Of a stretch of 64,000 bases of DNA, positions 1-64,000 are shown in pieces (positions within the stretch are counted from its first letter, which is position 1; every line of letters begins with the position of its first letter). The DNA is from Spirirestis rafaelensis WJT71-NPBG6 (lineage in GTDB: Bacteria > Cyanobacteriota > Cyanobacteriia > Cyanobacteriales > Nostocaceae): NCBI GenBank assembly GCA_019359015.1, contig JAHHID010000009.1, positions 62,001 to 126,000 of the forward strand, given 5' to 3'. The notes below the pieces were generated by a model. The model did not search any database and had not been told where the DNA came from. It saw only the letters and a program-made list of their open reading frames with translations. The translations under genes and the position numbers were made by a program.

Positions 1-477
1 AGCATAATTGCTTAAAAAGATATTGTCGTACTCATTGTTATCGGTATATAAACCAAATGCTAAGAGAATGTTGCTAGATTGCTTTGATACTCTAACTCCC
101 GTGCGCTGTACGTTATCTGGTAGTTGCGGTTGGGCTACAGAAACACGATTTTGAACATCGACAGCAGCAATATCTTTATCCCGCGATGCTTCAAAGGTGG
201 CTGTAATTGTACTGGTGCCATCATTACTGCTGCTGGAAGTCATATATCTTAGACCCTCAACGCCGTTGATTTGCCTTTCTAAGATATTTGTTACCCCACT
301 TTCGACGACTTCCGCACTGGCTCCACTATAGTTGGCGGTAACGCTGATTTGGTTGGGACTAATTTCTGGAAAACGAGCGATCGGCAGTGTTGGAATACTA
401 ATTAATCCCAACAAAAGGATAATGATAGCGCAGACCGTAGCAAAGACTGGTCGCTTAATAAAAAAATCAACAAACAT
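1..477 (-). CDS. RND-family efflux permease, N-terminal part (gene runs off the left edge)
   Basis: Reading the minus strand from an ATG at 477, the frame stays open to base 1 (159 codons, no stop), so the gene is cut by the window edge. The protein starts MFVDFFIKRPVFATV and continues with a hydrophobic first membrane helix and then the motif PNQISVTANYSGASAEVVE, which is the usual start of AcrB/MexB-type inner-membrane proton-driven drug exporters. The porter-domain start (VTNILERQINGVEGLRYM) is also typical. It lies downstream of the adaptor gene on the same strand, about 310 bp away, with repeat-rich DNA between, so the pair probably forms an adaptor-permease efflux system. The substrate cannot be told. 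The family call is firm; full length is unknown. Confidence 0.9.
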   Translation of the reverse strand, partial: MFVDFFIKRPVFATVCAIIILLLGLISIPTLPIARFPEISPNQISVTANYSGASAEVVESGVTNILERQINGVEGLRYMTSSSSNDGTSTITATFEASRDKDIAAVDVQNRVSVAQPQLPDNVQRTGVRVSKQSSNILLAFGLYTDNNEYDNIFLSNYA

Positions 478-559
478 TGTTTTGTAATATTAGGGATTGG
501 GCATTGGGAATTACTAATGGCTAATTGCTAAGTAAGTGGGCGTAATTAAACATAAAATA

Positions 560-760
560 CGCTTTGTTCGTAGTGAGCCAGCGCGGTCTTCTTCAAAGGC
601 GAAGCGCCTCTCTATGAGAAAGAAGGGGAGACGCCAAGGGCGAAGGGGAGGCAGTGCGCTATCGCGGCTTTGCCAACACTCCCGCACCTGCCGTGGTTCC
701 CCCTACTCGCTGAGTGGCGACACGGAACGTGCACCGTCTTTGCGAGCGAGCGTTTGGTTT
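560..760. repeat. Mosaic of small GC-rich palindromic repeats between adaptor and permease genes
   Basis: This 478-788 spacer holds no credible gene. It contains a run of short repeat modules: one begins CCAGCGCGGTCTT at about 580 and recurs at 49061, followed by units rich in GGCAGTGCG, GCGAAGCGCC and similar inverted motifs. The flank just before it (TTCGTAGTGAG) matches the end of another repeat family seen at 49160. A 95-codon open frame across it on the plus strand is a by-product of repeat composition. Confidence 0.7.
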
Positions 761-788
761 ATTTACACTCATTTACTTATTAGCCATG

Positions 789-2372
789 TTAGGGATTCTG
801 ATTGCTGGCTTCTTCAGGCTTGATAGCAGCGCCATTAGTTAAGTTGAGAATGCCGGAAACAACGATTTTTTCACCAGCCTTCAATCCTTCAACAACTTGA
901 TAATTATTTCCTTCAATTGCTCCTAGCTTCACGGGTTTTTGTTGAGCCACTAAAGTCGGCATTCCCGCTTTGGGATTTTCTGCCGCTTGAGCCACAAATA
1001 CAAAAGTCTCTCCACCGATAGGAGAGACTGCTGTAACTGGAATTAAAATTCCTGCGCGCTGATCCCAGATGACTCTGGTTGGCACTGACTGACGATTGAG
1101 CAATGGTCCACCGGCATTGCCAAAAGTCGCTTTAACTAAAACTGTCTGCGAATTTGCACTAGCATTTGGAGAGATAAAACTTATTCTACCGCCTGCTGTT
1201 GGTTTGCCTTGGGCATCGAGCATTTGTACTGCTAATCCCAAGCGCAATTGTTTGGCTTGGTTGAGAGGAACGTTTATATTCAGTTCCAGAGAGTCGTTTT
1301 TGGTGAGTGTGGTGAGTTCGTCTCCTTTGCCTACATAGTCTCCCACTTTCACCGGGATATCACCAACAACGCCAGTGAAAGGAGCTAGAACTCTTGTATA
1401 CTTTAGTTGGGCTTGTGCAGCTTGCACTTGTCCTACCCCTTGAGTAACTTGCGATCGCGCTTGGGCAATTTCTTCAGTGCGCGGTCCGTTCTCCAACTGC
1501 GTCAAATTTTGTTTTTCTTGTTCAACGGCTGCGGTTAACTCGCTAATATCAGAGCTTCTACTTTTGCGAAGTTGCTCTAGCTTTCTTTGAGCCTCTCGCA
1601 GTCTAGCTTCAGCACTTCGTTGTTCTTGCAGATATCCTTCTAGCTGATCTTGGGAAACCGCACCCTCTGTTCTTAATTGTTGGTATCGCTTGCCTCTTGA
1701 CTGTGCCAAGACGACATCGGCTTGAGCTGCTTCAATTTGCGCTTGAGCCTGAGCAATTTCTTCTGGTTGCGCTCCGGCTTGGGCATCTGCCAGACGGGCT
1801 TGTGCTTGAGCTAACTTGGCTCTGGCTTGGGCAATTTCTTCTTTGCGCGTACCCGCTTTTAGCTGGGCAAGACGTGCGTTGGATTGTTCTAGTGTTCCTT
1901 TTGCTTGTACTAGTTGAGCTTCCGCATCGTCGCTTTGCAGGCGAACTATTACTTGCCCATCTCTGACGCGATCGCCTTCTTTCACTAAAATCTGACTTAC
2001 TCGCCCTTCAATTTCTGGCTTTAATGTTACAGAGCGTCCAGCCTCTAAAAAGCCAATAAATTCCGAAGTCTGTCTTATAGTTGCCGTCTCTACAGTAGCT
2101 AGCTTGACAGGAATTGCCATAGGTTTACCAGCCATTGCCGCAGCACCTGAGGCTGCATTCTCGCCACGACTTTGCCACCAACGCCAACCAAAACCTGCAC
2201 CTCCAATCACTATAAGCATAATTCCCAATATCACCAGCCAATTTCGCTTTTTACGTGGCTGCAAAAATTGCTCTTGTGCTATGGACTCTTGTTCAGACTG
2301 ACGGTCATCATTAACAGCAACCTGTTCTATTTCTAGGGGTACAGAAGACTCAGATAAATTAGATTGGGACAT
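789..2372 (-). CDS. Efflux RND transporter periplasmic adaptor (HlyD/AcrA family)
   Basis: 527-residue membrane fusion protein that would link an inner-membrane RND pump to an outer-membrane channel. A cytoplasmic N-terminus of about 43 residues rich in Glu/Gln precedes one membrane helix (WLVILGIMLIVIGGAGFGW, about 45-65). Then come a biotinyl-lipoyl-like half motif (GRVSQILVKEGDRVRDGQVI), a long Ala/Gln-rich coiled-coil hairpin with repeated EEIAQA units (about 150-320), the second lipoyl half (VLAPFTGVVGDIPVKVGD), and the beta-barrel and membrane-proximal domains. The hairpin is longer than in AcrA, as is common in cyanobacterial members. It sits between a TetR gene upstream and the RND permease downstream, all on the minus strand. 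Start is the ATG at 2372. Confidence 0.93.
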   Translation of the reverse strand: MSQSNLSESSVPLEIEQVAVNDDRQSEQESIAQEQFLQPRKKRNWLVILGIMLIVIGGAGFGWRWWQSRGENAASGAAAMAGKPMAIPVKLATVETATIRQTSEFIGFLEAGRSVTLKPEIEGRVSQILVKEGDRVRDGQVIVRLQSDDAEAQLVQAKGTLEQSNARLAQLKAGTRKEEIAQARAKLAQAQARLADAQAGAQPEEIAQAQAQIEAAQADVVLAQSRGKRYQQLRTEGAVSQDQLEGYLQEQRSAEARLREAQRKLEQLRKSRSSDISELTAAVEQEKQNLTQLENGPRTEEIAQARSQVTQGVGQVQAAQAQLKYTRVLAPFTGVVGDIPVKVGDYVGKGDELTTLTKNDSLELNINVPLNQAKQLRLGLAVQMLDAQGKPTAGGRISFISPNASANSQTVLVKATFGNAGGPLLNRQSVPTRVIWDQRAGILIPVTAVSPIGGETFVFVAQAAENPKAGMPTLVAQQKPVKLGAIEGNNYQVVEGLKAGEKIVVSGILNLTNGAAIKPEEASNQNP

Positions 2373-2418
2373 GCTTGTTTTCTCTTTTTTTACTTAGACT
2401 TGGGTAACCTGTGGTTAG

Positions 2419-2447
2419 TTGAAAAATCATTTACAGAGATTTTTCAA
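2419..2447. repeat. Inverted repeat between tetR and adaptor gene
   Basis: Perfect 10-bp arms (TTGAAAAATC and its complement) around a 9-nt loop, about 50 bp upstream of the adaptor start. It is AT-rich and not followed by a T run on the minus strand, so it is a weak terminator at best. It could be a protein-binding site or an RNA hairpin in the tetR-adaptor transcript. Confidence 0.45.
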
Positions 2448-2520
2448 CGATTTTTTGTCTACGTAAGTTTCTTTTATGTGTGTTTTATAAACCTATATTT
2501 ATAGTTATAAAAAACTCAGG

Positions 2521-3168
2521 TCAATGCTCTTCTAATTTTTTGACAGAGAAATTCTCTGTATTTATTGGCATAGTGCTAATACCACGGATAAACAAATCAA
2601 CGCAAGCATCGATGTAGCATTCACAGCTATAGCTTACTGTAGTTGGGGTAGCAGTGCGACGCAGCATTCCAGAAAGCAGCATACCTGTAAACATATCTAC
2701 TGCTATTTCTGCATCTATATCTGGACGTACTGTGCCGTTTTTCTGACCCCTTTCTAAGTATAGAATTAGCTTTTTATACAGCGATTCAGCAGAATCATGT
2801 AATATTTGACAGGCAGCATTAGGATGTCGCTTCGCTTCCCCAATAAATGTCCGAATTAAACCTTCATGTTCCTCCAACATCTGATTGAATAGTATTGCAT
2901 AATGTCTTAAGTCTATGAGTAGATCCTGAGTCCACTCATCCTCGTTGGCTAAGGCTTCAGCCTGCAAAGCTATCATTTGCTCGATCACGGCTGCTAGTAG
3001 GTGCTCTTTGTTTTGAAAATGACGAAACAAAGTTACTTCGTTTACCTTTGCAACACGCGCAATCTCACGGGTTGTCGCTCCAGATAAACCTTCATTCGCA
3101 AATACTTCAGTTGCTGCTTTAATTAATCGCGCACGAGTTTGTGCTGTCTTCGATCCAAAATTCTCCAC
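2521..3168 (-). CDS. TetR/AcrR family transcriptional regulator
   Basis: 215-residue repressor-type protein. The helix-turn-helix lies at about residues 10-58 (LSGATTREIARVAKVNEVTL followed by FRHFQNKEHLLAAVIE), matching TetR proteins; the rest is the helical ligand/dimer domain with the DIDAEIAVDMFTGMLLSGML segment. The start is a GTG at 3168; no nearby in-frame ATG precedes the HTH. It is immediately upstream of the adaptor/RND genes on the same strand, so it probably controls their expression in response to a pump substrate. Two adjoining palindromes lie just upstream of the start and are the obvious autoregulatory operator. Ligand unknown. Confidence 0.92.
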   Translation of the reverse strand: MENFGSKTAQTRARLIKAATEVFANEGLSGATTREIARVAKVNEVTLFRHFQNKEHLLAAVIEQMIALQAEALANEDEWTQDLLIDLRHYAILFNQMLEEHEGLIRTFIGEAKRHPNAACQILHDSAESLYKKLILYLERGQKNGTVRPDIDAEIAVDMFTGMLLSGMLRRTATPTTVSYSCECYIDACVDLFIRGISTMPINTENFSVKKLEEH

Positions 3169-3177
3169 AAAACGAAT

Positions 3178-3206
3178 GCAAGTAATTACTTGCTTATATT
3201 ATAAGC
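3178..3206 (-). promoter_or_regulatory. Candidate tetR promoter with overlapping palindromic operator
   Basis: A perfect 16-bp palindrome GCAAGTAATTACTTGC (3178-3193) adjoins a second inverted repeat, 7-bp arms GCTTATA/TATAAGC (3192-3206). On the minus strand the second contains TATAAT (3203-3198), a consensus -10 whose start site would fall near 3190, inside the first palindrome. A TTGACA lies upstream at 3229-3224, with a long 20-nt spacing. The arrangement, 9 bp from the GTG start of a TetR gene, is what an autorepressed TetR promoter looks like. Sequence is seen; function is inferred. Confidence 0.6.
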
Positions 3207-3239
3207 AGATACAGGTGAAGATTTGTCAAAATTAGATAT

Positions 3240-3520
3240 TGACAATAGGCAATAGGGCATGGGGCATGGCGGAGCCAGTGCCGTGACAAGGGTTTCCCGC
3301 ATTCGCTCGCGCAGAACTGAAGATTCTATCCGGCAGACTTTGCGACAGTCGCGCATAGCCGCGTCATGGTGGAGGCAGTGCGTTGGGGAGGCAGTGCCCG
3401 ACAGCCGCGCATAGCCGCGTCATGGAAAGAATCCTATTAGAACACGCATTACTTTATTAAACTTGTTTAATTCCCATTGCGAAGGTGCCCATTGCCCAGT
3501 CATTGGGTAGGCGAAAGACA
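3240..3520. repeat. Intergenic repeat mosaic
   Basis: Gap 3207-3579. It has GGGCATGGGGCAT-type heptamer repeats near 3250, then two near-copies of a GC-rich unit ending CGCGCATAGCCGCGTCATGG (around 3350-3368 and 3404-3424) separated by two GGCAGTGCG/GGCAGTGCC modules, then another GCCCATTGCCCA heptamer stretch near 3487. No gene is supported here. Confidence 0.65.
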
Positions 3521-3579
3521 GCTACAATGAAACTAGTTAGACTTTATTGAGATTTGTAAATTAGGGATAAGCTGTTGTC

Positions 3580-4599
3580 ATGGCTCCCGCTGTTTTAATT
3601 CAAAACCTACAAAAACGCTACGGCACAGTTGAAGCCGTGAAGGATGTTTCCTTTCAGGTAGAACCAGGAGAAATCTTTGGTTTACTCGGTCCCAACGGAG
3701 CCGGTAAAACAACTACTTTGCGTACCTTATGTACTCTTACCACACCAGATGCTGGCAAAATCGAAGTATCTGGTATTTCTGTGCTGGACAATCCGAAAGC
3801 TGCCAGACAAAAGTTAGGCTATGTAGCTCAGGAAGTTGCTCCAGATAAAGTGCTGACTGGACGAGAACTGCTACAACTACAAGCGGCACTTTATCATTTA
3901 CCCGGTGCAATGATAAAGCAGCGGGTAAATATGGTATTAGATTTACTCGGTTTGCAGGAATATGCCAATAAAAAGACAGGAACTTATTCTGGGGGTTTAC
4001 ACAAGCGTCTAGATTTGGCGGCTGGCTTACTTCATGCACCGGATGTTTTAGTTTTAGATGAGCCAACGGTAGGACTTGACATAGACACCCGTCTTGTGGT
4101 ATGGGATTTTTTACGAAAGTTGCGTGCGGCTGGAACAACAGTACTAATTACCAGCCATTATTTAGAAGAGATTGACGCGCTAGCCGATCGCGTCGCGATT
4201 ATTGATCGCGGCGTTGTAATTGCTGCCGGCACACCATCAGAGTTGAAAGATAAATTAGGGGGCGATCGCATTACTTTGCGAATCCGTGAATTTTCCCCCG
4301 TCGAAGAAGCCGAAAAAGCTAAAAGCCTATTGCAATCTTTGCCTTTTGTCCAAGAAGTCATCATTAATAGCGCACAAGGTAATTCTCTCAACTTGGTGGT
4401 GACACAGCAGAATGATGCTTTAATTACCATCCAACAAAAGCTGAATTCCGCAGGCTTACCGATGTTTGGTATCGCCCAATCTCGCCCTAGTTTAGATGAT
4501 GTTTACCTCGCTGCCACAGGACGCACATTGATGGATGCAGAACTAGCAGCCGTAGCAAATCGCGATCCGAAAGCAGAAAAGAAACAAAATATGAGATAA
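3580..4599 (+). CDS. ABC exporter ATP-binding protein, DrrA/daunorubicin-resistance type
   Basis: 339-residue ATPase of an ABC-2 exporter. Walker A is GPNGAGKTT (about residue 38), Q-loop in YVAQEVAP, signature YSGGLHKRLDLAAG, Walker B VLVLDEPTVGLD, H-loop in LITSHYLEEID. The degenerate signature (SGGLHKR rather than SGGQ-R) and the C-terminal extension ending with PSLDDVYLAATGRTL are typical of the DrrA branch, which exports drugs or lipids. The permease gene follows 104 bp downstream on the same strand. Substrate unknown. Confidence 0.93.
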   Translation: MAPAVLIQNLQKRYGTVEAVKDVSFQVEPGEIFGLLGPNGAGKTTTLRTLCTLTTPDAGKIEVSGISVLDNPKAARQKLGYVAQEVAPDKVLTGRELLQLQAALYHLPGAMIKQRVNMVLDLLGLQEYANKKTGTYSGGLHKRLDLAAGLLHAPDVLVLDEPTVGLDIDTRLVVWDFLRKLRAAGTTVLITSHYLEEIDALADRVAIIDRGVVIAAGTPSELKDKLGGDRITLRIREFSPVEEAEKAKSLLQSLPFVQEVIINSAQGNSLNLVVTQQNDALITIQQKLNSAGLPMFGIAQSRPSLDDVYLAATGRTLMDAELAAVANRDPKAEKKQNMR

Positions 4600-4648
4600 G
4601 GGCATCGGGCATCGGGCATGGGTCATGGAAAGAATCTCTCATTTTCCG

Positions 4649-4683
4649 TTGCCCATTGCCCATTGCCCATTGCCCATTGCCCA
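4649..4683 (+). repeat. Heptamer tandem repeat (STRR), five TTGCCCA units
   Basis: Five perfect head-to-tail copies of TTGCCCA lie between the ABC ATPase and permease genes. Short tandemly repeated repetitive sequences of seven bases are a known trait of heterocystous cyanobacteria. The array opens a frame upstream of the permease and can mislead start-codon prediction. Confidence 0.9.
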
Positions 4684-4703
4684 ATCTAAAATCCAAAATC
4701 AAT

Positions 4704-5591
4704 ATGAGTGTTACTCCTAAATCTGATATAAGTTGGCAACAACTAGCATCGCCATCAATTAAGGCTGATGCGGCTCCTAATTTTGTTGGTGAATTGGTGC
4801 AAGAGACGCTTGCTTTGACTCGTCGCTTGTTTATTCAGTTGCAGCGTCGTCCATCAACTTTGCTTGCGGGAATTATTCAGCCGGTGATGTGGTTGGTGCT
4901 GTTTGGTGCTTTATTTCAAAATGCGCCAAAAGGTATATTTGGCAGTACCACAAATTACGGACAGTTTTTGAGTGCAGGGGTAATTGTTTTTACTGCCTTT
5001 GCCGGAGCGCTGAATGCGGGCTTGCCAGTGATGTTTGACCGAGAATTCGGGTTTTTGAATCGCTTACTTGTGGCACCTTTGGCATCGCGCTTTTCGATTG
5101 TATTGGCTTCGGCAATCTTTATTATCAGCCAAAGTTTGTTGCAAGCAGCGGTGATTGTCACGGCGGCGGCGTTTTTGGGGGCTGGACTACCGGATTTGGC
5201 TGGTTTGAGTGCGATCGCCTTAATTGTCTTTCTCTTGGCTTTGGGCGTTACAGCTATCTCCCTCGGTTTGGCTTTTGCTTTACCCGGACACATCGAACTA
5301 ATTGCGGTAATTTTTGTAACTAACCTACCGCTATTGTTTGCTAGCACTGCTTTGGCTCCTTTATCCTTCATGCCTAAATGGTTGCAGGTTGTCGCTACCC
5401 TTAATCCTCTTAGTTACGCGATCGAACCAATTCGCTACCTTTATCTTCACAGTGATTGGGGACTCGGTAGTGTAGTAATGCAAGCTCCTTGGGGTGCTGT
5501 TACCTTTGGCGAAGCGTTGCTGATATTGTTGGGCTTTGCTGTTGTCGCCTTATTGAGCATTCAGCCCCAATTGCGCCGGACTCTTGCTTAA
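4704..5591 (+). CDS. ABC-2 family exporter permease
   Basis: 295-residue integral membrane protein with about six hydrophobic segments and the ABC-2 pattern (LAGIIQPVMWLVLFGALF near the N-terminus, FGFLNRLLVAPLASRFSIVL in the loop, NPLSYAIEPIRYLYL near the C-terminus). It pairs with the DrrA-type ATPase upstream to form an exporter. The frame is open back to 4656, but those 16 codons are translated from the heptamer repeat, so the ATG at 4704 (MSVTPKSDI) is chosen. Pairing is clear; substrate is not. Confidence 0.9.
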   Translation: MSVTPKSDISWQQLASPSIKADAAPNFVGELVQETLALTRRLFIQLQRRPSTLLAGIIQPVMWLVLFGALFQNAPKGIFGSTTNYGQFLSAGVIVFTAFAGALNAGLPVMFDREFGFLNRLLVAPLASRFSIVLASAIFIISQSLLQAAVIVTAAAFLGAGLPDLAGLSAIALIVFLLALGVTAISLGLAFALPGHIELIAVIFVTNLPLLFASTALAPLSFMPKWLQVVATLNPLSYAIEPIRYLYLHSDWGLGSVVMQAPWGAVTFGEALLILLGFAVVALLSIQPQLRRTLA

Positions 5592-5640
5592 GATAAAGCA
5601 TAATTGATGTGGAAATATATTCAACAAGGGGCAAAACTGC

Positions 5641-6036
5641 ATGAAAATCCCATTTTTACCGCTTACCAAACTCTTTATTCTTACTGTGACTGGAATTGGC
5701 GTTACTTCCTTGCTAATGTCTGAACCTAGCTTGGCTCAAATCGGCTCGATTAACGATCCGCAAAACGTCGATCCTCTAAACAGTACCGATCCTCTATCTC
5801 GCACCAATACTGAGCAAAATCCTTTCAGTTTGTTTCAGTTGATTCATAACGCTAATTTTGGCGGTTTGAACCAGGACTTTGCCAGAGAACAAAACCAACA
5901 ACTGGATACAGCAGCGTTAGATTTTAGAAAAAGACAACAACAAATGCTACTTCAAGGTAAACAGCAGCCAGTCAACCCAGGTGTGGGGATAGCGCCGATA
6001 ATTAGACCAGCTACAACACCCCAGTCGGGTAATTGA
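5641..6036 (+). CDS. Small secreted hypothetical protein
   Basis: 131 residues. An N-terminal signal peptide (hydrophobic FILTVTGIGVTSLLM, cleavage probably after SLAQ near residue 33) precedes a polar, Gln/Asn-rich region with no recognised domain; residues 80-110 (DFAREQNQQLDTAALDFRKR) look helical. It begins about 50 bp after the ABC permease on the same strand. I do not recognise a family with a known function; export to the periplasm is the only supported inference. Confidence 0.7.
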   Translation: MKIPFLPLTKLFILTVTGIGVTSLLMSEPSLAQIGSINDPQNVDPLNSTDPLSRTNTEQNPFSLFQLIHNANFGGLNQDFAREQNQQLDTAALDFRKRQQQMLLQGKQQPVNPGVGIAPIIRPATTPQSGN

Positions 6037-6483
6037 TTCTAAAAAGAGACGATATCCGTCATACCAAACCTGTTCCTAGGCGTTGGGATGTTCAGGAGTG
6101 GGGACGCATAAAAGCGCGATCTGCCGAGCAACCTTCTCCCTGATAGAGAGGCTATGCAAAAACAAAATCCTTCGCGCAGCGTCTCCCCTTCTCCTTCATA
6201 GAGAGGCGCTTCGCCAAGGGAGAGCGGCATAAAAGTATCATAACTATACCGAAATCTTTTTTCCCGCTCCGTAAGTGTTTGAGAGATCTAGCAGTTGTAG
6301 TGCAGATCATCAAAAAGGTTGCTCGTAATTCTGTTCTTTTGTTCCACCCCATGAGTTGAAGCATTTGCATCTGTTAGTGTACCAAGCTATCTCTCAAAAA
6401 TGTCAAACAAGCCAGTCAAGCTATACCTTCACTTTCTTGCAAACCTGTAAAGTAAAGTAGTAAGTTGAACATCAGGAGCAGCT
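6037..6483. other. Repeat-bearing intergenic region
   Basis: No gene seen. Bases 6130-6235 hold two related modules: GATAGAGAGGCTATGC, then a copy with GCGCAGCGTCTCCCCTTCTCC and ATAGAGAGGCGCTTCGCC. The 3' part, up to the TrkA-like gene, must hold its promoter, but no convincing -10/-35 pair was picked out. A TCAGGAG ribosome site lies about 8 bp before the 6484 ATG. Confidence 0.5.
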
Positions 6484-7161
6484 ATGTACGTGCTAATTGG
6501 TGGAGCAGGCTTAGTGGGCGTGAGTTTGGCTCAAAAATTGGTAGAACTAGGGCATACTGTTGCTGTCATTGACATTGATGCTAACGCTTGCCGCTATGCG
6601 CGTGAACAAGTAGGAGCGATGGCTTTTGAAGGCAGTGCAGTGAGTACAGAAGTATTGTTAGAAGCTGGGATTCGTAAAGCCGACTCTTTAGTGGCTGCTC
6701 TGCGAAATGATGCTTTGAACTTGGCAATGGTGACTCTCGCCAAGCATTACGGTGTTCCTCATATTCTGGCTCGGATGCGCCACTATGATTTTGCTGAACC
6801 ATTTCGTTTGGCAGGAGCCAACCATATCATTGGTACTGTTGAGCTAGCGGTTTCAACGATGGTAAATGCCATTGAGTATCCGCAAGTACAATCGATGATG
6901 CATTTTGACCAGGGGCAGATTGAAGTTTTGAAACTTTCCATTCCCAACAATTGCTACGTGGTTGGTCGTACCATTGCCGAAATTGCTCAGGATTCCCGGT
7001 TTCCCACTGGCTCTCTAATTATTGGCTATCAACCCCATCCCCACGAAGATTTGATGATTCCTAACGGCAGTACAGTACTGGAACCGGGTTCAACTGTGCT
7101 AATTGTGACAAAACCAGGCTCATTACATCAAGTCATTGATTTTATCGAAGGCTGTAAATAA
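6484..7161 (+). CDS. TrkA-family NAD-binding K+ channel/transport regulator
   Basis: 225-residue cytoplasmic protein. Residues 1-130 form a Rossmann RCK-N (TrkA-N) domain: the GxGxxG motif is GAGLVG (residues 7-12), the acidic end of strand 2 is VIDID, and a conserved ARMRHYDFAEPFRLAGANHI segment follows. Residues about 140-222 form a TrkA-C domain (EVLKLSIPNNCYVVGRTIAE and VLEPGSTVLIVTKPG). Such proteins gate K+ channels or cation antiporters by NAD(H)/ATP binding. It has no membrane part, so it works with a separate transporter. The next gene starts 5 bp after its stop. Confidence 0.88.
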   Translation: MYVLIGGAGLVGVSLAQKLVELGHTVAVIDIDANACRYAREQVGAMAFEGSAVSTEVLLEAGIRKADSLVAALRNDALNLAMVTLAKHYGVPHILARMRHYDFAEPFRLAGANHIIGTVELAVSTMVNAIEYPQVQSMMHFDQGQIEVLKLSIPNNCYVVGRTIAEIAQDSRFPTGSLIIGYQPHPHEDLMIPNGSTVLEPGSTVLIVTKPGSLHQVIDFIEGCK

Positions 7162-7166
7162 TTTTA

Positions 7167-7748
7167 ATGAAGCTGTATCTAAATTTTTATTTAGCAATTG
7201 CTGTTATTGTTCTTGCGTCTTGCACATCGTCTAAAATTCAACCAAAGTCACAATCAAATACCGAAGGGGTAACTCCATCTCAAAAGGTGGTCACTTTGGA
7301 TGAAAATTTCAAAATAGCAATGGGTCAAACTATCTATGTCCCCGTCTATTCTCATATCTATCATCAGGATCAGCAGGATCAGCAGAAGATTTTCAATTTA
7401 GCGGCTACGCTGAGTATTCGTAATACAGATTTGACTAAACCTATCATCATTACTTCTGTACGCTACTACGATTCAAATGGTAAGTTAGTTAAGCAATATT
7501 TAGAGCGCCCTATCGAACTTAGTGCGATCGCTTCTACAGATTATGTTGTAAATAAAACTGACACCAGTGGCGGTTTAGGAGCAAACTTTATTGTGGAGTG
7601 GGTAGCCCAAACAGAAGTTTCTGAGCCTGTGATTGAGGCAGTTATGATTGGTACTGACTTCCAGCAAGGAATTTCTTTTATTAGTCCTGGCAGGGTTATC
7701 AAAAGTCAAAGCGATCGCAAGCGCTCATCTTCTGTGCAGGGTTCTTAA
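7167..7748 (+). CDS. DUF3124 family lipoprotein
   Basis: 193 residues. An N-terminal lipoprotein signal (LAIAVIVLASC, lipobox LASC with Cys at about 18) is followed by a domain typical of DUF3124: TIYVPVYSHIYH, LAATLSIRNTD, ITSVRYYDSNGKLVKQYL, and GLGANFIVEWVA. It is predicted to be membrane-anchored on the periplasmic side. No activity is known for the family. It starts 5 bp after the TrkA-like gene and is probably cotranscribed; it converges with the antiporter gene across 7 bp. Confidence 0.82.
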   Translation: MKLYLNFYLAIAVIVLASCTSSKIQPKSQSNTEGVTPSQKVVTLDENFKIAMGQTIYVPVYSHIYHQDQQDQQKIFNLAATLSIRNTDLTKPIIITSVRYYDSNGKLVKQYLERPIELSAIASTDYVVNKTDTSGGLGANFIVEWVAQTEVSEPVIEAVMIGTDFQQGISFISPGRVIKSQSDRKRSSSVQGS

Positions 7749-7755
7749 AAAGCTA

Positions 7756-9260
7756 TCAATCATCCTCAAGTCGGAGCAGTTGTTCATCTATAGTTCGTAT
7801 CCGCGCTTGAACAATTTCTTCTGAAAGAATTCGTTTACGCATTGCCTCGTTGAGTGCAGCTTTCTCGGCTAGCAGTAAACGGCGACGAATAGCATCAAGT
7901 TTTGTGTGTTCCCCACTTGTTGTGTCAAACTCCTGTGGACGGCGATTATAAAATTCACGCAATGTCTTTTCTGCTCCTGCTACTCGCACCTGATAAGCCG
8001 ATCGCATTTCTTCATAAACGGCTTTTGGCAACACCCCTGACTTCAACAGGCTATCTAATTCATCTTGTGCAGCCTTACCGGTGATTAACTGAGCTTGTAA
8101 TTCTTCAACTTGCTGTTGAGCCTCTGAAAATTTAGATAATTTTAAGCGTTTTACCACCCACGGCAAGCTTAAACCCTGTCCCACTAACGACACCAGCACA
8201 CTGCCGAAGACTAAAGCGATGAGATATTCTCGCCCTGGTAGCGTGGTGGGTAAGCTCAACGCCAGAGCCATTGAGAGTGAACCTTTAATGTTGCCGAAAA
8301 AGAGTAAATGTTGCCAGCGCAGCGGAATTGGGCCGTCAATCCAACGAATCCCTGCTAGCAGCGGATAGACTGTAAAGTCCTCCAGAGTGTTAACAGGTTT
8401 ATTTCTACACCAATCAGCAGAAAAATAAAGGTGTTGACGGTAAAACTGGCATATTCCCAGAAACTCAACAAGGTGATCCGACTGGAAGCAGAAGTATTGC
8501 CAGAAATCCCAAAATTCCCGAAAATTAATCCAGCTATAACTACAGCCACAGCACCTGATACACCAAGAAATTGCCCTACCTGAAAAGTTCCTAATGCAAC
8601 TGCTACCGTCAGTAAGAGACTGCTAAGGGGATCATCTAAACGGGCAAATACAGGTATGCTCAAGTAGCCTAAGACTAACCCCACGAGGCAGCCTCCTAGA
8701 GAGATAAATAGCAGTTGTTGGATTCCCTCTAGTAACGTGAGCGAACCTGTGGAATATACTTGCAAAATCAGGTTGAACGAAACTAGGGCAGCCGCATCGT
8801 TGAATAGAGTTTCTCCTTCAACGATGGTGGAAAGCCGGGAGGGTACGGGTATCTCCTTAAAGACGGCAATCATTGAAACAGTATCAGTGTTTGCCAGGAT
8901 GACTCCTACAAATAGAGCGGGTATCCAAGCCAGTGCCAGCCCAAATTTTAAAAGGACGGCAACAATAGCACTAGAAAGCACAGCCCCCGGACCAGCCAGG
9001 AGAGCAATCGGTTTAAAGGTGCTGCGTAGGCGGCTAACATCTGTATTGATACCAGCTTCAAAGATTAGAATTGGCAGGAAAAGATTCAAAACAAGGGTTG
9101 GATCTAAACCAATGCGACGAGACAATAGCTCAGTAATTGGTAAACCTGCCAATACTAAACCTGTTACATAAGGCATTCGCAACCGACGGGATAGCAGGGC
9201 TACACCAGTGGCAAGGACCAGAAGAATAATTAAAATCTGTACTAATTCAGCTACATCCAC
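7756..9260 (-). pseudogene. CPA1-type cation:proton antiporter, disrupted by frameshift/internal deletion
   Basis: From ATG 9260 the frame encodes ten or so membrane helices of a Na+/H+ antiporter (LVLAGLPITELLSRRI, ILANTDTVSMIAVFKEIP, VEGETLFNDAAALVSF, LIGVEINLLTLWRTL) and then hits a TAG at 8357-8355. A different frame picks up directly with VYPLLAGIRWIDGPIPLRW, FFGNIKGSLSMALALSLP and a coiled C-terminal tail ending at 7756. In intact relatives a further stretch, part of a helix, joins TLWRTL to the YPLL segment; from memory it is about 15-20 residues. Here it is missing, so a small out-of-frame deletion is the best explanation. A downstream ATG at 8271 could only make a tail fragment. Sequencing error is possible. 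Confidence 0.78.
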
Positions 9261-9302
9261 TTTGGTTCTAGAAATTTGTTGTGACTTCTGCGATAAACGC
9301 CA

Positions 9303-9542
9303 TTACCAAGTTGGATCGCTAAACAGATTAATCGTCAACTCTTCATCTGCTGGGGGTACTGAGGTAATACAAGCGCGAATGATATTACCATCATCTAATT
9401 CCACACTGCAAGCATGACATGACCCCATCAAACAACCAGTGGGAATGAATACCCCGGCTTTATCTGCTACATCCAGCAGGGATTCTCCCACTTCGGCATC
9501 AACCGTGACATCATCTGGTAAAAAGCGAATACGGACACTCAT
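9303..9542 (-). CDS. Small [2Fe-2S] ferredoxin-like protein
   Basis: 79 residues beginning MSVRIRFLPDD. Four cysteines, C37, C42, C45 and C58, make the CxxxxCxxC...C pattern of plant-type [2Fe-2S] ferredoxins (GCLMGSCHACSVE and IRACITSVPP). The gap between the third and fourth Cys (12 residues) is much shorter than in photosynthetic PetF. A longer open frame extends to 9701 but overlaps cobQ; the ATG at 9542 gives a clean ferredoxin and lies 11 bp after the cobQ stop. Likely cotranscribed with cobQ; a redox role in that pathway is only a guess from position. Confidence 0.88.
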   Translation of the reverse strand: MSVRIRFLPDDVTVDAEVGESLLDVADKAGVFIPTGCLMGSCHACSVELDDGNIIRACITSVPPADEELTINLFSDPTW

Positions 9543-9553
9543 AAAACACCACC

Positions 9554-11035
9554 CTACGGAGACAAAAATGGAGTTAAGTCTAAATGGCGTTCTATTTCCG
9601 TGGCAAGGGAGTCTAGAATACTTTCTCGCTCTTCGCGGTAGTTGGCAACGCCTGTAGGTAGAGATTTTAAACCCCGTTGTTGACGCAGGCGATTTAACCA
9701 AGCGCGACGCCAGGGACCATTGTCAAAAATCCCGTGGAGATAAGTACCCCAAACTGATTGGCAACTATCTACTAAACCTAAATTAATATCGTCAAATAAA
9801 GGTTGGAAAGCTTTGGAATCTGTTCCTGGCATTTCGATGCGCGATCGCCCTTGGTGAATTTCAAAGCCATTTACGGGCAAGCCCATTTGCGGAAAATTCG
9901 AGGTTACTTGACGCTGGCGAGCGATTTTCTGCCCTGTAATCACGGTTTTTATCGGTAATAGATTCAAACCCTGATATCTGCCGGCGTGCCCTTCTATCCC
10001 CTCAGGATCGGCTATCATCTGACCGAGCATTTGATACCCGCCGCAGATACCCAAGACTGTTCCACCAGATGCGGCATAATGTTGAATTGCTTCTGCCATA
10101 CCGCTTTTTTGCAATAATAGCAAGTCGGGAATTGTGGTTTTTGTCCCTGGAATAATTACGGCATCTGGATGTCCTAAATCTTGCTTTGGGCTTAAGTATT
10201 TTACGTTAACTGAGGATTCTGATTCTAAGGGGTCAAAGTCGGTAAAATTGGCAATTCTCGGTAAGCGAATAACAGCAATGTTCAGTTCGCTGATGTTTTT
10301 GTGAGATTTCCGATCCAGTAGGTCAAGCGAGTCTTCCGCTGGAAACATATGTTCTAAGTAAGGAATTACGCCAACAACGGGGATATTAGTACGTTCTTCT
10401 AACCATTTGATTCCCGGTTCTAAAAGCGATCGCTGTCCGCGAAACTTGTTAATTACTACACCGCGAATTAAAGCGCGTTCGTCTGGGTCTAGTAACTCCA
10501 ATGTTCCCACAACATGGGCAAAAGCACCGCCCCGGTCAATATCAACTACAAGTAGCGTGGCTGCATTCAAATGTTTTGCTACCCGCATATTGGTTAAGTC
10601 GCGGTGCTTAAGATTAATTTCCGCCGGACTACCGGCACCTTCGCAAACCACTATATCAAACTCTGTACTTAAATGCTGAAGCGATTCTTCAATTGCTCGC
10701 CAACCCACTTCAAAATATTGCTCGTAGTAATCTGCTGCACTTACTTTGCCTACAGGCTTACCCTTGATAATTACCTGGGAGGTCATGTCTCCTTGGGGTT
10801 TAAGTAAAATTGGGTTCATTTCCACCCAAGGGACGATTCCAGCCGCCCAAGCTTGTACTGCTTGCGCGTAACCCATTTCCCCGCCATTAGCAGTCACATA
10901 CGCATTCAAAGCCATATTTTGACCTTTAAAGGGAGCCACTCGCCAGCCACGCCGCGCCAGAATGCGACAAATAGCTGCGGTTATCAGTGATTTCCCTGCG
11001 TGGGATGTTGTTCCCACTACCATAATTGATTTCAT
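9554..11035 (-). CDS. cobQ: Cobyric acid synthase (adenosylcobyric acid, glutamine-hydrolysing)
   Basis: 493 residues, the normal length. It amidates four side-chain carboxylates of adenosylcobyrinic acid a,c-diamide in cobalamin biosynthesis, using glutamine and ATP. The N-terminal dethiobiotin-synthetase-like ATPase has TTSHAGKSLITAAICRILAR and APFKGQNMALNAYVTANGGE; LLVVDIDRGGAFAHVVGTLE follows. The C-terminal class I amidotransferase has the nucleophile Cys in VLGICGGYQMLG and the catalytic His in GTYLHGIFDN. A small ferredoxin gene follows 11 bp downstream. No cobalamin riboswitch was recognised in the 250 bp upstream. Confidence 0.96.
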   Translation of the reverse strand: MKSIMVVGTTSHAGKSLITAAICRILARRGWRVAPFKGQNMALNAYVTANGGEMGYAQAVQAWAAGIVPWVEMNPILLKPQGDMTSQVIIKGKPVGKVSAADYYEQYFEVGWRAIEESLQHLSTEFDIVVCEGAGSPAEINLKHRDLTNMRVAKHLNAATLLVVDIDRGGAFAHVVGTLELLDPDERALIRGVVINKFRGQRSLLEPGIKWLEERTNIPVVGVIPYLEHMFPAEDSLDLLDRKSHKNISELNIAVIRLPRIANFTDFDPLESESSVNVKYLSPKQDLGHPDAVIIPGTKTTIPDLLLLQKSGMAEAIQHYAASGGTVLGICGGYQMLGQMIADPEGIEGHAGRYQGLNLLPIKTVITGQKIARQRQVTSNFPQMGLPVNGFEIHQGRSRIEMPGTDSKAFQPLFDDINLGLVDSCQSVWGTYLHGIFDNGPWRRAWLNRLRQQRGLKSLPTGVANYREERESILDSLATEIERHLDLTPFLSP

Positions 11036-11289
11036 AAAAAACTATTGATTTTTCCAGATAAGGGCTGAATTTTAAGGGAAAGGGGGATGGGGAAAAAGGA
11101 AAAGGGAAAAAGGGGAAGAATATCATACATGTATTTAAATAACTCTTTATTTCCATACATGAGTATTTCTACGCTTTACCCTTTTCCCCTCTTTCTCAAT
11201 CGCTATAGTAAAGACTTCATAAAGGGGATGAGACTTCGGTATATATTGTTCCCTTTGATTCCCTAATGCTAACTCTTTATCTTTAAAAT

Positions 11290-11694
11290 CTAAAAAGGTA
11301 GTCTAAACCAGCGAATTAAAGAGTCATAAAGGCGATCGCGCCATGAAGCTGAACGACTTGGGTTTTGTTGTAATTTTTCTACGACTTGGCGACCAAGGGG
11401 AGTGAGGCGAAAACTATCTGTAATTCCCTGACCATCAACTTCGCGTCGCAATATACCGACTTGAATTAGCCAATCCAACGCGTTGTCACATGTTAATTCT
11501 GACAAAGGTCGTTTGGTGTAGGCACTTTTTACACCAGAATCAAGGGCGATCGCACCGACTGGTACACTCTGATGACGCATCGTTACAAATAAACACAGAT
11601 TGAAGGGAGAACATACAAGCGATCGCTCGGCTCGTTCTACTGTGCTGGGAGGATAAGGAAAACTATTTTGGCTTTGCAAATCAACCGCAGGCAT
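11290..11694 (-). CDS. Npun_F0494-type conserved cyanobacterial protein, winged-helix-like
   Basis: 134 residues. The segment YPPSTVERAERSLVCSPFNL followed by CDNALDWLIQVGILRREVDG and SFRLTPLGRQVVEKLQ resembles a small winged-helix fold and matches, as far as I recall, the Npun_F0494 family found across cyanobacteria. The C-terminus (RDRLYDSLIRWFRLPF) is basic and aromatic. Function is unknown; the wing-like LTPLGRQV pattern suggests nucleic-acid binding but nothing here proves it. Confidence 0.75.
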   Translation of the reverse strand: MPAVDLQSQNSFPYPPSTVERAERSLVCSPFNLCLFVTMRHQSVPVGAIALDSGVKSAYTKRPLSELTCDNALDWLIQVGILRREVDGQGITDSFRLTPLGRQVVEKLQQNPSRSASWRDRLYDSLIRWFRLPF

Positions 11695-11785
11695 TTTGTA
11701 TTTGGGTTTTTTTCAAGAACATAAAAGAATTTGTCTGTTTCCGCACTAATTATTTTCGATGTGTCACAGCTTTCTTTACTTATTC

Positions 11786-11803
11786 ATTGTAAATTATTGT
11801 AAA
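11786..11803 (+). promoter_or_regulatory. Direct repeat in the peroxiredoxin promoter region
   Basis: Two copies of ATTGTAAA start at 11786 and 11796, ten bases (one helical turn) apart, about 45 bp upstream of the prxQ start. The spacing suggests a regulator site overlapping a promoter; Fur/PerR-type control would suit a peroxiredoxin but is not shown. A GGAAAGG ribosome site precedes the ATG. Confidence 0.3.
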
Positions 11804-11845
11804 ATCTCAGATGCACCAACAATCAACAAATAGGAAAGGTCAAGT

Positions 11846-12283
11846 ATGCCTCTAGCAGTTGGTACGGATGCACCTGCATTTACCGCCAAAGACACCAATG
11901 GTAACACCGTTTCTTTATCTGATTTTGCAGGTAAGACGGTAGTTTTGTATTTCTATCCCAAAGATGATACTCCAGGCTGTACCAAACAAGCCTGTAGCTT
12001 CCGGGATGCTCAAGCTGAATATCAAAATAAAAATTTCGTCGTCTTAGGTGTTAGCGCCGATGACGAAGCCTCTCATCAAGCGTTTACCGAAAAATTTAAT
12101 CTCAATTTTCCCCTTTTAGCTGACAACGACAAAACTCTAATCAAAGCTTACGATGTCGATGGCGGCGGTTATGCCAAACGCGTCACTTATGTGATTGACC
12201 CTAACGGTAAAATCACCCACGTTGATGCTAATGTCAGCACAGCCAGCCACGCCAGCGATGTATTAACTGCTCTTGGGCTATAG
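11846..12283 (+). CDS. bcp: Thioredoxin-dependent peroxiredoxin, PrxQ/BCP type
   Basis: 145 residues. It reduces peroxides at an active-site cysteine and is recycled by thioredoxin. The motif YPKDDTPGCTKQACSFRD carries the peroxidatic Cys45 and the resolving Cys50, spaced CxxxxC, the signature of PrxQ/BCP. FVVLGVSADDEASHQ and PLLADNDKTLIKAY are also typical. No signal peptide, so cytosolic. It is alone on its strand, facing away from cobQ and rsmG. Confidence 0.95.
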   Translation: MPLAVGTDAPAFTAKDTNGNTVSLSDFAGKTVVLYFYPKDDTPGCTKQACSFRDAQAEYQNKNFVVLGVSADDEASHQAFTEKFNLNFPLLADNDKTLIKAYDVDGGGYAKRVTYVIDPNGKITHVDANVSTASHASDVLTALGL

Positions 12284-12355
12284 CCGAATAGCAAAAATAT
12301 AACTAAGCAATAGGGTTCGCATAAGCCCGCAGGCTGAAACTTAAACGACAACGGA

Positions 12356-12394
12356 GGCAGTGCTCTATTGGGGAAACCCAAGTGGAGCACTGCC
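12356..12394. repeat. Large palindromic hairpin repeat downstream of the peroxiredoxin gene
   Basis: Arms GGCAGTGCTC (12356-12365) and GAGCACTGCC (12385-12394) are perfectly complementary. An inner stem TTGGG/CCCAA closes on a GAAA tetraloop. GGCAGTGC modules recur near 645 and 3370, so this is a dispersed repeat. In the peroxiredoxin transcript it could also act as a terminator or stabilising 3' hairpin. The rest of the 12284-12606 gap shows nothing coding. Confidence 0.7.
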
Positions 12395-12606
12395 TTAATT
12401 TGGGATGGAAACGCTATGCCAGGTGCGCGTCTCCCATTTCCTCGACTGCTGAAACAGTTTTCTGTCAACCGTGCAAGTGAAATGTCTCCGGAAGTTAAGC
12501 ATAGTCGTCTTGGAAACCAGGAAAATTGCGCTATTACGTAACTTTACCAAAAACGGAAAATCACATCACCTTTGTGGAATGTTTCAAAACTAGTGAGAAA
12601 TACGCG

Positions 12607-13365
12607 CTAAAGCGGCTTTTGAGTGGGTACACCAACAGCGCGGGGAAATTTAGCTGGCGTATTAGTTACCTTCCGCAAGTACAAACAGTGACGAATGCTG
12701 TTACTTAAGGGAGTTGTAAATTTTTCAATTAATTCAATCGTCCCACCTAGTTGTTCAACAGCATTCTGTAAAGCTGTCGTTTCATCTTCTGTCCAATTGC
12801 CCCGGTAAATTACCCCTAAACCTTTAGTTTTCAATAATGGTAGAGCATATTCTGCACAAGCAGATCCTGTGCCTACAGCGCGGATTAAGGCAAGATCGTA
12901 GCGTTCTCGATGCTGGGGTTGTTGACCTATTTCTTCGGCTCTCCCAACAAGGGTTTTCGCGTTGCTTAAAGTAAGTTCGGTTAATATTTGTTCAATAAAA
13001 GTAATTTTTTTTCGAGTTGAATCTAAAAGAGTAATTTGACAATTAGCGATCGCAAATGCGACAGGAATACCCGGAAAACCCGCACCTGTACCAATATCAA
13101 TGAACGCGGGAGAAGTAGAGGAAACAGCAAAGTTTATCTTACCTGATAGCAATGGCGCAATTCCCCGTAAGGAATCCCAAAGATGTTTTTCCCAAAATTC
13201 TTCGGGGTCGATGATGCGAGTTAAATTTAACTGGCGGTTGCCTTCTAGAATTAATTCATAAAGTCGCTGGAATTGCTTTTGCTGTTGAGTAGTAGGTTGC
13301 CAATTTAAAGTTTGCTGCCAAATGTCTACCATAGATGGCAGTAAGGGAGTTGTGAAGTTAGTCAT
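12607..13365 (-). CDS. rsmG: 16S rRNA (guanine527-N7)-methyltransferase
   Basis: 252 residues. It methylates N7 of G527 in 16S rRNA using S-adenosylmethionine. The SAM-binding motif is FIDIGTGAGFPGIPVAFA; other family marks are NLTRIIDPEEFWEKHLWDSL, ITLLDSTRKKITFIEQ and RAVGTGSACAEYALPLL. Length fits the family. It lies upstream of nothing obvious on its strand and is separated from psbA by the psbA terminator region. The last 30 or so codons (NTPAKFPRAVGVPTQKPL) are the usual cyanobacterial extension. Confidence 0.95.
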   Translation of the reverse strand: MTNFTTPLLPSMVDIWQQTLNWQPTTQQQKQFQRLYELILEGNRQLNLTRIIDPEEFWEKHLWDSLRGIAPLLSGKINFAVSSTSPAFIDIGTGAGFPGIPVAFAIANCQITLLDSTRKKITFIEQILTELTLSNAKTLVGRAEEIGQQPQHRERYDLALIRAVGTGSACAEYALPLLKTKGLGVIYRGNWTEDETTALQNAVEQLGGTIELIEKFTTPLSNSIRHCLYLRKVTNTPAKFPRAVGVPTQKPL

Positions 13366-13461
13366 TGTTCATTAATAACGCATTAACTACCACAAGCTTA
13401 TTTCAGCGCTGTAGACGCGCAGGGACTTACCGCAGGGTAGCGCTAACTATGAAATCATACT

Positions 13462-13497
13462 AAAAAGCGCCCCCCGGTTTCCCAGGAGACGCTTTTT
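13462..13497 (-). terminator. Rho-independent terminator of psbA
   Basis: Read on the minus strand, AAAAAGCG...CGCTTTTT arms extend through five more G-C or G-T pairs around a short loop, 20 bp after the psbA stop. The A/T ends make it bidirectional in form. A strong terminator fits a heavily transcribed monocistronic psbA. Confidence 0.85.
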
Positions 13498-13517
13498 ATT
13501 TAGCTAAGACTTGAAGA

Positions 13518-14735
<1,218 letters not shown>

Positions 14736-14761
14736 TTATGAATGGTGTAGGATAGAGTCGT

Positions 14762-14777
14762 CCACCTTTTGAGGTGG
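14762..14777 (-). terminator. Small hairpin between the MBOAT gene and psbA
   Basis: CCACCT and AGGTGG arms with a 4-nt loop, 40 bp beyond the stop of the MBOAT gene and upstream of psbA. No U run follows on the minus strand, so termination is uncertain. The 14601-14818 spacer is the psbA promoter/leader region; I see no unambiguous -35/-10 there. Confidence 0.35.
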
Positions 14778-14818
14778 TTGAGAATACTACTTAAGTTGAG
14801 AACTGAAGCCAGCGAATG

Positions 14819-16312
14819 CTAGAAATCAAAGTAAATATAAGGCAAGCTGCCTTCAGGTGCTAATAACCAAACAGCGTAGAGACATAATGGCACGAAGAAA
14901 AGCTTGACGGGCCAATGGAACTGTAATTTTAAGTTACGGTTAAAGGCATACACTACAGACATAAGTGCAGCTAAAATCGTTAACACCCAAGCGAGTTGGG
15001 ATTGGCTAAGATTCAAAGCTTCTACATAGACCTTTTCGGCAAACTGCGCGTCTGCGGAATGACCCCAAAGATGCTGAATTACTAAAGAAGAGTCTTGGAG
15101 GTTGGGTAAGCGGAACCAGATCCAAGAGGTGAAAACCATTATTTGAGTCAGCAGCCAAGCTAATACTATACCTATGGGATTTTGCCAGAAGTGTTCGAGA
15201 TTTTCAAAGCGATCGCTTATTGCATCAGTAAGTCGATGAAACACCAAGGCTAAACCATGATAAACACCCCAGACTACATAACCCAATGCTGCACCATGCC
15301 AAATGCCAGCAATTAACATCACAATAAATAAATTCAAGCAGGTCCGATCCAAACCGCGACGAGAACCACCCAAAGGAAAATATATATAGTTACGCAGCCA
15401 ATCACCGAGAGTCATATGCCACCGTCGCCAAAAATCAGCAATATTTGTACTGAAATAAGGAAAGTCAAAATTCTCTGGCAAAACCAAGCCAAAAAGCAAA
15501 GCACTACCACGGGCAATGTCTACGTAACCATTAAAATCTAAATACAATTGCAAACCGTAGGCAAATGTAGCCAACCATAAATCAGTACTACCTGCCCTTT
15601 GCAAATTACCAAAACATAAATCTACAAAAATCCCCAGACGGTCTGCAAAAATACCTTTTTTGACTGCACCCCTAGCAATTAACCATAATCCCTCTGCCAG
15701 AATATCAGGAGTAGGAAATTTCAGCGCACTGAATTGATTTTCTAACTTATGAAAGCGAGTAATCGGACCAGAAATCAACTTTGCAAAGAAAAATTTGTAG
15801 CTAGCAAACTTGATAAATTCCTCAGTAGCCGGCGCACCGCGATAAACATCAACTAAATATGCAATGCACTCAAATGTAAAAAATGAAATGCCTAATGGTG
15901 CAATTACTTTAAAAGAATCGCTTGATGCAGGTAACTGGAAAACAAACTTAAAAAAAGGTTGCAAATATTTGAAACCTAATAGAAGTAAAACATTTAAAAT
16001 TACACCCAGCCACAAAATTTTTAAACGCCGTCGATTCCAATCTGCTTGAGCAAATTGCCACTCTTCGTTAGAAATTCGCCAATCGAGAGTATGTTCTCCT
16101 GGTGAGGTGTTTTCTCCTAACGCCAAACCAAGACGAAAGTTAATAAAAACTAGTGCTAATAGTAGCGGTATGTATTGAGCTTGCAAAGATGCATAAAACA
16201 CCAAGCTAGCAATCAACAATGTCCATAGCCGGAATTTTTCTTCTGCTAAAGACCAATAAATGCCCAGTACACTGAGTAAGAACAGCCCGTAAAAAATTGA
16301 TATAAAGCTCAT
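14819..16312 (-). CDS. MBOAT-family O-acyltransferase (AlgI-like)
   Basis: 497 residues with about ten membrane helices. It would move acetyl groups across the inner membrane onto a polysaccharide or lipid. The MBOAT signature FWRRWHMTLGDWLRNYIYFP (about 294-313) followed by LGGSRRGLDRTCLN, and the catalytic His in GIWHGAALGYVVWG (His339), are clear. The start at 16312 gives a hydrophobic N-terminal helix as expected. The DUF1574-like gene lies 99 bp upstream on the same strand, mirroring AlgI with AlgJ/AlgX-type partners, so the two probably O-acetylate an exopolysaccharide. Confidence 0.93.
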   Translation of the reverse strand: MSFISIFYGLFLLSVLGIYWSLAEEKFRLWTLLIASLVFYASLQAQYIPLLLALVFINFRLGLALGENTSPGEHTLDWRISNEEWQFAQADWNRRRLKILWLGVILNVLLLLGFKYLQPFFKFVFQLPASSDSFKVIAPLGISFFTFECIAYLVDVYRGAPATEEFIKFASYKFFFAKLISGPITRFHKLENQFSALKFPTPDILAEGLWLIARGAVKKGIFADRLGIFVDLCFGNLQRAGSTDLWLATFAYGLQLYLDFNGYVDIARGSALLFGLVLPENFDFPYFSTNIADFWRRWHMTLGDWLRNYIYFPLGGSRRGLDRTCLNLFIVMLIAGIWHGAALGYVVWGVYHGLALVFHRLTDAISDRFENLEHFWQNPIGIVLAWLLTQIMVFTSWIWFRLPNLQDSSLVIQHLWGHSADAQFAEKVYVEALNLSQSQLAWVLTILAALMSVVYAFNRNLKLQFHWPVKLFFVPLCLYAVWLLAPEGSLPYIYFDF

Positions 16313-16411
16313 TTAATTCATAACTTATGATTTAAAATAAACAATTGTTAGCAGTTAATTTTAATTTTTTCGTAACAACTAACCACTAACAATTAACCAG
16401 TAACCACTTAT

Positions 16412-19354
16412 CTACTTTGCCGTCCAAGGAATCATCGGGTCATTCGCCAGCTTTTTGGAGACTTCGTATGCTCCGAAGCGGTTAAGGTGGCTAGGGTCAG
16501 AAAAGTTTTTACTCGTCTTGGGAAATAGTTGACTTAAATCTCGATAAATAAAGCTAGAATTTGCTACCTGACTCGTCATATATTGTTTAAATTCTTGCTC
16601 ATATTTGTTGCGTACTGGGTCTAGATAATCTGCCGTCAAGGGCATATTTACAAAAACTAGGGAGATTTTTTGAGCTTGGGTAAACTCTAGCACTGATTGG
16701 AAGGCAGCATCTTGTTCACCTGCTACTTGAAATGATTTGTAATCGTTGTCGTAATTTCCACTAACTTTGGGATGTTTTTGATAGTAATTCTTAGGATTGA
16801 AGCGAATAGATAAAGGTAAAAATCCATCAAAGTCAACTGTTTGTTGATAATCTTCTTCAAGGTTCTCAGTTGTTTGTGAATTTGACGCAGCGGTTTGAGA
16901 ACTACTAATTATCGGCAAAGATTTGAATTTTTTGTTCAAGAAAGCTTTGAATTGATCGCGCTGTTGGTATGTAGCCGAAAAATTAGCTAAAGCTTCATTT
17001 AAAGATTCATTAATAGCTTGATAGCTGTTCACATTTTGATTTACGGCTTTTATTTTTTGTTCTTTGGTTGCCAATTGAACATTATTCGTACTACTAGCTA
17101 GTACTTTTTGAATTGCTTGTTGATAACCGGCTGATGCAGCGATCGCTTTAAACGTTAAATCATCTCGACCGCTATTAAAAGCACGGGAACCATCTGCCCA
17201 AATAATCAGTTTCGGTAATTCTGATCGCTCTAAAACTCGGCGAATGATAAAATCTACAACTTGTGCTGTGGCTCCATTTATACCAAAATTAAACACATCT
17301 ACATTCGGATAACCCTGGCTCGCCAAAGCTTTGTCAAGTGCTGCTGGGTCTATTCCCCTCAAAGCGCGGGAGGAACCAATAATTAAAACATTTGGCGGAG
17401 TACCATTTTTAGCTAGACGCTGTTTATACAATGCCAGTTGCTCATCTAACTGTCTTGCATTGAAACTCGGCATTTGCGATCGCGCTGCTAATAAAATCGC
17501 CGTTGCGGTTGCCTTTCCTCTTCGGGGCGTATTATCATCTTTTGTAAATCCAGAAGCGTTGAATACAGAGCCTTGGGTTTGAGATTTTTTCCCGGAAGTA
17601 TCCGCAAAAAAGGCAGTTCTCTTATCATTATTCTCGTCATCATTCACAGAAGTCGATTTCGATGCGACGTTAGCAACTTTTGGTTTCTGCGTAGTCAGAG
17701 CAACGATTTGACCTAATATCCAATCGGTTTGCAGGGTAAGCAATAATCCCAGCGTTCCCCAAACCAAAGCGGTTTTTAGCCCTTGGTAATCAGCATTTCG
17801 CTCGGTTGAGTCTTTTTCTATAAATAGCTGCGTCGCCAAAAGGCTTTTTCTCGCGGTTGCACCCCAATCTCGAGCCACTTCGGTGACAAAACTGTGAACT
17901 TCCTCGGTTGTTAAATCGGGACGCAAAATTGGCTCACTACTCTCGGAGGGTAAAAGCTCGTTAACGTAGGCAGAAGTCGCTGCAAACTCTGGGGTAGCTT
18001 CTGGTACTAAACGTTCGCGTTGCTCAAAATCAACGCCATAATTCCAAAAAGGTTCTTTATTACCAGCACGCCGACCGTACACCCTTACTCCGATTATATT
18101 AGGTATTTTTAACTGGCGGACGCACTGAATAACTTTCGGGGCAACTTTTTTTCTTCCTGGACAAACAGGTGCATCACACATGATGTGTAGTAAGTCACCT
18201 TTACGAAGCAAAAGTACGCGAATACCACCTGTTTTCAGACGTAAATTTAAGTCAGGATTAAGTAAACGCTCGATTAAAAAATGAATCGCTGGCTCATCCC
18301 CAGAACTTGCCAACTCCAAAGCTGATGCGGAAAGCGCTGGATGCTCAGAAGCGGGTAAATTGAGCCAATCAATCCAATCTGGTTGCTGTTCTGTAGTTTT
18401 TTGTCCGTAGACAGTGGCAGCGAGAATTCCTTGAGGAGCGATCGCTTCTAACTGAGTTACAATTGCGTTCCAGCACGCTGTTTTATCTGGGACAATTGCG
18501 GACTCAGCAGTTGAGGTGCAAAATATATGCAGCGTCGATTCTTTCAAAGAAGCTTGCACCGTAACTTTTAATTCTGACAAAGCTGCACTGACAATGCGAG
18601 CGATCGCTTGTATATCTCCCCAACGTGCCCATTCTTTCAGCATTATCTCTTCTGGCGTTAAATCTATCCGCAGCAACCACTCCGGCTTGATTTCGCCAAC
18701 AACTTGCGAAACGATAACAGCATCTTTATAGCCTCTAAGTTTCAAATCCCGTAGTTTCTGAGCTACAGGTTCGGCAATTAAAGATGGATCGGGACTGTAA
18801 CTCGACTGACAAAATATCCACAGACGACTTTCTTCAGGAGAACCCTTGTCTTCTGGCTGTTGGTTCTTAACCTTAACTTCAACTGACACACCCAAAGTAC
18901 TCAAAGTTTCGCTGAGATAACGAGCGATCGCATCTGGGTGTCCTTGACGTGCCAAACTTTCATTAGAGACTATCATCGCCCCACCAGGTTTGATGCTGGA
19001 TTTTTCCGCATCTTCTATCAAGGCTTGATTTACCTGTTCTAAATGTCTGTCGAGTTGATTTAAATAAACTCGATGACACCATTCCGGTCGTTTTTCTCCT
19101 TTTGTGCGACCATAAACAAATACTTGGTAAATAGCAGGTTCCTGATTTTTTGTCAACATTTCTAAATCGGTTTGCTGTAACGCTTGCAGCAAGTCCGACA
19201 GAGTTTGCCAACGTTGAGGACAGTCTCGACCTTCACAAAGAATGTGTAAGTCGTTTCCTTGCAACTGGACTTTTACACCGAAAGTGTTGATACCTGTTGC
19301 TTGGCTGACCCACTGCGCTAAAGATTTCTGGCGTTCTAGTGATGCTGTATTCAT
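16412..19354 (-). CDS. DUF1574-like protein: four N-terminal repeats, one membrane helix, SGNH-like C-terminal domain
   Basis: 980 residues. The N-terminal half holds four copies (starting near residues 8, 120, 245 and 350) of a roughly 80-100-residue unit with the pattern LHI(F/M)C...VYG+...P-W, ending in the VYGRTKGEKRPEW, VVGEIKPEW, VYGQKTTEQQPDW and VYGRRAGNKEPFW segments. One hydrophobic helix (ALVWGTLGLLLTLQTDWILG, near 530) follows, then an SGNH/GDSL-like domain (NVLIIGSSRALRGIDPAALD, FNFGINGATAQVVDFIIRRV, and DPSHLNRFGAYEVSKKLA near the end, where the catalytic Asp-His pair would sit). It is probably the extracytoplasmic acetyl-transfer partner of the MBOAT protein downstream. Confidence 0.82.
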   Translation of the reverse strand: MNTASLERQKSLAQWVSQATGINTFGVKVQLQGNDLHILCEGRDCPQRWQTLSDLLQALQQTDLEMLTKNQEPAIYQVFVYGRTKGEKRPEWCHRVYLNQLDRHLEQVNQALIEDAEKSSIKPGGAMIVSNESLARQGHPDAIARYLSETLSTLGVSVEVKVKNQQPEDKGSPEESRLWIFCQSSYSPDPSLIAEPVAQKLRDLKLRGYKDAVIVSQVVGEIKPEWLLRIDLTPEEIMLKEWARWGDIQAIARIVSAALSELKVTVQASLKESTLHIFCTSTAESAIVPDKTACWNAIVTQLEAIAPQGILAATVYGQKTTEQQPDWIDWLNLPASEHPALSASALELASSGDEPAIHFLIERLLNPDLNLRLKTGGIRVLLLRKGDLLHIMCDAPVCPGRKKVAPKVIQCVRQLKIPNIIGVRVYGRRAGNKEPFWNYGVDFEQRERLVPEATPEFAATSAYVNELLPSESSEPILRPDLTTEEVHSFVTEVARDWGATARKSLLATQLFIEKDSTERNADYQGLKTALVWGTLGLLLTLQTDWILGQIVALTTQKPKVANVASKSTSVNDDENNDKRTAFFADTSGKKSQTQGSVFNASGFTKDDNTPRRGKATATAILLAARSQMPSFNARQLDEQLALYKQRLAKNGTPPNVLIIGSSRALRGIDPAALDKALASQGYPNVDVFNFGINGATAQVVDFIIRRVLERSELPKLIIWADGSRAFNSGRDDLTFKAIAASAGYQQAIQKVLASSTNNVQLATKEQKIKAVNQNVNSYQAINESLNEALANFSATYQQRDQFKAFLNKKFKSLPIISSSQTAASNSQTTENLEEDYQQTVDFDGFLPLSIRFNPKNYYQKHPKVSGNYDNDYKSFQVAGEQDAAFQSVLEFTQAQKISLVFVNMPLTADYLDPVRNKYEQEFKQYMTSQVANSSFIYRDLSQLFPKTSKNFSDPSHLNRFGAYEVSKKLANDPMIPWTAK

Positions 19355-19700
19355 GCTCAGTAGACTTTACAAAAAGCTAGTTTATAGGGAATGGGGCATC
19401 GGGCATGGGTAATCGGTAATGGGGAACGTATTTTTATCATTTTCACGTTGCCAATGCCCATTGCCCGATGCCCATTGCCCGATGCCCATTGCCCTTCTTT
19501 GCCCACTTGGACGATGCCCGAATGCCCTGTAAACTAAAACCATAGATTTATTACCCAACTGAAGTTTTTTTTAACACTTTTGTTAGCCTATAAGCTTGCA
19601 TAATAAACAATGAGAGTTTTGTGAAGCCAGTTGCGTTTTGAATGAATTTTACGTTTGCTTCAATTATTCCTTCAATAATCACCTCTTACCGATACCTTTT
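19355..19700. other. Intergenic region with heptamer repeats
   Basis: Between the divergent DUF1574-like gene and a small plus-strand gene. It has GGGCATCGGGCATGGG-type units at about 19390-19420 and the array annotated separately at 19454. Bases 19520-19700 are AT-rich, with no obvious gene or RNA. Confidence 0.5.
19454..19495 (+). repeat. 14-bp tandem repeat (double heptamer)
   Basis: Three consecutive copies of ATGCCCATTGCCCG, the last with one changed base, a variant of the heptamer STRR also seen at 4649. It sits in a non-coding gap. Confidence 0.85.
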
Positions 19701-19922
19701 ATGGAGCACTCATCCAACTCTGGATTAAATCTGGGTTTAATTACTATTCCCCAGTCTTTAATGACGCAAACAGGTACAGCGTCTATACTACTGTTGCTTT
19801 TAGCACAAAAAGCAACCCAATCTGCCCTAGAAGCGATGGGACAAGCCAGTGAAGAAATTTTTCGGGGCGATCGCTTACCCATCCTCAACTTCCCAAATGA
19901 AGACGAATTAAGCCGAAGTTAG
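19701..19922 (+). CDS. Small conserved hypothetical protein
   Basis: 73 residues from the ATG at 19701 (MEHSSNSGLNLGLITIPQSL). A moderately hydrophobic helix (TASILLLLLAQKATQSALEA) leads into EAMGQASEEIFRGDRLPILN. The frame is open to 19638, but the extra N-terminal residues (MNEFYVCFNYSFNNHLLPIP) look like translated upstream DNA. No known domain; the composed C-terminus and HIP1 within it suggest a real gene. It precedes ppc by about 115 bp on the same strand. Confidence 0.55.
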   Translation: MEHSSNSGLNLGLITIPQSLMTQTGTASILLLLLAQKATQSALEAMGQASEEIFRGDRLPILNFPNEDELSRS

Positions 19923-20037
19923 AAATTATAGTCTGAAGTTTCTCAAATTAAAGTTAGTGTGATCACCTTAATGATGACGCGCTAACTTTACAAACCAAGA
20001 ATTGTAAACAGTAATCGGCTCTACTAAAATAGAAGAT

Positions 20038-23000
20038 ATGAGTTCCGTTTTATACTCTTTGGCTCAGGCTGAGAATATCTACCCCGCTTCAGAATTATTT
20101 TTGCGCCATCGTCTCCAAGTAGTCGAAGACTTGTGGGAGTCGGTTCTGCGGCAAGAATGCGGTCAAAAAATGGTAGATTTATTGCGACAGCTACGGGATC
20201 TTTGTTCGCCAGAAGGACAAGCTAGAAATGATCAAGCCGCAGAAGTCTTCAATTTGATTGAACAACTCAATATTAACGAAGCCATCCGCGCAGCTCGTGC
20301 CTTCGCTTTATATTTCCAGTTGATCAATATTATCGAACAAGACTACGAACAACGGCAGCAATTAACTCGTTATGAAGTAGAAGCAGATTCGACAGAACCG
20401 GAAAATCTAGCAAACATCACTTCATCATCCAACCACGGAGAAAACGATATACCTGTAAACAGCGGATTGGGAGCGGATATGCTAGCAAAAAGCTGGCGTG
20501 TATCTGCCAACGACAAACAAAAAGGAACTTTTGCCGCGTTATTTCCTTTACTATTCAAACTTAATGTACCACCACAGCAAATTCAACGCTTGATTTCTCA
20601 GTTGGATGTGCGTTTAGTGTTTACAGCGCACCCGACAGAAATTGTCCGTCATACAATCCGCGATAAACAGCGACAGGTGGTAATACTATTGCAAAAACTC
20701 GATGCTGTAGAAAACCGCGTCGGCAACACAGGTGGAGGATATCCTTGGGAAGCAGCAGATTTACGCGAACAATTGCTAGAAGAAATTCGCCTGTGGTGGC
20801 GTACTGACGAGCTGCATCAGTTCAAACCAAGTGTACTCGATGAAGTAGACTACACGCTGCATTACTTCCAAGAAGTCTTATTTGATGGCATTCCCCTACT
20901 GTATAAACGCTTCAAATACGCTTTAGCTAACACCTTTCCTTGGCTAGAACCACCTAGCAAAAACTTTTGCAGGTTTGGTTCTTGGGTAGGTTCAGATAGA
21001 GATGGAAACCCATCAGTCACACCAGAAACCACCTGGCAAACAGCTTGCTATCAACGCAAAATGGTGCTAGAGAAATATATTCAGTCAGTGAAGCAGCTGA
21101 TTGAATTATTGAGTGTGTCGATGCACTGGAGTGATGTTTTACCAGACTTGCTGGAATCTCTAGAATTGGATCAATCGCAGTTAAGCGAAATATATGACGC
21201 GCTAGCGCTGCGTTATCGGCAAGAACCGTATCGGCTGAAGCTTTCTTACGTGCATAAAAGGCTAGAAAATACACGCGATCGCAATATAGCTTTATATAAA
21301 CGGGAAACGCCCAAAAATGAAGACGCACCAATGTATCGTTCGGGAGTCGAATTTTTAGCAGAGTTGCGATTGATTCAACACAACCTGACAGAAACAGGTT
21401 TAAGCTGTCGCGAACTAGATAATCTGATTTGTCAAGTCGAAATTTTTGGCTTTGACTTAACCCAATTGGATATCCGACAAGAATCATCTCGCCATGCTGA
21501 TGCATTGAATGAGATTCTCGAATACCTCCAATTACTGCCGTTATCTTACCACGAGCTCTCAGAAGCTCAAAGAGTAGCTTGGTTAGTAGGAGAATTGCAA
21601 ACCCGGCGTCCGTTAATTCCCTCAGAATTGCCATTCTCGGAAAAAACTAACGATGTAATTGAAACTTTCCGCGTAGTGCGATCGCTCCAACAAGAGTTTG
21701 GTCTCAATATCTGCCAAACTTATATCATTAGCATGTGCCGCGAAGTTAGCGACGTACTCGAGGTATTACTTTTAGCCAAAGAAGCAAGACTTTTTGATCC
21801 AGGTACTGCGATCGGCAGTATCCAGGTAGTTCCTCTATTTGAAACGGTGGAAGACTTGCAACGCTCAAGAAGCGTCATGCGTCAACTTTTTGAACTACCT
21901 TTATATCGCGCTTTATTAGCCGGCGGTTATAAAGTAGACGACAAGGAAGATAAGGAGACAAGGGGACAAGGGGACAAGGAGAATCTCCCCCCCTCTCCCC
22001 CTCTCCCCCTCCCCTACCCCCTCACCCCCAACTTGCAAGAAGTAATGCTGGGGTATTCTGACAGCAATAAAGACTCTGGTTTTTTGAGCAGTAACTGGGA
22101 AATTCACAAAGCTCAAAAATCATTGCAAAAAATAGCCGAAGATTATGGCGTGAATGTGCGGATTTTCCACGGTCGCGGGGGTTCTGTGGGACGTGGTGGT
22201 GGACCTGCTTATGAGGCTATTTTGGCGCAACCGGGTCACAGTATCAATGGTCGCATCAAGATTACAGAACAGGGTGAAGTTTTGGCTTCCAAATACTCTT
22301 TGCAGGATTTGGCTTTGTATCATATGGAAACCATCACCACAGCCGTAATTCAAGCTAGCTTGTTGCGAACAGGGTTTGATGATATTGAACCCTGGAATGA
22401 GATTATGGAAGAATTGGCAGCGCGATCGCGTCAGCATTATCGCTCTTTAATCTACGAGCAACCCGACTTTATCGATTTCTTCCATCAAGTAACCCCAATT
22501 CAAGAAATCAGCCAATTACAGATTAGCTCCCGTCCTGCACGTCGTCCATCTGGTAAGAAAGATTTAAGCAGCCTAAGAGCTATTCCTTGGGTATTTAGTT
22601 GGACACAAACTCGATTTTTGCTACCTTCTTGGTACGGTGTCGGCACAGCTTTACAAGAATTCTTGAATGAAGAACCCGAAGAACACCTAAAATTATTGCG
22701 TTACTTTTATGTGAAGTGGCCCTTCTTCAAAATGGTAATTTCCAAGGCAGAAATGACCTTGGCAAAAGTAGACATTCAAATGGCGCAACATTACGTCCAA
22801 GAATTGTCGCAACCAGAAGATAAGCCCCGCTTTAATAAGGTATTTGACCAAATCGCCAGCGAATTCTATCTTACACGAGATTTGGTGCTAAAAATCACCG
22901 ATCACAAACGACTTTTGGATGGCGATCCGGTTTTACAGCGTTCAGTGCAATTACGTAATGGGACAATTGTCCCGTTAGGCTTTATACAGGTGTCTATCAT

Positions 23001-23133
23001 AAAACGGTTACGGCAGTCCATGACTAATACCACCTCTGGGGTTATCCATTCTCGTTACAGCAAGGGTGAACTGCTACGAGGAGCATTGTTAACTATAAAC
23101 GGTATTGCTGCCGGGATGAGAAATACGGGTTGA
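20038..23133 (+). CDS. ppc: Phosphoenolpyruvate carboxylase
   Basis: 1031 residues. It carboxylates PEP with bicarbonate to oxaloacetate, the main anaplerotic reaction of cyanobacteria. The catalytic His198 is in [13 protein letters not shown], Lys678 in [17 protein letters not shown], and the glycine-rich loop is [13 protein letters not shown]; the essential C-terminus is [10 protein letters not shown]. An N-terminal extension carrying phosphoserine sites of plant enzymes is absent, as expected for bacteria. Between residues 633 and 665 a low-complexity, in-frame segment ([13 protein letters not shown] then [12 protein letters not shown]) interrupts the conserved fold just before the [10 protein letters not shown] motif; see the separate repeat entry. 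Confidence 0.97.
21934..22032 (+). repeat. Intergenic-type repeat embedded in frame within ppc
   Basis: A purine-rich run of GACAAGGGGACAAGG-like units followed by CCCCCTCTCCCC-like units, 33 codons long. The composition is that of the low-complexity repeats found between genes in this window (for example 25920-26170), not of coding DNA. It keeps the reading frame and falls in a surface loop between conserved blocks, so the enzyme is probably still active. Confidence 0.75.
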
Positions 23134-23166
23134 GGTGTTAGTAAATGGGTAGAAATTCTCTTGAAC

Positions 23167-23221
23167 CTAGTAAGGGCTGAAGCCCTTAAAACCTTAGCTT
23201 TGAGCGGTAAACCGCTCACTA
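23167..23221. repeat. Dispersed double-palindrome repeat (family A), intact copy
   Basis: Two adjoining palindromes: AGGGCTGAAGCCCT and GAGCGGTAAACCGCTC, in a 55-bp unit starting CTAGTAAG and ending CACTA. Related units are at 32537-32585 and, interrupted by another repeat, at 49016-49170. It lies between ppc and a small plus-strand gene. Confidence 0.8.
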
Positions 23222-23223
23222 AA

Positions 23224-23478
23224 ATGACTAAAAATCGAGTTCTAATTTGCACCTTTTTAGCACTAACCTCAGGATTGGTTGGTGGTTATATGAGTGGGCA
23301 AATTACTTCAATGCTTCATAGCCAAAAGTGTCAAAATCAAGGTTGGCTATTAAAGGAAGCTTGTAACGCTTGGGTGACACCAGGAGCAATCTGGCAAGGT
23401 AGCACTACCGGACTATGGACGGGGACAGTCTTGGGAGCTTTTGCCGGCGGTTTAGTGACGCGTCAATCTCGTAGTTAG
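23224..23478 (+). CDS. Small membrane protein, unknown
   Basis: 84 residues from ATG 23224. Two hydrophobic, glycine-rich segments (LICTFLALTSGLVGGYMSG and LWTGTVLGAFAGGLVTR) flank a short Cys-containing loop (KCQNQGWLLKEACNAW) and suggest a small hairpin membrane protein. The frame is open back to 23161 only because the upstream palindromic repeat lacks stops. No recognised family. It follows ppc by 90 bp. Confidence 0.55.
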   Translation: MTKNRVLICTFLALTSGLVGGYMSGQITSMLHSQKCQNQGWLLKEACNAWVTPGAIWQGSTTGLWTGTVLGAFAGGLVTRQSRS

Positions 23479-23480
23479 TC

Positions 23481-23527
23481 AAGAGTCAAGAGTCAATAGT
23501 AATTATTTTTGACTTTTGACTTTTGAT
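23481..23527. repeat. Heptamer repeats in inverted arrangement
   Basis: TCAAGAG/TCAATAG units followed, after an AT-rich spacer, by TGACTTTTGACTTTTGA units. Both are seven-base STRR types, and the two halves are roughly inverted, so the transcript can form a hairpin between two convergent genes. It may terminate both. Confidence 0.65.
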
Positions 23528-23534
23528 CTATTAA

Positions 23535-23921
23535 TTAACTATCAGTTGGCGCAATTGGTGTGTGTAAATTACTCAAGGTTTTCCAAGAGTTGGTGCTAGT
23601 ATCAAAACAGCGCCAATTACCCCCGGTGCGTTCTTTATAGCAGAATAAACTGCGATCGCTATCATTCAATTCATCTGTTAAATAATATACCATTCCTCGA
23701 AAAGGATAAGTTTTACGACTCAAGCGTTTAGCTACGGCTTGATTGGGACATTCAACGACAAACACTGCTTGTCCATCTAAATAACCCAAAGAGAAGATGC
23801 ACATCCGCAAAATGGCTCGCAGCCAGCTTTCCGAGTAAGCAAAACAATCATCTATTATTTTATTGGTCAGAGCTTTTTCTAAAGCACGCTCTTCTTGATG
23901 AGGAGTATGAGATTCAGACAT
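23535..23921 (-). CDS. Conserved hypothetical protein
   Basis: 128 residues starting MSESHTPHQEERALEKALTN. The sequence has a central part with CVFAYSE-like and IFSLGYLDGQAVFVVECPNQ stretches and an end rich in aromatic and charged residues (FCYKERTGGNWRCFDTSTNS). No known domain. The frame runs open to 24074, but bases 23940-23985 carry a palindrome and look intergenic, while ATG 23921 has an AGGTGG ribosome site seven bases upstream. Role unknown. Confidence 0.65.
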   Translation of the reverse strand: MSESHTPHQEERALEKALTNKIIDDCFAYSESWLRAILRMCIFSLGYLDGQAVFVVECPNQAVAKRLSRKTYPFRGMVYYLTDELNDSDRSLFCYKERTGGNWRCFDTSTNSWKTLSNLHTPIAPTDS

Positions 23922-24173
23922 AGCACCACCTATTGCTACACCAAAGGCAGTCACGTGCAGGGGGTTCACCCCGCTCGTGCAATCTGCCATTTGGTTTGAG
24001 ATTAAACCAAAAACTCTAAAAGTGGCAAGCGTATCTGCAAGCAATATAGAGAGTAATAAGATTGTAGAAAGCACAAAATTTTTCTTTGACTACTGCCCAT
24101 TGTCTATTCACCACTACTCAATACCTAAGGCTGGTAAAATATACTTATAGCCTTTAGACTAAATTAAACTGCC

Positions 24174-24479
24174 ATGCCTGCTGAAATTAACCCAGGAAAC
24201 CAAACTACGACAGGTGCTGATGCGATTGATCAAGCGATCGCGCAAGGAATTGATTTCGACGGTTCTCCGATTCCGCCTGCCAAATTAGAATTGTACACCC
24301 AAGTGATGGGGCTAGAGGCAAATAGACAGCGCAGTGGCGTATCTAATACTATGCGATCGCGCATCGTGCGGATTGGGGCAAAACACATTCCTCAAGCAGA
24401 ACTCGACAAAAAACTTGTAGATGCTGGTTTTGCTCCTTTAAAAGAGAAAGAAGTTGCTTTTTTCTACGGCGGAAAGTGA
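24174..24479 (+). CDS. DUF4090 family protein
   Basis: 101 residues, soluble. The pattern GADAIDQAIAQGIDFDGSPI, then LELYTQVMGLEANRQRSGVS, MRSRIVRIGAKHIPQ and FAPLKEKEVAFFYGGK, matches the small cyanobacterial DUF4090 family as I recall it. No biochemical role is known. Single gene, with convergent Nudix genes about 50 bp downstream. Confidence 0.8.
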   Translation: MPAEINPGNQTTTGADAIDQAIAQGIDFDGSPIPPAKLELYTQVMGLEANRQRSGVSNTMRSRIVRIGAKHIPQAELDKKLVDAGFAPLKEKEVAFFYGGK

Positions 24480-24531
24480 ATTTAAGAGATGGGGAGAAGT
24501 CAGGTTACTATCATATTGCCCCGTCTCATCT

Positions 24532-24963
24532 TTACAAATAATCGCTAAACTGCTCAGGTACTAATCTCAATTCTCTAGATTTGAACCGGGGAATATCTAT
24601 CCACATCGCTTGATGTTGAGAATTACCGGCTTCAAAAAAAACTAATTTTTCAACTTGATAAAATCTAGAATCGACAAAATCACATTTATAAACTTGAACA
24701 ATTTGGTGTCCTGGTTTACCTTCATAAATAAATAGGTTTTCTAGACAACCTAGATAGCGAATATTTGTTAATTCCGCTTGAATTTCCTCTTGAAATTCTC
24801 GTTGTAGCGCAGCGTGGCTAGTTTCACCAAATTCAATACTACCACCTAAAGCGCGATAATATGTTTCTTTTTTGAGGCTATCGTAGTCTTCAGAAACAAA
24901 AAGCTTTTCTTTATTGCGAATTAAACCAAATACTTTCACTCGTATTTTGCCTGATTGCTTCAT
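24532..24963 (-). CDS. Nudix hydrolase (downstream copy of a tandem pair)
   Basis: 143 residues. Nudix enzymes cleave nucleoside diphosphates linked to another moiety. The Nudix box runs from residue 41: GSIEFGETSHAALQREFQEE, keeping G-x5-E-x7-RE-x2-EE; the next positions are IQA rather than the usual x-G-U. The rest follows the MutT fold (IRVKVFGLIRNKEKLFVSE at the start, WIDIPRFKSRELRLVPEQF at the end). Its ATG overlaps the stop of the upstream copy (TAATG), indicating translational coupling. The two copies are close paralogues, so a local duplication is likely. Substrate unknown. Confidence 0.9.
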   Translation of the reverse strand: MKQSGKIRVKVFGLIRNKEKLFVSEDYDSLKKETYYRALGGSIEFGETSHAALQREFQEEIQAELTNIRYLGCLENLFIYEGKPGHQIVQVYKCDFVDSRFYQVEKLVFFEAGNSQHQAMWIDIPRFKSRELRLVPEQFSDYL

Positions 24964-25391
24964 TATAAATACTCTAAGAACTGCTCAGGTACTAACTTTA
25001 ATTCTCCTGATTTAAAACGACTAATTTCTACCCAAAGCGCTGTTTTTTGTCTTTCACCTTCAGCAAAGACTAAGTTTTCTAATTGATAAAATTTTGGCTC
25101 TACAAAATCACATTGATACACCTGCAAGATTTCGTGACCTTGTTTACCATTGAAAGTGAAAAGATTTTCTATACAGCCTAAATAATGAATGTTAGTTAAT
25201 TCCGCTTGAATTTCTTCTTGAAATTCTCGCTGAAGTGCGGTCTTACTGGTTTCGCCAAAGTCAACACCACCACCCATTGCGCGGTAAAAAGTTTGCTGCT
25301 TTACTGGATCGTAGCCTTCAGAAATAAAAGTGCGATCGCCTTGTGTAATCAGTCCCAAAGCTAAAACGCGAATTTCGCCTGGTTTATGCAT
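24963..25391 (-). CDS. Nudix hydrolase (upstream copy of a tandem pair)
   Basis: 142 residues, closely similar throughout to the adjoining Nudix protein: same N-terminus (GEIRVLALGLITQGDRTFIS), same Nudix box (GGVDFGETSKTALQREFQEE followed by IQAEL) and same C-terminus (ISRFKSGELKLVPEQFLEYL). All metal-binding Glu positions of the box are present, with Gln in place of the late Gly. It is the first gene of a two-gene unit; its TAA stop shares one base with the next ATG. Likely a housecleaning or nucleotide-sugar hydrolase; no substrate can be assigned. Confidence 0.9.
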   Translation of the reverse strand: MHKPGEIRVLALGLITQGDRTFISEGYDPVKQQTFYRAMGGGVDFGETSKTALQREFQEEIQAELTNIHYLGCIENLFTFNGKQGHEILQVYQCDFVEPKFYQLENLVFAEGERQKTALWVEISRFKSGELKLVPEQFLEYL

Positions 25392-25406
25392 TGTTATAGT
25401 TAATAA

Positions 25407-25856
25407 TTAATTATTCTGCGAAAAGTGACGATTGTCGCTGTCTTCAATAGACCAGTCATCATTTTCGCCGCCGATATATAATTGCTCAATGGTGACATAT
25501 TCCTCACTCAATTGTGTGAGAGAATTGATCAAAATATCGAGAGCGATCGCATCACTAGTTCCCAAATCAAACCAACAACGCGCCCAAGTTCCCTCATATT
25601 CAAACTCACCCATGTTATGCATCAGCGCTAGCAAACTTTTGTCATAACCTTGGGAGTCATAATTCATGTAACTCAAATCAACTCCGGTTTCCTGTACCTG
25701 GAGATTTTCTGCATTAAATGCACCTAACTTGCCTAAATAAAACCAGGAATTGAAAACTTCTTCTACATACTGCTTTTCTCGTTGAGAAGGTATTGTAGTA
25801 AAATTTAACCAAATCCATACATCAAAAGGGTTAAAATCGCGAAATTGAATATGCAT
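25407..25856 (-). CDS. DUF3531 family protein
   Basis: 149 residues from the ATG at 25856 (MHIQFRDFNPFDVWIWLNF). That start and the YLGKLGAFNAENLQVQE, MGEFEYEGTWARCWFDLGTS and YIGGENDDWSIED blocks match DUF3531, a family of cyanobacteria and plastids with no known activity. An upstream TTG at 25865 is less likely. Acidic and soluble. The nearby Nudix pair is on the same strand, 15 bp after its stop, and could be cotranscribed. Confidence 0.82.
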   Translation of the reverse strand: MHIQFRDFNPFDVWIWLNFTTIPSQREKQYVEEVFNSWFYLGKLGAFNAENLQVQETGVDLSYMNYDSQGYDKSLLALMHNMGEFEYEGTWARCWFDLGTSDAIALDILINSLTQLSEEYVTIEQLYIGGENDDWSIEDSDNRHFSQNN

Positions 25857-26180
25857 TTGTGGCAACTATTTTAATTACTATCATCAAAAATAAGCATACC
25901 AAACATGGGGGATGGGCAATTGAAGAGAGTTAAAGGGGAAAGGGGAGCCACTGCGTTGGGCGGCTGGCTGTGCCGACAGTCACGCATGTGGCGTTAAAGG
26001 GTAAAGGTGAAGAAGTAATTTTAAATAACTCCGTCCTCTTTCCCCTGTCTTGAAAAAGTCTGATGCCTGCGGCAACGCTTCTCTACGAGACGCTCCGCGA
26101 ACGCGAACGGAGGAAACCTCCGCTCAGATTTTCCGCTTTTTTCCTTTCCCCCTTCCCCCTCCCCCATGCCCCATGCCGAA
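25857..26180. other. Intergenic region with repeat mosaic
   Basis: No gene. It holds GGGAGCCACTGCGTTGGGCGGCTGGCTG (part of a GC-rich module also seen in inverse near 57375), low-complexity AAAGGGGAAAGGGGAG runs, a palindrome-rich unit at 26065-26120 (CGCTTCTCTACGAGACGCT) and CCCTTCCCCCTCCCCC tracts near 26155. A 70-codon frame across it is an artefact. Confidence 0.6.
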
Positions 26181-27116
26181 TTAGCTTTTAGTATTATTGA
26201 GGCGGTTTGTAGCGCTACGGCGTTCACGTTCAATCTGTTTGACTAAATCACCCGGAAGTTGGGATTTTTTCGCCAATGCTTTATCAAAATTAACGATCGC
26301 TTCTTGTATCATTTGCTGGCTTTTTTCTTTTTTACCCTGTTCTTGCAAGATTTGCGCTTTTAGATAATACATCTCCGGGTTATCAGATGTCATTTTCAGC
26401 GCTCGGTTTGCATATTCTAGTGCTTGAGAGTACTGTTTTAAGTCACGGTACGCAAGTGCAACACCGCGATCGGCTAAATATTGAGGAGCTGCATTTTTTT
26501 CTAAACGTTCAATTGCTTGCCCTGGATTAGCAAAAGGCAAATTGACAGCTAACATCAAATCCATGTAGCCCTTAACTAAATTAAGTTCTGGATCGTTGGC
26601 TGAAACGGCTTCGGCTTTGTCTAAATGTCGATAAACTTGTTGCAGCCTAGTTAAAGCTTGCGGTGCACCGTTGAGTGTACCCTCGCGCTGGAGAATTACC
26701 GCACCCTCTAAAAAATAACCCACAGCAGCGTATAAATTGCCACGTAATGGGTCAGTAGCAATTAGATTTTGTCCGGTTTCCAGGGTTTTTTTGCTGTATG
26801 TGTTTAGGGTAGCCCTATCTTGATTAACGTATGCTAAAGATGCCTTCATGGCATAAGCCAAAGGTTCATTTGGCTCACTAGATTCTGCTTGTTGTAAGTA
26901 ACGCTCTGCCTCTTTGTAGTTGCCCTGTTGGAAAATTGCCTTAAAAGCTGCTTCCGTTTTGTCGCCTATTTTCCTTTGGTCGTTAGTACGAAAAGGATCG
27001 GCAGCTAGAGATGGATTTATCCACATGAGGGCGATCGCTACTGCAAAACCCGCTTGAGCCAACCTAGAAAATTTACCAGGCAATATTTTTTTAGGAGCGT
27101 AAAACCATTTAGTCAT
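26181..27116 (-). CDS. Sll0314/Alr1548-type TPR repeat protein, exported
   Basis: 311 residues. A signal peptide (FAVAIALMWINPSLAADPF, cleavage near residue 39) is followed by tetratricopeptide helices: FKAIFQQGNYKEAERYLQQA at about 60, a central region with LDKAEAVSANDPELNLVKGY, then DLKQYSQALEYANRALK and DNPEMYYLKAQILQEQGKKE. It is likely a periplasmic or lumenal scaffold protein. The family name is recalled from cyanobacterial annotation; no function is known. A basic C-terminus (ERERRSATNRLNN) closes the protein. Confidence 0.82.
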   Translation of the reverse strand: MTKWFYAPKKILPGKFSRLAQAGFAVAIALMWINPSLAADPFRTNDQRKIGDKTEAAFKAIFQQGNYKEAERYLQQAESSEPNEPLAYAMKASLAYVNQDRATLNTYSKKTLETGQNLIATDPLRGNLYAAVGYFLEGAVILQREGTLNGAPQALTRLQQVYRHLDKAEAVSANDPELNLVKGYMDLMLAVNLPFANPGQAIERLEKNAAPQYLADRGVALAYRDLKQYSQALEYANRALKMTSDNPEMYYLKAQILQEQGKKEKSQQMIQEAIVNFDKALAKKSQLPGDLVKQIERERRSATNRLNNTKS

Positions 27117-27550
27117 TGTTACCCTCAGAATAATTACGGTTGAAATAGTTTTATGTGTTACTTAAAATGCAAAAAACTTAACTTCTATGGGGAATTTTAG
27201 TAATTACTTATACCGGATATTAAAAATTATTAGGTGTAAACTATGAATCATAGAGTGAAGAAATTGCTTGATGCTCTGCCCTTCTGGAGGGTTACTTTAG
27301 CATTCATCCTTGATATTTTATCCTTTTTTGAGGCTAGTAAGTTTTCAAGTTTCCATGCTAGTTGTAGCTATTGACCAAGGGTAAGTCTGTCACAATAAAG
27401 AAAAGTACACTTCGGTAAAAAGGTGGATTTTTCTTGCTGCTAGATTAATTTGTTTAGGTAGGTAATTAACTAGAGAAAATTTTCGGAATTTTTTAGTTGC
27501 TCTTAGTGTAGTTAATCAGTAATTGGCTGACTTTTTGGTAATCTTAACAA
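27117..27550. other. Intergenic region between divergent genes
   Basis: Holds the promoters of the TPR gene (minus) and the ECF-like ATPase (plus). The DNA is AT-rich, with no repeat, hairpin or reading frame that stands out. Confidence 0.4.
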
Positions 27551-28225
27551 ATGCTCTATCTCAGAAATCTAATTTATCACCCCACAGCTTGCCCTACACC
27601 AATTCTTAAATCACTCAATTTGGACTTACCAGCGCAACAATTAGGTTTGATTATTGGTCCGAGTGGTTCTGGCAAAAGTACCTTATTAGAAATTTTATCT
27701 GGATTAGCCGAGCCGACATCTGGCGCCGTCTTATGGCGCGAACAAAGACTTATACCTGAACAACTACAACAATTAGCCGGGTTGGTGTTTCAGTTTCCAG
27801 AGCGGCATTTTTGCGGTGGTACTATTTTACAAGAATTGCGCTTGGGGCATCCAGAACTAGGGTCAGACCGAGTTAGACAAGCGTTAAGTGAAGTTGGATT
27901 AGACCATTTATCTCTGAACACATCACCTCACGCCTTAAGTGGGGGGCAGCAGCGGCGTTTGGCTTTGGCGGTACAATTGATTCGCCAGCCACATGTACTG
28001 CTGTTGGACGAACCGACAGCGGGATTAGATTGGTCAATGCGTCGGCAATTGGTAAACTTATTAGCGAAACTGAAACAACATTGGACCCTGTTAGTGGTGA
28101 CACATGACGCGGGCGATATGTTACCGATCGCTGACAGCTGTTGGACACTTAACCACGGTGAACTAAAATCAGTTGACCCAACGTCGTTAGCCGCAAAAGT
28201 CAAAGAACCTCAACCGATGACGTAA
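27551..28225 (+). CDS. ECF/CbiO-like ABC transporter ATP-binding protein
   Basis: 224 residues. Walker A is GPSGSGKST, the Q-loop region is VFQFPERHFCGGTILQEL, the signature is LSGGQQRRLALAVQL, Walker B is VLLLDEPTAGLD and the H-loop VVTHDAGD. The VFQ(F/N)PE pattern and short length place it near energy-coupling-factor (CbiO/EcfA) ATPases, which drive uptake of metals and vitamins. No permease or S component is nearby, so partners would be encoded elsewhere. Plus strand, upstream of the malic enzyme gene. Confidence 0.88.
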   Translation: MLYLRNLIYHPTACPTPILKSLNLDLPAQQLGLIIGPSGSGKSTLLEILSGLAEPTSGAVLWREQRLIPEQLQQLAGLVFQFPERHFCGGTILQELRLGHPELGSDRVRQALSEVGLDHLSLNTSPHALSGGQQRRLALAVQLIRQPHVLLLDEPTAGLDWSMRRQLVNLLAKLKQHWTLLVVTHDAGDMLPIADSCWTLNHGELKSVDPTSLAAKVKEPQPMT

Positions 28226-28290
28226 AGCCGACTAGGGACTGTTTTCGCTCTTAACCGACACCCTGAAGGATAACTTATCAAAAAATCCTC

Positions 28291-28320
28291 GTAGAGACGT
28301 TCCGCACCGAACGTCTCTAC
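28291..28320. repeat. Palindromic GTAGAGACG repeat
   Basis: Arms GTAGAGACGTTC/GAACGTCTCTAC, 12 bp, around a 6-nt loop, between the ATPase and malic enzyme genes. It belongs to the GTAGAGACG-N-CGTCTCTAC class also found at 32431, 56117 and 56567. It may double as a hairpin terminator. Confidence 0.8.
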
Positions 28321-28424
28321 AATCGTGTGAAATGACGAAAAATCCTTCTGTGAGGTGCGATACCCCTAATTCGCTCTTCTGCATCTTTCAGTATAAAATC
28401 AAATATTTAAAATCTCAAATCACG

Positions 28425-29816
28425 ATGGTAGTCTTAACACCTAATTCGAGTTTTAGTTTGACGATTCGCTTAGAAATTCCTAACCGTGTAGGAATGTTGG
28501 CATCAGTGACACAAGCGATCGCTAACAATGGCGGTAATCTTGGTCAAATTGATTTAATCGAGCAAACACGCTCTTTTTCCACCCGCGATATCACTGTAGA
28601 TGCAGCTAGCACCGAACACGCGGAAACTATTGTGCAAGCAGTAAAAGCTTTACCAGACATCAAGGTGCTGAATGTCTATGACCGCACCTTTAATTTACAT
28701 CGCGGCGGTAAAATCAGTGTTACTAGCAGAATTCCCCTCAAAAGTGTCTCTGACTTAGCAATGGCTTACACGCCTGGAGTCGGTAGAATTTGTACAGCGA
28801 TCGCCCAAAATCCAGAAGAAGTTTACAACCTAACCATCAAAAAAAATACTGTAGCTATCGTTACAGATGGTAGTGCAGTTTTAGGTTTAGGTAATCTCGG
28901 TCCAGATGCCGCTCTGCCAGTAATGGAAGGGAAAGCAATGCTTTTTAAAGAGTTTGCAGGCATCGATGCTTTCCCAATTTGCCTTGCAACTCAAGATACA
29001 GATGAGATTGTCCGTACAGTAAAAAATCTCGCTCCGGTTTTTGGTGGAGTGAATTTAGAGGATATTGCGGCTCCTCGCTGCTTTGAAATAGAACGGAGAC
29101 TGCGAAGTGAGTTAGATATCCCCGTTTTTCACGACGATCAGCATGGTACGGCAATTGTCACTTTAGCAGCGTTATTTAACGCACTAAAGTTAGTACATAA
29201 GTCAATGGCGGAAATCCGCATTGTGATTAACGGTGCGGGTGCTGCTGGAGTGGCGATCGCTCGCTTACTCCGCAAAGCCGGCGCAGAAAAAATCTGGATG
29301 TGCGACTCAAAAGGCATTATCTCCACCAGTCGCACCGACTTAACCGAGGAAAAGCGCGAATTTGCTGTGAAAGCGCAGGGTACTCTAGCTGGTGCGATGC
29401 AAGGTGCAGATGTCTTTATCGGCGTCAGCGCACCCGGAGTGTTGACACCGGAAATGGTACAATCAATGGCAAAAGATGCGATCATCTTTGCAATGGCAAA
29501 TCCGATTCCCGAAATTCAGCCAGAATTGGTGAGTAAGGATGTTGCTGTCATTGCCACCGGACGCAGTGACTACCCAAATCAAATTAATAACGTCCTGGCG
29601 TTTCCTGGAGTGTTTCGTGGCGCTTTAGATTGTCGAGCGGGGACGATTTCCATCAGAATGTATCTGGAAGCTGCTAGTGCGATCGCTTCTTTAGTTAAAC
29701 CTTCAGACTTGAATCGCGAACATATAATTCCCTCAGTCTTTGATGAGCGAGTTGCTAGCGCTGTTGCTGCTGCTGTGCAACGTGCAGCGCGTGAAGAAGG
29801 TATCGCTCGTAGTTGA
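28425..29816 (+). CDS. NAD(P)-dependent malic enzyme with N-terminal ACT domain
   Basis: 463 residues from ATG 28425 (MVVLTPNSSFSLTIRLEIPN). Residues 10-85 form an ACT domain (IPNRVGMLASVTQAIANNGG), a likely allosteric site. The catalytic part has MAYTPGVGRICTAI, VTDGSAVLGLGNLGPDAALP, VMEGKAMLFKEFAGIDAFPI, PVFHDDQHGTAIVTLAAL with the metal-binding Asp pair, and the dinucleotide fold IVINGAGAAGVAIARLL. It decarboxylates malate to pyruvate. Codons upstream to 28332 are open but outside family length. The ACT-malic fusion is typical of cyanobacteria. Cofactor preference is not settled by sequence. Confidence 0.94.
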   Translation: MVVLTPNSSFSLTIRLEIPNRVGMLASVTQAIANNGGNLGQIDLIEQTRSFSTRDITVDAASTEHAETIVQAVKALPDIKVLNVYDRTFNLHRGGKISVTSRIPLKSVSDLAMAYTPGVGRICTAIAQNPEEVYNLTIKKNTVAIVTDGSAVLGLGNLGPDAALPVMEGKAMLFKEFAGIDAFPICLATQDTDEIVRTVKNLAPVFGGVNLEDIAAPRCFEIERRLRSELDIPVFHDDQHGTAIVTLAALFNALKLVHKSMAEIRIVINGAGAAGVAIARLLRKAGAEKIWMCDSKGIISTSRTDLTEEKREFAVKAQGTLAGAMQGADVFIGVSAPGVLTPEMVQSMAKDAIIFAMANPIPEIQPELVSKDVAVIATGRSDYPNQINNVLAFPGVFRGALDCRAGTISIRMYLEAASAIASLVKPSDLNREHIIPSVFDERVASAVAAAVQRAAREEGIARS

Positions 29817-30154
29817 ATAACTGATATTTTGTTTTAACTACAGAATTTAGGAGTCATACCGATTCAAAAAATGTTTGCGACAGATCATCACCCCACCCGC
29901 CCTATCGGGCACCCTCCCCTTAGTAAGGGGAGGGGTTTTGCCAATGTGTTGCATTCTTTTTTCAAATTGGTATCAGAATTCAAAAATCAGAATTTAAGAG
30001 TCAGAATAAAAGTGTGGTTTCATACCAAATTTAATGGTATACCGATGTTGGGAAAGATTTAGCTTCTTCCTTAAACCCATTTACTCATACTGAATACTGG
30101 CTCCTGACTCCTGAATTCTGGCTCATGGCTCCTTCTTTAGTGTTTATCTGTAGT
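29817..30154. other. Intergenic region with low-complexity repeat
   Basis: Bases 29887-29936 hold CACCCGCCCTATCGGGCACC and CTTAGTAAGGGGAGGGG, a dispersed low-complexity hairpin repeat of the sort also found inside the CHAT gene at 54250. Near 30095-30135 are CTGACTCCTGA-type heptamers. No gene is supported between malic enzyme and the convergent acyl-CoA dehydrogenase. Confidence 0.6.
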
Positions 30155-31351
30155 TCATAGAAAGTTTACCAAACCAAGCCGCAATATCTCTCGCGTGAAG
30201 TCACACGAATATCCGATCCAAGCATCATTCAAAAATTTGCCTGTCTGATACTCCTTGGTGATTCCAGAGCCACCGAGAATCTCAACTGCTGTTTGCGCGT
30301 TCTTAATTGCCACATCCACAGCAAAGGTCTTGGCTGCCGGTGCCTTAACCGTCGCCGCAAGTTGAGGATCGGTGTCTGCTGCGATCGCTGCGTCCCATAC
30401 CATCAATCGTGCAGCCTGCGTATTCACCATCATGTCAGCTAGCTTTAAAGCCACAGCCTGATGCTCAATAATCGGACGACCCCAGCTTACCCGCTGCTTG
30501 GCATAATTGAGCGCGTACTCATACGCTGCACGAGCCAAACCCACATGGCTAGCTGCGAGTCCGATAGACACCTCAGGAAGCAACATCAAAAGCGCACCGG
30601 CTTGTCCCTCTTGCCCAATGAGATTTTCCCCAGACACCCGCACGTTGTCGAGGTAGATTTCAGTGTGATGAGAGGGTTTCCAGCCAATCATCTGAGTTCT
30701 CTTGCCGAACTTAAGACCTGGTGTATCAGCTCGAACATAGAACATGGACATGCTCTCTCGCATCGGTTTGTCTAAAGATGTGCGTGCCATGATGAAGTAT
30801 GCATCAGCGATCCCAGCATTTGTAATTAACCCCGACTTATTGCCGTTGAGGACGTAGCCATCGCCATCTGAAGAAGCAAATGTCTTCATTCCAATTTCGG
30901 GATCGGGTGATGGACAGAAGAGATCCGAGCTTGCCACGTTTGGCTCACTCTCTGCGACACTAAACAGATGAGGCTCAGAAGAGCTTACATACGACAACAT
31001 CCGCTTTCGCTGTTCTTGGGTGCCAGCTCTGGTAAGGAAAAGGGACATACTGGCGGTAAGATTGAAGTAGCTACAGGCAATGCTGACATCGGCAACGCCG
31101 AGTTCTTCCTGAACCAAAACCAAATCTATACACTTTCCACCCATGCCGCCATATTCTTGTGGAAGCAGCAAAGACGTAAATCCTAAATCGGCTCCTTTGC
31201 GAAACACCCCTTGACAAAAATCCCAAGGAATGATTTCAGGATCGTTAGACTCGTCAATTATCTTAGCGATCGGCTTAATCTCGCTTTCGGCAAAGTCACG
31301 CGCTGTCTTCTGCAACAAAAGTTGTTCTTGAGTCAGGCTGAAGTCGATCAT
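30155..31351 (-). CDS. Acyl-CoA dehydrogenase family flavoprotein
   Basis: 398 residues, full length. The N-terminal helical domain is followed by the middle beta domain (VLNGNKSGLITNAGIADAYF, RADTPGLKFGKRTQMIGWKP, VRVSGENLIGQEGQAGALLM) and the C-terminal FAD domain (AYEYALNYAKQRVSWGRPII, AVEILGGSGITKEYQTGKFL). At the usual catalytic position, where most family members read YEGT-EI-RL, this protein reads CDFTREILRL, so the base appears to be Asp, not Glu. Cyanobacteria in general lack a full beta-oxidation pathway, so the gene is unexpected and its substrate is open. No other fatty-acid gene adjoins it. Confidence 0.9.
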   Translation of the reverse strand: MIDFSLTQEQLLLQKTARDFAESEIKPIAKIIDESNDPEIIPWDFCQGVFRKGADLGFTSLLLPQEYGGMGGKCIDLVLVQEELGVADVSIACSYFNLTASMSLFLTRAGTQEQRKRMLSYVSSSEPHLFSVAESEPNVASSDLFCPSPDPEIGMKTFASSDGDGYVLNGNKSGLITNAGIADAYFIMARTSLDKPMRESMSMFYVRADTPGLKFGKRTQMIGWKPSHHTEIYLDNVRVSGENLIGQEGQAGALLMLLPEVSIGLAASHVGLARAAYEYALNYAKQRVSWGRPIIEHQAVALKLADMMVNTQAARLMVWDAAIAADTDPQLAATVKAPAAKTFAVDVAIKNAQTAVEILGGSGITKEYQTGKFLNDAWIGYSCDFTREILRLGLVNFL

Positions 31352-31538
31352 AATTTGCTTATTCTTTGTTGGATGTTCAAGGACTCTATAACTTGGAGTA
31401 GTTCGCTATATAACTGCGACTATATCGAAAATATACCGTCTCGTTTACGATTCAGTCACCCTTGAGACTTGTTATTGGATGATTTAACGGCATCGGTTAA
31501 ATCATCCGCTACATCCGCTGCACGTCTTTGGACGAGGT

Positions 31539-32285
31539 TTATTCTGCGTTCACAAATTCTAAATACCCGTTGCTAAGTTCTTTCACAGCCAAGTCATAAA
31601 ACTGCTTACCATGTTCTGGTGTCGCTAAGGCAGGATTTGAACCCATGCGTCCATCGGGGTAATCTTGGCGAAAGTTAGCCGCACCATAAATTTTATGTCC
31701 AGTTGCGACTTCTGTTGACAGGGGTGCTTGCTTAATCGCTTCTGGATAAACGTATTGGGTAACAGCTACTTCACTCGGAGTTGCGTGAGAGCCTTCTTGA
31801 TTGCCGTATAATTCTTTAGCTAGTTTATATACAGAACCGCACATAAACCAGTTTGCAACTTGACATTGCACTTTTTCTGCGTTGGCAATCTGCAAGTCTT
31901 CTAAGTGCGCGTAAGTTTCGGAAAAAGCGGCTTTCAGGGTGGCGATATTACCACCGTGCCCGTTGATAAAGTAGAACTTAGTAAAACCGACTTTGGTTAA
32001 ACAAGTTACATAGTCTTTAACCAGCATAATCAAAGTGCTGGGACGCAAACTGATTGTACCGGGGAAAGCGGTGTGATGCAGTGCCATGCCGACATTGATT
32101 GTCGGACCAACTATTGCTTGAGTTGCTTCACCGACACCACGAGCGATCGCTTCTGCACAAATGGCATCAGTACCAATTAATCCTGTTGGTCCATGTTGCT
32201 CGGTGGAACCAATAGGAAGAATGATACCACCAGACTGCTGTAAATAAGCTTCGACTTCCTGCCATGTACTCAAATGTAATAACAT
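31539..32285 (-). CDS. Creatininase-family metal-dependent amidohydrolase
   Basis: 248 residues. The metal ligands are visible in STEQHGPTGLIGTDAICAEA (Glu, His, Asp), INGHGGNIATL (His) and EGSHATPSEVAVTQY (Glu). The family includes creatinine amidohydrolase, mycofactocin MftE and other cyclic-amide hydrolases. Here the YLQQSGGIILPIGSTEQHGP start and VGMALHHTAFPGTISLRPST segment are typical of the broad cyanobacterial group of unknown substrate. It lies upstream of the acyl-CoA dehydrogenase on the same strand, 187 bp away; no functional link is evident. Confidence 0.92.
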   Translation of the reverse strand: MLLHLSTWQEVEAYLQQSGGIILPIGSTEQHGPTGLIGTDAICAEAIARGVGEATQAIVGPTINVGMALHHTAFPGTISLRPSTLIMLVKDYVTCLTKVGFTKFYFINGHGGNIATLKAAFSETYAHLEDLQIANAEKVQCQVANWFMCGSVYKLAKELYGNQEGSHATPSEVAVTQYVYPEAIKQAPLSTEVATGHKIYGAANFRQDYPDGRMGSNPALATPEHGKQFYDLAVKELSNGYLEFVNAE

Positions 32286-32430
32286 CTTTTTTCAGAATCC
32301 CGATCCAAATTGCGGTGGGAGGAGCATTTTTATCTGCTAAACACCCACTAACATGATTATGAGCGATGTCTGAAGAATAGGTTTTACTTAGTACATCTCC
32401 AGAAATTAATTATGCGTTACCTGAAAGCCT

Positions 32431-32484
32431 TGTAGAGACGCGAAATTACCCTGCGGGAACGCGAAGCGCGAACGCGTCTCTACA
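32431..32484. repeat. Palindromic TGTAGAGACGCG repeat with inner GC-rich module
   Basis: Perfect 12-bp arms TGTAGAGACGCG/CGCGTCTCTACA enclose 30 bases that carry a second palindrome-like motif (GCGAAGCGCG). The same outer arms occur at 56566 without this insert, so it looks like one repeat inserted into another. Confidence 0.78.
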
Positions 32485-32536
32485 TTCTTTTTTGGAGATG
32501 TCTTTAGTACATGGGCACAACTAAACGCGCTTCTTT

Positions 32537-32585
32537 GTAGTAACGGCTAAAGCCGTGCAAATCGAAGATATGAGCGCTAAAGCCA
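32537..32585. repeat. Dispersed double-palindrome repeat (family A), diverged copy
   Basis: TAGTAACGGCTAAAGCCGTG followed by TATGAGCGCTAAAGCC keeps the layout of the 23167 unit (TAGTAA, first palindrome, spacer, TGAGCG, second half) with many changed bases. Confidence 0.6.
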
Positions 32586-32769
32586 AAGGGTTTTCAGCCT
32601 ACACCCTTATAAAGGTACAAAAAGCTGTTAGCTATCAAATGCGCGGTGTGAAGAGAAGAAAAAATTTTTGCAGACTGCTATCGTATCGAACTTGCCAATT
32701 AGTTCAATTTAAAATGTCTAGCTGTCTTTTATAGCGTTTCAGCTAAAAGCTCATTGCTTTGATTCTTGA

Positions 32770-33042
32770 CTAATCAAAGAAATAATGTTTTTTCACGTCG
32801 CTGGTAATTTCCCATATACAGGACATTCCCGCTGGAAAGGTTACTAAATCACCCTGACCCATTTTTACAGGTTGTCCCCCGTCAGGGGTAACTATGACAT
32901 CACCTGCTAAAAAGTAACAAATTTCTTGAGAATCATAACTCCAGGAAAATTTTGATATTTCCTTTTGCCAAATGTCCCATGTGAACACACCTAAATTTTT
33001 CAAATGTTCTTGACTAGGTTGATGCTCAACTTTAATTTCCAT
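32770..33042 (-). CDS. Small cupin-domain protein (Cupin_3-like)
   Basis: 90 residues, one cupin barrel. VFTWDIWQKEISKFSWSYDS, EICYFLAGDVIVTPDGGQPV and KMGQGDLVTFPAGMSCIWEI fit the Cupin_3 group, which includes ureidoglycine aminohydrolase-like and EutQ-like proteins. The usual metal-binding His residues are largely replaced (EICYFLAGDV keeps only Glu), so catalysis is doubtful and ligand binding more likely. It is 22 bp downstream of the Mo-nitrogenase C-terminal-domain gene and may be cotranscribed with it. Confidence 0.85.
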   Translation of the reverse strand: MEIKVEHQPSQEHLKNLGVFTWDIWQKEISKFSWSYDSQEICYFLAGDVIVTPDGGQPVKMGQGDLVTFPAGMSCIWEITSDVKKHYFFD

Positions 33043-33064
33043 GCTGCCTTAATCGTAATTACAA

Positions 33065-33424
33065 TCAGCAGTAAGACTGGATGTCTTCACCACATTCATC
33101 TACTAGATAGCACAAAGCGCGAAAACGCAAGCCAACAAACTGATCGTAAAGAGGATTGAGCTTGCACATCGGTGGAATATGAGCTATTTTGCGACCAAAC
33201 AGCATTATATCGCGCTCGAAAGGACATTGTGCGGGAATTAGTTTAGCAATAAATTTCGCTAATTTCCGATTTTGAATCTCTAAGGAATCAAGCCATTGAC
33301 GTAATGGTTGCAGGGAATCAGGCTTAGGTTGAGCAAATGGACTTTTGGTTTCTGCCTTTTTGATTTCTTCTGCCGAGTTAATAAAAGCAGAGAAGATAAT
33401 CGGTCGATTGTTTGTTCTGAGCAT
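33065..33424 (-). CDS. Mo-dependent nitrogenase C-terminal-domain protein
   Basis: 119 residues. After about 30 variable residues comes LQPLRQWLDSLEIQNRKLAK, FIAKLIPAQCPFERDIMLFG, IAHIPPMCKLNPLYDQFVGL and RFRALCYLVDECGEDIQSYC. This is the Mo_nitro_C domain (Pfam), present as stand-alone small proteins in many heterocystous cyanobacteria and named after its link with nitrogenase. Conserved Cys residues (QCPFERD, MCKLNP, ECGED) could bind metal. No nif gene is in the window. The role is unknown. Confidence 0.85.
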   Translation of the reverse strand: MLRTNNRPIIFSAFINSAEEIKKAETKSPFAQPKPDSLQPLRQWLDSLEIQNRKLAKFIAKLIPAQCPFERDIMLFGRKIAHIPPMCKLNPLYDQFVGLRFRALCYLVDECGEDIQSYC

Positions 33425-33689
33425 ATTCTTAACTAAGATTTTCCTGGTTTTGATGAATGAATTGCCAAGGATTAGGTATTAATACACTATCTATTTTAGC
33501 CATTTTAATTGTGTTTTAAATACAATCATGGCAACAGAGAATGAATTGATTTACACGAACGACAAAATAGTCAAATTGTGTAATCAATTGATATTTAAAC
33601 TCACCCTCCAGACTTAGAACTGTCCCGTTAAATACAAAATAACAAAGAAATTATAAAATTGGTATTTTTTTAAATTATTAGTCTGTTAA

Positions 33690-33866
33690 GCGCCGTTGTT
33701 AGCTGCATGGTTTGATAATTTCAATGTAAATGGATTAACCGTAAATCAAACAGTATCTGGAGATGTACTTTTTCTGCCTAAAACGCGGTTTTACTATGAC
33801 TATAGCCAGATTTTGCCGGAGATAGCCAGGAAAGTAACTCATTTTAGGCTACCCACTCTTCAGTGA
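33690..33866 (+). pseudogene. Possible gene remnant (about 58 codons, no ATG start)
   Basis: Between a TAA at 33687 and a TGA at 33864 the plus strand encodes APLLAAWFDNFNVNGLTVNQ, then TVSGDVLFLPKTRFYYDYSQ and ILPEIARKV. This has natural protein composition, unlike its surroundings, but no ATG and no ribosome site. It could be the tail of a lost gene. I do not recognise the family. Confidence 0.25.
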
Positions 33867-34038
33867 AATGTTATCTAGATTACAAAACTTAATAATATAT
33901 TTTATCTAGTAATTAACAGAGCATACTTTGATAAGTTTAAGCAAGTAAGTTGATAGAATTAACTAATAAAAAATGGGGATCGCCTAGCCTGCTTAAATTT
34001 GGGAAAATTCTCAGTCAATAAAACTGCGGATTGTCAAA

Positions 34039-34071
34039 ATAGAGCGGCAACGAAAAACGCTGCCGCTCTAT
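34039..34071 (-). terminator. Hairpin terminator downstream of pstS
   Basis: ATAGAGCGGCA and its perfect 11-bp complement flank an 11-nt loop that can extend the stem. On the minus strand the hairpin ends in CTCTATTTTG, about 95 bp after the pstS stop. A factor-independent terminator is likely. Confidence 0.7.
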
Positions 34072-34166
34072 AGCTCTGCTAATGTGCTTTCCTATGATGA
34101 ACGTATGGGGCGATGGATGAACGCAAAAATCGCATTAATGGCAATTAAAGCGCGATCGCCCTCCAC

Positions 34167-35198
34167 CTAAAATAAGGTTGCTCGTTTGCGTAACACTTCG
34201 GCAAGGGTCAGGTTTAACTCAGCTACCCCATTAAACACTGTCCCAACCTCACCTTGATTGAATTGAACCAAATCCAGATGATAGACTTCCTCTGATAGAG
34301 GAATGTAGCCAACCTGATTAACCAACTTCGGAGCCTTTGCCAGGTAGAAATCTACAAATTCCTTCACTTCGGGTTTGACTTGGGCAGAGTGGTAGTTGAT
34401 GTAGATAAACAATGGGCGAGTCAGGGGTTGATATAGATTTTTAGCCATTGCTTGAGGTGAAGGCATCGTAGAACCCTTGCCGCTGTCAACTGCTAAAGCT
34501 TTTAGTTGAGTTGTGTTGGCTTCGTAATAGGCAAATCCAAAGTAACCTAAGCCATTCGGGTCTTGGCTGACTCCCTTGACCAGCATATTATCATCTTTAT
34601 TACTGGTGTAGTCGTTGCGCGTCGTTTTGGATTCATCCTTTATTGCCTCCATGAAGTAGTCATAGGTGCCAGAATCCTTGTCTGGACCATACAGGTTGAG
34701 GGGTTTATCGGGCCAGCTGCTACGGATCTGGTTCCATTTGGTAATTTTGCCTTGGGCAGTAGGTTCCCAGATTTTCTTTAACTCGGCAATCGTGATGTCG
34801 TTTGCCCAATCATTTTTGGGATTGACTACTATGGTGAGGGCATCAAAGGCAATAGGGAGTTCTATATACTTGACCCCGCGTTTTTGGCAGACTGCTATTT
34901 CCTCTTTGAGGATGGGGCGCGAAGCATCGCTGATATCAGTTTTACCTTCACAGAACTTTTTAAACCCGCCAGTGGTACCGGAGATGCCAACGTTTATTTC
35001 CACCTTCTTGTTTCGGCTGCTGTTGAACTCGGAAGCCATCAACTTTGTGATCGGATAGACCGTGCTAGAACCATCAATCTCAATAGCCTCTTTTCGCGTT
35101 TCGGCTTTACTGAATGGATCGTTGACTATTGCTGTAATAACAGTCATTAAAGCAAGAATTCCAAGGGGGATTCCCCACCGCCGTACTGTTGTGTTCAT
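34167..35198 (-). CDS. pstS: Phosphate ABC transporter substrate-binding protein, PstS family
   Basis: 343 residues. An N-terminal membrane/signal segment (GIPLGILALMTVITAIV) is followed by the PstS fold: IDGSSTVYPITKLMASEF, VGISGTTGGFKKFCEGKTDI, SDASRPILKEE, YGPDKDSGTYDYFMEAI and GLGYFGFAYYEANTTQLKAL. It would bind phosphate in the periplasm for PstCAB. No pstCAB genes are beside it, so this is a stand-alone copy. The SGTTGGF and SRPI phosphate-contact regions are intact. No clear Pho-box tandem (CTTAACCT) was seen upstream. Confidence 0.92.
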   Translation of the reverse strand: MNTTVRRWGIPLGILALMTVITAIVNDPFSKAETRKEAIEIDGSSTVYPITKLMASEFNSSRNKKVEINVGISGTTGGFKKFCEGKTDISDASRPILKEEIAVCQKRGVKYIELPIAFDALTIVVNPKNDWANDITIAELKKIWEPTAQGKITKWNQIRSSWPDKPLNLYGPDKDSGTYDYFMEAIKDESKTTRNDYTSNKDDNMLVKGVSQDPNGLGYFGFAYYEANTTQLKALAVDSGKGSTMPSPQAMAKNLYQPLTRPLFIYINYHSAQVKPEVKEFVDFYLAKAPKLVNQVGYIPLSEEVYHLDLVQFNQGEVGTVFNGVAELNLTLAEVLRKRATLF

Positions 35199-35371
35199 TA
35201 CATTAATCCCATACTATGAAATAACTTAAGTATCTTGCCTGTCGTACACTTGATCTTGCTATCAATTCACTATGAAGAACCATAAATACTGTACTTAGGC
35301 ACGATTTTTAGAGCCGCTGAAAGAAAAACGTGTGCCTTGAGGAATTTGCTCGCCCCTTTGGGAATGTGAGC

Positions 35372-36466
35372 CTACCTAATTGACTGGCAGGAAGGGTAAA
35401 GATCATCAATATTGCGAAGCATTGTCTTACAAATGACATCTAAAGGTAAGTCGTTTGGATCGTGACCAAAAGGCTCTTCAATTTCCGCCCCGATTTCATC
35501 AATACCAAGCAATATACAGCTCAAGAAAGCTAATATCGGTCCAGTCCACCAAGTTAGACCATTGACTAATTCCCAAGGAAGTAGCAGGAAATAAAACGTC
35601 AACAGCATCTTGAGAGTAATGGTATATACTAGGGGCACTGGTGTTTTCAAAATGCGCTCACAGCCACCCAAGAGATTAACCATTTCATCCAACAATTGAT
35701 GTAGAGCATTCGACTCCATGTCATCGATACATTGACGCTCATATTGATGCTGGAAATAATCCCCAATCCAGTAAGCAATCTTTAGCGGGGGATGATTTAC
35801 GTCTTGGAGCGTGTAATACTTCGAGGATGACATTAAAGAAGCTAATTCAGAATTCACTGGTTCTCTTCGCAGTTGCAGCTTCATTGCCACAGCAAACGCA
35901 ACCACTAATCGCAATATTGCTTCTTTTTCTATTCTATCTTCTGGCTCGCGTTCTTCAATTACGATGCAGATTCTCCGAGTAATATTGCGAACAGTGTTGA
36001 CCATTCCTCCCCAGAATTTACGAGCTTCCCAAAAGCGATCATGCGCTGTGTTTGTTCGGAAAATTAATAGTAACGATAAGACAATGTTGAGAGAAATGAG
36101 AATGTTAGGAATAGCTTTAAGCTCAGTATTAACTTTTGCTAGATGCCCAGAATAGTTGAGCAGTGAAATCAAAAAGCCGTATCCTCCCCACAAGATTACC
36201 CAAGGAAGAATTGCCAGGATCACTGACTCGGTAAGGTGTAAGATGACTTTAATCGCAGAAAATTCTTCGCCAGAGTAGAGTCCAAACCTTTCGCTGAATG
36301 ATCTCTTCGCAACCTGTTTCTCTCCTAAGAAAAATCTTTTTTTAGATTTTCCTAGGAAAATGTTTCTTTGAGTACTCGAACTCGAAGGCTTTTCTTTAGA
36401 TTCTCTAATGTTATTTTGGTTATGTTCTGGAGGATAATAAGTCTTTTTATTATTGGGATCTTGCAT
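35372..36466 (-). CDS. Bestrophin-like anion channel
   Basis: 364 residues. After a polar, basic N-terminus (about 75 residues, longer than usual) come membrane helices: VILAILPWVILWGGYGFLIS, ILISLNIVLSLLLIFRTNTA, then HDRFWEARKFWGGMVNTVRN, the hallmark of the bestrophin/UPF0187 family, and LLTFYFLLLPWELVNGLTWW near the end. EIEEPFGHDPNDLPLD, an acidic belt typical of bestrophins, is present. Family members conduct chloride or bicarbonate. A GGAGG ribosome site lies seven bases before the ATG. Carbonic anhydrase and PcxA genes precede it on the same strand, which suggests bicarbonate. Confidence 0.9.
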   Translation of the reverse strand: MQDPNNKKTYYPPEHNQNNIRESKEKPSSSSTQRNIFLGKSKKRFFLGEKQVAKRSFSERFGLYSGEEFSAIKVILHLTESVILAILPWVILWGGYGFLISLLNYSGHLAKVNTELKAIPNILISLNIVLSLLLIFRTNTAHDRFWEARKFWGGMVNTVRNITRRICIVIEEREPEDRIEKEAILRLVVAFAVAMKLQLRREPVNSELASLMSSSKYYTLQDVNHPPLKIAYWIGDYFQHQYERQCIDDMESNALHQLLDEMVNLLGGCERILKTPVPLVYTITLKMLLTFYFLLLPWELVNGLTWWTGPILAFLSCILLGIDEIGAEIEEPFGHDPNDLPLDVICKTMLRNIDDLYPSCQSIR

Positions 36467-36802
36467 ATCTAAACCTCCGAAAAATGTTCTTAAATTGATA
36501 TTTTACAGAAAATTAGGTTATTACGGGAAAAGGATAAAATCATGAATTGAGTCACTTGAGAAACCAAAAGCAGCTATGCTTATAAATGCTTAATCAATAT
36601 CTTGATAACTGCACTTTGCTTACTGCTAGCTTCACTTAAGGAATGGTCACTCATTCATATTTTTCAAAGTAGCGACTACTGAAGGAAAAATTTGACTGAG
36701 GTATTGGAATATTTAATATTTATGGCTGCAAGGACAGATGACGTTAGAGCGTTGGCGATATAGGAGGCGATCGCTTCCTATATCGCCTTTGGTCATCCAA
36801 CC
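36467..36802. other. Spacer between carbonic anhydrase and bestrophin genes
   Basis: AT-rich, no gene. It holds the hairpin at 36754 and presumably the bestrophin promoter. No clear -10/-35 was identified. Confidence 0.4.
36754..36787. terminator. Perfect 12-bp hairpin beyond the carbonic anhydrase stop
   Basis: GGCGATATAGGA and its complement enclose a loop with a HIP1 octamer (GGCGATCGCT). It starts 15 bp after the carbonic anhydrase stop codon. No U tract follows on the minus strand; a 3'-end or RNA-stability role is possible. Confidence 0.5.
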
Positions 36803-37438
36803 TCAAAGTGCAGCAACAGATAATAAGCGCAGTTCCCATTTTTTAGTTGAGACTTGCAGGTCTGTGATCAACCCGGTCCTTATATCCACCACCCAGCCAT
36901 GAACCTCAGGCGCTTTTTGCTGTTCTAGTGACTGACGCATAATGCTAGTTTGGTAGATATTTTTAACTTGCAGCATCACATTTAACTCTGCTAAACGATT
37001 CAGACGTTCTTCTTGTGTTGGCAAAGCATCAATTTCGTCTTGTTTCTGTAAATATATTTCTCGAATTGGATTCACCCAATTATCAATAATTCCAATTGTT
37101 CTGCCTTCTAAAGCAGCCTTAATTCCACCACAACCGTAGTGACCAGCAACAATAATGTGTTTAACCTCAAGATGAGAAATCGCGTAGTTTAAAATTGCTA
37201 AAAAGTTCATATCTGTGAGAGAAACTTGATTGGCAATATTGCGATGGACAAATAACTCTCCGGGTTCTGTGCCGGTAAATCTTGTTAGGGCTAGACGACT
37301 GTCTGAACAGCCAATGTAGAGATAAGGCGGTTTTTGTCCACATGCCATTTCTTCAAAGTAAGTGCGGTCTTGGGCTTGTTTTTGTGCAGCCCAAGCCTGA
37401 TTATTTTTGAGAATTTGTTCAATGCTGTTATATTTCAT
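36803..37438 (-). CDS. Beta-class carbonic anhydrase
   Basis: 211 residues. It interconverts CO2 and bicarbonate. Zinc ligands are Cys44 in YIGCSDSRLAL, His100 and Cys103 in VAGHYGCGGIKAAL; the Asp46-Arg48 dyad is present. FVHRNIANQVSLTDMNFLAI is also typical. No signal peptide or transit-like N-terminus, and no carboxysomal CcaA-style C-terminal extension, so it is probably cytosolic or membrane-associated. It lies between the pcxA and bestrophin genes on the same strand. Confidence 0.96.
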   Translation of the reverse strand: MKYNSIEQILKNNQAWAAQKQAQDRTYFEEMACGQKPPYLYIGCSDSRLALTRFTGTEPGELFVHRNIANQVSLTDMNFLAILNYAISHLEVKHIIVAGHYGCGGIKAALEGRTIGIIDNWVNPIREIYLQKQDEIDALPTQEERLNRLAELNVMLQVKNIYQTSIMRQSLEQQKAPEVHGWVVDIRTGLITDLQVSTKKWELRLLSVAAL

Positions 37439-37524
37439 AATCTAATCCTCGAATGTATGTTGTTGATTTTTGTTCTTTGGCTACAATAGCAGCCCCAGTT
37501 TCAGATATGTTGTGGATTATAAAT

Positions 37525-37721
37525 TAGGACTTACGGATTGGGAAAAAGCTGCTCTCTGTGATTAAGACTTACTTGCTTTCTTTTTTATATAAGCGCAAGC
37601 AAAATTAATTTCTGCACATAGTTAGATAGAAATAGGAACTTTTTCCTGAGTCTGACTATTGCAAAACCGGACTAATATTAGCACCCACATAATGCTCTAT
37701 TTGTCAAGTTCGTAAGTCCTA
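37525..37721. mobile_element. MITE-like element with TAGGACTTACG terminal inverted repeats
   Basis: TAGGACTTACG at 37525-37535 and its perfect complement CGTAAGTCCTA at 37711-37721 bound 197 bp with no open frame, all in the spacer between pcxA and the carbonic anhydrase gene. Both ends have a flanking TA-type sequence. The same end motif is seen at 39722 and 62420. It may be a non-autonomous IS derivative. Confidence 0.6.
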
Positions 37722-37727
37722 TAAATA

Positions 37728-39047
37728 TCACTCATTCATGGTTTTAAGAGTTGACAGTGCTGAAGGAGAAATTCGGCTGAGGTATCGGAATATCCAATAC
37801 TTACAGATAGAATCTAAAATCACTGGGAATGTCGCAATGAAAAGAGAGATAAAGCTGCGATTTGCAGGGACGCCCAAATGATCCGATAATGCTTCAAGAA
37901 TCACTTCCCATCCGTGGGGTGAGTGAAATCCTACAAAAATATCGGTAAATAAAATGATGATAAAAGCTTTAGCACTGTCGCTGAGACCATAAACCACATC
38001 ATCCATGAACGACTTTAAAATGGCGATTTCTCTTCGGCTCATCAACAGTACTAAACTAAAAGCGAAGAGTCCTACTAAATCTGCAAAAACATTGCTGATA
38101 GAACTATTGCTTTTTTGCCAATATTCTTTGGCTATCTCAGCCGCTTTATATTTTATTCGCTCTTCAAGTGCTTCTTCTGACATTCGAGGAGCGAGATTTA
38201 TTATATTGTCAAATTTGATTTCTTCTTCAAAACTTTGCAAATCTCGCAAAGCTGACTCTTTCATTTCATAATGAAGAAAAATTTGCGGGATACTTTCAAC
38301 TCTTACACGGTCTACGATTGGATTGATTAACAAGTTTTTCGATAGCAACTGAGCCAAGAGCGGAACAATAATCAGCGTTAGCAGAAACCTAACAGCAGTT
38401 TTTGTCTTAGCTCTGGAGCTACGAAACTTTCTGATCAGTTCTTCTTCCTCCTTCGGATTGAAGTCATTTTTTATTCTATTAATCGTTCTCCCGATTGACC
38501 TGGGGAGCGCTCCTCTCTGATTATTAATACTCTCAACCGGAATCGGTTCTATAGTGGAATTTGATTGAAGGTTAGCTTGGCTCGAATTATTCTTTACAGT
38601 TTCCGAAAGTGGGACTAAAGCTTGGGAAGTATAATCTTCGGCTACATTTTTATACTTATCTAATACTTCATCCACCAATTTTAGCTTTGCCAAATGATTA
38701 GGGTTGAGATTACCAAAGACAAAAGTACTCGTTTTAAATTCTAGTACTCTCAGCTTGGCAATATTCAACTTTTTATCTAAATCTGCTTGCAGACATGAAG
38801 TTACAGAAGTAGTATGATTGGTAGATTCTGTGGAGATCTTGTTGCCATCAAAGTACTCATCTTCAATGGCTTTAATTTTTAACACAGCTTGATAAGCTTG
38901 CTCAAGAGAACGTTCACATGTTTGCCGAAAATGTTGATTCGCAGATCGCAAAGAGTTTTTCAATTTTGTAACTAATTGACTTGTTTTATTTGACAAGCTA
39001 AGAGACATAGGCAAACTCCAGTTATTAGATGCATGGGCTTCAGTCAA
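37728..39047 (-). CDS. pcxA: Proton extrusion protein PcxA (CemA family)
   Basis: 439 residues. Family members support light-induced, Na+-dependent proton extrusion and thereby CO2 uptake. The N-terminal half is soluble and partly coiled (residues 1-210); then come FLLTLIIVPLLAQLLSKNLL, the family segment VRVESIPQIFLHYEMKESAL, VFADLVGLFAFSLVLLMSRR, AFIIILFTDIFVGFHSPHGW and FPVILDSICKYWIFRYLSRI. FHSPHGWE is highly characteristic of CemA/PcxA. It is the first of three same-strand genes (pcxA, carbonic anhydrase, bestrophin). A second Met at residue 14 could be an alternative start. Confidence 0.95.
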   Translation of the reverse strand: MTEAHASNNWSLPMSLSLSNKTSQLVTKLKNSLRSANQHFRQTCERSLEQAYQAVLKIKAIEDEYFDGNKISTESTNHTTSVTSCLQADLDKKLNIAKLRVLEFKTSTFVFGNLNPNHLAKLKLVDEVLDKYKNVAEDYTSQALVPLSETVKNNSSQANLQSNSTIEPIPVESINNQRGALPRSIGRTINRIKNDFNPKEEEELIRKFRSSRAKTKTAVRFLLTLIIVPLLAQLLSKNLLINPIVDRVRVESIPQIFLHYEMKESALRDLQSFEEEIKFDNIINLAPRMSEEALEERIKYKAAEIAKEYWQKSNSSISNVFADLVGLFAFSLVLLMSRREIAILKSFMDDVVYGLSDSAKAFIIILFTDIFVGFHSPHGWEVILEALSDHLGVPANRSFISLFIATFPVILDSICKYWIFRYLSRISPSALSTLKTMNE

Positions 39048-39072
39048 ACTTTGTCTGTGCAGATATAGAATT

Positions 39073-39089
39073 GATACTTTAAAAGTATC
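39073..39089 (-). promoter_or_regulatory. 17-bp palindrome upstream of pcxA
   Basis: GATACTTT-A-AAAGTATC, perfect 8-bp arms, centred about 34 bp before the pcxA ATG. The position suits an operator or leader hairpin. The binding protein cannot be named. Confidence 0.4.
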
Positions 39090-40048
39090 GTCATGTATGG
39101 AAATTTTGCTGAATCATACAAGATGAACTAAATTCTTGAAGAATTTATATTAGTGATAAATCAGCTTTAGAAGCTAACAGCATGAGTATTACGCTTACCA
39201 CATAAGCGTTTACTAAAAGCTGAAGCATTGTTACAAAAAAAAATTAGAGATTTATTAGTCTGATTAAACTAGTAGTCCACAATTCAAGTTTGCGGTGTAT
39301 AAATATTCTCCCCGTACCCGTATCGACCTGTCCTAATCTCAGCCTACACCTGTCAATTTCGGGTTGGTTAAGTACTAAGATTCTTTTACAGTATTGCTTC
39401 GGGTTGTCTTAATAAGTTGCTACCTCAAAAAAATTACTTTACTTGTGAATTTTACTAGAGATTATTTTTTAGCCTCAGTATCTACTTGGCTACAGAAAAC
39501 TATAGTAGAAGAGAAAGTAATCCTTGTCAATCAATTTGAAAATATGAATATGATTTCAATTAATGTTATTAATACTACAAAAATAAATAGTTGGACATTC
39601 CGCCAAACTATTAGTTAAATTGCCATTAACTTATGTTTAAATTACCTTTAAATTTAACTTCATTGAACATAAATTTATATTCAAATACCTCGGAAATACT
39701 ACTAATTGAAGATGAATTTATCAGGAGTTACGCAAGGATCACAAAATAATATCAACTGGCACATATATTTAAATTTGACGTTAATACTTGTAACCATTGA
39801 TTTATAAACGTTAGAGCCAAATTAATTTAATGTGCCAGTTTGAAGATAAATGTGCCAGTTGCGTAAGTCCTGTTTATATTCAAATACCTCGCCAAAACTA
39901 CAATTAATCGCTTGTGGAAATGTGAAATTAACACCTTCTGAAAAATCTGCATCAGTCATACGAAAGATGCTGTGCAAAGTTTGAACCTCACGGCTACGAG
40001 CCTTGGGTTTTATTTAGGTATGTGATAATATGCGTTACTTTGCACCCA
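39090..40048. other. Long intergenic region upstream of pcxA
   Basis: AT-rich. It includes the MITE-like element at 39722 with its flanking duplicated segment. A 74-codon plus-strand frame (39394-39618) has biased, AT-driven composition and no ribosome site; not called. No RNA gene was recognised. Confidence 0.5.
39722..39872. mobile_element. MITE-like element flanked by a 40-bp direct duplication
   Basis: Ends CAGGAGTTACGCAA (39722-39735) and TTGCGTAAGTCCTG (39859-39872) are inverted with 13 of 14 bases matching. Inside, GGCACATAT and ATGTGCC form a second inverted pair, and TGTGCCAGTT occurs twice near the right end. On both sides lies a copy of TTATATTCAAATACCTCG (39673 and 39873), so insertion was accompanied by, or occurred within, a duplicated host segment. 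No ORF inside. Confidence 0.65.
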
Positions 40049-42613
40049 TCAGGCTAGGTGTGTATGCTTTGAGCGCAACTTTTGCATTCCTCCGAACCCT
40101 AGCAGCCAAACTAGTAATATAACCCAGTGGATACAGGATATTGTCCACAAACAACCGGTCAATGCATAGGCGATCGCACAGACTAAACCCAACAGTGCCG
40201 TTAATACAAGGAAAACGGGTTGAAAAAAGGTGGGTATTCCCGCTTTGTAAAAGGTTTTGGCGTTGAACGGGTGGTAAACGACAAACAGTAATAAACAGAA
40301 TGCTGCCCACAATGACCATGTTACCCAGTTGACTAGTTCTATCGGGTGGGGAAGCATCAAAACGCGAAATACAAACTCTTCGACAAAAGCGGGAATTATC
40401 GAGGCTCTTAATCCTTTAAATAGCTGGTTAGGCAAATTGACTGGGGAAAAATTAAACCGCAAAAATCCGGATAAGAAGCCCAAGGGTAAAGCGATCGCGC
40501 TATAAATCAATAATGCCACTGCCACTATCAGCCAATCTCGTTGATTGGGTATGACAAAAGAGGCTAATACACGATTGAACAGAATCGGGATCGGTGCAAC
40601 ATTCGTAAAGGGAAGCTTCAACCTGCCAAGTACTGCCGTTGCTTCCTCTGGAATAATATCCTGTTGCCATCCGCCAATTTGGTTGCTTCGCAGAAACCAG
40701 AGTTTGGCATTTTGGCTTAAGAAGATACTAGCGAGTTCATCGTGCGCTTGTCGCGGTAACATCGTTCGCCAAGTGGTCAGTGCTGCCCAAATACTACGCT
40801 TTTGAGACAACCTTGGCTCTTCTTCATTACCGATTCCGCTCAAAGCAGATGCATTGCTTTCCCAGTCTGCGCGGACTATCCCCAAAGGACTCAATTGCCG
40901 TTCTAAAGATGAACCGAGAGAAACTAGTTGTTGAAAACGCACAGTTTGGGGATCGTTAGGATGAGCGTTGAGCCACTTTTGAATTGCAGGATTTGAAGTA
41001 ACTCGCTGTTCGATAACTTTCAAGGTAATGTAGAGTGCTTGACTGGCATCTTGAACGCAAGAAGTTGCAGGGCTAACTGTCGCACTTCCCGTTCCATCTC
41101 CGACTCGATAGCGAGCCATCATAATCTGCAACTGGCGTGTAAATTCCTGCAAGGGTGAAAGCTTAATGCCATCAAAATCATAATCTTGCGTCACAGGTTC
41201 AAACTTGACAACAACATCTGAAACGGGTCGCGTTGCAGCCCATCCCCATTGAAGGTTGCCCATATAGTCTGCCCAGCGGTGTGTCCCGGATATGATTGCA
41301 TCAGGACTGTGAGCGTAAACCTGATGATATTTGATGTCAAACCGTAACTCTTGCGTGAAGGGATCGCGAATTACTTCAGCTACCCCAAAGGCAAAGTGTC
41401 CGGGGACAGTGTTTGCTAAACGCATCACTCCACTGATTTCACCTTGTTTGCCACCAATACCGCCAAATAGGTGCATGACGATCGCTTTATCTCCTGCTTT
41501 CCAGTTTGATAGCGCTATCAGTGGTTGGGCTACTGTCGGATCGAGCAAAACTGTTTCAATCTTGCCTTTGTTTTGCTCGGTATTGCGCCAGTTATCTACT
41601 TTAATGTATTTTAGCCCTGCGGATGTTCCCAACAATACCCGATCTGGTTCTATTTTAAAGAGCGATCGCGGTGCTACTGCTTGAGCAACAAACATACCTT
41701 TAGGATCTCTTGCCCCGTATATATACCACCCTTCTTTGCCTGCGGGGGATACTTCTATTTGGCGGGGAGTAGATGAGAAAAATGCCCGTGAATCTAAAAT
41801 TTGCTGGGGAATCCTCACTGTTCCCTCTGGTCCATCAAAGTCACCGGATGCCTGATTGTAATGGCGAACGCGGAAGTATTCGCTCGGACAGGGGCGCTTT
41901 CCCGGACAAAATTTCGGTGCAGGATAGGTACTGCTTGCTACTTCTGGCTTCAGAATTTTCACTAAAGCATAAAAGCGCCCGGTTGCCTGAACTGGTTCTT
42001 GCTCAATTTGCAGAACTGGCTTACCGTCGCTACCCGCGACGACATCGGCACTGTCTAAGGTGACAATCATATCATCATTCGGTTTTGCGCCAGCGAGTGA
42101 CTGGAGCGGTCCGACACCAAGACGACCGTCGAGACGATTTGGATGGACTATGCCTTTATTTTGACTCTTGATAGTGCCAGGAGTAAAACGTACATTTCTG
42201 GTTGCCGTTTTTACGTAAGAGTTTAACTCTGGCTTGTTTTTCCATTCCAAACGAACGACTTGACCGATGAGGTTTTGCGCTTGTGCCGGCGCATGTTGAA
42301 CTAGTAACCACGACCAGTCCGATTTTCCCTGCATCTGTTCTTTGGTAGGTAGGATTAGTTTTCCTACCCACTCACCAACAGGTCGGTAGAGTTTTAAATT
42401 TTCGTTTGTGTTGACTGGGTAAAATTCCGGCTGATTAAATTCTTGCCGTCTATGAATGGCGTAATTGCTTTCGCGTTTGACTACTTGTTGCGGTCGGGGG
42501 TAAAACAGAAAAATAGCGATCGCACTAACAATCAAGAGTAATAAAAAACTCCAAAATCGTAACTTTCGCGCCTTATTTACCCTCGGCTTGATTTGTGATT
42601 GCTTGCCCTGCAT
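40049..42613 (-). CDS. CPBP-family intramembrane metalloprotease with large N-terminal extracytoplasmic region
   Basis: 854 residues. One N-terminal helix (FWSFLLLLIVSAIAIFLFY, about 25-43) anchors a polar region of about 580 residues with no domain I can name. The C-terminal 200 residues hold several helices and the CPBP/Abi motifs: AFVEEFVFRVLMLP (the EExxxR site), VVYHPFNAKTFYKAG and IHWVILLVWLLG. CPBP proteins process membrane proteins or prenylated peptides. A long N-terminal region of this kind is unusual for the family. The start follows a basic cytoplasmic tail (KQSQIKPRVNKARKLR). Confidence 0.85.
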   Translation of the reverse strand: MQGKQSQIKPRVNKARKLRFWSFLLLLIVSAIAIFLFYPRPQQVVKRESNYAIHRRQEFNQPEFYPVNTNENLKLYRPVGEWVGKLILPTKEQMQGKSDWSWLLVQHAPAQAQNLIGQVVRLEWKNKPELNSYVKTATRNVRFTPGTIKSQNKGIVHPNRLDGRLGVGPLQSLAGAKPNDDMIVTLDSADVVAGSDGKPVLQIEQEPVQATGRFYALVKILKPEVASSTYPAPKFCPGKRPCPSEYFRVRHYNQASGDFDGPEGTVRIPQQILDSRAFFSSTPRQIEVSPAGKEGWYIYGARDPKGMFVAQAVAPRSLFKIEPDRVLLGTSAGLKYIKVDNWRNTEQNKGKIETVLLDPTVAQPLIALSNWKAGDKAIVMHLFGGIGGKQGEISGVMRLANTVPGHFAFGVAEVIRDPFTQELRFDIKYHQVYAHSPDAIISGTHRWADYMGNLQWGWAATRPVSDVVVKFEPVTQDYDFDGIKLSPLQEFTRQLQIMMARYRVGDGTGSATVSPATSCVQDASQALYITLKVIEQRVTSNPAIQKWLNAHPNDPQTVRFQQLVSLGSSLERQLSPLGIVRADWESNASALSGIGNEEEPRLSQKRSIWAALTTWRTMLPRQAHDELASIFLSQNAKLWFLRSNQIGGWQQDIIPEEATAVLGRLKLPFTNVAPIPILFNRVLASFVIPNQRDWLIVAVALLIYSAIALPLGFLSGFLRFNFSPVNLPNQLFKGLRASIIPAFVEEFVFRVLMLPHPIELVNWVTWSLWAAFCLLLFVVYHPFNAKTFYKAGIPTFFQPVFLVLTALLGLVCAIAYALTGCLWTISCIHWVILLVWLLGFGGMQKLRSKHTHLA

Positions 42614-42727
42614 AGAAGCTACATAGTTTATTTTTACATAGCATCAGCGAAAACCCGGAGCAAGTGCAACTTTTTTATTTCATCTTAATATGATTTGAGT
42701 AGTGTGATAAAAGCGTTGCAAATTAAA

Positions 42728-43420
42728 TTACTCAGTATCGGGATCTATACCAAGCGATCTTAATTTTGCTTTTAACTTTTCTACCTCTGCTTGTGCTTGT
42801 TGTGCTTGTTCTTCTGCTTGCTGCCTTGCGACAACTTCATCTCGTAGCGCTTGTGCTAGTTCACCAGGGATGAGCAGCTTTTCTCCGGTATCCTCTCGAT
42901 AAAAATTAATTAGTCGTCCTTCAGCTTGTAAGCGCAATTTTAAGGGTTCGCTGCGATTATCAGATATTGGCTCGTAAATTTCTCCCCGCAAGCGATAACC
43001 GCGTAATTGTTCTTCTTGCCACTCGCTTTTCGGGTCAAATAGCCAGTATTCTTTGACTCCTAACTGTTCATAAAGAGTCTTTTTAAAGATTTGGTCTTGA
43101 TCCTTAGTACCGCTGGATGTCATTTCAAAAATGACACTGGGTACTTGACCTTCTTCCCAAATTTTATAATTGTCTCGACCTCCTGGGGTGACATTAAAAA
43201 TCACCATCACATCTGGTGCTACCCGCAATTTAGGATATCCCTGAGCATAATACATAAATTGATTTGCTAAAACAGTTGCCTGAGTATCTGCTAAATACTG
43301 TTTTAATACTTCTAGGGTGGTTAGCAAGACATAAAGGTGGTCGTAGGTTTCTGCCACGGGTTCACCATCAGCACTGGGGTAGAAAATTTCTGATTGAGCG
43401 ACAGGTAAAGTAGCTGTCAT
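42728..43420 (-). CDS. Uma2-family putative endonuclease (DUF820)
   Basis: 230 residues. It has the Uma2 restriction-endonuclease-like fold pattern common in cyanobacteria: PKLRVAPDVMVIFNV, SVIFEMTSSGTKDQDQIFKK, YEQLGVKEYWLFDPKSEWQE and LRGYRLRGEIYEPI. The catalytic acidic residues (PDVM, FEMTS) are present. The C-terminus is a coiled, Gln-rich segment (DEVVARQQAEEQAQQAQAEV). The family is very numerous in filamentous cyanobacteria; the target is unknown. Confidence 0.88.
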   Translation of the reverse strand: MTATLPVAQSEIFYPSADGEPVAETYDHLYVLLTTLEVLKQYLADTQATVLANQFMYYAQGYPKLRVAPDVMVIFNVTPGGRDNYKIWEEGQVPSVIFEMTSSGTKDQDQIFKKTLYEQLGVKEYWLFDPKSEWQEEQLRGYRLRGEIYEPISDNRSEPLKLRLQAEGRLINFYREDTGEKLLIPGELAQALRDEVVARQQAEEQAQQAQAEVEKLKAKLRSLGIDPDTE

Positions 43421-43541
43421 AGTTGTATTTGGTGCTACGAGTTTATTTTAGATGAATTGAGAATGTAGTGAGCGCTGAAGCGTTCTTGACAAATACCTAT
43501 TATTTTGTATTGTAGTTAATGCTTCAGCGCTGAAGCGCCGA

Positions 43542-44336
43542 CTACGTGTTATTCAGTATTTTTACGGTTTGCAACAAATAATCAGATAACTCGCAAAATC
43601 CTGCACCTTCAGCAGCAGTGGTTATATAAACAGGCTTATGCTGCAACTGATTGGCATATTCCATTACATTCGCTACACCCACAGAAACGGGAAAATAACG
43701 TTGATCAAATAAACTTTCATCATTGGGACTATCGCCAACGGTGACAACTTGTTGAGGTGAATAACTAGGAAAGTGTTCTCGCAATATCTGCAATAATCCT
43801 ACAGCTTTATCTTGCCCCAAGGGTTTGATGTGACACTGCACGTTGCTGTAGGTGAATCCCCAACCAAGTTGTTGACAGAGATTATTTAAGGTTTGCAATT
43901 CGGCTGAAGTCAAAGAAGCTACATCAAAAGTCCAATCAGTGACGCGAAAGCGATTGTCGGCAGATTCTTGAATTTGGGGAAAGTGACTTTGTAATTGTGC
44001 AAAAGCTGCGGCTAAATGTTGACGATGGGCAAGTAAATTGGGAATGGGGGTTAAAGCCACAGTCTCACTATTAGATGAATAAAATATACCGCCATTTTCA
44101 GCGATCGCACCAGCGATGGGCATCAAGTTACTTAGCCCACTCACCCATCCGGCTGAACGTCCAGTTACAATTACTACCTTTATTCCAACTTCCGCTAAAT
44201 TTTCTAAAGCTTGCAATAAGGCAGAAGTAAATTTACCTTGCCGTGTTAAAGTACCATCCATATCTGTAGCAATCAGACGAATATTGCTAAAAGAATTGAT
44301 TGGGACAATGGGCAATGGGCATGGGGCATTGGGCAT
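43542..44336 (-). CDS. HAD-superfamily IIB hydrolase (Cof/sucrose-phosphatase-like)
   Basis: 264 residues. HAD motif I is ATDMDGTLTRQGKF, motif II IVTGRSAGWVSGL, motif III region KPLGQDKAVGLLQIL, motif IV VVTVGDSPNDESLFD. A cap domain of the IIB type lies between. It is probably a phosphatase of a small sugar phosphate or related compound. The first codons (MPNAPCPLPI) are translated from heptamer repeat DNA; there is no other ATG before DMDG, so either this start was recruited from the repeat or a TTG at codon 8 is used. Confidence 0.88.
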   Translation of the reverse strand: MPNAPCPLPIVPINSFSNIRLIATDMDGTLTRQGKFTSALLQALENLAEVGIKVVIVTGRSAGWVSGLSNLMPIAGAIAENGGIFYSSNSETVALTPIPNLLAHRQHLAAAFAQLQSHFPQIQESADNRFRVTDWTFDVASLTSAELQTLNNLCQQLGWGFTYSNVQCHIKPLGQDKAVGLLQILREHFPSYSPQQVVTVGDSPNDESLFDQRYFPVSVGVANVMEYANQLQHKPVYITTAAEGAGFCELSDYLLQTVKILNNT

Positions 44337-44345
44337 GGGGGATGG
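44301..44345. repeat. Heptamer repeat (GGGCAAT/GGGCATG) at the start of the HAD gene
   Basis: Units GGGCAATGGGCATGGGGCAT and similar, overlapping the first ten codons of the HAD hydrolase. Same class as the arrays at 4649 and 19454. Confidence 0.8.
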
Positions 44346-44543
44346 AACATAAAAGGAATCTTTACATCATGCACTTTCTGAGCCATCTTGAGTAAGCTTT
44401 TAGCCAATTCTCAATTCCTAATTTCCAATGCCCTAATTCGTAATACTTAAGTCCTTTAGTAAAAAATTAACAAATATATCGCAAGATAACATCAGGATTT
44501 GGGCATCCTATAAATCAGCAGTTAAGTATTTTTCTTTGCAACC

Positions 44544-45371
44544 ATGTCCATTTTGATATCTGTTGCCCAATCATTAGAGTCAAACACTACTAAGGCAACT
44601 CAGCAAGTCTCAGTGATGCCTGCAAACAATCCGCAAATACCGCACTTGTCAGTTATAACCTCTGGAATACTAACTTTGACGGTGATTGCTTTAATTGTAT
44701 ATGGCAAACTTCAGATTAAGAAGCTGGAGAAGAAAATCAAGTTTGAAAAATTTCGAGCGCTAGAAATAGAGAAAAAGTTCAAGTTAGCGCTGGAAACGAT
44801 TAGAAAAATGGAGACTAATCCTGATTTGATTAACTCACGGGATTTTAATCTAGATTATTTGCGAATGCGGATGGCTGAGGAGGTGTTTCATTTTGCGATT
44901 ATCAATCAAGTAAAAATCAAAATCAAAGATAAAATTTCTCAAGTACTACGTCCAAATCAAGCTCAACAAGGAATTGTTGGGATTGCCAATAGTTCTGGAC
45001 GGCAGGTAGATGAGGTTTTTGATGTAGAATACGAGACTAATATACAGGGAGTCCTTGCCAAGGGAGTGCTATTTCGCATTCAAATCCGGTTAACGAAGTT
45101 ACCCACGCAAGCAACTTCTACTAGCATTAGCCAAATAATCGATTGTATTGAAACTTATCTTAGCCCTGCTGAAGGTTATGATACTTGGCAACCGACGATT
45201 CAAGGTAGGATTGCTTATATGCATTGGGATCAAAAGGGTAAACCTACGCCTTTATTGGTACTGGAACAGTCAAATGAAGGGGTGAATGTGACTTTCCGTA
45301 CTAGTCGTCAACTAAATCCTCCGTTACCAGATAAGCTATCTGGAACCAAAGAATCAGATGTTAGGCAATAA
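44544..45371 (+). CDS. Membrane-anchored hypothetical protein
   Basis: 275 residues. A single helix (LSVITSGILTLTVIALIVYG, about 34-53) is followed by a coiled-coil (KKLEKKIKFEKFRALEIEKK) and a soluble domain of about 180 residues with YLRMRMAEEVFHFAIINQVK, GVLFRIQIRLTKLPTQ and YDTWQPTIQGRIAYMHWDQK. I do not recognise the soluble domain. It is alone on the plus strand. The layout suggests a cytoplasmic domain tethered to a membrane, but no role can be given. Confidence 0.7.
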   Translation: MSILISVAQSLESNTTKATQQVSVMPANNPQIPHLSVITSGILTLTVIALIVYGKLQIKKLEKKIKFEKFRALEIEKKFKLALETIRKMETNPDLINSRDFNLDYLRMRMAEEVFHFAIINQVKIKIKDKISQVLRPNQAQQGIVGIANSSGRQVDEVFDVEYETNIQGVLAKGVLFRIQIRLTKLPTQATSTSISQIIDCIETYLSPAEGYDTWQPTIQGRIAYMHWDQKGKPTPLLVLEQSNEGVNVTFRTSRQLNPPLPDKLSGTKESDVRQ

Positions 45372-45402
45372 TTATGCCTTGAGTATTCAATCTGTGTATA
45401 TT

Positions 45403-45486
45403 AGACCTCTTGCACTTATTTCTTTTTGCACCCCAAGTTAGAGAGATTCTTCCTACTTTTTTTCTTTTTGGGAGTGCAAGAAGTCT
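45403..45486. mobile_element. Mini element with TCTTGCACT-type inverted ends and TA flanks
   Basis: AGACCTCTTGCACT (from 45403) and AGTGCAAGAAGTCT (to 45486) are inverted and near-perfect; the sequence is flanked by TT/TA on both sides, as in IS630/Tc1-type insertions. 84 bp, no ORF. It lies between two convergent genes and may also terminate transcription. Confidence 0.55.
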
Positions 45487-45516
45487 ATTTATAACTTATC
45501 AGCGACCAGTTATGAG

Positions 45517-46257
45517 TTAGGAGTTATGATGTTTAACTTTTGACTCATCATTATTGAGGGTGCTTTGGGAATTGCGAGCTAAATGACCATCTTCCATTTC
45601 CAAGATGCGATCGGCAATATCCAAAATGCGGTTATCGTGCGTTACTAGCAAAATAGAGGTTCCCTGCTCTTTGGCAAGAGTTTGCATTATTTCTACCACA
45701 TCGCGTCCTGATTGTTTGTCTAAAGCTGCTGTGGGTTCGTCTGCTAGGACTAGAGGGGGATGGTTGACCAAAGCGCGAGCAATCGCTACTCTTTGTTTTT
45801 GTCCCCCAGAAAGATTATCTGGGAAATAATTAACCCTGTCATTTAAACCTACAGCTTGAAGCATCGCTTCTGATTTATTAACCGCATGTTGCTTAGAAAC
45901 CTCTTTGTTCAGTTCTACTGCCATTTGCACATTCTGCCTAGCGTTTAAGAACCCCAACAAGTTATGAGCTTGAAAAATATAACCAATATTACGTCTCATT
46001 TCTACCAGTTTACTCTGGCTGGCTCCAGATAGTTCTTCACCTAAAAATTTTAAGCTTCCTTCTTGCACAGACCTCAGCCCACCAATCAGGCTCAGTAATG
46101 TTGTTTTACCTGAACCTGATGGTCCGGTCATAATTACAATTTCTCCGGCATAAATCTCAAGGTTTATATCAAATAAAATTTGTTTTTTCAGCGAGCCTTT
46201 ACCGTAGTAATGGTTAATGTTTTTGATATCGATTACAGGTTTTTTTGTCATTGTCAT
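45517..46257 (-). CDS. devA: DevA-family ABC exporter ATP-binding protein
   Basis: 246 residues. Walker A is GPSGSGKTTLLSLIGG, Q-loop IFQAHNLLGFL, signature LSGGQKQRVAIARALV, Walker B LVLADEPTAALD, H-loop LLVTHDNRI. The MacB/LolD-like pattern fits DevA, the ATPase of the DevBCA exporter that lays down the glycolipid layer of heterocysts with TolC. It is the third gene of the devB-devC-devA order on the minus strand, 31 bp after devC. Assignment to the heterocyst system rests on gene order and the NtcA promoter. Confidence 0.92.
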   Translation of the reverse strand: MTMTKKPVIDIKNINHYYGKGSLKKQILFDINLEIYAGEIVIMTGPSGSGKTTLLSLIGGLRSVQEGSLKFLGEELSGASQSKLVEMRRNIGYIFQAHNLLGFLNARQNVQMAVELNKEVSKQHAVNKSEAMLQAVGLNDRVNYFPDNLSGGQKQRVAIARALVNHPPLVLADEPTAALDKQSGRDVVEIMQTLAKEQGTSILLVTHDNRILDIADRILEMEDGHLARNSQSTLNNDESKVKHHNS

Positions 46258-46288
46258 TATTGTTACAGGTTAGGAGTTAGGGCTTAAA

Positions 46289-47443
46289 TTAAAATATATC
46301 TGCTGGATCAGCGGCTTCTAATTTACGCACGGCGATCGCACCGGAAATAAAGCACATTAAGATAGTTAAAATTAGCACCATTATAGCGCGTTCCAAACTC
46401 ATGAAAACTGGTAAAAGTGTTGCATCTTTAGCCAGATTATATAAAAACATCGTAAAAGCCCATCCAGGCATGTATCCTAAAACTGCTAAAATTAAAGCTT
46501 CTTGAAGAATCACAAATAATAAGTACTTTTGTGTATAGCCTATTGCCTTTAAGGTAGCGTATTCAGCTAGGTGTTCTGTAACTTCGCTATAAAGAATTTG
46601 ATATACAATCACGGTTCCGACAACAAAACCCATGATTGTACCTAAGGTGAAAATAAATCCAATCGCTGTACTGCTTGCCCAATAATTTCTTTCAAAGTCG
46701 ATAAATTCTTCTTTAGTTAATACATTGATTTCTTTCGGCAAATAACTTCTCAATTGTTGGACAACTAAGTTAGCATTTGCTCCCGGCTTTAATTTAATCA
46801 AACCAATATCAATCAATCCTCGCTGTCGATTGCCAAATATTCTAAAAAAATTAACATCGCTAGTAATTAAATTTCCATCTGCTCCAAATGATGCACCTAA
46901 AGTAAATAGTCCAGCTACTTTAATTTGCCTAGCTCCAACTTCTGCTGTTACACTTTTGCCTTGCTCAAAGTTAGCAACAATCGGACCATATTCTGTTCGA
47001 GAAGAACGGTCATATAAAACTACATCGGGCAGTTTAAGTTTATCTAAATTTTCTTGAACTCCAGGCAAGTCAAATACATTAACTTCTGGGTTCATAGCTA
47101 AGGTGAGAATACTACGAGGGCGACCTGTAACAGGATTTTTCCAAGTTACGTACCCTAAATATATAGGATGAACAGATTGTACTGTTGGTAAATCTAAAGC
47201 TTTGTATAACCGCCTTTGTGAAAAGCTTTTCATTGCCAGTACGGCGTTAGATTGAGAGTTAATTAAAACAATATCACCTTGCAAACTGCTATGCATCCGG
47301 ACGTTACTATAATATAGGGCATCCCGGAAACCAAGTTGCATAAACATGAGAACATCGGCAAAAGCAATTCCTGCCAGAGCCACGATAAGGCGAGTTTTTT
47401 CGCGTGTTAATTGTAGCCATGCTAAAGGTATTTTGGAACTCAT
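46289..47443 (-). CDS. devC: DevC-family ABC exporter permease
   Basis: 384 residues. FtsX/MacB-type permease: N-terminal helix (RLIVALAGIAFADVLMFMQL), a large periplasmic domain (about 40-265), then three helices starting FIFTLGTIMGFVVGTVIVYQ, VILQEALILAVLGYMPGWAF and IMVLILTILMCFISGAIAVR. The LAEYATLKAIGYTQKYL segment before the last helices is typical of the family. DevC forms the inner-membrane part of the DevBCA exporter. Middle gene of the cluster, 45 bp after devB. Confidence 0.93.
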   Translation of the reverse strand: MSSKIPLAWLQLTREKTRLIVALAGIAFADVLMFMQLGFRDALYYSNVRMHSSLQGDIVLINSQSNAVLAMKSFSQRRLYKALDLPTVQSVHPIYLGYVTWKNPVTGRPRSILTLAMNPEVNVFDLPGVQENLDKLKLPDVVLYDRSSRTEYGPIVANFEQGKSVTAEVGARQIKVAGLFTLGASFGADGNLITSDVNFFRIFGNRQRGLIDIGLIKLKPGANANLVVQQLRSYLPKEINVLTKEEFIDFERNYWASSTAIGFIFTLGTIMGFVVGTVIVYQILYSEVTEHLAEYATLKAIGYTQKYLLFVILQEALILAVLGYMPGWAFTMFLYNLAKDATLLPVFMSLERAIMVLILTILMCFISGAIAVRKLEAADPADIF

Positions 47444-47488
47444 TTTATGGTAAAAAAGTATTAGTAGATAATAGTTAATAGCTAATGG

Positions 47489-48907
47489 CTAGATGTTGAT
47501 TTCGACAACTACTTTGGCGTTAGTTAAACCACCTACTTTTTGGCTAGCTTCTTGAGGTAAGGCGATTTTTACTTCTACGACTCTGGCATCTACATCTGCT
47601 GCTGGATCTGTATTTAAGACATCTTTTTTGCCAATTTTTCTGCCAACTTCAACGACAGTTCCCTGGAATTCGCCACTAAAAGCACCGTTATCGCTGGCAA
47701 TTGTGGCTTTTTGACCCAGACGTACTTTGCCAATGCTGTCTTCGGGAACTTCGGCGATCGCAATCATTTGATCGGTTCTTCCAATCTCAGCGATGCCATC
47801 TACACTCATGTTTTCTCCCGCTTTAGTGTGAATTTTGATGACTTCTCCGGCGATGGGTGCGGCAACGTAGCTTAATTTAAGTTCTGCTTGGGCTTTTCTG
47901 ACAGCTGCGATCGCATTACTAACTTGAGCTTGTGCTATCAGTGCATCGGTGGGACGAACTTCTAAAAGTCTGTTGAATTTGGCTCTTTCTTCGTCAATTT
48001 GCCTTTGCAATGTCGCTATAGTTTTGTCGCGGTTGACTTTGGCTTCAATCAACTGCTGTTGTAAGGTTGCTTGACTTTGTATTTGGTTTGCTCTGGCTTC
48101 GGCAAGTTGTTGTTGTAAAGTTGCTTTTGCTTGCCTCAAGCTGGCTTGGCTTTCAGCAACTTGCTGAGAAGAAGTTACTGCACTCAAGCGTCTTCTGTCC
48201 CATTCTTGCTGAGAAATCGCACCTTCTTTGTATAATGTTTCATAGCGTCGAGCATCGACTTGGGCGTTGTTAGCTTCTGCTTGGACACGATTAACCGTGG
48301 CTCTTAAAGTATCTCGTTGTCCTTGTAGCTCCGCTTCTAGACGATTAACCGTTGCTTGTTGGGCGATTTTTTCTCCACTTAACTGAGCAGCAATGCGAGC
48401 GATCGTTGCTTGTTGAGCTTGACTTTCACCTCTTAACTGAGCCTGTAAACGAGCAATTACCGCTTTTTGAGCTTGAATGTCTCTTGGTGAACCGGCTCTT
48501 ACTTGGGCTAAATTGGCGCGGGATTCTTGCAGTTTTGCTTTGGCTTCTTCCACTGCTGCTGTTTGGCTATCGTGGTTATCCAAAATCGCCACTATTTGAC
48601 CTTTCCTAATTCGCTCTCCTTCTTTCACCAAGATTTGGTCAACTCGTGAAGAAGCTTGCAGTCCTGCGGTTGGAGCAGATAATTTAACTATTTCTCCTCG
48701 CGGTTCTAAGCGTCCTACAGCACTGATACTAGTAACAACTGGTGCTACTGGTACAGAGGTGCTAAGTTTTTTTAGCTGCTCAATTCTGGCTGTAGCTAGT
48801 ACTCCAGAGGCAATGACTACTGGTAGGGCAACAGCAATACCCCACCAAATCTTAGGTTGATCAAGTGGTTGTTCCCTTGACCTTAAATTTTCATTCACCC
48901 TTGACAT
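47489..48907 (-). CDS. devB: DevB-family membrane fusion protein of an ABC exporter
   Basis: 472 residues. One membrane helix near residues 25-42 (WGIAVALPVVIASGVLATA), a lipoyl half (ISAVGRLEPRGEIVKLSAPT, VDQILVKEGERIRKGQIVAI), a very long coiled-coil hairpin made of repeated QA-A-IARLQAQLRGES-like units (about 120-330), the second lipoyl half (SYVAAPIAGEVIKIHTKAGE) and a beta-barrel. In the DevBCA system it joins DevC to TolC. First gene of the cluster, with a predicted 783-nt leader and an NtcA-type promoter upstream. Paralogues of this exporter are common; the promoter favours the heterocyst one. Confidence 0.92.
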   Translation of the reverse strand: MSRVNENLRSREQPLDQPKIWWGIAVALPVVIASGVLATARIEQLKKLSTSVPVAPVVTSISAVGRLEPRGEIVKLSAPTAGLQASSRVDQILVKEGERIRKGQIVAILDNHDSQTAAVEEAKAKLQESRANLAQVRAGSPRDIQAQKAVIARLQAQLRGESQAQQATIARIAAQLSGEKIAQQATVNRLEAELQGQRDTLRATVNRVQAEANNAQVDARRYETLYKEGAISQQEWDRRRLSAVTSSQQVAESQASLRQAKATLQQQLAEARANQIQSQATLQQQLIEAKVNRDKTIATLQRQIDEERAKFNRLLEVRPTDALIAQAQVSNAIAAVRKAQAELKLSYVAAPIAGEVIKIHTKAGENMSVDGIAEIGRTDQMIAIAEVPEDSIGKVRLGQKATIASDNGAFSGEFQGTVVEVGRKIGKKDVLNTDPAADVDARVVEVKIALPQEASQKVGGLTNAKVVVEINI

Positions 48908-49015
48908 GGTATATTGTCCGTTTGATTGTGGTGATTGAAGTAAAAGACGTAGTTGGATTAGTCAAAAAAAATTTAGCTTTCTAGCTGAATAATGATAAAT
49001 AAACGCGGATTTAAT

Positions 49016-49170
49016 CTAGTAAAGGCTTTAGCCCTTAAAAGCAAAGCTATGAGCGGTGAGCCAGCGCGGTCTTGGGGAGCCACCTCCGTGCGCGGGTTCC
49101 CCGCGTTGAGGAGAGTGGCGTGGTTTCCCCCATGAGCGACTGGCGAACCCGAAGGGTTTACCACTCACTA
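49016..49170. repeat. Family A repeat interrupted by a second palindromic repeat (nested)
   Basis: Left arm CTAGTAAAGGCTTTAGCCCT to GAGCGGT (49016-49057) and right arm GGTTTACCACTCACTA (49155-49170) match the intact 55-bp unit at 23167. Between them lies about 97 bp beginning CCAGCGCGGTCTT, which also starts the repeat mosaic at 580. So one small mobile repeat has inserted into another, and the same insert is found twice in the window. Confidence 0.78.
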
Positions 49171-49345
49171 CGAATTCAAAGCATTTTAGCTATTAACTAA
49201 GCAAATAAATATGCAGTGCAGCATCTAGCCTTTTACGAGCAAAAGGCAATATTTACTAATTATTTAAGATGGCTATAGTTACTACAAATTTTGCTTGTCT
49301 GGTCAGATACACCTGGTTAATTTTAGTTCATGCTATAGCAATCTT

Positions 49346-49415
49346 ATTTCCGGATTGAAAATTGCCATTTTTCAGATACCCGATTTATTAGACAAGTCGG
49401 GCATTTTGTTTTTTT
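49346..49415 (+). ncRNA. Candidate small RNA antisense to the devBCA leader
   Basis: An extended -10-like TGCTATAGC (49331-49339) lies about 40 bp before a strong terminator-like hairpin: CCCGATTT/AAGTCGGG arms (49379-49401) followed by CATTTTGTTTTTTT. No plus-strand gene precedes it, so the terminator needs a transcript to end. A 70-nt RNA is predicted. Expression is not shown. Confidence 0.28.
49379..49415 (+). terminator. Rho-independent terminator, plus strand
   Basis: 8-bp stem (one G-T pair) with a 7-nt loop and a T-rich tail. It faces the plus strand within the predicted leader of devB, where no plus-strand gene is seen. Confidence 0.65.
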
Positions 49416-49696
49416 AACAAATCATTTACGGAGTTTTACACGCAAATGAAGTTATAGTATTTCTCATTCAAATCCTAGACTACACGTCTCACAGGCAAGT
49501 GATAAAGCACTTGTACCTATCAAAATTTGGTTTATTCAACACTACTGGTTATTGATTAATTACTCTTCTAATTTGAAACAATTTAGAGTATTATCAACTT
49601 CACAGTTTCCTGAGTTTTATAGTCATCCTGTTAGTATAATTACTCGCTGCTTTGTGTCGTGCTATTTTTTGACTCCGTTAAACTGTTGTTTTCTGA

Positions 49697-49738
49697 ATTC
49701 TACATTCATGATTTGTAGGAAAACGTAGCAGAGCTTAC
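49697..49738 (-). promoter_or_regulatory. NtcA-activated promoter of devBCA
   Basis: On the minus strand, GTAAGCTCTGCTAC (49738-49725) is a perfect GTA-N8-TAC NtcA box. Exactly 22 nt later TAGAAT (49702-49697) fits the TA-N3-T -10 box. This is the canonical spacing of class II NtcA promoters. The start site would be near 49690, about 783 nt before the devB ATG. It sits just downstream of a terminator that isolates it from pcyA. Confidence 0.75.
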
Positions 49739-49780
49739 AGATAAGGAGTTTTCAGCATTTGAGATGATAGTTATGCAGAA

Positions 49781-49828
49781 AAAGTGACAATAATTATAAT
49801 TATTGAATTATTGTCACTTTATTTTTTT
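49781..49828. terminator. Strong bidirectional hairpin between pcyA and the devBCA promoter
   Basis: AAAGTGACAATAATT and its perfect 15-bp complement around a 10-nt loop, followed by ATTTTTTTG on the plus strand and by TTTTTC on the minus strand. It would end the pcyA transcript and shield the NtcA promoter. Confidence 0.7.
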
Positions 49829-49854
49829 GTATTTGTGATGTTGCTTTATTTCTC

Positions 49855-49918
49855 TCAGGCTGGAAGCCTGGAGCTAAACGAACAAAGCCCACCTGCGTGG
49901 GCTGAATTAAGCGCATCT
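49855..49918 (+). repeat. Dispersed palindromic repeat (family B), copy 1
   Basis: TCAGGCTGGAAGCCTGGAGC then ACGAACAAAGCCCACCTGCG and TGGGCTGAATTAAGCGCAT: two hairpins joined by a CGAACAAAG linker. Other copies are at 51386 (same strand) and 56672 (opposite). Copies 1 and 2 flank the pcyA-Uma2 pair. Confidence 0.85.
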
Positions 49919-49946
49919 TAATCGGTAAACGGTATAAGGCTAATAA

Positions 49947-50681
49947 TTAATTTGGTAGGTCAAATAACACTGTAGTCATATAATTTTCAGCCCAATCTGA
50001 ACCAAATGCTTTTTCAAGTACGCGACGGGTTTTGTCGTTTTGTTGCTGTTTGGTGCAGTAATTATGCTGTCCGGCGATGATTTTTAATACTTGTTCTGGG
50101 GAAGCAGGATTGGAAGCGATCGCTCTAGTACAATGAATATCTAAAAAGTCTCGCACACGCGACAAAAACAGCGTTTCTTCTTCCGGAGAACCGGGACGAA
50201 CAAAGATACAAAATTCCGAAAAGATATCTCCCCATTCTGGTAATTCACGGGGTTGAGAAAAGTTGGGTGCAGGTAACGCAGAGAGTTCAGAGTTATACGC
50301 TTCTGGTAAAGTGCGTTGTGAAAGCGGAGATAAATCAGCGATCGCAGCACTAATTTGACCTCTACCCCCGACTAAATCGCAACCAAACATCGGTAAGTCG
50401 TATTCTGGACGGGGAAACATAACACAGTGCAGAATATCTAACATAGTTCCCACTTTGGCTAGTTCCAAGTGCATCTTGCGGAACTGCGGTGTTTGATAGC
50501 AGCGATTTTCAATCGTCAGCTTTTCACCTTCGAGTCTACCTTCTACATATCCCAACTCGGCTGGCAAATGGTAAGGTGATAAATCAAGGTGCTGATGCCA
50601 AGCAGCTTCAATAGTATCAGCCAATTGCCGAATTAAAGGATGTTGTTGCTCGCGCAGTGAGGGTGTAGAAGCTAGTGACAT
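49947..50681 (-). CDS. pcyA: Phycocyanobilin:ferredoxin oxidoreductase
   Basis: 244 residues. It reduces biliverdin IXa by four electrons to phycocyanobilin, the chromophore of phycobilisomes and phytochromes. Catalytic Glu73, His85 and Asp102 lie in [20 protein letters not shown] and [20 protein letters not shown], matching Glu76, His88 and Asp105 of the Synechocystis enzyme. The [20 protein letters not shown] and [20 protein letters not shown] blocks are also typical. Start at 50681. The Uma2 gene upstream is unrelated. Confidence 0.97.
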
Positions 50682-50733
50682 GTTGTGATTGGGGAATGCT
50701 GATAAAACTATTGTAATTGTCTGTGGTATTATT

Positions 50734-51366
50734 TTAAGTTTGATTTGGTTGACTGCCAGCTTGAAAAATTTGCTTTGCGGTTAAATTTAATTCCGGAAAA
50801 GCGAAAGAAATAATGCGGTCATCACCTTTAAATTGAGCAACCTGGTATTCATCATCAACCAAGTTATAAATGGACAAAGTAGGTTGTTTTGGCTTGCCTA
50901 TAAATTTGACACCACCATTACCTAAATAATCTACAATCCAATATTCAGGTATTTTAATTTCTTCATATTCACCCAGCTTTTTGTGATAATCATCGCGCCA
51001 GTTGGTACTAACTACTTCAATTACTAAAGGAATAGAAGCACCGTACTCAACAGTGGAATAGTTTGTCCAAAGTGGTTCAAGCTTTAGGGCGGTTTTATTG
51101 AGTATTAATAAGTCTGGAGAATAAGTAGATTGGCTACTTGCTGATTGTACTAGAGCAGTTTTGGGAATAGAGTATGGTAGTTTCAAACGTTTGATTTCAG
51201 CAGAGATTTCAATGTTTAAAAATCCCGTTACATCTTCATGTTCTCCTGTTGGTTGTGCCATCTCAACTACTGCCCCATTATGCAATTCGTAGCGCTTTGG
51301 TGAATTTTCGGGAATCCATTCTAAAAATTCTTTAACTGTTATTGGCTTGGTTAGTGCTTGAGTCAT
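50734..51366 (-). CDS. Uma2-family putative endonuclease (DUF820), second copy
   Basis: 210 residues. [75 protein letters not shown] and [20 protein letters not shown] are characteristic, with the acidic PD..(E)VxS core of PD-(D/E)xK-like nucleases. It differs from the 42.7 kb Uma2 and is not a recent duplicate. Family B repeats flank it. Target unknown. Confidence 0.9.
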
Positions 51367-51385
51367 GCTGGCTCCTTTTTATCAC

Positions 51386-51448
51386 CCTCAGCATGGAATG
51401 CTGGGGCTATACGAACAAAGCCCACCTGCGTGGGCTAATTAGGCGCAT
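51386..51448 (+). repeat. Dispersed palindromic repeat (family B), copy 2
   Basis: CTCAGCATGGAATGCTGGGGC, linker TACGAACAAAG, then CCCACCTGCGTGGGCTAATT. Same layout as copy 1 at 49855. Confidence 0.85.
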
Positions 51449-51839
51449 ATATATAAATGGTATTACGACAACTTGCGCGATCGCTACTAATGTTAAAGCT
51501 GTGGTAACGACACTCAGCGCGATCGCTACAAATATTCAACCTGTGGTTATGACACTCAGCGCGATCGCTACCAAGATTAAAGCTTTCATTACAAACGTTG
51601 AAGCTGTGGTAACGACACGAAGCGCGATCGCTACACCATTTAACTTTGACGTTGATACAGATAATTTAGTCCACTTAAGTGGAATGAGCGCTATTAGCCT
51701 TGGATTTCAATCCGAGGTGGGTAAGGGCACAGTTTTAAGATGAGAATGGTGTGTAACATCACAATCGCCTAGGGTTATAAACCCCAGGCTAATAACGAAA
51801 GTCGTCTCAAGACGACTGAATAAAGAATTTAGTCCACTT
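51449..51839. other. Intergenic region with HIP1 heptad array and further palindromes
   Basis: Apart from the array at 51475-51645, this stretch holds TAGTCCACTTAAGTGGAATG-type palindromes (51667 and, partly, 51827) and GTCGTCTCAAGACGAC near 51798. A plus-strand frame over it has no plausible start or ribosome site and begins inside the antisense of the Uma2 gene. Confidence 0.55.
51475..51645 (+). repeat. HIP1-centred array with 21-bp periodicity
   Basis: Four GCGATCGC octamers at 51477, 51519, 51561 and 51624 are spaced 42, 42 and 63 bp, all multiples of 21. Translated, the array reads as eight heptads: AIATNVK, AVVTTLS, AIATNIQ, PVVMTLS, AIATKIK, AFITNVE, AVVTTRS, AIATPFN. Either a 21-bp repeat expanded around HIP1 or it is a remnant of a heptad-repeat protein. 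Confidence 0.7.
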
Positions 51840-54800
51840 TCACTTTGCACTACCAACCCCATCGCACAGATGCTTGTCATTCTCACTCGCAGTCTGATTA
51901 TTCTGCAAATAATTACGCACCCAATCGCAACCGCGCACCATTAAATTATCTAAATCCAAATTCCACAAAATTACTGTTTTGTCATAACTGCCAGAAGCCA
52001 AGGTTTTGCCATCCGGGCTAAAAGCGACGCTATTGACCGCATGGCTATGCCCACTCAGGGTTTGCGAAAGTTTGCCTGTTGCCACATCCCAGAGTTTGAT
52101 GGTCTTGTCTTCACTGCTAGCCAAGGTTTTGCCATCGGGGCTAAAAGGGACGCTATTGACCCCATCGCTATCCTCAGTCAGGGTTTGCTTTAGGTTGCCT
52201 GTTGCCACATCCCAGAGTTTGATGGTCTTGTCTTCACTGCTAGCCAAGGTTTTGCCATCGGGGCTAAATGCGACGCTCTTGACGATATTGCTATGCCCAG
52301 TCAGGGTTTGCGAAAGTTTGCCTGTTGCCACATCCCAGAGTTTGATGGTGCTGTCAGCACTGCCAGAAGCCAAGGTTTTGCCATCGGGGCTAAATGCGAC
52401 GCTAATGACCCCACTCCTATCCCCAGTCAGGGTTTGCGAAAGTTTGCCTGTTGCCACATCCCAGAGTTTGATCGTCTTGTCTTCACTGCTAGAAGCCAAG
52501 GTTTTGCCATCGGGGCTAAATGCGACGCTATAGACGACATTGCTATGCCCAGTCAGGGTTTGCGAAAGTTTGCCTGTTGCCACATCCCAGAGTTTGATGG
52601 TGCTGTCAGCACTGCCAGAAGCCAAGGTTTTGCCATCGGGGCTAAATGCGACGCTAATGACCCCACTCCTATCCCCAGTCAGGGTTTGCGAAAGTTTGCC
52701 TGTTGCCACATCCCAGAGTTTGATGGTGCTGTCAGCACTGCCAGAAGCCAAGGTTTTGCCATCGGGGCTAAAAGCGACGCTATTGACCGACTCGCTATGC
52801 CTAGTCAGGGTTTGCGAAAGTTTGCCTGTTGCCACATCCCAGAGTTTGATGGTATTGCCTTCACTGCCAGAAGCCAAGGTTTTGCCATCGGGACTAAAAG
52901 CGACGCTCCTTACATACTCGCTATGCCCAGTCAGGGTTTGCGAAAGTTTGCCTGTAGCCACATCCCAGAGTTTGATCGTCTTGTCCCAACTGCCAGAAGC
53001 CAAGGTTTTGCCATCCGGGCTAAAAGCGACGCTATTGACCGACTCGCTATGCCCACTCAGGGTTTGCGAAAGTTTGCCTGTAGCCACATCCCAGAGTTTG
53101 ATCGTCTTGTCTTCACTGCCAGAAGCCAAGGCTTTGCCATCGGGGCTAAAAGCGACGCTATGCCCAGTCAGGGTTTGCGAAAGTTTGCCTGTTGCCACAT
53201 CCCAGAGTTTGATCGTCTTGTCTTCACTGCCAGAAGCCAAGGTTTTGCCATCCGGGCTAAAAGCGACGCTAATAACCACATTCCTATGCCCAGTCAGGGT
53301 TTGCGAAAGTTTGCCTGTTGCCACATCCCAGAGTTTGATCGTCTTGTCTTCACTGCCAGAAGCCAAGGTTTTGCCATCCGGGCTAAAAGCGACGCTAAAG
53401 ACCAGATTTCTATCCCCAGTCAGGGTTTGCGAAAGTTTGCCTGTTGCCACATCCCAGAGTTTGATCGTCTTGTCACCACTGCCAGAAGCCAAGGTTTTGC
53501 CATCGGGGCTAAAAGCGACGCTATTGACCCACTCGCTATGCCCAGTCAGGGTTTGCTTAGGGCTGCCTGTTGCCACATCCCAAAGTTTGATCGTCTTGTC
53601 ACTACTGCCAGAAGCCAAGGTTTTGCCATCGGGGCTAAAAGCGACGCTATTGACCGACTCGCTATGCCCTTGCAAGCGGTTGCGTTCTTTGACATTATAA
53701 ACAGCGTTGAGCAACGTACCTACAACTTGTAGAGGAGGATTATGTTTTGAACGCAGTGGTTTTGCAGAACGTAAAGCTTCGATGAGGGCATCAAACTTTT
53801 TGCCTTGATTGAAAAGTTCAGTGGAATACATAGCCAGAGCCTCAATTTGACCAAGCTGATTTTGTTGTGCTTGCTGCAATTGCCAAAAGCCAAAGCCAGC
53901 CAATATCAAAGCACCTACAAAACCACCAGTCAACCCAAAAATAGTTTGTTGTCGCCGGCGTTTCTCTTGCTGCTTCTCCGTATCTCGTTGTTGTCTGCTA
54001 ACTGCAATAAAATCTCGTTCCTCCTGGGTCATTTCCTCCCCGCGTTTGTGCAGCCAATCTTCTGCTACAGCCAACGGCGCACCTCGCAAAAACGCTCCAT
54101 AATTGCGATCGCTATTTTTCCACTCTCGTAATCCTACCTTTAACCGCTCTTGCCAAGTGCGAAACTGACGGTTAGCATTTATCCACTCTCGCAAAGTTTC
54201 CCATTCCCGAATCAGCGCTTCATGCACCACCTCTACCGTATCTTCCGGAGAAACCTCTCCCCCAACCCCTCCCCTACGAGGGGAGGGGCTTTGAGAATCC
54301 GTCTCCCCCTTCCCTTGCAGGGAAGGGGGCAGGGGGGTTAGGTCTCCCCCCGTCACCACCAACCGAGCTTGATATCCCGCTAAATAACTCACCAAGCCCC
54401 AATTATCTTTCCCAACCTCCGCACGAGTCGCGATGCGTCGAGTATCCTCCGTTCCCTCCCCAGGACGCACTAATTGCACAAAAATTCGCTCTGCCTGTTT
54501 TTGCTGTGACTCATTAAGTTGTTGATAAACCAGTTCTGCATGATTAGCGATCGCCTTCTTCACACCGCCAATTTCATCGTATGCTTGGTGAGTTAACACC
54601 CGGTTTTGTTGCTTCTCCCACAGTCGAGTTAAAGCAAATTCCAACAAAGGCAAGTTACCCGGTTCTTGTCCGACATCATCCAAAATTCGTTGCGTCAGTT
54701 GCCCTTCTAATTGCACCTCTAGCTTTTGTGCCGGTAGTGCGATCGCTGCTTTCAGTTCCTCCCGTTTCATCGAACTCAACAACTGAGGTGTAAACTCCTG

Positions 54801-55982
54801 CAACGCATCCCGAAACGGACGGTAGGAAAGCACATAACCGTAAAAGTCAGCTCGTAACGTGAAAACCAGTGTCATTTCTGGAGAAATAGCCGAGAGGATT
54901 GCATCAGCAAAGCTTTCTTGTTCTTCCTTCTGGCAAAGCGTATAAAGTTCTTCAAATTGGTCTGCAACTAACAACAGACGTTTACCACCGTTGCGTTCTT
55001 TGATGCTATACGCTACTTGCTGCAAAGTAATTCTACTGGACTGCATATCACCTGCCAGTCCCGCAGCTTCCCGCAGTAGTCCAGTTTCACTCAGTTCTGG
55101 CTCTAATAAACGCACCAACGCACAAGCCAACTGATAAAATGGTTGATTACCAGGACGGAAAGATGAAATCAGCCAGTTTCCCTCACTTCGCAACTGCGGA
55201 ATCAGTCCGGCAAACACGATAGAAGATTTACCACTACCACTCGGACCAACCACACCTACCAAAGGCTGTTTGCGAGTCGTCTGAACTAACTCATTTACAA
55301 AAGTTTCCCGTCCAAAAAAGAAAGCTGCATCTTCTTCCCCAAAAGCAGACAATCCCTGGTAAGGGTTGGGTGGAATAACATCAGTTTCAAAAGTAGTCGA
55401 GACATCAGTTAATTCATTTTTCTTCAAAACCGGAGTCTGATGCTCCAAAAAACCCATCATCTGAGTGCAGCCTAACTCATAGGCAAACTCCACATCTTCC
55501 CCAGCACCGAGCGCATCGTAAAAAGCCACAGCAAAGGCAACAGCTGCTTTATCACCCACAGCTTTATTCATGCCAATGACATATTTTACATATTGGCTAA
55601 TAGCCTCTGCTTGCACTTCTGAATAACAAGCATTGAGAACAACACACTCTACACCCTTTCTCGCAAACAGCTTAAACATACTTGCCAGCGCATCAGCTTG
55701 TACATACACCGTCTGCTTCGTCTCATTTTCCAGGATAATGCCATCCTCAGCAGTCCCGTGTCCGCAAAAGTGAACAATCTGCGGTTGAGTGTCGAGAATA
55801 GCGCGGTAAAAATCACGCGATCGCACTGCCCACTTTTGCTTTAAATCAAACTCGTCCCGCTTATTTGCTCGTTGCAATCCCTCATCAATTTCCCGCACTT
55901 CTACATCAAGTTGCAGTTTAGAAGTATCTCTGGGATTCGCTGCCAACAGCAAAATCGTTTTTACACGCGCTTTATTATTCAT
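51840..55982 (-). CDS. CHAT protease domain - nSTAND1-like NTPase - 14 x WD40 repeat protein
   Basis: 1380 residues from ATG 55982 (MNNKARVKTILLLAANPRDT). Residues 1-190: CHAT caspase-like domain, catalytic His75 in IVHFCGHGT and Cys119 in VVLNACYSE. Residues 205-600: STAND NTPase of the nSTAND1 kind (NPYQGLSAFGEEDAAFFFGR; Walker A GPSGSGKSS at 246-254; Walker B LLLVADQFEELY at 336-347; VEVVHEALIREWETL near 585). A coiled stretch and one hydrophobic helix (IFGLTGGFVGALILAGFGFW, near 680-700) follow, then 14 WD40 units to residue 1345. The layout matches signal-sensing conflict or regulated-proteolysis NTPases. A low-complexity repeat sits in frame near 541-578. Upstream ATG 56033 is less likely. 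Confidence 0.92.
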   Translation of the reverse strand: MNNKARVKTILLLAANPRDTSKLQLDVEVREIDEGLQRANKRDEFDLKQKWAVRSRDFYRAILDTQPQIVHFCGHGTAEDGIILENETKQTVYVQADALASMFKLFARKGVECVVLNACYSEVQAEAISQYVKYVIGMNKAVGDKAAVAFAVAFYDALGAGEDVEFAYELGCTQMMGFLEHQTPVLKKNELTDVSTTFETDVIPPNPYQGLSAFGEEDAAFFFGRETFVNELVQTTRKQPLVGVVGPSGSGKSSIVFAGLIPQLRSEGNWLISSFRPGNQPFYQLACALVRLLEPELSETGLLREAAGLAGDMQSSRITLQQVAYSIKERNGGKRLLLVADQFEELYTLCQKEEQESFADAILSAISPEMTLVFTLRADFYGYVLSYRPFRDALQEFTPQLLSSMKREELKAAIALPAQKLEVQLEGQLTQRILDDVGQEPGNLPLLEFALTRLWEKQQNRVLTHQAYDEIGGVKKAIANHAELVYQQLNESQQKQAERIFVQLVRPGEGTEDTRRIATRAEVGKDNWGLVSYLAGYQARLVVTGGDLTPLPPSLQGKGETDSQSPSPRRGGVGGEVSPEDTVEVVHEALIREWETLREWINANRQFRTWQERLKVGLREWKNSDRNYGAFLRGAPLAVAEDWLHKRGEEMTQEERDFIAVSRQQRDTEKQQEKRRRQQTIFGLTGGFVGALILAGFGFWQLQQAQQNQLGQIEALAMYSTELFNQGKKFDALIEALRSAKPLRSKHNPPLQVVGTLLNAVYNVKERNRLQGHSESVNSVAFSPDGKTLASGSSDKTIKLWDVATGSPKQTLTGHSEWVNSVAFSPDGKTLASGSGDKTIKLWDVATGKLSQTLTGDRNLVFSVAFSPDGKTLASGSEDKTIKLWDVATGKLSQTLTGHRNVVISVAFSPDGKTLASGSEDKTIKLWDVATGKLSQTLTGHSVAFSPDGKALASGSEDKTIKLWDVATGKLSQTLSGHSESVNSVAFSPDGKTLASGSWDKTIKLWDVATGKLSQTLTGHSEYVRSVAFSPDGKTLASGSEGNTIKLWDVATGKLSQTLTRHSESVNSVAFSPDGKTLASGSADSTIKLWDVATGKLSQTLTGDRSGVISVAFSPDGKTLASGSADSTIKLWDVATGKLSQTLTGHSNVVYSVAFSPDGKTLASSSEDKTIKLWDVATGKLSQTLTGDRSGVISVAFSPDGKTLASGSADSTIKLWDVATGKLSQTLTGHSNIVKSVAFSPDGKTLASSEDKTIKLWDVATGNLKQTLTEDSDGVNSVPFSPDGKTLASSEDKTIKLWDVATGKLSQTLSGHSHAVNSVAFSPDGKTLASGSYDKTVILWNLDLDNLMVRGCDWVRNYLQNNQTASENDKHLCDGVGSAK
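51955..53688 (-). repeat. Fourteen nearly identical WD40 coding units (126 bp each)
   Basis: Most units are 42 codons. They share the core SVAFSPDGKTLASGS and TIKLWDVATGKLSQTL. Variation is concentrated just after GH/GD (SESVN, SEWVN, RNLVF, RNVVI, SEYVR, RSGVI, SNVVY, SNIVK, SDGVN, SHAVN) and at the residue before DKT or DST. Units 9 and 11 are identical in protein sequence. Unit 5 lacks five residues and units 12-13 lack one. Fourteen units suit two seven-bladed propellers. Confidence 0.92.
54250..54354 (-). repeat. Intergenic-type low-complexity repeat embedded in the NTPase coding region
   Basis: CCCAACCCCTCCCCTACGAG then GGGGAGGGGCTTTG, followed by CTTCCCTTGCAGGGAAGGGG, encodes LTPLPPSLQGKGE and QSPSPRRGGVGGEVSP. 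Hairpins of this type are intergenic elsewhere (29887). It keeps frame in a loop just before VEVVHEALIREW. Confidence 0.78.
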
Positions 55983-56314
55983 CAGAGAATAAGTGTAATG
56001 GTTTGTACAAGCCCGTACTATTACCAGTACCACTACAACTGCTCATCTAGTCTTTACAGATAGAGTAATTTTATTATTGCCCTAAATAAACATCAAGACG
56101 CGATTAATCTTGGCACAGACGCGATTAATCGCGTCTCTACAACGGTTGCGGACATGATATTGCCTATTCAAGGTAATTTTATGGCGATCACACTCACCAT
56201 TTCACCAAACGTAAAGTTATAAGACAAGCACTTTGCAACAGAATTAGTTATTTTGTAGTCTAGGTTACAGAAATATTATTAGATAGACCAATCAATTAAA
56301 GGGAACACAAAGCC
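55983..56314. other. Intergenic region with GACGCGATTAATCGCGTC palindromes
   Basis: Divergent spacer between the CHAT gene and a small plus-strand gene. It holds a half copy AGACGCGATTAATC at 56096 and the perfect palindrome at 56117. Bases 56160-56310 would carry promoters; none is clear. Confidence 0.5.
56117..56136. repeat. Perfect 20-bp palindrome AGACGCGATTAATCGCGTCT
   Basis: A dispersed short palindrome, found again at 56570 on the other side of the 83-residue gene and, in altered form, at 28291 and 32431. Confidence 0.85.
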
Positions 56315-56566
56315 ATGAAACTAGATTCCCGTAAACTAGGTTTTAGGATAGCAGGGCAAAGACTGAATCTAGATCTATCAAGTAAGTCTTACCCCAATTC
56401 GCAGCAGAAGTTGCAAGCTTCAACTTGGGTAAAGCTTTTAGAACTTCCCAGCGCCTATAGTTTTGACCAAGCGCTGTTATTATGTCAGGTTACAGAAGAC
56501 GAATGGCTAGCCTGGATTCCCGATCACGGGGAAGCGCTACTCAATACCAGGCAATTTAGTTATTAG
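56315..56566 (+). CDS. Small conserved hypothetical protein
   Basis: 83 residues, soluble. MKLDSRKLGFRIAGQRLNLD, STWVKLLELPSAYSFDQALL and LCQVTEDEWLAWIPDHGEAL show ordinary globular composition. The ATG has a GGGAACACA stretch upstream rather than a strong ribosome site. Framed on both sides by GACGCGATTAATCGCGTC palindromes; its TAG stop abuts the right one. No recognised family or role. Confidence 0.65.
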   Translation: MKLDSRKLGFRIAGQRLNLDLSSKSYPNSQQKLQASTWVKLLELPSAYSFDQALLLCQVTEDEWLAWIPDHGEALLNTRQFSY

Positions 56567-56625
56567 TAGAGACGCGATTAATCGCGTCTTATTGGTACAG
56601 ACGAGATTAATCGCCTCTGTACGTA
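56567..56625. repeat. Two adjacent GACGCGATTAATCGCGTC-type palindromes
   Basis: TAGAGACGCGATTAATCGCG followed after a short spacer by a variant with GACGAGATTAATCGCCTC. They follow directly on the stop codon of the small gene and could form its 3' hairpin. Confidence 0.8.
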
Positions 56626-56671
56626 CTTATTAGTTAGTCGTTGTACCAATTGTCTAAAATATACCCTTAAT

Positions 56672-56724
56672 AAGCCCGCGCAGGCGGGCTTTGTTCGTAT
56701 AGCCCCATCCTTCTAGGATGAGGG
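56672..56724 (-). repeat. Dispersed palindromic repeat (family B), copy 3, overlapping the end of maf
   Basis: AGCCCGCGCAGGCGGGCTTTG, linker TTCGTATAGCC, then CCATCCTTCTAGGATGAGGG, the inverse of copies 1 and 2. The last codons and stop of the maf gene (LPSS-stop) lie within it, so the repeat supplied the gene end. Confidence 0.82.
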
Positions 56725-57318
56725 CAACTGCCAAAAATCAGTAACCTCGTACCCCAGTTGCGCCAACATTTGCCGCAGCAGAGGTAAACTCAAACCAATC
56801 ACGTTACTGTGGCACCCTTCGATTTTTTCCACAAATAAACTACCAAAACCTTCAAGGGCAAAAGCACCTGCACACTTGAGGGGTTCACCTGTGGCAACAT
56901 ATGCAGCGATCGCGCGATCGCTTATTTCCGCAAAATAAACTCTTGTTACCTGACACTTGACTAAAGTTCTATTTTGATCTTTGTCAATCAAAGCATGACC
57001 AGTATACAGATCGCCAAAATTACCTCGCATGATTTGCCAACGAGCGATCGCTTCTTCAGCGTCTGCTGGTTTACCATGAATCTCACCATTTAGCGCCAAA
57101 ACCGAATCACAACCCATTATCAAGCCAGATGCAAACTGAGGTGCTACAGTTTCCGCTTTACACTGAGCAAGAGTTTGCACCAATTGTCCTGGCTCAGTCA
57201 GTTTGATTTGCGACTCATCAAAATCACTAACGCAAACAGTCGGCTCAATTCCAACAGTTTGCAACAAACGGCGTCGTGCCGGCGAAGCAGAGGCGAGTAT
57301 GAAAGTGGGAATACTCAT
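56713..57318 (-). CDS. maf: Maf family nucleoside triphosphate pyrophosphatase
   Basis: 201 residues. It hydrolyses nucleoside triphosphates, often modified or dTTP/UTP, to monophosphate and pyrophosphate, as a housecleaning enzyme. Motifs: [20 protein letters not shown] at the N-terminus, [20 protein letters not shown], then [20 protein letters not shown] and [20 protein letters not shown]. All typical blocks are present. The final residues derive from a palindromic repeat and differ from what I would expect, without apparent harm. Confidence 0.93.
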
Positions 57319-57423
57319 AGGAAAGCAGGGGGAGCAGGGGAAGCTCTTGACTTTTGACTTTTGAACGCCAGTTGCTTCAAGTCGGCAGAGCCGCCCAACG
57401 CACTGGCTCCTTTTGACTCTTGA

Positions 57424-57969
57424 CTAATATACAGAAAAAGAATTCACACAGCCTTCTATTATCTGTTTAACTCTCTGCCAACGGTTTTCGGCAACAGAGG
57501 CGTTAAAGGTAAAAAGTTTACCTCGGCTAACAGCAACACTGGCGAGGTTGTGGCGTTTTTTGTTATTGGGGAGTTTAACCTCATACTCTAACAAGTAGTA
57601 AGTTTTACCGTTAGATTCTCGTTGTGCAGCGTTGACTAATTCCGCTTTGCGACCAGAGTCAGGAGGAGCGATCGCATTTTTTGACAACTTATATCCTACC
57701 TCTCCCGGCGTGCCCAGTTCTGTCAAAGTTTTGTTATCTGGAACCGGACTAATCACCACAGAAACATTTTCTGTCACCTGAATCAAATCGTGAAACACTA
57801 CATCCGGTCCGTTGGCAACTTTAACTTGCACCCAACCGTTAGGATATAAGAACTGATAGCCATCAGTAGTGTCTACAAAGCTGTTGAGTCCAGCGGCAAC
57901 CGCTACACCAGAATTACTCAGGCTGAAGCTAAACACCAATAGCAAAATCAATACAATTCGTTTCCACAT
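57424..57969 (-). CDS. PsbP-like photosystem II protein (CyanoP type)
   Basis: 181 residues from ATG 57969 (MWKRIVLILLLVFSFSLSNS). A signal peptide with probable cleavage after VAVAAG leads into the PsbP domain: SFVDTTDGYQFLYPNGWVQV, VVFHDLIQVTENVSVVISPV, LGTPGEVGYKLSKNAIAPP and KTYYLLEYEVKLPNNKKRHN. It assists PSII assembly or stability on the lumenal side. No Cys is found at the end of the signal peptide, so unlike some CyanoP proteins it does not look like a lipoprotein. The frame runs on to 58008 without support. Confidence 0.9.
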   Translation of the reverse strand: MWKRIVLILLLVFSFSLSNSGVAVAAGLNSFVDTTDGYQFLYPNGWVQVKVANGPDVVFHDLIQVTENVSVVISPVPDNKTLTELGTPGEVGYKLSKNAIAPPDSGRKAELVNAAQRESNGKTYYLLEYEVKLPNNKKRHNLASVAVSRGKLFTFNASVAENRWQRVKQIIEGCVNSFSVY

Positions 57970-58120
57970 TTCTACAGATTCCTTTGGGCTGGAAGCAACA
58001 CAAGGCACGCTAAATTTACCGTTTTCATTCTCCCATCAACAGGGACATTTAGGCACTGGGGAATAGGGCATGGGGAATGGGAAATGAGAGAAAATTTTTC
58101 AATAATCACCAATTCTTCAT

Positions 58121-58163
58121 GCTGACTCCTAACCCCTAACTCCTGACTCCTGATTCCTAACTC
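58121..58163. repeat. Heptamer repeat of CTGACTC/CTAACTC units
   Basis: Six or so consecutive seven-base units with one or two changes each, just before the 58172 gene start. STRR type. Confidence 0.8.
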
Positions 58164-58171
58164 AACAAATT

Positions 58172-58792
58172 ATGCTGAACAGTAACGAACTACGTTGGTT
58201 TTACCCTGGCAGTATACCGGAAGACATCGAACTTTGGTTCAAACAAAATTGCCTGCTTGACCCGTTGCAGTCACCAGAAGAACGGGAAGATGTATATTTG
58301 TACTCACCATCTGACTTTTTGGGAATCAAACTCCGGCAAGGACGTCTAGAAGTCAAATGGCGCAAATCAGAATTAGGGATAATCCGTTTTGGCGATTCTG
58401 TAGAAGGCAAAGCAGAAAAATGGGGCAAGTGGCTGTGCGAAGATTCTGCAAAAGAAAGTTTTCAGCCAACAACGGTTGCAAATACCCCTTCATGGGTGAG
58501 TGTGCAAAAAGTTCGTTATTCGCAACTTTACCAAATTGTCCCGGAGTTTCCACCGCAAGCTGTTTCAGCTAATGAAGGTATCGACAACGGTTGCAGCGTA
58601 GAACTTACTCGTCTACTGATTCGGGAGAATCCTTGGTGGAGTTTAGCATTTGAAGCTAGCGGTCAAGAAGCTTGTTTGATGGATAATCTTCAAAAAACAG
58701 CTAGTTGGATATTTAATACTTATCACTGGTCAAAGTTGCTTGCTGCGGATTCTTTCGCTTATCCCACTTGGCTAGAACTTGTTTGTAGGTGA
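58172..58792 (+). CDS. Conserved hypothetical protein
   Basis: 206 residues, soluble. The N-terminal part (LRWFYPGSIPEDIELWFKQN, then VYLYSPSDFLGIKLRQGRLE VKW split by charged residues) alternates charged and hydrophobic residues like strands of a barrel, and has some look of a CYTH-type fold. The C-terminal part has VELTRLLIRENPWWSLAFEA and WIFNTYHWSKLLAADSFAYP. I do not recognise the family for certain, and catalytic ExExK is not seen. Single gene; starts right after a heptamer array. Confidence 0.7.
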   Translation: MLNSNELRWFYPGSIPEDIELWFKQNCLLDPLQSPEEREDVYLYSPSDFLGIKLRQGRLEVKWRKSELGIIRFGDSVEGKAEKWGKWLCEDSAKESFQPTTVANTPSWVSVQKVRYSQLYQIVPEFPPQAVSANEGIDNGCSVELTRLLIRENPWWSLAFEASGQEACLMDNLQKTASWIFNTYHWSKLLAADSFAYPTWLELVCR

Positions 58793-59115
58793 CTGTTTAG
58801 CTGCGATGCAAAAACCACCCTCATGGGTACTACCGTGCCTCATAATACTAAGTTATCTTCTAGAAGAGCGCCGTAATCATTGCTACCCTGAATAACTACA
58901 GATTACTTAGCGCCACCTTTTACAAAAGCTTAGGGAAAAGTTAAGAGTAAAAGGTTATACTATTCGCGGCTCTTGCGATCGCGAATAGCTGACTAAAAAA
59001 ATACCGCGATTCACCTTTTGGAGTCAGGCATTTCCAAGCTTTCTTGCTGACTTCTGTAATTGCAATTGCCTTGCAAATAAATTTCGATCAATTTAATTAA
59101 AAAGGAGAAAGTCCA
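58793..59115. other. Intergenic region, nothing recognised
   Basis: No gene or clear repeat. An AAAGGAGAAAG ribosome site lies at 59099-59110, nine bases before the DUF2278 start. A CGCGGCTCTTGCGATCGCGA stretch near 58965 contains HIP1. Confidence 0.4.
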
Positions 59116-60168
59116 ATGAACTTAAGCGAAGGTTATGGTGTGTTAAAGTGTCATGCGATCGCTGGCAAAATGGAACTTGGCACAGATACCCCACACTATC
59201 AAGTTCATGTAAATGACGGTAAGTTTTCTTATCGCCTTGCAGTTAATGTTAGATCAAGTCAAAAACCTTTTGATTTGTTGTATCTTGTCGAGAACAACTT
59301 TGAACATTACATCACCGACAAACTCAATAAATTAGACTTTGGCTTTACGAAGATTGCGGAGACAGATAGAAAAGCCGGAGGAATTGCGCTGGACTACATC
59401 AGAGCAAATTTATTTAAAGTCAGTGAGATGAAACCTTTGCCCTTCAACTTACCAGGAGAAAACAACGACCTCAACGAACTAATTGACTCCTATATTCAAA
59501 GGGCAATTGAGACTAAAGCGCTTATCTACGTATTCGGGGAACCGTGGGGAGTCGATAAACCGGAACCTAAGCCTGACAAAATATTCGGCTTTGAACCAGG
59601 GAGAGGGGTTCATAATATTCACATGAATCAAGGCAACAGCGGAAGCTTTGCCAAGGAAAATGGAGTTTACCAAGATGGGGCATTGTTGATTCATTTTCCG
59701 AGTGCGATCGCATCCCAAGAATACTGGGTAGCAGCATTTTTTGCCTTTCAATCGCAGTCTTTCCACACAGACGATACTACAGGAAATCCAATAGATAAGA
59801 AAGTAGGAACTGAACCACCAGATCCCAGCGTTCCAGCAGTGAAGGCACGAGTAAAGATCGTTGCTGCTTTAGTAAATCCTCCAGGAGAAGATTCAGGAAA
59901 GGAGTCAGTTACTTTAATCAATTGCTCACCCGAAAAAATAGACTTTAGCGGTTGGACACTTACTAATAAAGTAAAACAAAAACAACCTCTTGATGGATTA
60001 AAAATCGAGCCTAGTCAATCTGTCGCAGTGCCTTTAGATAAAGAAAAAATTCAGCTTTCTAATGATGGTGGAATTATCACCATTCTCAATCAAGAAGGTA
60101 TTAAAGTTGACGGTGTTTCTTACACAAAAGATGATGCCAAAGACCAGGGATGGACAATTGTGTTTTGA
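59116..60168 (+). CDS. DUF2278 family protein with C-terminal lamin-tail domain
   Basis: 350 residues. Residues 1-220 match DUF2278 (YukJ-like): GYGVLKCHAIAGKMELGTDT, PHYQVHVNDGKFSYRLAVNV, FEPGRGVHNIHMNQGNSGSF and DGALLIHFPSAIASQEYWVA. Residues 245-350 are an LTD fold: GKESVTLINCSPEKIDFSGW, TLTNKVKQKQPLDG and IQLSNDGGIITILNQEGIKV. The family is of unknown function; the fusion with LTD is common in bacteria. No signal peptide, so cytosolic or exported by another route. A strong ribosome site precedes the ATG. Confidence 0.88.
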   Translation: MNLSEGYGVLKCHAIAGKMELGTDTPHYQVHVNDGKFSYRLAVNVRSSQKPFDLLYLVENNFEHYITDKLNKLDFGFTKIAETDRKAGGIALDYIRANLFKVSEMKPLPFNLPGENNDLNELIDSYIQRAIETKALIYVFGEPWGVDKPEPKPDKIFGFEPGRGVHNIHMNQGNSGSFAKENGVYQDGALLIHFPSAIASQEYWVAAFFAFQSQSFHTDDTTGNPIDKKVGTEPPDPSVPAVKARVKIVAALVNPPGEDSGKESVTLINCSPEKIDFSGWTLTNKVKQKQPLDGLKIEPSQSVAVPLDKEKIQLSNDGGIITILNQEGIKVDGVSYTKDDAKDQGWTIVF

Positions 60169-60214
60169 TTAGTTCTTAGTTGATAATTGATAGTTGGAGC
60201 GTTGTTAACCAATA

Positions 60215-60247
60215 TCGACTTTCCACTATCCACTATCGACTATCCAC
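60215..60247. repeat. Heptamer repeat CCACTAT/CGACTAT
   Basis: Four to five consecutive units between two convergent genes. STRR type. Confidence 0.75.
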
Positions 60248-60254
60248 GCTCCCA

Positions 60255-61742
60255 CTACCTCTGAACTTGTAGCACAACCAACGTCATATCATCGGTGTTT
60301 TGTTTATCAGCACCGATGAATTGATAAACTTGGTTAAACAGGTAATCGAGAATTTCTTCAGCTCCACTGCAATGCCTGCAAGCCAAGTTAAAGGCATTAA
60401 CAAAGTTTTCTTCATCGAAGCGATCGCCTCCGGCAGAAGCCGCCTCAGTCAAACCATCTGTATAGTAAATAATTGTATCCCCAGGTTCTAACTGTACCTG
60501 AGCATCTTCATATTCGCTGTTAGTATCTAACCCAATCAACATTCCCAATGTATCCAAACGTGTCACCGTTCTTGTAGCTGCGTGCCACCACAAAGGAGGA
60601 TTATGTGCTGCATTGCTATAAGACAAAATTCTATTTTGGGGGTCATACTCTGAGTAGAACAGTGTCACAAAACGGTGAGAATTTTCCAAATCAGCATACA
60701 TGACTTGATTTAAATTCTGGAGAATTGCTGCTGGTGAATTACCGTGTAATACTTCTCCTCGTAGCATTCCCCGCATCATGGTCATAATTAACCCAGCTGG
60801 GACACCTTTGCCCATGACATCACCAATGACAAAACCCCAACGACCAGTTTCCAAGCTGATAATATCTTTGCTATTTACTTGAAACTGATTCTGCTTGGTA
60901 GGAATAAAATCATAATAGTCTCCCCCCACACGATTTGCCGGTTTACAACGCGCTGCCAAAGCTATACCAGGAATCGAGGGACATTGACGAGGTAAAAGCC
61001 TCCGTTGAATTTCTGCACCAATTTCTAATTCTTGATCTAAGCGTTCTTTTTTTCGTAATTCTACAGCCAGTTCATCATTTTCAATCGCTACTGCTGTTTG
61101 GTCTGCCACTAACCGGACTAATTTTTGTCTAGTTTCCGTCCACGTATATTCTGGATCGCGGCTCAAAACATACAGCCATCCTCGTTCTGCATGTTTCACC
61201 AGAATTGCCGTACCAAATATTTGCATATCTGATCCTAAGTAGCGGTGCATCTGCTCATCCAAAATACCAGTAGCGTTTGCTAAAGGTGCCGTATTTGGTA
61301 GAAGTGTGATTTGACTGGTAGCTGTTTCCAGGGCTTTACGAATATGTTTGCGCTGGTGACTATCCTGCCAATGCAACTGCTCTAATCGAACTTGACCATT
61401 TGCTTTATACAGAAACAGAGCGCTGCCATCTGCATCTGTAACTCTTGTAGCCATCAAGGGAATTAGCTCTAAAAACTGATTCAAATTATTGAAACTTCTC
61501 AGAGCAAATCCTAAAGAACTTAACAAATCTTGAATTTTGTTTTGTTCTCGGTGCAGCCGTGCCACGAGTTCTTTTAGCGCTACAACTGGAGTGACATCCG
61601 TTGCAGCACTACTATTACTATCAGTTGGTTGAGAGGGCAGTTGGGACACAGGCACAGCTATTATTTCACTGAACTTAAAAACTGAATTTAGATTACTTAT
61701 AAATTCCTTGGCAAAGGCAATTGCTAAACCATATTGAAACAA
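60255..61742 (-). CDS. GAF-domain PP2C/SpoIIE-type serine/threonine phosphatase
   Basis: 495 residues. A GAF domain (about 85-235, LELIPLMATRVTDADGSALF and LVRLVADQTAVAIENDELAV) senses an unknown signal. A short helix (LDQELEIGAEIQRRLLPRQC) links to the phosphatase: RVGGDYYDFIPT, GFVIGDVMGKGVPAGLIMTM, YSNAAHNPPLWWH, IIYYTDGLTEAAS and DDMTLVVLQVQR, with all metal-binding Asp residues. The usual partner is an anti-sigma or STAS protein, none of which adjoins. Start is uncertain by a few codons. Confidence 0.92.
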   Translation of the reverse strand: MFQYGLAIAFAKEFISNLNSVFKFSEIIAVPVSQLPSQPTDSNSSAATDVTPVVALKELVARLHREQNKIQDLLSSLGFALRSFNNLNQFLELIPLMATRVTDADGSALFLYKANGQVRLEQLHWQDSHQRKHIRKALETATSQITLLPNTAPLANATGILDEQMHRYLGSDMQIFGTAILVKHAERGWLYVLSRDPEYTWTETRQKLVRLVADQTAVAIENDELAVELRKKERLDQELEIGAEIQRRLLPRQCPSIPGIALAARCKPANRVGGDYYDFIPTKQNQFQVNSKDIISLETGRWGFVIGDVMGKGVPAGLIMTMMRGMLRGEVLHGNSPAAILQNLNQVMYADLENSHRFVTLFYSEYDPQNRILSYSNAAHNPPLWWHAATRTVTRLDTLGMLIGLDTNSEYEDAQVQLEPGDTIIYYTDGLTEAASAGGDRFDEENFVNAFNLACRHCSGAEEILDYLFNQVYQFIGADKQNTDDMTLVVLQVQR

Positions 61743-62334
61743 GGTTTGTCAATTTAGCAAGAGTAAAAAGACGTAATATGTGGATTTTAGAAGTATTGCA
61801 TTTGCTAATTGTATTGATGGGTAAAAAGATAACTTTTAAGTAAGTTTTTTGCTCAAAAAGAGACTGATATTGACAGCAATTTCTCTTAGATCCTAGAAAA
61901 ACTTCAATTCTTTCATAACTTAATAACGAAGTCATATATCTTGAGATAGAGAAAATACTTGGGTAAACAGATAAATTTTTACGCTCTGGGAGTCAGTGTT
62001 GAGACTGAGGGGTCTGGGGGTTGGGGGGCTTACAACCTTATGGGTGAAACAGTTGAGGGCAGATATACTTACGCTTATTTCCAAGTTTAAGTTATGTAAA
62101 TAATATTGATCATACTTCCATGACAACAAATCTACAGGCTTAGGAAACAAAAGCCAGAAAAAGCATAGCACAAGACGTTTAACCTGAAAGTTAGTAATGG
62201 TGTTTTAGTTTAATCAATTCACTTCAAATTTATAATTTTTTCACAGAGAATATTCAGAGACGTTTTTTGAAGCAGATACGGGTAATACATATAAAAGTAT
62301 TGCTCCAGCTTAGTTATGCCAATTCACTTAAGGG

Positions 62335-62399
62335 GTGCTAAAGAGCGAAAAACCCCACAAGGGTTGGAGAAAGACGGCATTAGTGTCAGATTTTAGCAC
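62335..62399. other. Structured element: outer and inner hairpin
   Basis: GTGCTAAA (62335-62342) pairs with TTTAGCAC (62392-62399); inside, AACCC-CACAA-GGGTT forms a second hairpin. The remaining bases are not obviously repetitive and the unit was not found elsewhere in the window. It may be a structured RNA or a small inserted element. Confidence 0.4.
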
Positions 62400-62419
62400 T
62401 GTTGTGACGAATTAATAAT

Positions 62420-62495
62420 TTTAGGACTTACGAATAAAGGCGATTTTTTGTTTTGACTTAATTTAATTGAGAACACGAAGTCGGTAAGTCGTAAA
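62420..62495. mobile_element. Degenerate mini element with TTTAGGACTTAC-type ends
   Basis: TTTAGGACTTAC (from 62420) and its near-complement GTAAGTCGTAAA (to 62495) bound 76 bp. The left end matches the ends of the 37525 element. One changed base in the right end. Confidence 0.45.
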
Positions 62496-62779
62496 TTTAT
62501 TAATCTGGAAAAAAATTTTCATAAGGGACTAGTACACGTTGGCGGAAATAAAGCTACCGTTCCAAATCAACGAAAAGCTTACATTATAAGCTTTTTGAAT
62601 GCGTGACTTTTGACTTTTGACTTCCGCGCAGCGGTACTAGGGACTACTCCCTAGTAGTCCGCCAAACTAACTTTGCTATGGCTGCAACATTCTCAACAAC
62701 TTCTACGAAGTCGGTAATCTGACCACCCGTAAAGAAAACTTTCTTTGAATTGGTCGAGTGCTAGTCCCCAGTCTCTTGA

Positions 62780-64000
62780 TCAACCACTCAATAAAGCTTC
62801 CACAAACTCGTAGCTAGAAAATGGACGCAGGTCTTCAATTCCTTCTCCAGCACCAATAAAGCGAATCGGTAGACCTAGCTGCTGAACAACGGCGAGGGCA
62901 ACACCTCCTTTGGCGGTACCATCAAGCTTAGTTAAGACTACGCCACTGAGTTGTGCAGCTTGAGAAAACACCTCGGCTTGCCGCAATCCATTTTGACCTA
63001 AAGTGGCATCAAGAACCAACAGCGATTCTACTTTTGCGTTAGGGGCTTTTTTGTCGATAATTCGCCGGATTTTACTAAGTTCATCCATCAAGTTTTTCTT
63101 GTTTTGCAGTCGTCCTGCGGTATCGACCAGAAGTAATTCTGTTTCTCGTGCTTGTGCTGCGGCGATCGCATCAAATACAACGGCTGCTGGATCTGTATTC
63201 TTGCCGGGATTGGAAATAACTTCCACACCGCTTCTGCTACCCCAAACCTTCACCTGTTCAACAGCGGCAGCACGGAATGTGTCTGCCGCACCAATCAAGC
63301 ATTTATAGCCGGATTTTTGTGCTAAGTGAGCGATTTTGCCGATGGTGGTGGTTTTGCCTGCGCCATTCACGCCAGTTATTAACCAAATATTAAGATTTTC
63401 TTTTTCTGGAGTAAAACTTGGCTTGTAGGATGTTTTGTTCGGCGCATCCAACATATCCCGCAGAATTGTTTTCAGGTAGGCGATCGCCTTGTCTGGTGGA
63501 GTAACTTCTTCTCGTAGCTGTTTCTGTAGTGCTTTGATAATATAGTCTGTCGCTTGCACACCCACATCGGCTTGCAACAGCAACGATTCAATTTCATCGA
63601 CTGCTGCTTGATTTAGCGGTCCTTGACCGACAATCGCCTTCAGCTGGTTAACAATACCACGACGAGTTTTGTCTAAGCCTTGTCGCAGCTTTTTCAGCCA
63701 GTTAATTTCTTCAATAGAAACGTCTTCTGCACGCCTACCTTGCGCCGCCAAAACTTCTGTTGACCACACAAATCCATCATCAAAGGCAAGTCCGGGTATT
63801 TCTTCGATTGTCTCTGGTGTAGGTGGCTGTACTACGTCGGTTTCTGGTACTTCAATTGCAGTTGCTATCAATCGTTCTTGTTTTGCTTGCCTTTCTGCCG
63901 CTGCCCGTTCTAAAAAGGATAAACTTGCTGGTGCTGCGGGTTGTACATCCTCTGGACTAACAACTGCTTCGGTGGAGGTTGCTTCTGCCTCAGTCGCTGT
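62780..64000 (-). CDS. ftsY: Signal recognition particle receptor FtsY (5' end beyond the window)
   Basis: The frame is open from 62780 to the right edge (406 codons), so the start lies outside. The N-terminal A region is acidic (TEAEATSTEAVVSPEDVQPA, SFLERAAAERQAKQERLIAT). The N domain begins ENWLKKLRQGLDKTRRGIVN-like at about 63700; the G domain has WLITGVNGAGKTTTIGKIAH, DTFRAAAVEQVKVWG, LLVDTAGRLQNKKNLMDELS, LDATLGQNGLRQAEVF and TKLDGTAKGGVALAVV. It targets ribosomes with SRP to the membrane. A TTG at 63871 was read as a start by frame alone; it is internal. Confidence 0.96.
   Translation of the reverse strand, partial: TATEAEATSTEAVVSPEDVQPAAPASLSFLERAAAERQAKQERLIATAIEVPETDVVQPPTPETIEEIPGLAFDDGFVWSTEVLAAQGRRAEDVSIEEINWLKKLRQGLDKTRRGIVNQLKAIVGQGPLNQAAVDEIESLLLQADVGVQATDYIIKALQKQLREEVTPPDKAIAYLKTILRDMLDAPNKTSYKPSFTPEKENLNIWLITGVNGAGKTTTIGKIAHLAQKSGYKCLIGAADTFRAAAVEQVKVWGSRSGVEVISNPGKNTDPAAVVFDAIAAAQARETELLLVDTAGRLQNKKNLMDELSKIRRIIDKKAPNAKVESLLVLDATLGQNGLRQAEVFSQAAQLSGVVLTKLDGTAKGGVALAVVQQLGLPIRFIGAGEGIEDLRPFSSYEFVEALLSG

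Follow-up and report, generated by a model that had tools for sequence, protein, structure and literature searches.

Organization of the devBCA locus

The window, i.e. the whole 64,000-nt stretch of DNA analysed here, carries devB, devC and devA on the minus strand and pcyA upstream of them on the same strand, and each of the four gene products scores above the cut-off of its NCBIfam model (Table 1). Between pcyA and devB lies the element under study, a putative promoter that precedes devB-devC-devA in their own orientation. Read directly from the window letters, its NtcA box is GTA-AGCTCTGC-TAC (GTAAGCTCTGCTAC, 49738-49725, minus strand), which conforms to GTAN8TAC and begins at -831 relative to devB. 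The hexamer TAGAAT follows after 22 nt, giving a class II -10 element of the form TAN3T at the canonical distance and on the right strand; the original prediction of GTA-N8-TAC, an exact 22-nt gap and TAGAAT in this orientation is matched exactly in letters and coordinates. For the distance between box centre and transcription start, 39.5 nt is one figure in use. According to the available text of PMC3898017, the NtcA box of class II promoters is centred 41.5 nt upstream of the start; this rule puts the predicted start at 49690; the devB ATG (48907) is then 783 nt away, which reproduces the distance that had been claimed.

Table 1. Features of the devBCA locus and its upstream region (window coordinates)
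Feature	Coordinates	Strand	Evidence and remarks
pcyA	49947..50681	-	NF002760, 377.8 bits, cut-off 206 (NCBIfam)
Second terminator-like hairpin, behind pcyA	49886..49903	-	terminator scan and fold, z -2.02
Terminator-like AT-rich hairpin, 15 pairs, short T-run	49781..49820	-	dG -14.6 kcal/mol, z -5.35; not listed by terminator scan
NtcA box GTAAGCTCTGCTAC	49725..49738	-	GTAN8TAC in the same arrangement in 77/77 devB loci
22-nt spacer	49703..49724	-	mostly GTTTTC at one end, AAATG/GAATG at the other (alignment)
-10 hexamer TAGAAT	49697..49702	-	identical in 78/78 (window and 77 loci)
Conserved transcribed start (predicted)	49672..49696	-	consensus TCATTnAACnAnAGTTTgATGGAGT; AGTTTgATGGAGT in most relatives
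Predicted transcription start	49690..49692	-	39.5-41.5 nt from box centre; the 41.5-nt end by the class II rule (PMC3898017, available text)
Leader, ~783 nt (predicted)	48908..49690	-	little conservation in most of the middle; terminator scan lists none on the sense strand
GC-rich dispersed repeat with strong hairpin	49031..49180	-	45 genome matches (whole or part, itself included); dG -67.4, z -4.28
Conserved block directly before devB ATG	48908..48945	-	alignment and BLAST coverage
devB	47489..48907	-	TIGR02971, 302.8 bits, cut-off 129 (NCBIfam)
devC	46289..47443	-	TIGR01185, 686.9 bits, cut-off 290.35 (NCBIfam)
devA	45517..46257	-	TIGR02982, 378.8 bits, cut-off 295.8 (NCBIfam)

A hetR-type match is also found in this genome. 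Elsewhere in the window, 51840-56033 on the minus strand encodes a protein of 1397 aa that contains, judged by eye, numerous almost identical WD40-like repeats; these repeats seem to be mirrored in the long ORFs on the opposite (plus) strand.

Conservation of the promoter block

By itself, the motif is weak evidence for a promoter. The window's own genome matches GTAN8TAC-N22-TAN3T 46 times and the reversed control of this pattern 54 times, i.e. there is no whole-genome enrichment of the motif over this control, and the motif alone therefore proves little; these numbers are also what speaks for a chance match without function. Within the window, the form with a spacer of 20-24 nt has 6 matches (2.15 +/- 1.25 in 60 second-order Markov sequences), and GTAN8TAC alone occurs 20 times (8.8 +/- 3.0 in shuffles). 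At the genome rate, 0.003 matches with the exact spacing are expected per 1040 nt of one strand.

The comparison with other devB loci is of a different kind. Loci were chosen by the DevB protein alone, as the best 80 of 162; they represent the closest relatives and are non-independent, with a DevB 94-95% identical to that of the window in Hassallia byssoidea, Tolypothrix brevis and Plectonema radiosum. Three of them (L011, L079 and L087) with less than 200 nt of upstream sequence were excluded from the count, which left 77 loci with 1.6 kb upstream. GTAN8TAC-N22-TAGAAT is present in all 77, at a variable distance of 389-1464 nt before the ATG, and the same block thus lies in the same place in other genera. 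An additional GTAN8TAC-N18..26-TAN3T was seen in the same 1.6 kb of five of the 77 loci (six in all), and GTAN8TAC is absent from the 1.0-1.5 kb upstream of the four closest DevB-like paralogs. The 78 sequences (window and 77 loci) comprise 64 distinct 42-mers, and the alignment gives the consensus ATCT-GTA(A/G)GnTCTGnTAC-GTTTTC...AAATG-TAGAAT-TCATTnAACnAnAGTTTgATGGAGT.

The leaders of these loci mostly fail to align with that of the window. With the window counted, BLAST coverage of its leader reaches 66-75 of the 78 sequences from the box to ~+23, falls to 1-11 at the points sampled in mid-leader, and returns to 58-69 over the ~30 nt directly preceding the ATG. When a Nostoc sequence was used as the query instead, the loci matching its mid-leader numbered 20-50 and were kin of the query. 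On these alignments, the block from the box to ~+23 is a conserved island within a mostly unalignable leader. As the length after the -10 hexamer ranges from 347 to 1422 nt in the 78 sequences (median 785), most of the mid-leader seems to be dispensable. Two loci of genus g6, whose hexamer is TAGACT, have 262 and 228 nt after it, and their conserved start element lies 13 nt further from the -10.

The block was also searched for without reference to devB. Among 291 genomes of the order, GTAN8TACNTTT-N18-TAGAAT matched 33 and the reversed control 1. Of those 33, 23 fall among the 29 family genomes, or 22 of 29 once G111 is dropped, since its match resembles a sequence that recurs in four outside genomes and does not lie beside devB. 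The form with TACGTTT occurs in none of the 262 non-family genomes of the order, hence in none of the 10 outside matches. In the 3 kb examined, devB was found at 20 of 20 family-type loci versus 0 of 9 outside matches (29 loci besides the window's own). Extended to 217 family genomes, with positions taken among the matches listed, the search for GTAN8TACGTTT-N18-TAGANT found the block in 158 genomes and 41 of 56 genera, one genome having two copies; the reversed control had matches in four genomes. Conservation on this scale takes the promoter match far beyond chance. We regard a chance match as refuted by the 77 of 77 loci and the 158 of 217 genomes, and its probability as next to nil.

Linkage to pcyA and the question of insulation

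A strong terminator just upstream had been proposed to isolate the promoter from pcyA. What stands is a stable hairpin at 49781-49820 (z -5.35), and two related stretches were seen in L009 and L085; its 15 pairs, however, are mostly A-T and its T-run is short. Insulation itself does not hold as a general feature. In 72 of the 77 loci pcyA lies upstream on the same strand, separated by a gap of 21 to 2207 nt (in the other five it was not found in the available sequence), and in 21 of these 72 a mere 21-39 nt separate the pcyA stop from the start of the box, so that a terminator would hardly fit in between. The terminator scan did not list the 49781-49820 hairpin and can therefore miss AT-rich sites; on the minus strand between the promoter and devB it listed none.

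The leader and its conserved start

The conserved start of the leader raises the alternative that a short regulatory RNA or a leader peptide is the main product of the promoter, and that devB is driven from a nearer one. The conservation of ~25 nt after the -10 fits this reading, as does the ATGGAG that 69 of 101 loci carry in the 60 nt following the -10, exactly at +18 in 61 of the 69; moreover, the available text of PMC3898017 describes a proximal, NtcA-controlled devB promoter in Anabaena. For a peptide, however, the frame opened by ATGGAG has a median of 20 codons compared with 19 in the next frame and 9 in the third, it is reduced to 2-3 codons in 11 of the 69 loci, and where a 30-codon frame exists (15 loci), variation is highest at the second codon position. 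In addition, the window has ACG, i.e. ACGGAG within 49672-49696 where most relatives have ATGGAG, and nine loci of genus g5 are without the element. A micro-ORF at the conserved ATGGAG was rejected on these frame lengths and codon-position variation. A short RNA is opposed by the fact that no sense-strand terminator is listed in the window leader, in a scan that can miss AT-rich ones, and that no Rfam family reaches its gathering threshold; a nearer promoter is opposed by the absence of the Anabaena proximal block from the window. Taken together, we consider a short RNA or peptide quite unlikely to be the main product, and a promoter that serves devBCA through a long leader remains our preferred reading.

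Several other candidates in the leader were rejected. Pairing of the leader start with the block before the ATG gave a mean duplex energy of -11.15 over 86 distinct pairs versus -11.72 for permuted ones, and the conservation of 49672-49696 is explained by neither the coding nor the pairing test. The Rfam matches below threshold, i.e. plastid psbA 3'UTR (on the hairpin), CRISPR-DR28 (on the pcyA hairpin), mir-509 and SNORD44, were put down to chance or generic hairpins. A DIF1-type TCCGGA occurs in 1 of 101 loci, that of the window, versus 7.9 expected by composition, and was therefore taken as chance.

Two further observations concern the leader region. Many Nostoc-type loci (L029 and others) have a second site, GTACCGCATCATAC or a sequence 1-2 bases off, within the leader at ~-275 to -950, and a TAN3T 18-26 nt after such a site was seen in L063 and L067 only. 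On the plus strand, a terminator-like hairpin with a T-run lies at 49379-49401, antisense to the devB leader; the main text of an antisense paper (PMC10287535) names neither devB nor alr3707-3710.

Absence of the distal block and presence of a proximal block

Of the 59 family genomes negative for TACGTTT, 31 were examined (5 from one search and 26 from another). A relaxed block was found in 16 and none in 12; the three others were left out of judgement, G321 and G346 having 284 and 113 nt of upstream sequence and G471 no devB match at the E-value set. The relaxed blocks have other letters after TAC, the hexamers TAAAAT, TATAAT or TAAGAT, or spacers of 21-23 nt; G441 has one changed half-site, and the weakest is that of G449 at -1415. 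As 12 of the 31 lack a recognisable block, it appears that the devBCA operon can do without it.

Five of these absences are in genus g2 (G035, G077, G111, G467 and G469), where neither the distal block nor pcyA was found in ~6 kb upstream. What speaks against this absence are bare matches to GTAN8TAC and TAN3T, in G035 at -4695 and in G111 at -991; the latter is without the flanking letters, and the DNA around it aligns with a region that in L060 lies 2.3-2.6 kb upstream of devB. All 12 g2 devB loci seen have a proximal block, AAATAAAGTCA(T/C)nTA(A/G)(G/A)TTGCAGAAAA, of which G274 has a further variant (by eye), and within this block lies GTCATCTAAGTTGC, which the available text of PMC3898017 describes as a non-consensus NtcA site of Anabaena. 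The strict proximal pattern was found in 5 of 217 family genomes, all of g2, and from the shared block we infer that g2 is probably the genus of Anabaena 7120. L060 and L068 also carry the proximal block and are probably the same strains as two g2 loci or their near kin; with up to 3 mismatches allowed, the proximal site has one other match among the 78 leaders, in L030 (2 mismatches).

The distal promoter persists, in one form or another, at seven of the 12 g2 loci and is missing from five. Among the seven, pcyA lies beside the promoter in four (G274, L192, L194 and L196) and was not found within the 1.5 kb examined in three (L195, L198 and L199), so that loss of the box is not simply the result of loss of pcyA. 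The box is gone with pcyA still upstream of devB in g137 (G339 and G343), g130 (G317, with only 2.3 kb upstream available) and g149 (G370). The pcyA-devB intergenic regions of g137 and g130 (L223, L224 and L225) share by eye an AT-rich block, ATCTTGA(T/C)AATAGATATATAAT, which ends in TATAAT and is possibly a different devB promoter. G220 (g11) and two g13 genomes have neither block nor pcyA in ~6 kb. All eight genomes tested, including five that lack the block, gave a hetR-type match.

These absences, together with the other blocks found in their place, suggest a turnover of devBCA promoters: the distal promoter would have served most genera, been joined by the proximal one in g2 and then been lost from 5 of the 12 g2 loci, and g137 and g130 would have lost the box and come to share the TATAAT-ended block. 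We give this course of events about an even chance. A literature search, which left out most subscription journals, found no paper on the conservation or turnover of devB promoters.

NtcA as the probable regulator and relation to known promoters

Sites of CRP-family proteins resemble each other, and the box could in principle be bound by another member of the family, e.g. DevH, instead of NtcA; nine further, weaker matches to the NtcA model in the genome give this some substance. However, only one match passes the cut-off of that model (TIGR03697, 383.1 bits, cut-off 244.95), so that the genome encodes one NtcA by this measure. Moreover, the layout that the available text of PMC3898017 gives for NtcA class II promoters is a GTAN8TAC centred ~41.5 nt from the start together with TAN3T, and NtcA control of devBCA in Anabaena is stated in the parts available of PMC3898017 and PMC6161253. 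Another protein at this box is thus very improbable. The available text of PMC3898017 further counts devB/devBCA among the known NtcA targets, with devB recovered by ChIP among earlier sites. We therefore hold that the site is very probably a nitrogen-responsive distal promoter of devBCA, activated by NtcA in class II fashion; cross-species conservation and PMC3898017, as far as available, bear out the proposal of an NtcA-type devBCA promoter with a long leader parallel to that of Anabaena.

As to how it would work, we infer the binding of NtcA, the start site and the timing. When combined nitrogen runs out, 2-oxoglutarate would rise, and an NtcA dimer would bind GTAAGCTCTGCTAC in place of a -35 element and recruit RNA polymerase to TAGAAT; transcription would then run from ~49690 through the long leader into devB, devC and devA. 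By analogy with Anabaena, where DevBCA and HgdD form the glycolipid exporter (PMC6161253, available text), the DevBCA exporter would carry glycolipids to the heterocyst envelope. An Anabaena sigE mutant has a lower devBC transcript, according to the available text of PMC4390870.

The window promoter is orthologous to the canonical distal promoter of devBCA in Anabaena, which is already described. That promoter, in Anabaena sp. PCC 7120 and A. variabilis, is reportedly the subject of work by Fiedler in 2001 and Camargo in 2012, with starts said to lie at -704, -762 and -454, the first two being distal. The two reportedly have in common a canonical NtcA box and TAN3T far upstream of the same operon. 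The same arrangement is seen in L060 (Nostoc parmelioides; GTACAGTCTGTTAC, N22 and TAGAAT at -770) and L068 (Anabaena subtropica; GTACACTCTGTTAC, N22 and TAGAAT at -857). The window differs from the Anabaena locus in the hairpins that separate pcyA from the box, in the dispersed repeat of its leader and in the lack of a second, proximal block. The proximal promoter, with its site GTCATCTAAGTTGC, drives the same operon under NtcA control in Anabaena (PMC3898017, available text); with as many as 3 mismatches allowed in 14 positions, or 10 in 29, its block was not matched anywhere in the leader of the window, and the two-promoter arrangement is absent from the window. The layout, i.e. a box ~41.5 nt before the start and TAN3T, is also that of the class II promoters of glnA, nirA, urtA and ntcB in the same available text, from which the window differs by its long predicted leader (~783 nt). 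What is new is the comparison: the fixed spacing across genera, the absence of the block in some, and the other blocks found there instead.

Biological significance

A promoter found by reading has turned out to be real and widespread, and motif matching alone would have been insufficient as proof. If the proposed turnover is true, the two-promoter devB of the model strain would be transitional and peculiar to its lineage, rather than what holds in general. Strains with the distal block only, with both, or with the proximal one only constitute a natural experiment on why heterocyst genes have several nitrogen promoters.
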